DNA of 17,926 bases, taken from the NCBI GenBank assembly GCA_025966435.1, contig JAICRQ010000019.1, positions 1 through 17,926 of the forward strand, read 5' to 3'. This document shows positions 1-17,926 of this stretch, one piece after another. The DNA is from Anaerolineales bacterium (GTDB lineage Bacteria; Chloroflexota; Anaerolineae; Anaerolineales; Villigracilaceae). The notes under the pieces were generated by a model, which saw only the letters and a list, made by a program, of their open reading frames with translations, ran no database searches and was not told the origin of the DNA. A program made the translations under genes and the position numbers. Each line of letters begins with the position of its first letter. Position 1 is the stretch's first letter.

Positions 1-2
1 TG

Positions 3-119
3 AAGCAATTGAATGAAGAGTATTTTGCCCGGGCTGAAGGGCTTGTGTTGGAAATGGTCAAAGCCGCAATACTGGCACATCAATCGACGCGGACTCCGGT
101 TCCTTCCGGTAGTCCGTAG
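3..119 (+). CDS. C-terminal end of an unidentified protein (partial)
   Basis: An open frame enters from the left edge and ends at a TAG at 117-119. It gives 38 residues, with a helical stretch (EEYFARAEGLVLEMVKAAIL) and a polar, proline-rich tail ending SGSP. The fragment is too short to assign to a family. The next gene starts 12 bp after the stop on the same strand, so the two may be co-transcribed. The frame is plausible because it stays open to the edge and its stop lies just before the next start, but a chance open frame of this length cannot be excluded. Confidence 0.5.
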   Translation, partial: KQLNEEYFARAEGLVLEMVKAAILAHQSTRTPVPSGSP

Positions 120-131
120 GTCATACAGCGC

Positions 132-740
132 ATGTCTGATTATTTGCTTACACAGATCATTAATTACGGTGCGCCATTATTCGGGTTGATTCTGTTTCTT
201 GCCGCACTAGGACTGCCTCTGCCGGCATCCATTCTGTTGGTTGCCGCAGGGGCGTTCTCACAACAGGGGATTCTCAATGGGTTCGCCCTCGCGACCTTTG
301 GGTTGGTTGGCGTAGTCGCCGGGGATGCCATCGGCTTTGGAATGGGATTTTATGCAAGGAAATGGGTCTCGGATCGGATAGAGGTATCACCAACGTGGAA
401 AAATGCAAGAGATACGTTCAAAGCCCGTGCCGGCATGGCTGTTTTCCTCACCCGATTTTTGCTTACCGCTCTAGCTGTCCCCACGAATTGGATCGCCGGG
501 GGAAGCGGCATCCCCTTTCGGCGCTTCCTGATCTACGACACGCTGGGAGAACTCACCTGGATCCTCTTGTACGGTGGCTTAGGGTATCTATTCGGCAGCC
601 AGTGGGAACTGGTCGGCGAGTTCATCAAGAATTTCGGCGGACTGATCATGGGTTTGTTCATTGTGGGTGCCGGTGTCTGGTTGTGGAACAAACGGCTGAA
701 GAATATCGAGAATGCGAAACACAAGGTCCCGGAGACATGA
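132..740 (+). CDS. DedA-family membrane protein (VTT/SNARE-associated domain)
   Basis: This is a 202-residue integral membrane protein of the DedA/VTT family, whose members act in the cytoplasmic membrane and are linked to undecaprenyl-phosphate or phospholipid flipping and envelope homeostasis. Visible family features are an N-terminal hydrophobic hairpin with GLPLPASILLVAAGAF (about residues 27-42), a GDAIGFGMGFYARK segment, and the conserved block from FLTRFLLTALAVPTNWIAGG (about 105-124) through F..YDTLGELTWILLYGGLGYLFG. A C-terminal TM and a short basic tail (NKRLKNIENAKHK) follow. The length matches the family (about 200 residues). The ATG at 132 lies 12 bp after the previous stop with only a weak ribosome-binding site. 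The family is secure, but the substrate and exact subfamily are not determined. Confidence 0.88.
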   Translation: MSDYLLTQIINYGAPLFGLILFLAALGLPLPASILLVAAGAFSQQGILNGFALATFGLVGVVAGDAIGFGMGFYARKWVSDRIEVSPTWKNARDTFKARAGMAVFLTRFLLTALAVPTNWIAGGSGIPFRRFLIYDTLGELTWILLYGGLGYLFGSQWELVGEFIKNFGGLIMGLFIVGAGVWLWNKRLKNIENAKHKVPET

Positions 741-789
741 AGAAGACGGAAATCTTTTTAGAGCCGGCTGTATAGGCTTAAATAGAAAA

Positions 790-814
790 TCTGCGCTGAG
801 CGAAACAACGCAGA
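790..814 (+). terminator. Weak hairpin after the DedA gene
   Basis: TCTGCG (790-795) and CGCAGA (809-814) form a 6-bp stem with a 13-nt loop, 50 bp after the DedA stop. A mismatch and two further A-T pairs could extend it. The following sequence (CTTCTATATG) is only modestly T-rich, so this is a possible but weak transcription end. Nothing else supportable is seen between 741 and 937. Confidence 0.3.
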
Positions 815-937
815 CTTCTATATGTTACCCCTTGCTACGATGATGTTCCCCTGGCTCTAACCATTTTAGTCTTATTTCGATAGCCTCCCAGTGATAAATT
901 TCCTCTCGCCTCAATGACATATTGCACGATCTTCGGT

Positions 938-968
938 AAAACGTTTTGTAGCCTGACGGAAACGTTTC
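938..968. promoter_or_regulatory. Paired CG-centred palindromes (putative operator)
   Basis: AAAACGTTTT (938-947) and GAAACGTTTC (959-968) are both perfect 10-bp palindromes sharing the core AAACGTTT. Their centres are 21 bp apart, two helical turns, so bound proteins would sit on the same DNA face. CG-centred palindromes of this kind are typical of LacI/GalR-family operators such as the PurR box. The pair lies 33 bp upstream of the -35 box at 1002, a position that fits either activation or looping repression. No regulator gene of that family is in the window. Confidence 0.45.
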
Positions 969-1001
969 TGGAGCGTTCCTCGCCCTACCATTTAACCGAT
1001 G

Positions 1002-1029
1002 TTAACAACTCTGAAATTTAATGTATAAT
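1002..1029 (+). promoter_or_regulatory. Sigma-70-type promoter of the structured RNA / recX leader
   Basis: TTAACA (1002-1007, 5 of 6 matches to TTGACA) and a perfect TATAAT (1024-1029) are separated by 16 bp. Transcription would start near 1036. It is the best promoter match I noticed in the window and lies about 340 bp before the recX start, so the transcript begins with a long non-coding stretch. Confidence 0.6.
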
Positions 1030-1035
1030 TAACTT

Positions 1036-1365
1036 AATCCGAACGATTGGATGCGACAATTTCTGCCGCCTGGGCGGCTTGGCTGGTATAAACTCTGGCT
1101 TGTTATTCGAGCACGAACCTCCCCCGGTTTTGGGAGTTACCTTTTGAAGTCAATTTACGATCAAATTGGATAATTACCGGACTTCCCTCCTGCAACTCTT
1201 GTGTCAAACGTGACGCTCAGATCTCATAACGGGATCTGACCTGCCTGCATACAGGCATTTCGCGGGGCTTGGGACTTGCTCAACCTACCAGAATCCTAGT
1301 ATCCCACTAATGTGGGATCTTCGACAGCCGAGGCCGCTTCGGACGGTCCTCGGCTGTGTGCTTTT
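1036..1365 (+). ncRNA. Candidate structured RNA of about 330 nt (or attenuator leader of recX-rny)
   Basis: The segment is bounded by a promoter (1002-1029) and an intrinsic terminator (1324-1365) and holds no convincing coding frame. It contains a series of local stems: GCCGC/GCGGC (1065-1078), GCTTG/CGAGC (1098-1112, one G-U), CTCCC/GGGAG (1119-1136), CAATTT/AAATTG (1151-1168), GTCA/TGAC (1203-1214), TCAGATC/GATCTGA (1217-1239), TGCCTG/CAGGCA (1242-1257), ATCCCAC/GTGGGAT (1301-1318), then the terminator stem. I looked for tmRNA, RNase P, SRP and 6S landmarks and saw none (no tRNA-like 3' end, no AGGAAAGTCC, no long closing stem). The start is predicted from the promoter. It could be a stand-alone RNA gene or a cis-regulatory leader of recX-rny, and the sequence alone cannot decide. 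Confidence 0.5.
1324..1365 (+). terminator. Strong intrinsic terminator/attenuator just before recX
   Basis: ACAGCCGAGG (1324-1333) pairs perfectly with CCTCGGCTGT (1348-1357). The top of the stem can extend with CCG/CGG around a CTTCGGA loop. GTGCTTTT follows (1358-1365). It ends 9 nt before the recX ATG, leaving almost no room for a separate recX promoter, so recX-rny expression probably depends on read-through. Confidence 0.75.
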
Positions 1366-1374
1366 AAACACATC

Positions 1375-2028
1375 ATGAAGAAGATTACTGCATTACAAGT
1401 ACAGAAGAGAAATCCAAACCGGGTGAACGTTCACCTGGATGGCGAATTCGCCTTCGGGCTGGCACGCATCGTCGCCGCCTGGTTGCGGGTGGGTCAGGAG
1501 CTTAGTGAAGAGAAAATCGAGCAGCTCCAGGCAGAGGACGCTCGTGAACGGGCATTTCAACAGGCAATGCTGTTTCTGAGCTATCGCGCCCGTTCCGAAT
1601 CCGAGATTCGGCAGAATCTGCGCAAGCATGAGATTCCCGAGCCGGTCATCGAACAGACGCTTGATCGCCTGCGCCAGGACGGGCTCGCCAACGACGACCA
1701 GTTTGCGCGTGCCTGGGTGGAGAACCGTAGCACCTTCCGCCCGCGCAGCCGCCGGTTGATGGCGATGGAGCTTCGTCAAAAGGGGCTGAATGACGAGGCA
1801 GTCTCCTCTGCCATTGCAGATGTGGATGATGACGCGCTTGCCTACGAAGCCGCCCAAAAAAAAGTCGCCAGATACAAAGATCTGGAATGGAACGAATTTC
1901 GTAAAAAACTAAGTGATTTCCTTGCCCGCCGGGGATTTTCGTACTCTGTGGTTGCGCCAGTTGTGACCCGCATCTGGAACGAGGTGCGCAACGATGAACA
2001 ACATTATGAAGAAGAGGACTCGACATGA
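1375..2028 (+). CDS. recX: RecX family regulatory protein
   Basis: This is a 217-residue, highly charged, helical protein of the RecX family, which binds RecA filaments and modulates recombinase activity in the cytoplasm. The N-terminus (MKKITALQVQKRNPNRVNVH, then LDGEFAFGL) and the repeated three-helix units (SYRARSESEIRQNLRK, then LRQDGLANDDQFARAWVENR, then a C-terminal FLARRGFSYSVVAPVVTRIW) are characteristic. The ATG at 1375 is chosen over an in-frame ATG at 1312 because family members begin at this MKKIT position and the upstream extension would run through the terminator hairpin. No clear Shine-Dalgarno is present, which fits unusual expression from read-through RNA. Its stop overlaps the rny start by 4 bp (ATGA), indicating translational coupling. 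recA itself is not in the window. Confidence 0.9.
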   Translation: MKKITALQVQKRNPNRVNVHLDGEFAFGLARIVAAWLRVGQELSEEKIEQLQAEDARERAFQQAMLFLSYRARSESEIRQNLRKHEIPEPVIEQTLDRLRQDGLANDDQFARAWVENRSTFRPRSRRLMAMELRQKGLNDEAVSSAIADVDDDALAYEAAQKKVARYKDLEWNEFRKKLSDFLARRGFSYSVVAPVVTRIWNEVRNDEQHYEEEDST

Positions 2029-3551
2029 CCCTAATCGATTTGATTATTTACGTCGTTTTTCTAGGGGTGGGTGCTGCTCTTGGTTATTTCCTTCACCGTT
2101 ACCAGGCAGATATCGCCCGTAAGAACCAGCAGGAGAAAGCTGACAATATTCTAAAAGGCGCCAGCGAGCAGGCGCGTTTGATCGAAAGCCAGGCACGTGA
2201 GAACGCTGTCAAGATCGTACAGGCAGCCGAAGCAGAGATTAAAGAACGCCGCATCGAACTTAACAAGGAAACGGAACGTCTCGACAAGCGGCGCGCCGAG
2301 CTGGACAACCGAGTCGACCGGCTCGAACAGCGTGAGCAAACGCTCAATAAGCGCCAGTCCCAGATCGACCGGCGTGGCAATGAGATCGATAAACTACATG
2401 AAGAGCAGGTCAAGAAGCTGGAATTCATCGCCCAGATGACGCCGGAAGACGCCCGGAAGGAGCTCTTTGCAGCCGTCGAGAAAGAAGCCCGCGGGGACAT
2501 GGCTCGCATCATTCGCCAGATCGAGGCCGAGGCGCGTGAACAGGGCGAAAAGCGCGCCCGCAAGCTGATCGCGGATGCCATCCAGCGGGTTGCCTCCGAG
2601 CATGTGGCGGAGGTCACGCGTGCGGTGGTCACCCTCCCCAATGAAGAGATGAAGGGACGCATCGTCGGGCGCAACGGACGCAACATCAAAGCCTTCGAGC
2701 AGGCTGCCGGCGTGGACGTCATCGTGGACGACACTCCAGACTCAGTCACGGTCTCTTGCTTTGATTCCGTCCGGCGTGAGATTGGCCGTCGCGCCTTATC
2801 AAAATTGATTCTGGATGGCAGGATTCATCCGGCGCACATCGAGAAAATCGTCGAGGACGAGACCCGGGCTGTGGAAAAGATCATTAATGAAGCTGGCGAG
2901 CAGGCTGCCTTCGATGCCAACATCACTGGTTTACATCCTGAGGTTCTGCGCATGATGGGCCGCCTGAAATTCAGAACCTCTTATGGACAGAACCAGCTTG
3001 CCCATGCTGTGGAGGTATCCAAGCTGGCGGGCATTCTGGCAGCAGAGATCGGCGCCAATGTGGAGCTCGCCAAACAAGGTGGGTTCCTGCACGATATTGG
3101 TAAAGCCATGGACCACAACCAGGAAGGGACTCATGCGAAATTGGGTGCGGAGTATTGCCGCCGTTATGGCGTGAACTCTGTGGTCGTCAACGCAATTGAG
3201 TCGCACCACCATGAAGTGGACCAGCTTACGGTGGAGGCAGTCATCGCCGAGGCGGCAGACGCCATCTCCGGCGCGCGTCCCGGTGCCCGCCGCGAAGACC
3301 TTGAAGCGTACATCAAGCGCATTCGTTCCCTCGAAGAGATGTCCATGTCCTTTGAGGGCGTCCAACAGGCATTTGCCATCCAGGCAGGGCGCGAGGTGCG
3401 TATCATCGTCAAGCCTGATGCGATCGACGATCTCGCCTCAGCGCGACTTGCACGCGACGTCGCCAAGAAAATCGAAGAGACGATGCAATATCCCGGTCAG
3501 ATCCGGGTAACGGTCATTCGCGAGACGAGATCCACAGAAATCGCTAAATAA
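2025..3551 (+). CDS. rny: Ribonuclease Y (endoribonuclease, mRNA decay)
   Basis: This 508-residue protein matches the usual RNase Y length and layout. It has one N-terminal TM segment (about residues 4-22), then a long charged coiled coil (about 28-195, rich in E, K, R and Q). A KH domain follows from about 205 (GRIVGRNGRNIKAFEQAAGV), then an HD domain (about 325-420) with the metal-binding H356-D357 in GGFLHDIGKAMD and a second SHHHEVD histidine cluster. RNase Y is a membrane-anchored endonuclease that initiates mRNA turnover. The ATG overlaps the recX stop (ATGA), with a purine-rich GAAGAGG at about 2010-2016 upstream. The pairing with recX suggests one transcript under the structured leader. 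Confidence 0.95.
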   Translation: MTLIDLIIYVVFLGVGAALGYFLHRYQADIARKNQQEKADNILKGASEQARLIESQARENAVKIVQAAEAEIKERRIELNKETERLDKRRAELDNRVDRLEQREQTLNKRQSQIDRRGNEIDKLHEEQVKKLEFIAQMTPEDARKELFAAVEKEARGDMARIIRQIEAEAREQGEKRARKLIADAIQRVASEHVAEVTRAVVTLPNEEMKGRIVGRNGRNIKAFEQAAGVDVIVDDTPDSVTVSCFDSVRREIGRRALSKLILDGRIHPAHIEKIVEDETRAVEKIINEAGEQAAFDANITGLHPEVLRMMGRLKFRTSYGQNQLAHAVEVSKLAGILAAEIGANVELAKQGGFLHDIGKAMDHNQEGTHAKLGAEYCRRYGVNSVVVNAIESHHHEVDQLTVEAVIAEAADAISGARPGARREDLEAYIKRIRSLEEMSMSFEGVQQAFAIQAGREVRIIVKPDAIDDLASARLARDVAKKIEETMQYPGQIRVTVIRETRSTEIAK

Positions 3552-3563
3552 TTCCTTACAAGG

Positions 3564-5696
3564 ATGTTGCGGGTGAAATCCCCCATTTCACAGGATGCTA
3601 CAATATCGGGAATGAACATGTCATCCCGCTCGGCTCTGGTGAAATGGGGGATTATTCTCTTACTGACAGTGCCCCATATTTTTATGACTCATGTCCTGGG
3701 TGACCGGTATCAGGGCGCGGTCAGCATCTTGCCGGTCGCAGCTGCCGGATGGTTCTTTGGAGGCGTTGCCGGAATCCTGGCAGGTGTCGTTTTGCTGACC
3801 CACTATGTCTTAACCCTGAACAATGGGAGTGTCCCTTCGTCTGTGTTTCTGGATAACAATATTATTTTCGGAGGGCTGATCGTGATTTTGATCGGGGGAA
3901 TTTCAGGCTGGTTAAGAGATCTATATGAAAAACAATTGGCTCGCGATCGCGAGCTAACCAAACGCCTTCAGGAAGCAAATGCTCTTTCAAAGATTACGAC
4001 AGCGCTCAGCGAAGCCGAGCGGATCGGTCTTTCCAATATTCTACAGTTGATCGTTGACTCAGCCAGGGAAATCATTCCAGGCGCAGAAAAGGCAGTTATC
4101 CACCTTCTCGATGAGGAAAATGAGTTACTGATTCCCGAAGCCGTGACCGGACTTCAAAACACGAATTACAAAGAAGTGAAAATGCACCTGGGCGAGGGAG
4201 TCGCCGGGCAGGTCATCTCGAGCGGGGAGACCATCAACATTGCAGACGTCATTACCGACCCAAGATTTCTGAGACCCGAGGACCCTCCGAAATTCCGCTC
4301 GCTGATGGTGGCGCCTGTCTCCAGCGGCAGACAAAAACTTGGGACGATTAGCGTCCAGAGTCACGCCACCCATGCCTTCAATCAAAACGAGAGAAACCTG
4401 CTGAAGGCGCTTGGGACCCAGGCGGCGATCGCCATCGAAAATGCCCACTTGCTGGAAAGCACACAACAAGCATTGCGCGAGACCGATGCCCTCTACCGCA
4501 TCAGCCAGGGACTGGTCTCACTCAACGCGGAAGGGCTACTGGAGGATGCTGTCAATTTGCTGCAAACGAATTTTGGCTATTATCACGTCCAGGTTTTTAT
4601 CGTCGATTCTCAGACAGGTGATTTTATTCTGCAAGCCGGGAGCGGCGAGATTGGCAAGGCACTCAAAAAACAAATTTATTCTTTACGCGCCGGTTCGGGA
4701 ATTGTGGGACACACGGCGGAGACTCTCAAACCTTTCTTTACCAACGACGTAGATCAAGTGGTATTCTTCATCCGCAATCCACTCTTGCCTGAAACAAAAT
4801 CTGAAATGACCGTGCCTGTGAGAATTGGCAATCAACTTCTAGGCATTTTGGATATTCAACAAGCGCCACCGAAGCTATTTACCGCACGCGACCTGCAACT
4901 GGTCAGCGCCATGGCAGACCAACTGGCGGTGGCACTGCAAAAGGCAGATCTTTATGAAAACCTGCAGAAATCCCTGCAGCAGGAACAAACAGTCCGTTCG
5001 CAGTTGATCCAGAGTGAACGGCTGGCGCTCGTAGGGCGCCTGCTTGCTTCGGTCTCGCATGAACTGAACAACCCTCTGCAAGCCATCCAAAATGCGCTCT
5101 TCCTCTTGAAAGAGGAAAAAAATCTTTCCAGCCAGGGGGGGCAGGATCTGGACATTATTCTCTCCGAAACGGAGCGCATGGCAGCGCTGATCGAACGTCT
5201 TCGCTCCGCTTATCGTCCCCTACGCGTGACCGATTTCCAGCCGGTCCATCTCAACAATCTGATCGAAGATGTATATGCCTTGATCGGCACGCATATGCGC
5301 CATAAGGATATTGCGTTTGAGTTTATCCCGGATCCAAATCTGGCGCCTGCTTCTGGGATTTCAGATCAGTTACGACAGGTCGTAATGAATCTGTTTCTCA
5401 ACGCGGTAGAGATTATGAAACCGGGAGGGCATCTCACGGTGGAAACGCATAATCTCAAGGGGCAAAACGAGGTGTTCTTTTCCGTCCGAGATTCGGGTCC
5501 CGGGATTGACACTGAGATGCTGCCCAAAATTTTTGATGCCTTCATCACCAGTAAACACACCGGTACAGGCCTGGGGCTGACGATTACGCATGATATCCTG
5601 GAACAACATCACGGGCGAATCGAGGCCGCGAATCATCCCAACGGCGGAGCCATCTTCTACATTTGGCTGCCCGTCTACCAACAGGAGCCAGTTTGA
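3564..5696 (+). CDS. Membrane GAF-GAF sensor histidine kinase
   Basis: This is a 710-residue sensor kinase. The N-terminus has about four membrane segments (residues about 25-117) with very short loops, followed by a short coiled linker, GAF domain 1 (about 155-296) and GAF domain 2 (about 310-470, containing [18 protein letters not shown]). The kinase core has a HisKA box SVSHELNNPLQAIQNA with phospho-acceptor H499 and a HATPase with NLFLNAVEIMKPGG, VRDSGPGID and TGTGLGLTI. It should sense a cytoplasmic or membrane-proximal signal and phosphorylate the adjacent response regulator, with which it overlaps. The start is uncertain: ATG 3564 has AGG only 1 nt away, while ATGs at 3612 and 3618 remove 16-18 residues and leave the hairpin at 3573-3591 outside the coding region. 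All candidates keep the membrane domain intact. Confidence 0.9.
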   Translation: MLRVKSPISQDATISGMNMSSRSALVKWGIILLLTVPHIFMTHVLGDRYQGAVSILPVAAAGWFFGGVAGILAGVVLLTHYVLTLNNGSVPSSVFLDNNIIFGGLIVILIGGISGWLRDLYEKQLARDRELTKRLQEANALSKITTALSEAERIGLSNILQLIVDSAREIIPGAEKAVIHLLDEENELLIPEAVTGLQNTNYKEVKMHLGEGVAGQVISSGETINIADVITDPRFLRPEDPPKFRSLMVAPVSSGRQKLGTISVQSHATHAFNQNERNLLKALGTQAAIAIENAHLLESTQQALRETDALYRISQGLVSLNAEGLLEDAVNLLQTNFGYYHVQVFIVDSQTGDFILQAGSGEIGKALKKQIYSLRAGSGIVGHTAETLKPFFTNDVDQVVFFIRNPLLPETKSEMTVPVRIGNQLLGILDIQQAPPKLFTARDLQLVSAMADQLAVALQKADLYENLQKSLQQEQTVRSQLIQSERLALVGRLLASVSHELNNPLQAIQNALFLLKEEKNLSSQGGQDLDIILSETERMAALIERLRSAYRPLRVTDFQPVHLNNLIEDVYALIGTHMRHKDIAFEFIPDPNLAPASGISDQLRQVVMNLFLNAVEIMKPGGHLTVETHNLKGQNEVFFSVRDSGPGIDTEMLPKIFDAFITSKHTGTGLGLTITHDILEQHHGRIEAANHPNGGAIFYIWLPVYQQEPV
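3573..3591 (+). repeat. Perfect inverted repeat between rny and the kinase
   Basis: GTGAAAT (3573-3579) and ATTTCAC (3585-3591) form a 7-bp stem around a CCCCC loop. There is no T-tract, so it is not a standard terminator. It sits 22 nt after the rny stop and, if the kinase starts at 3612, in the intercistronic spacer. There it could stabilise the 3' end of the recX-rny message or mask translation signals. Confidence 0.4.
5683..5687 (+). promoter_or_regulatory. Shine-Dalgarno that places the regulator start at TTG 5693
   Basis: AGGAG (5683-5687) lies 5 nt before TTG 5693, inside the end of the kinase gene. That TTG overlaps the kinase TGA (5694-5696). No comparable site precedes the in-frame ATG at 5663, whose extra residues are simply the kinase coding sequence read in another frame. 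Confidence 0.6.
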
Positions 5697-6493
5697 CTTC
5701 AGGTGGACGTGTCCTGATTATTGATGATGAGGCGACCCTGCGCCAGACTTTGGCGCGCATCCTCCAGCGCGCCGGTTTTGAAGCCACAACAGTCTCTACC
5801 GGTGGAGAAGGTCTGAGGATCGTTGGCGAACAGGTTTTCGATCTGGTCTACCTTGACATCCGTATGCCCGATATGAATGGATTGGACGTGCTCAAAACCA
5901 TTCACGCCCAATTCCCGGAACTGCCTGTGATCCTGTTTACGGCGCAGCCGGATTTACACTCCGCGGTCGAAGCACTGCGACGCGGTGCAATCGATTATCT
6001 AATGAAGCCTCTCAAGCCCCAGATGATCATCGACCGTACCCGTGCTGTTCTTGTCGACCAAAAGAAAAAGATTCGTAAACGGGAAATCATCCGTCAGATC
6101 GAAGAGTTGCAGGCAGAGCTCGATGCGCTCGACAAGGCGGAAACGCCAGCGACCGACTCCTCTCCCACGCAAACCGCCTCCGATCGCTTTCTCAAACGCG
6201 GCATCCTCACATTGGATTTACACGCGCGGCGTATCATCATTCAGGACCGTATCCTAAATCTGGCGCCAACATCCTTTGATTACCTGCTCGTTCTGGCGCG
6301 CCATTCGCCAAATGTTGTCGATTACCAGACGCTTGTTGCAGAGGCGCAGGGCTACCAAACGGATACGCGCGACGCGCAGGAATTGACAAAGTGGCACATC
6401 CACAACATACGCCAGGCTCTGGAAAATGATGCAGGTAACTCTATCCAGGTCGTCAATATCCGCGGCAGCGGGTACCGCCTCGTAACAAACTGA
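5693..6493 (+). CDS. OmpR/PhoB-type DNA-binding response regulator
   Basis: This is a 266-residue response regulator starting at TTG 5693 (ATG 5663 is the longer alternative). The receiver domain spans about residues 6-120 with the acidic pocket D11/D12, phospho-acceptor D55 in LVYLDIRMPDMNG, T83 and K105 (DYLMKP). A short coiled, acidic linker leads to a C-terminal winged-helix Trans_reg_C domain (about 165-264). That domain shows LTLDLHARRIIIQDR, LAPTSFDYLLVLARH, the recognition-helix region DAQELTKWHIHNIRQAL and the typical closing IRGSGYRLV. It is almost certainly the partner of the overlapping kinase and a transcription factor. OmpR-family proteins bind tandem direct repeats, and such repeats occur just downstream (6543-6562 and 8941-8960), so it may control the neighbouring signalling genes. 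Confidence 0.92.
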   Translation: MTSGGRVLIIDDEATLRQTLARILQRAGFEATTVSTGGEGLRIVGEQVFDLVYLDIRMPDMNGLDVLKTIHAQFPELPVILFTAQPDLHSAVEALRRGAIDYLMKPLKPQMIIDRTRAVLVDQKKKIRKREIIRQIEELQAELDALDKAETPATDSSPTQTASDRFLKRGILTLDLHARRIIIQDRILNLAPTSFDYLLVLARHSPNVVDYQTLVAEAQGYQTDTRDAQELTKWHIHNIRQALENDAGNSIQVVNIRGSGYRLVTN

Positions 6494-6509
6494 TATAGAA
6501 CCAGCCTCT

Positions 6510-6539
6510 CACCCCTGCTCATCGGCAAGGTGTTTTGTT
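6510..6539 (+). terminator. Possible weak terminator after the response regulator
   Basis: CACC (6510-6513) plus TGC (6516-6518) can pair with GCA (6525-6527) plus GGTG (6529-6532). This gives a 7-bp interrupted stem with a 6-nt loop, followed by TTTTGTT. The internal bulge makes it modest, but its place 16 bp after the stop and the T-run support a transcription end for the upstream unit. Confidence 0.4.
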
Positions 6540-6542
6540 CTA

Positions 6543-6562
6543 CCAACTTTTCCCAACTTTTC
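6543..6562 (+). promoter_or_regulatory. Tandem 10-bp direct repeat, putative OmpR-family operator
   Basis: CCAACTTTTC occurs twice with no gap (6543-6552 and 6553-6562), 49-68 bp before the hybrid-kinase ATG. Direct repeats with a one-turn period are the recognition pattern of OmpR/PhoB regulators, and such a regulator is encoded immediately upstream. The same element recurs at 8941-8960. No convincing -10 box follows; TATCTG at 6574 is the nearest candidate. Confidence 0.5.
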
Positions 6563-6610
6563 CATCCAGACTCTATCTGCCAACCCCGCGTAAACAGGCA
6601 AAATAGGAGC

Positions 6611-8935
6611 ATGAAAACCTCCGCCTTGCCTGCTGTTAAGATTCTCGTTGTTGACGACCATCCCAACACGGCCGCGACCCTGGCGCGCGCCTTATCCGTG
6701 TTGGGTCCCAGAGTGGATATTTCCTCAGCGACCAGTGGTCCTCAGGCGCTCCAATCCGTAAATAATGGCGCGGTCGATATTCTGATCACAGACATGGTCA
6801 TGCCTGAAATGACCGGTCTGGAGCTGATCGAACGACTGCAAAGTCATCCGGCGGGGGGACCCACATTCTCGTTTTTGGTTACGGCGTATGAGGTCCCTGG
6901 GTTAAAGGTCAGCGCCCGGCGGTTGAAGGTCAAAGACGTCATCCTCAAACCAGTACACCCCGAACGGATTTGCCAGATCATCTCTAAGGCAATCGAGGAA
7001 ATGGACCATGCCCGGCCGGTGGTAGAAACTCCGCAAAGCCAACCATTCACGATCCTCATCGCCGATGACCAGCCCGACAATTTAAGACTTTTGTCTCGTT
7101 ATCTGGAACGCGAGGGATACAACTATATCGAGGCAATGGACGGGTTGGAGACTCTTGAACAGGTCCGTAACCACTTGCCCGATCTTGTGCTGCTCGACAT
7201 CAACATGCCGTTTAAGGACGGCTTTGCCGTGCTCGAAGAAATTCGTGCAGACCCTGCAACGGAGCATATTCCAGTCATTATTCTTACGGCTGCACGGCTG
7301 GACCCAAGGGAGGTTCAAGCTGGGCTGAATATGGGCGCAGATGATTACGTGACCAAGCCGTTCGATAAAAATGAGTTATTCGCACGCATCCGTACCAAAC
7401 TCCGGGTAAAACAAGCGGAAGACGCCATCCGCAGACGTAACCGCGAATTGAATTTACTGCCTGAGATCGGCAAGGAACTCAGCGCCAGGCTCAACCTGGA
7501 TGAGTTATCTGACTTGGTGCTACGGCGGACGGTTGAAACCTTGGGCGCCATAGTGGGGCACATTATCCTGTTAAATACGGCAAGCCCATTCCACAAGGAA
7601 TACCACATTCATACATCAGACCTTCCCGGATCAGAGATGAAGCTGCCGCCTCTAAACAATTTGGTGGAACATATCAAAATGAGCCGCGAGAGCGTTCTGA
7701 TTAAGGATACACGCAGCAATTCACACTGGCAGTTTCTGGCAGAGGAACCAGCTCGCTCCGTGGTCATTGCTCCTATGTTTGGGCGCTCAGCTTTGATCGG
7801 CCTGCTGGTACTTGTCCATGAACAGGCAGGCTATTTCAATATAGAACATCAACTATTACTACAGGCGATTGCCAGCCAGGCAGCGATCGCGGTGGAAAAT
7901 GCACGCCTATACTCCAACCTGGCGCAGCAGCAACAAAAATTGTCTGCCATCCTCCAAAGCGCGGCGGATGCCATCATGATGTTTGACCCGGACGGCTGTG
8001 TATCTATGCTAAACCCCGCGGCAGAGAAGCTGTTCCCCGAAGAGGAAGTAAAACTCGGTCTGCCCCTGGCGCGCAGCCGTGGATACGATTCCTTGATTAC
8101 GGTTTTAGATGAAACTTACATCTCGCGCGAAGGCATGATCAGGGAGATCCCATGGCCAGATCGCCGCATCTTCACCGGGCTCTTTACACCCATTACAGAA
8201 GGCGCTTGTGTTGTGATCCTGCACGACGTGACCCGTTTCAAGGAACTGGAAAAGGTCAAAGATGAATTCGTTGCTACCGCCTCACACGACCTAAGAAATC
8301 CGATTACCACCATCAGGGGGTACAGTCAGCTCATTAAACAAGCCGGTCCCATGAACGAATTCCAACTGGATTTTATTCAGCGTATTCAAAATGCCGCTGT
8401 CCACATGAGCGAATTAGTCGATAACATGCTGGATCTCACAAAAATGGATCTAGGTGTTGAGCTCAAGCGCGAAAGTATTGACATGGCATCCATGCTGGTG
8501 CAATTAGCAGACGAATTCAAGCCGCAGGCAAGCGCAAAGGAACAGACCCTTACTCTACAGCAAGCAAACTTGAGTTTCACTGTGGAAGGTGATGCATTGA
8601 AATTGGGTCAGGCATTAAGAAACCTTTTCAGCAATGCCATTAAGTACACGCCCAATGGGGGCAGCATCACCGTTGTCCTTGAACATGCATCCAACCGGAT
8701 GGATATCAAAATCAAAGATACCGGCTACGGCATTCCCGCTTTAGACCTGCCACACATCTTCAACCGCTTCTACCGGGTTAGAAATAACGGCCATGATGAG
8801 ATCCAGGGCAATGGACTAGGGCTGGCAATCGTGAAATCCATTGCCCAGCAGCACGGTGGCGATGTAACTGTGGAGAGTAGTTCTAGCGAAGGAACGTGCT
8901 TCACCTTTACTCTACCACTCGCTAGTGAACCATGA
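6611..8935 (+). CDS. Soluble hybrid histidine kinase, REC-REC-GAF-PAS-HisKA-HATPase
   Basis: This 774-residue kinase has no membrane segment. Domains in order are receiver 1 (about 10-125; D15/D16, acceptor D61 in ILITDMVMPEMTG, VILKP), receiver 2 (about 140-265; acceptor D196 in LLDINMPFKDG, DYVTKP) and GAF (about 290-440). Next come PAS (about 450-545; AILQSAADAIMMFDPDGCVS), HisKA with H559 in TASHDLRNPITTIRGYSQLI, and HATPase (NLFSNAIKYTPNGG, KDTGYGIP, GNGLGLAIV). Two N-terminal receivers mean its activity is probably set by phosphate received from other kinases, making it an integrator. ATG 6611 is chosen because it has AGGAG (6605-6609) and begins just before receiver 1. The spacing of 1 nt is unusually short, and an ATG at 6530 would add 27 residues of unlikely sequence. 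It is flanked on both sides by the repeated operator-like element. Confidence 0.92.
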   Translation: MKTSALPAVKILVVDDHPNTAATLARALSVLGPRVDISSATSGPQALQSVNNGAVDILITDMVMPEMTGLELIERLQSHPAGGPTFSFLVTAYEVPGLKVSARRLKVKDVILKPVHPERICQIISKAIEEMDHARPVVETPQSQPFTILIADDQPDNLRLLSRYLEREGYNYIEAMDGLETLEQVRNHLPDLVLLDINMPFKDGFAVLEEIRADPATEHIPVIILTAARLDPREVQAGLNMGADDYVTKPFDKNELFARIRTKLRVKQAEDAIRRRNRELNLLPEIGKELSARLNLDELSDLVLRRTVETLGAIVGHIILLNTASPFHKEYHIHTSDLPGSEMKLPPLNNLVEHIKMSRESVLIKDTRSNSHWQFLAEEPARSVVIAPMFGRSALIGLLVLVHEQAGYFNIEHQLLLQAIASQAAIAVENARLYSNLAQQQQKLSAILQSAADAIMMFDPDGCVSMLNPAAEKLFPEEEVKLGLPLARSRGYDSLITVLDETYISREGMIREIPWPDRRIFTGLFTPITEGACVVILHDVTRFKELEKVKDEFVATASHDLRNPITTIRGYSQLIKQAGPMNEFQLDFIQRIQNAAVHMSELVDNMLDLTKMDLGVELKRESIDMASMLVQLADEFKPQASAKEQTLTLQQANLSFTVEGDALKLGQALRNLFSNAIKYTPNGGSITVVLEHASNRMDIKIKDTGYGIPALDLPHIFNRFYRVRNNGHDEIQGNGLGLAIVKSIAQQHGGDVTVESSSSEGTCFTFTLPLASEP

Positions 8936-8940
8936 GCGTT

Positions 8941-8966
8941 ACAACTATTCCCAACTTTTCTATACT
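8941..8966 (+). promoter_or_regulatory. Second copy of the tandem repeat with adjoining TATACT
   Basis: ACAACTATTC (8941-8950, 8 of 10 matches) is followed directly by an exact CCAACTTTTC (8951-8960), repeating the element at 6543-6562. TATACT (8961-8966), 5 of 6 matches to a -10 box, abuts it, and there is no good -35, as in activator-dependent promoters. A further inverted match (8 of 10) lies at 9010-9019. It sits 120-145 bp before the sensor gene at 9086 and is the best candidate control site for the cluster that follows. Nothing else is seen in the 8967-9074 spacer. Confidence 0.45.
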
Positions 8967-9085
8967 TAATCCCAACGACCAGAATTGCTATTTCGCTGAA
9001 AATATGGCAGTAAAGTTGAAATTCTTCATTTTGAAAACATGAAAGGCAACGCAGCAGGGACGCTTGATGAAATTAAGGAATAAAC

Positions 9086-10402
9086 ATGATTAACAAACTT
9101 CGCTCATTTTTTACCCCCCCTGTCTTTGAGGATGAAGAGAAGACGCGTATCGCCGCGATCTTAAACGTGATTCTATACTCACTCATCCTACTATTGGTTC
9201 TGTTAGATCTGTCACTTGTATCCAGCAGCCTGTTCTCCGACCAGGCTGCGCCAGACCATTTCGTTTTTGTATTCGCCAGCGCAATCTTTGCAGGCTTGAT
9301 TATTTTGATGCGCCTGGGTTTTGTCAAGCAGGTCAGCTTGGTGCTCTCATTTGTAATTTCAGGAGTGATCACATTTTCCCTGTATCGCTCGGAGGATGGA
9401 ATGCTGTTATCTGTGGGCACAACAGGCTATTTCATTGCTGTGATTGTCGCCGGCTTGCTCTCCGGAGGTTGGTCTGCGTTACTTATTGCTCTGTTCAATG
9501 TATTGTCTCTTGGCACGCTAAATAGCTGGGCAAACCAGGGAACCATCTCTAGCCAGCCATTGCCTGAAAATTCACTGCTTACTCTCGGAGCGCTTTTTGC
9601 CTTATCGGCTTTGTTACTGGGTCTGGCGTTTCGTAGTATCCGCGAAGCGCTGGAAAAGGCGCGTCAGAACGAACTGGCGCACCTTAAAGCCAATCAGGAA
9701 CTAATCGAATTTCAAGCCACACTTGAACAACGTGTGGCCGATCGTACGAAAGCGCTGGCGACCTCCACAGAGGTGAGCCGTCGTTTGTCTACGATTCTGG
9801 ATCAAAAGCAGTTGGTGAACGAGGTGGTGGAACAGGTTCAATCTGCTTTCCATTACTATCATGCTCATATCTATCTGTTGGATGAATATGGCGAAGGGCT
9901 GATCATGGCAGGCGGCACCGGGGAAGCCGGACAAACCATGCTGGCGAACGGTCACAAGATCCCCACAGGTAAAGGTCTCGTAGGACGTGCTGCGGATACA
10001 AACATCGTTGTTCTGGTATCTGACACTTCATCCAGCCCGGATTGGCTGCCCAACCCGCTATTGCCTGAGACTAAATCGGAAGTCGCTGTGCCGATTTCAC
10101 TCGGGGATGAAGTGCTGGGTGTTTTGGATGTACAGCATAACGTGGCTGGCGAATTAAGCCAGGATGATGCTGACCTATTGCTATCTATTGCGAACCAGGT
10201 CGCTATCGCATTGCGGAACGCGCGTTCTTATACAGAAGTGCAGGCTCGGGCGGAGCGCGAAGCACTGATCGCTTCCATCGGTCAGAAGATCCAGAGCACA
10301 TCTACGGTGGAAAGCGCCTTGCAGGTTGCCATCCGTGAAGTGGGGCGCGCCGTCGGACAGGAAACCTTTGTACGCTTATACACGCAGCAGAGTGGAAAAT
10401 AA
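9086..10402 (+). CDS. Six-TM membrane GAF protein without output domain (paralogue 1)
   Basis: This 438-residue protein opens with a short amphipathic lead ([19 protein letters not shown]), then about six membrane segments (residues about 22-190), and a coiled linker (about 190-225) with [21 protein letters not shown] complete GAF domain (about 235-385) follows, with [40 protein letters not shown] and VLGVLDVQ. It ends in a helical tail ([19 protein letters not shown]). No kinase, cyclase, GGDEF or receiver domain follows, so it may be an accessory sensor that works through a partner, plausibly the kinase at 11759. The ATG at 9086 has AAGGAA (9075-9080) 5 nt upstream. The next gene is a same-length paralogue beginning 12 bp after its stop. 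The signal sensed is unknown. Confidence 0.85.
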
Positions 10403-10408
10403 GTGAGG
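10403..10408 (+). promoter_or_regulatory. Shine-Dalgarno deciding the start of paralogue 2
   Basis: GTGAGG (10403-10408) lies directly after the preceding stop. It could be read as a GTG start, but it works better as a ribosome-binding site 6 nt before ATG 10415, which also makes the two paralogues equal in length and aligned from the first residue. Confidence 0.6.
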
Positions 10409-10414
10409 CTCAAA

Positions 10415-11731
10415 ATGTTGGAAAGAATTCGAAAACTTGTCGCTCCCCCTGTTTTTGAGAACGACGACAAAACACGCGAAGCAGCCTTATTGAACACAAT
10501 CTTGTGGTCTCAATTGGGTGTTTTAGCAGCCATCAATATACTGTTTGGCGCACTAATCCTCAGCGGTGTAGAAACTCCGCCAGATATGGCCATCAGTTTC
10601 ATTGCCGTTGCGATGTTCGCTGGAATGCTCGTAATGGTCCGTAAGGGTTTTGTTCGAGGCATTAGTTATGTACTTGCCTTCTCGATTACCGGGATCATTA
10701 TTTATTCTATTGCACAATCACCCACCGTTAACCCTTCCACGTTGAGTGGCTTACTGATCCCTGTGATGATGGCAGGCCTTTTCGCAGGTGGTCGTGGCAC
10801 AATTGTTGTAACCGCTGTAAACATACTCGCCTTGTCCAGCCTTGGATATTTCTATGAACAGGGCTGGGTAGTGTCGCCGCCGCTGGCAACTACTGATTTG
10901 ATCTCATTCGGAGCCATATCCACCACATCGGCGTTTCTCTTGGCACTGGCATCCCGGGGTATTCAGGATGCACTCGCGCGCGCGCGGCGCAACCAGCAGG
11001 AGCTCTCTGCATTCGCTCAATCGCTGGAACAACGCGTCGCAGACCGCACCAAAGCCTTAGCTACCTCCACGGAAGTGAGCCGCCGGCTCTCAACCATTTT
11101 GGATGAGAAGCAGTTGGTGAAGGAAGTCGTGGAGCAGGTGCAATCAGCCTTCAATTATTATCATGCTCATATTTATTTGCTTGATGAAGTGCGCGGCGAA
11201 CTACTAATGGCTGGTGGTACCGGAGAGGCAGGGCAGACTATGCTGGCACGGGGTCACAAGATCGCCGTAGGTAAAGGCCTGGTGGGACGCGCCGCCGAAA
11301 CGAATGGGCCTGTGTTGGTGCCCGACACTTTATCCAATTCAGATTGGATCCCTAACCCACTCCTGCCTGAGACCAAGTCGGAAGCTGCAATCCCGATCTC
11401 CATAGGCGCGCAGGTGCTGGGTGTCTTGGATGTACAGCACAATGTCACGGCTGGATTAAGTCAGGATGATGCAGACTTACTGCTATCCATAGCCAACCAG
11501 GTAGCCTTCGCGGTACGAAATGCTCGTTTATATACGGAAGCAGAGCGCCGCGCAGAACGTGAAAGCCTGATTTCCGCAATCGGTCAGAAAATTCAGAATA
11601 CATCCACGATAGAGAACGCATTGCAAGTTGCTGCCCGGGAATTGGGAAGCGCCCTCGGCACGCGCGACACTCGAGTAGTTTTGAAAGCTGGTACCTCGCC
11701 CAACAGTGGAACGCATAAATCGCCTCGATAA
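10415..11731 (+). CDS. Six-TM membrane GAF protein without output domain (paralogue 2)
   Basis: This 438-residue tandem paralogue of the preceding gene has the same architecture throughout. It has a PPVFEN lead matching PPVFED, about six membrane segments with diverged sequence, the coiled linker, and one GAF domain. From the linker [20 protein letters not shown] onward the two proteins are identical over long runs, while many third codon positions differ, which implies an old duplication kept by selection. Residues diverge mainly in the membrane part and in the GAF pocket loop ([10 protein letters not shown] against [10 protein letters not shown]), so ligand or partner preference may differ. 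It has no output domain. Start ATG 10415 is used (see the ribosome-binding site entry); GTG 10403 would add 4 residues. The kinase gene follows after 27 bp, consistent with an operon. Confidence 0.85.
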
Positions 11732-11741
11732 GCAAAGGCGA
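11720..11741 (+). repeat. Small inverted repeat over the stop codon of paralogue 2
   Basis: TCGCCT (11720-11725) and AGGCGA (11736-11741) form a 6-bp stem whose loop contains the TAA stop (11729-11731). It ends 3 nt before the AAGGAG of the kinase gene. Without a T-tract it is not a terminator. It could tune translation of the downstream gene or be chance. Confidence 0.25.
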
Positions 11742-11758
11742 ATGAAGGAGTTACGAAT

Positions 11759-14700
11759 ATGGCAAAGGCACAAACACCTCAGGATCATGAAGATGATGCC
11801 ATGAAAGATAAGATTCGAGGCAAATTCGAGAAGGTGTTCTCAAGTGAGGAGCCTCCTACGTATGCGAGCATACGCGAAGTGGAGGCAATGAAGAGTCGCA
11901 TCCAGGAGCTGGAAGAGAATCTTAGGCAGGAAGAAACAAAGGTTGCTCTAGCTGAAAGAGAGAAGTCTCAAAAGAGTGTTTACACCGTTCCATCGAAATC
12001 TTCTGCGCACAATGCTGCCAACCCTTCTAATTCCAGGGGGTGGTTTGCCAGGTTCTGGAGTTCGTTAACGGAACCACATTCAAGTATCACGGGAACCCGT
12101 GAACGAAATTCCGCGCGTCTTGCTGCGTCCTTCTTGTTTATTATCCTGCTACTGGAGCTTACAGGAGCGTTTGCTCGCGTTCCCCGTATTGGTCTGATCA
12201 GTGCATTGTCCGGGCAGATGATTTCAATCATCCCTACGCTGCTGGCTTATGTTCTCTCTCGGACAAGCTGGTACCGTGGGGCGATTTTCCTCTTCTCATT
12301 TTTCTTTGGTTCTCTAGCATATGTCACGATGGTCAGAAATGGGTCTGGTGCAGATATCAGCACGCTGATATTGGTATATGTGCCTCTCAGCCTGATCGTA
12401 GCCAGTACATTCCTTTCCTCGTGGGCTGTATTATTACTGGTTGGGCTAAACTTAGGAGCATTTTTCCTCACCACCAAGTTTGGCATTCAATACACCCCAG
12501 AAAATTTTGGCGCGCAGTCTGGCATTGTTATTACCATTGGAATGGTATTGATTTTGCTAGCCAACTTTCGCAAACGCAATGAACAGCAAACACTGCAGGA
12601 AATCAAAAACGTCAACGAAGAATTACAGCTGGCAAACACTGAATTGATAACGAGCCGGGAACAGCTGGAACAACGTGTTGCAGAACGCACACATGACCTC
12701 GAACTGGCGGCAGAAGTGGGACGTTATGTCTCTGAAAAAATAGGCGATCTAACCGGGATGCTTTCGCAATCGGTCGAGTTGATTCGCGCGAAATATAACC
12801 TTTATTACACACAGCTCTACCTGGTGGACACATCCGGACGTAGCCTGATCCTCCGCGCTGGCACGGGTGAAGTTGGCGCACAGTTATTGCGCCGTGGTCA
12901 TCGCCTCGAAATTTCATCTTCATCCTTGAACGGACGCGCGGCTTCCGGTCGCCAACCTATTCTGGTAGTAGATACCCAGGAGAGCGAATACTTTCTACCC
13001 AACCCTTTATTGCCGCTTACGCGTTCCGAATTAGCTGTCCCTTTGATCGTCAACGAGAAAGTGGTGGGTGTTTTGGACATGCAGAGTGATCACCCTGGCA
13101 CGTTCAAGGATACAAACCTGCCAGCCTTCGAAGCACTGGCTGGTCAGCTATCCATCGCGATTCAAAACGCATCCCTGTTTGCTGAAGCAGAAGTAGCTCG
13201 TGCCGAGGTAGAAGCGCGAACACAGCGGCAGACACAGGCAGGCTGGCAGGAGTTGCTCAATGCCGTCGAGCGTGGAGAAACAGTCGGCTATACTTTCGAT
13301 CAGAAGAATGTCTATTCGGTCGCTCCCGATTCCCCTCTCCAAGATGAACCAGCGCTCAGCATCCCCATCTCAATCACCGGCGCGGAGGTGGGTGTCATTG
13401 AGCTCGATGACGAAACGGACCGAGTTTGGTCCCCCACCGAAGCCGAAATCGCCCGGGCAACTGCAAGCGTTCTCGGGCAACACATCGACAACCTGCGCCT
13501 GCTGGCACAAGCAGAAGAATATCGTTCAAAAGCCGAGCAGGCAGCTCGCCGGTTAACTCGAGAAGGCTGGGAAGCTTTCCTTAAGACTCGCAAAGAATTA
13601 GAAAGCGGGTACCTGTATGACCTCAATCAGGTACGGTCGCTGACCGAAGATCATAATGGCAGTCATCCCGTTGTTGCGCAGCCAATCGTGGTCCAAACCG
13701 AAACCATGGGAGAACTAGCGGTAGTATCAGAAGCCGAAACGAGCCAGGAGACTGCAGAAATCATAGCGACGGTGGCAGCTCAGTTAAGTGACCACATCGA
13801 AAATCTGAGACTGCTCGAACAAACACAGGAGCGCTCCCTGGAACTCGAGGAGACAGAAACTTTCCTTAACTCAGTCATTGAGAGTCTGCCGAACATGCTC
13901 TTTGTAAAAGATGCGGAAGAGCTGCGCTTTGTACGGTGGAACAAGGCAGCGGAAGAAATCGTTGGCTTCTCGCAAGAACAGATGCTTGGTAAAAACGACT
14001 ATGACTTCTTCCCGAAAGAAGAGGCAGATTTCTTTACCTCGAAGGATCGACAGGTGTTGACAGAAGGAAAATCGATTGATATCGCGGAGGAAACGCTTGT
14101 CACACCCCACCGCGGTGCGCGATTAATGCACACCCGCAAGGCTCCTGTATACGGACTGGATGGCAAACCAAAATATTTGCTGGGGGTTGCCGAAGATATC
14201 ACCGAGCAGAAGAAAGCGGAAGCAGCCCTCGCACGCCGTGCAACAGAATTGGCAACAGTGGCACAAGTGAACGCAACGGCGTCGACAGTGCTCGACCCCG
14301 ATAAACTTCTGCAGGCTGTGGTCGATCTCACCAGGGAACGCTTCCAACTCTATCATGCTCACATCTATCTGACGAACGAATCGTGGAATACATTGCTTCT
14401 TGCAGCAGGAGCTGGCGAGGTCGGACGGCAAATGGTGTCTGACGGCTGGAACATCCCTATAGATCACGAACAGTCCATTGTGGCAAGAGCTGCCCGTAGT
14501 AAGCAGTCTGTGATTGCCAATGATTTAGTTCGCGATGCAAATTCCTCATTCCTGTCTCATCAGCTTCTGCCAGATACCCGATCGGAAATGGCGATTCCAA
14601 TGATCGTCGGTGATAGGGTACTGGGTGTGTTTGACGTGCAGTCAGATACGGTCAACTATTTTTCAGAAGAAGATGCCAACATTTTCTTAACTCTGGCTAC

Positions 14701-15508
14701 ACAGACCGCCATCGCTCTGCAAAATGCTCGCCTTTATGTAGAACAAGCGGCAACTCTTACACAGTTGCGCGAACTCGACAAATTGAAATCGTCCTTCCTC
14801 GCGAACATGTCTCATGAGCTGCGCACGCCGCTGAACTCGATCCTCGGCTTTACCGATGTGATGCTCGAAGGGTTGGATGGCGAACTCACTGAGTATATGA
14901 ACAACGATCTGCGCCTTGTCCAGAAAAACGGGCAACATCTCCTGCATCTCATCAACGATGTGCTGGATATGGCAAAGATCGAATCCGGACGCATGAACCT
15001 GCATCCCGAAACGTTCAGAGTCCATACCGTACTGGAAGAGGTCACTAGCATCACATCTACACTGGCTAATGAAAAGAACCTCTCGCTCGTGATCGACAAG
15101 GACTCCAATCAGGACATCGAAATCTATGCCGACAATACACGCCTGCGCCAGGTGATGATCAATCTCGTGAATAACTCAATCAAATTTACAGAAAAGGGTG
15201 AGATCAGCCTGTCTGTCAAATCAATCGACGGTGGACGCGTCCAAGTCACTGTGAAAGACACCGGTATCGGTATCCCGCCTGATAAACTTGACGCTATCTT
15301 CCAGGAGTTCACACAGGTAGATACATCCACCACACGTAAGGCCGGCGGAACAGGCCTGGGCTTACCCATCAGCCGCCGGTTGGTCGAAATGCACGGCGGG
15401 CGCTTGATGGCCTTCAGCACAGGGATCGAAGGCGAAGGCTCTACTTTCTTCGTAGAATTGCCGGTCGAAGCGCGCATCTCTGAAGTGATCGAAAAGCAGG
15501 AACGGTAA
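11759..15508 (+). CDS. Large membrane sensor histidine kinase, TM-GAF-GAF-like x2-PAS-GAF-HisKA-HATPase
   Basis: This is a 1249-residue kinase. A soluble N-terminal coiled coil (about 40-75) precedes about six membrane segments (about 117-272). Next are a coiled linker with EQRVAERTHDLE, GAF 1 (about 311-475; NPLLPLTRSELAVPLIVN), and two shortened GAF-like repeats (about 490-595 and 599-695) that share a GW start and end in HI(D/E)NLRLL. PAS (about 700-820; SVIESLPNMLFVKDAEELRF), GAF 2 (about 830-990; QLLPDTRSEMAIPMIVG), HisKA with H1019 in NMSHELRTPLNSILGFTDVM, and HATPase (NLVNNSIKFTEKG, KDTGIGIPPDKL, GGTGLGLPIS) follow. The front end resembles the two preceding sensor proteins, so the three may form heteromeric complexes. 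It lacks its own receiver, and three receivers follow, starting 1 nt after its stop. The ATG has AAGGAG 8 nt upstream. Confidence 0.93.
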   Translation: MAKAQTPQDHEDDAMKDKIRGKFEKVFSSEEPPTYASIREVEAMKSRIQELEENLRQEETKVALAEREKSQKSVYTVPSKSSAHNAANPSNSRGWFARFWSSLTEPHSSITGTRERNSARLAASFLFIILLLELTGAFARVPRIGLISALSGQMISIIPTLLAYVLSRTSWYRGAIFLFSFFFGSLAYVTMVRNGSGADISTLILVYVPLSLIVASTFLSSWAVLLLVGLNLGAFFLTTKFGIQYTPENFGAQSGIVITIGMVLILLANFRKRNEQQTLQEIKNVNEELQLANTELITSREQLEQRVAERTHDLELAAEVGRYVSEKIGDLTGMLSQSVELIRAKYNLYYTQLYLVDTSGRSLILRAGTGEVGAQLLRRGHRLEISSSSLNGRAASGRQPILVVDTQESEYFLPNPLLPLTRSELAVPLIVNEKVVGVLDMQSDHPGTFKDTNLPAFEALAGQLSIAIQNASLFAEAEVARAEVEARTQRQTQAGWQELLNAVERGETVGYTFDQKNVYSVAPDSPLQDEPALSIPISITGAEVGVIELDDETDRVWSPTEAEIARATASVLGQHIDNLRLLAQAEEYRSKAEQAARRLTREGWEAFLKTRKELESGYLYDLNQVRSLTEDHNGSHPVVAQPIVVQTETMGELAVVSEAETSQETAEIIATVAAQLSDHIENLRLLEQTQERSLELEETETFLNSVIESLPNMLFVKDAEELRFVRWNKAAEEIVGFSQEQMLGKNDYDFFPKEEADFFTSKDRQVLTEGKSIDIAEETLVTPHRGARLMHTRKAPVYGLDGKPKYLLGVAEDITEQKKAEAALARRATELATVAQVNATASTVLDPDKLLQAVVDLTRERFQLYHAHIYLTNESWNTLLLAAGAGEVGRQMVSDGWNIPIDHEQSIVARAARSKQSVIANDLVRDANSSFLSHQLLPDTRSEMAIPMIVGDRVLGVFDVQSDTVNYFSEEDANIFLTLATQTAIALQNARLYVEQAATLTQLRELDKLKSSFLANMSHELRTPLNSILGFTDVMLEGLDGELTEYMNNDLRLVQKNGQHLLHLINDVLDMAKIESGRMNLHPETFRVHTVLEEVTSITSTLANEKNLSLVIDKDSNQDIEIYADNTRLRQVMINLVNNSIKFTEKGEISLSVKSIDGGRVQVTVKDTGIGIPPDKLDAIFQEFTQVDTSTTRKAGGTGLGLPISRRLVEMHGGRLMAFSTGIEGEGSTFFVELPVEARISEVIEKQER

Positions 15509-15509
15509 A

Positions 15510-17168
15510 ATGGCAACCCCCAAGCATCTGGAATGCAATCTCTGCGGACACCAACAGCCTTATGAGCCTTTCGTTCCAGCCGTGTGCAAAAATTGCGAAT
15601 CGCAATGGCTGGAAGCGCGCTATGACTACGATGCGTTCAAACGCGAAGTCCTGCGCGGACTTCCAAATCGCCCATCCAACATGTGGCGTTATCAGGATGT
15701 GCTGCCGCTGAACGATCCTGCCGCTCTGGATCTTTACCCTGCCGGCGGCACTCCGCTCTGGCTATCACAAAGATTTGCTCCCTTGCTTGGGCATACCTCT
15801 GTTTACATCAAAGACGAACGCTACGGGCCCACTTCCTCTTTTAAAGATCGCCAGGCAGCCGGGGCAGTCGCAGCCATGCTCGAACGCGGCGTGAAGGAAG
15901 CCGTGATTGCCTCAACAGGCAATGCCGCGGTCGCCTACGCCGCGGCGTGTGCGCGAGCGGGAATCAAGCTCTGGGTGTTCATGACGAGCCTCGTGCCGCA
16001 GGAAAAATTGCGTGAAGCGGCTTTGTTCGGTGCCGAGGTGATTCGCGTCAGCGGCAACTACGACCAGACAAAACAGATCGCCTCTCAGTTTGCACAGCGC
16101 CGCCAGCTTCTGCTTGATCGCGGCGCGACCTCCATCCCTGCACGCGAATCGATGAAGACCATCGCCTATGAAATCGTGGAACAGCTTGGCTGGCACGCGC
16201 CAGACTGGTATATCCAGGCTGTCAGTGGCGGATTGGGACCACTCGGGGTGTATCAGGGCTTCAAAGAATTATTCAATATGGGGTTGATCCATCGAATTCC
16301 TAAGCTGGCGATCATCCAGGCAGCGGGATGTGCGCCAATGGTCAACGCTTTCAAAGCCGGCAAAGATGTCGCTGAGGCTGTAATTCCGGAAACAAGCATT
16401 ATTATTTTATCGACGGGCGATCCCGGTAAAGCCTATACGTATTTATGGAATCTCACGCAGCAGTTTGGCGGTACGATGGAGTCGGTGACGGATGCCGAGG
16501 CATTCGCAGCGATGCGGTCCCTGGCGAAAACGGAAGGGATGGCTGTTGAACCGGCAACCGCCGTCGCCTTCGCGGGACTCGAGAAGTTGATCCGCAATGG
16601 CACAATCCAATCCGAGGAAAGAGTTGTCGTCAATTGTACGGGGCACACATTCCCCGTCGAAAAACATGTGCTTGGCGATCAATGGGCAGTGGATGTACAC
16701 TTAAGCAAAGATCAATCTCCTGCGCCTCGCGAAGGCTTGCAGGCTGCCTTGGAACACCTGGACGAAAAGACAACCACGGTTTTATTGATTGATGATAACC
16801 CGGACGATGCTCTGCTCATCCGGCGTTTGCTCGAAGGACGCAAAGCCTATCGGGTCTATCATGCCAAGGATGGCTGGGAGGGACTCTCGATGGCGCGGCA
16901 GAAATTACCCGACCTCATCGTTTCGGATCTCACTATGCCCGGAATCGACGGTTTCGGGCTTGTGGAAGAACTGAAACTGGATCCGCGCACAAAGGATATC
17001 CCGGTCGTAGTCGTTAGCGCGAAGGATATTACCTGGGAAGAACGAAAGAGATTGAACGGTCACATTCAAGCTGTCTATCAGAAGGGATCGCTATCCACGA
17101 AAAAGTTTGTGGACCAGGTGATCACCGTGATCGAAGAATATAATGAACCGCAGGGAGGGCAGATATGA
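15510..17168 (+). CDS. Threonine synthase-like PLP enzyme fused to a C-terminal receiver domain
   Basis: This is a 552-residue fusion. Residues about 1-395 form a fold-type II PLP enzyme of the threonine synthase family. They comprise an N-terminal zinc ribbon (C9/C12 and C26/C29), GGTPLW, the PLP lysine K112 in SSFKDRQ, STGNAAVAYAAACARAG, a glycine-rich SGGLGPLG, and a closing NCTGHTFPVEKH. Threonine synthase makes threonine from O-phosphohomoserine; a cysteate-synthase-like relative is possible, and substrate cannot be read from sequence. After a linker of about 30 residues, residues about 423-545 form a receiver with D428/D429, acceptor D473 (VSDLTMPGIDG) and a conserved K in VYQKG. The frame is continuous with no internal stop. 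It starts 1 nt after the kinase stop (CAGGAA 7 nt before ATG) and overlaps the next receiver by 4 bp, so it belongs to the phosphorelay. Phospho-control of the enzyme is inferred. Confidence 0.9.
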   Translation: MATPKHLECNLCGHQQPYEPFVPAVCKNCESQWLEARYDYDAFKREVLRGLPNRPSNMWRYQDVLPLNDPAALDLYPAGGTPLWLSQRFAPLLGHTSVYIKDERYGPTSSFKDRQAAGAVAAMLERGVKEAVIASTGNAAVAYAAACARAGIKLWVFMTSLVPQEKLREAALFGAEVIRVSGNYDQTKQIASQFAQRRQLLLDRGATSIPARESMKTIAYEIVEQLGWHAPDWYIQAVSGGLGPLGVYQGFKELFNMGLIHRIPKLAIIQAAGCAPMVNAFKAGKDVAEAVIPETSIIILSTGDPGKAYTYLWNLTQQFGGTMESVTDAEAFAAMRSLAKTEGMAVEPATAVAFAGLEKLIRNGTIQSEERVVVNCTGHTFPVEKHVLGDQWAVDVHLSKDQSPAPREGLQAALEHLDEKTTTVLLIDDNPDDALLIRRLLEGRKAYRVYHAKDGWEGLSMARQKLPDLIVSDLTMPGIDGFGLVEELKLDPRTKDIPVVVVSAKDITWEERKRLNGHIQAVYQKGSLSTKKFVDQVITVIEEYNEPQGGQI

Positions 17169-17539
17169 CGCCGACTATCCTCTATATCGAGGATCACCCG
17201 GATAACATGACGCTCGTCCGACGAATTCTCTACGCGGAAAATTACACGTTGATCGAAGCCAAGACTGGCTTTCAAGGACTCTGGATCGCGGAAAACCAGG
17301 ATATAGATATGATCCTGCTGGACATCAACCTCCCTGACATTGACGGGTATGAGGTTGCCCGACGACTGCGCACCAGCAAAAAGACCAAACTGGCTCATAT
17401 TCCGATCGTCGCTGTGACTGCCAATGCTATGAGAGGTGACGATCGAAAAATCCTGGATGCGGGCGCAGATATTTATATATCCAAGCCCATTAATATCCAG
17501 GAGTTATTGCAGACAGTCGCAGGTTTGATTACTAAGTAA
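17165..17539 (+). CDS. Single-domain response regulator, DivK-like
   Basis: This is a 124-residue receiver with nothing attached. It has an acidic pocket E9/D10 (LYIEDHPDNM), acceptor D53 in ILLDINLPDIDG, T in VAVTANAM, and K in YISKPINI. The combination of the 'PDNM', 'TANAMRGD' and 'YISKPI' signatures resembles the DivK/PleD receiver group, whose members act by protein-protein contact or as phosphate shuttles rather than by binding DNA. Its ATG overlaps the stop of the enzyme-receiver fusion (ATGA), so the two are translationally coupled. Likely donors are the kinase at 11759 or the hybrid kinase at 6611. Confidence 0.93.
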   Translation: MTPTILYIEDHPDNMTLVRRILYAENYTLIEAKTGFQGLWIAENQDIDMILLDINLPDIDGYEVARRLRTSKKTKLAHIPIVAVTANAMRGDDRKILDAGADIYISKPINIQELLQTVAGLITK

Positions 17540-17556
17540 ATAAGAGGTACCAAATT

Positions 17557-17926
17557 ATGACATACAACATTTTATATATTGAGGATAATCCAGACAACAT
17601 GATGCTGGTTCAGCGCGCACTGGAAGCCCGCGGCTATCGTCTTTTGAAAGCCATGAAGGGCATCGATGGCGTTGCAACCGCGGAAAGCGAACATGTGGAT
17701 CTCATCTTATTGGATATCAACCTTCCCGATATTGACGGATACGAGGTAGCGCGCCGTTTGCGCTCCAGCACCAAGCACGAACTGGCGCGGGTTCCGATCA
17801 TTGCGGTCACTGCGAATGCTCTGAAGGGGGATGCCGAAAAGGCCCTGGAGGCTGGCTGCGATGTTTACATGTCGAAACCTATCAATATCCGGGAACTATG
17901 GGCGCGAGTGGAAGCATTCGTTCCCA
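17557..17926 (+). CDS. Second DivK-like response regulator (cut by window edge)
   Basis: The 123 residues visible make an essentially complete receiver: E9/D10 (LYIEDNPDNM), acceptor D53 in ILLDINLPDIDG, VTANALKGD, and K in YMSKPINI. No stop is reached before the edge, so it may be a single-domain protein like its neighbour or continue into an output domain. It is clearly a tandem duplicate of the preceding gene, with the central block LLDINLPDIDGYEVARRLR identical. ATG 17557 has AAGAGG (17542-17547) 9 nt upstream, and the spacer from the previous stop is 17 bp. Confidence 0.9.
   Translation, partial: MTYNILYIEDNPDNMMLVQRALEARGYRLLKAMKGIDGVATAESEHVDLILLDINLPDIDGYEVARRLRSSTKHELARVPIIAVTANALKGDAEKALEAGCDVYMSKPINIRELWARVEAFVP

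Follow-up and report, generated by a model that had tools for sequence, protein, structure and literature searches.

A single gene in the window, that is, the whole stretch of 17,926 nucleotides analyzed here (the entire contig C591 of an assembly that comprises 635 contigs and is 80% complete), joins a PLP enzyme domain of fold type II (PALP) to a C-terminal receiver (REC) domain (Table 1). This fusion is no chance or assembly error, as its frame recurs in all 80 loci that were kept from a scan of public genomes (the best 80 of 97 relatives), the best segments of which are 65 to 93% identical to the fusion in the window. Our tentatively preferred reading is that its product is a PLP enzyme whose activity is gated by phosphorylation and whose substrate has changed. 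The observations behind this reading are the domain architecture, its conservation, the gene order, the lack of a receiver on the neighboring kinase, the presence of a separate threonine synthase gene (thrC) in the same genome, and the absence from the fusion of a motif shared by threonine synthases.

Architecture of the fusion gene

Both halves were matched by Pfam above the curated cutoffs, with PALP covering residues 78 to 378 (E = 2.4e-70) and Response_reg covering residues 424 to 506 (E = 4.5e-16; a match that spans profile positions 1 to 80 of 111 only). Because K525 is invariant and the structure model contains a strand at residues 521 to 524 and a helix at residues 530 to 545, we took the receiver to be complete. 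The sequence-only reading of this DNA had described one open frame with a full PLP enzyme and a full receiver, located between a large kinase and stand-alone receivers. This description held up: the gene coordinates agree with the placement, and all motifs named earlier were found, including D473 as well as K112 (within SSFKDR), STGN (residues 135 to 138), SGGLG (239 to 243), and CTGH (376 to 379). Several positions of the linker stretch EGLxAALExLD are nearly invariant, and this stretch is predicted to be helical, in a part of the model where confidence is low.

Table 1. Features of the fusion gene and its direct neighbors in the window
Feature	Position	Strand	Remarks
PALP-REC fusion gene	15510..17168	+	552 aa; single ATG frame, no interruption
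Zinc ribbon, N-terminal (predicted)	15534..15596	+	Cys 9, 12, 26, 29
PALP domain, PLP fold type II	15741..16643	+	Residues 78-378; Pfam, structure model, fold matches
K112, Schiff-base lysine by homology	15843..15845	+	Aligns with the SFKDR/SFKDL lysine of solved threonine synthases
Residues 203-217, site of NS-x-N-x-x-R-x-EGQKT in threonine synthases	16116..16160	+	By alignment
Interdomain linker	16695..16769	+	Residues 396-420; low confidence in model
REC domain	16779..17144	+	Residues 424-545; Pfam 424-506, remainder from model
D473, phospho-acceptor position (predicted)	16926..16928	+	Invariant in alignment
GAF/PAS sensor histidine kinase without receiver	11759..15508	+	Predicted phosphodonor
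Stand-alone receiver	17165..17539	+	4-nt overlap with fusion end; close relative in a minority of loci
Stand-alone receiver	17557..17925	+	Cut by contig end; most constant downstream partner

Conservation of both halves

A stop and a separate start between about residues 395 and 423 in related genomes, a pattern named beforehand as speaking against a genuine fusion, was absent: no break of the frame between the halves occurs in any of the 106 aligned ORF rows. These rows are partly dependent (L001 is the window gene, L002 and L009 represent a single gene, and some genomes are doubled), and the sole short one, L009 (483 aa), ends where its DNA stretch ends. With no split among these rows, we ruled out a gene-fusion artifact. 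Among 57 genes from a sample of the phylum, the match crosses one stop in 10, and the open frame there still measures at least 549 aa.

The four zinc ribbon cysteines, C9, C12, C26, and C29, are kept in all 106 rows and in all 66 rows of a nonredundant set (<90% identity). The same 66 rows are invariant at K112 and its neighbors, at S135-T136-G137-N138, S239-G240-G241, and G378-H379-T380, and, in the receiver, at D429, D473, and K525; position 473 is D in 105 of the 105 rows that have a letter there. All fusion rows keep R104, Q115, and the SGG-x-GP loop, while receiver position 503 is S or T and position 428 is D or E in all rows with a letter. The receiver, in other words, has the acidic pocket, acceptor Asp, Thr/Ser, and Lys that are features of response regulators, and catalytic and receiver residues alike are invariant in both of the clades (A and B) described below. 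Invariant positions make up 74 of 335 in the PALP half versus 10 of 125 in the REC half. Between near orthologs, dN/dS was 0.017 to 0.043 for the PALP half (five pairs) and 0.022 to 0.036 for the REC half (three pairs, with one further pair saturated and one unscored); dS exceeded 1.3 in all pairs and was near saturation, so these ratios are rough. As far as such rough values go, purifying selection acts on both halves.

Distribution and origin

Matches at an E value of 1e-70 or better were found in 42 of 400 sampled Chloroflexota genomes. Within the organism's own family, all 25 listed genomes were matched, with no unmatched genome of the same family or genus listed ahead of the more distantly related unmatched ones, and two families outside the class of the window (f24 and f35) were matched as well. 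By bit score, the 57 genes fell into two clades, clade A (the window type, at least 65% identity) and clade B (46 to 53%), which occur together in some genomes, including that of the window, where the clade B gene lies on contig C182. Both clades are mainly found in Anaerolineae, with clade A also present in Herpetosiphon; the kept loci are mostly titled Anaerolineae, Anaerolineales, or Chloroflexi and include four named strains of Herpetosiphon, of which one has a complete genome. The organism names among the matches listed (the best 120 of 6949, 6373, and 6497, respectively, most of them nameless) are those of Chloroflexota or of groups within that phylum.

In a tree of 39 PALP sequences, the 25 fusions grouped as a single clade (100/99), which has a long stem; the tree carries a long-branch warning, which affects the choice of the nearest stand-alone relative. 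A survey of the 400 genomes, in which at most four candidates were scored per genome, showed that all 57 listed PALP genes with at least 50% identity sit in frames no shorter than 549 aa, and that the next listed PALP matches, at 39% identity or less, sit in frames of 360 to 526 aa. Since the fusions form one clade and this sample contains no close stand-alone PALP relative, the sequences would point to a single, old fusion event. A separate search for a stand-alone ancestor used a query length that disfavors full fusions, and 40 proteins without PF00072 were picked by eye from the best 120 matches. P0135, P0146, and P0181 aside, there was no clear stand-alone member of the PALP-half family among those 40, which terminate within the PALP or REC half, carry frameshift-like unrelated tails, or end at about residue 384 to 402, possibly because of contig ends.

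Gene neighborhoods of the two clades

In the window, the kinase gene terminates 1 nt ahead of the fusion ATG. On the basis of this gap and of the overlap at the other end of the gene, we read the kinase, the fusion, and the receiver at 17165 as one operon. A histidine kinase gene adjoins the fusion in each of the 80 clade A loci (again the best 80 of 97 relatives), 77 of which were found by filter and three of which (L019, L071, and L076, where the fusion ORF is extended upstream) were taken from the listing. The gap between the two genes has a median of 2 nt, with 59 of 77 gaps measuring 0 to 30 nt, 8 exceeding 30 nt (up to 135 nt), and 10 being overlaps that are due partly to ORF extension. 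When the last 330 aa (or the contig remainder) of 78 of these kinases (that of the window and those of 77 of the 80 relatives) were scanned, HATPase_c was found in 78 and HisKA in 76, and Response_reg was found in none. Because the clade A kinase thus carries no receiver behind its ATPase domain, the fusion would be its natural first partner.

Farther downstream, a receiver of the 17557 type is present in 78 of the 80 clade A loci (77 by filter, plus L071, in which it sits in a longer ORF), the contigs of L062 and L079 coming to an end. Next, in 33 of the 80 loci, comes a PALP gene that stands alone and shares more than 50% identity with a PRK08197-type gene in the genome of the window; several contigs are too short downstream to tell. 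Its product could conceivably form a heteromer with the fusion. The PRK08197-type gene itself is truncated where contig C360 ends, and this contig may continue the window contig. Some loci without a downstream PALP gene carry one more receiver together with a GNAT acetyltransferase; GNAT was detected in 5 of the 10 neighbor genes scanned (L012, L022, L030, L053, and L081), several of them located after the extra receiver. Just 3′ of the cassette in one locus, L074:12294-13322 encodes a protein that combines a receiver with an adenylate/guanylate cyclase domain. In the window, two similar, adjoining genes at 9086-11731, with hydrophobic N termini and one GAF domain each, lie between two kinases, and Pfam detected no kinase domain in either of them. 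No EamA transporter gene was present among the clade A neighbors examined.

The clade B fusion is preceded by a protein with GAF, HisKA, and HATPase_c domains in 19 of 21 loci, and in 18 of 21 the upstream protein carries a receiver. A ParA-like ATPase gene is also often found upstream. An EamA transporter gene directly follows the fusion in 14 of 20 clade B relatives and is not immediately downstream in the other 6 (16 same-strand neighbors from the 20 loci, plus the one from the genome of the window, were scanned). In that genome, the paralogous clade B fusion lies in C182:1-8463 (L123), preceded by a ParA-like ATPase and a GAF hybrid kinase of 1537 aa. Contigs C182 and C437 probably adjoin, because the fusion on C182 has its 3′ end repeated at the start of C437:1-1577 (L124), where two differences were seen by eye; an EamA gene then follows. 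As for its cargo, the EamA protein had no match to solved structures at an E value of 0.001 and scored 70.4 bits against TIGR00950 (carboxylate/amino acid/amine transporter), far under the cutoff of 230.2, and we therefore assigned none. Finally, no kinase was found next to the fusion in two clade B loci (L136 and L137). The gene before the fusion in these loci, which looks methylthioribose-1-phosphate-isomerase-like, could be a clue to the substrate, hinting at sulfur amino acid salvage.

Comparison of the PALP half with threonine synthases

With its PLP fold type II, lysine loop, and STGN, the fusion has the core features of threonine synthases, which are also its closest sequence and fold matches (the fold matches being taken up by the PALP half and saying nothing on the receiver). 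The named source entries for the fusions, among the matches listed, mostly read "threonine synthase" or "pyridoxal-phosphate dependent enzyme." A motif that we take to bind the phosphate of the substrate, NS-x-N-x-x-R-x-EGQKT, is present in all five aligned solved threonine synthases (1uim, 2d1f, 2zsj, 6cgq, and 1e5x) and in the thrC product of the window's own genome. It is present in 0 of the 106 fusion rows, in each of which the EGQ part is replaced by E-[SA]-[MF]; residues 203 to 217 of the fusion consist of D203-x-G205, a variable stretch, and E213-[SA]-[MF]-K-T. One place from the lost motif arginine, R212 occurs in 81 of 84 clade A rows and 5 of 22 clade B rows, and this residue might act as a stand-in.

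Whether the genome has a second, canonical thrC had been raised as a check by the sequence-only reading, and such a gene was found beside thrB on contig C185, scoring 298.5 bits against TIGR00260 (cutoff, 167.1); thrB scored 257.4 bits (cutoff, 168.25), and a homoserine dehydrogenase gene is also present. With the canonical thrC adjoining thrB, we ruled out a housekeeping threonine synthase role for the fusion. Two fusions were scored against TIGR00260: that of the window passed by 3 bits (170.1), and its clade B paralog reached 150.4. Against PRK08197 (NF006050, a zinc ribbon family labeled "threonine synthase"; cutoff, 303), both remained below the cutoff, at 249.2 and 253.1, respectively. 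The same genome encodes, at C80:4216-5484 (L126), a stand-alone zinc ribbon PALP protein that scores 168.8 against the TIGR00260 cutoff of 167.1 and is without the arginine of the threonine synthase motif.

The earlier proposal of a threonine synthase switched by phosphorylation thus stood in part. A conserved fusion of a receiver to a PLP enzyme, with an adjacent kinase, was confirmed; the identity of a simple threonine synthase is unsupported, because a canonical thrC adjoins thrB and because the fusion is without the shared motif. The other option put forward at the time, an enzyme repurposed for another metabolite, is likewise compatible with the results.

Relation to known systems

Compared to ThrC, the fusion shares the fold, the lysine loop, STGN, and, in several members, the TGH end motif, but it lacks NS-x-N-x-x-R-x-EGQKT, has SGG-x-GP where the thrC product of the same genome has the loop GNAGN, and adds a zinc ribbon and a C-terminal receiver. 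The layout of zinc ribbon plus PALP is shared with PRK08197 (NF006050), but the EPYRxEGKK motif of the downstream neighbor PALPs is missing from the fusion, and the stand-alone matches listed are at most 39% identical to it. Cysteate synthase (CapA2, 9k3c) is 24% identical and consists of a 430- to 435-residue chain without a receiver; against the corresponding family, TIGR03844, the fusion scored 125.7 bits, under the cutoff of 324.9.

Among the receivers described so far, most act on transcription, chemotaxis, or cyclic nucleotides. Section 14 of one review (PMC5847659) acknowledges the attachment of receivers to metabolic enzymes as a theme, and the response regulators treated there share with the fusion both the joining of receiver to enzyme and a lineage-restricted distribution; that section names no PLP enzyme, and the fusion spans the class of the window plus two outside families. 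REC-derived domains on PLP decarboxylases of fold type I (AAT fold) are established according to passages of another paper (PMC8503589). As described in those passages, these decarboxylases likewise combine a PLP enzyme with a receiver-derived domain, but their PLP fold is unrelated and their REC wing is N-terminal, in contrast to the C-terminal receiver of the fusion, which moreover has kept the tested acceptor site residues and has a kinase adjacent to it. In light of what these parts of both sources report, the general statement of the sequence-only reading that receivers normally control DNA binding, cyclases, and the like was too narrow. No description of a receiver-threonine-synthase or receiver-PALP fusion was found in the titles and abstract openings of the papers listed from the open-licence PMC literature (in part the top 15 of 435, 12 of 59, 10 of 396, and 10 of 94).

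Proposed mechanism and alternatives

In the scheme that we favor, phosphotransfer, control of activity, the substrate, and export are inferred, and the receiver is probably phosphorylatable by the neighboring sensor kinase. A signal would be sensed via the GAF/PAS domains of the kinase at 11759-15508, leading to autophosphorylation, and the fusion would receive the phosphate at D473, as would, probably, the stand-alone receivers, which could serve as side branches or sinks or, alternatively, as carriers to other targets. Phosphorylation of D473 would alter the packing of the receiver on the PALP half, or the dimerization of the latter, via the conserved linker, and this change would open or close the PLP active site. 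There, a small substrate that resembles an amino acid but is not O-phosphohomoserine would undergo an elimination or replacement, yielding a metabolite that may serve as output, either through use or through export; for clade B, the neighboring EamA protein would be a candidate exporter. Counting against this scheme are the narrow TIGR00260 pass, the threonine synthase folds, and R212, as well as the lack of an EamA gene directly downstream in 6 of 20 clade B relatives and among the clade A neighbors examined and the lack of an adjacent kinase at L136 and L137.

Several of these counterpoints would fit a second, signal-controlled threonine synthase, converting O-phosphohomoserine into threonine and tuned by phosphorylation beside a constitutive ThrC. 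The 3-bit TIGR00260 margin, the best matches in both sequence and fold, the arginine near the lost one in most clade A rows, and the PRK08197-type PALP gene downstream in 33 of 80 clade A loci speak for it, but we consider it unlikely, given that the shared motif is missing in 106 of 106 rows, that the PRK08197 score stays at 249.2 of the 303 bits needed, that the clade B paralog falls under both cutoffs, and that the canonical thrC adjoins thrB in the same genome. In regulators of the MocR/GabR type, ligands are sensed by domains that resemble aminotransferases. By analogy, the PALP half could be a ligand sensor to which PLP and an amino acid bind and which determines receiver phosphorylation or partner binding, with the C-terminal REC domain as a conceivable effector half; the neighbors in the window are mostly signaling genes, and a conserved lysine would be expected in a PLP-binding sensor, too. 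What makes this rather unlikely is that a wide set of PLP chemistry residues is invariant, beyond the lysine alone, and that transporter, second PALP, and acetyltransferase neighbors point to metabolism.

The REC-derived wing of lysine, ornithine, and arginine decarboxylases has a structural role. It is conceivable, on this analogy, that the receiver of the fusion is mainly a structural or oligomerization module and that phosphorylation is no main switch, a notion consistent with the higher share of invariant positions in the PALP half and with the occurrence, as passages of PMC8503589 report, of a REC-derived domain on a PLP enzyme of unrelated fold. Still, D429, D473, and K525 are kept in 66 of 66 rows, and a kinase without a receiver of its own adjoins the fusion in the clade A loci, which together render a mainly structural receiver distinctly improbable.

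The phosphorylation-gated enzyme with a changed substrate, which we prefer, can also be extended to a two-component system whose PLP enzyme output makes a new, exported signal or stress metabolite derived from an amino acid. We regard this extension as doubtful. Under it, and with the same doubt, the clade B cassette would consist of kinase, switch enzyme, and EamA exporter, and clade A would be a paralogous version beside stand-alone receivers.

Implications

The receiver-enzyme cassette is conserved and duplicated within Chloroflexota, named Herpetosiphon strains included, and is therefore testable. The database label "threonine synthase" on fusion proteins may be wrong. The fusion offers a route to a PLP reaction that is new and linked to the sensing of a signal and, if the extended reading is true, would be a signaling metabolite synthase outside the cyclic nucleotide world. 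Chloroflexota that carry it may switch a metabolic reaction directly on a signal.
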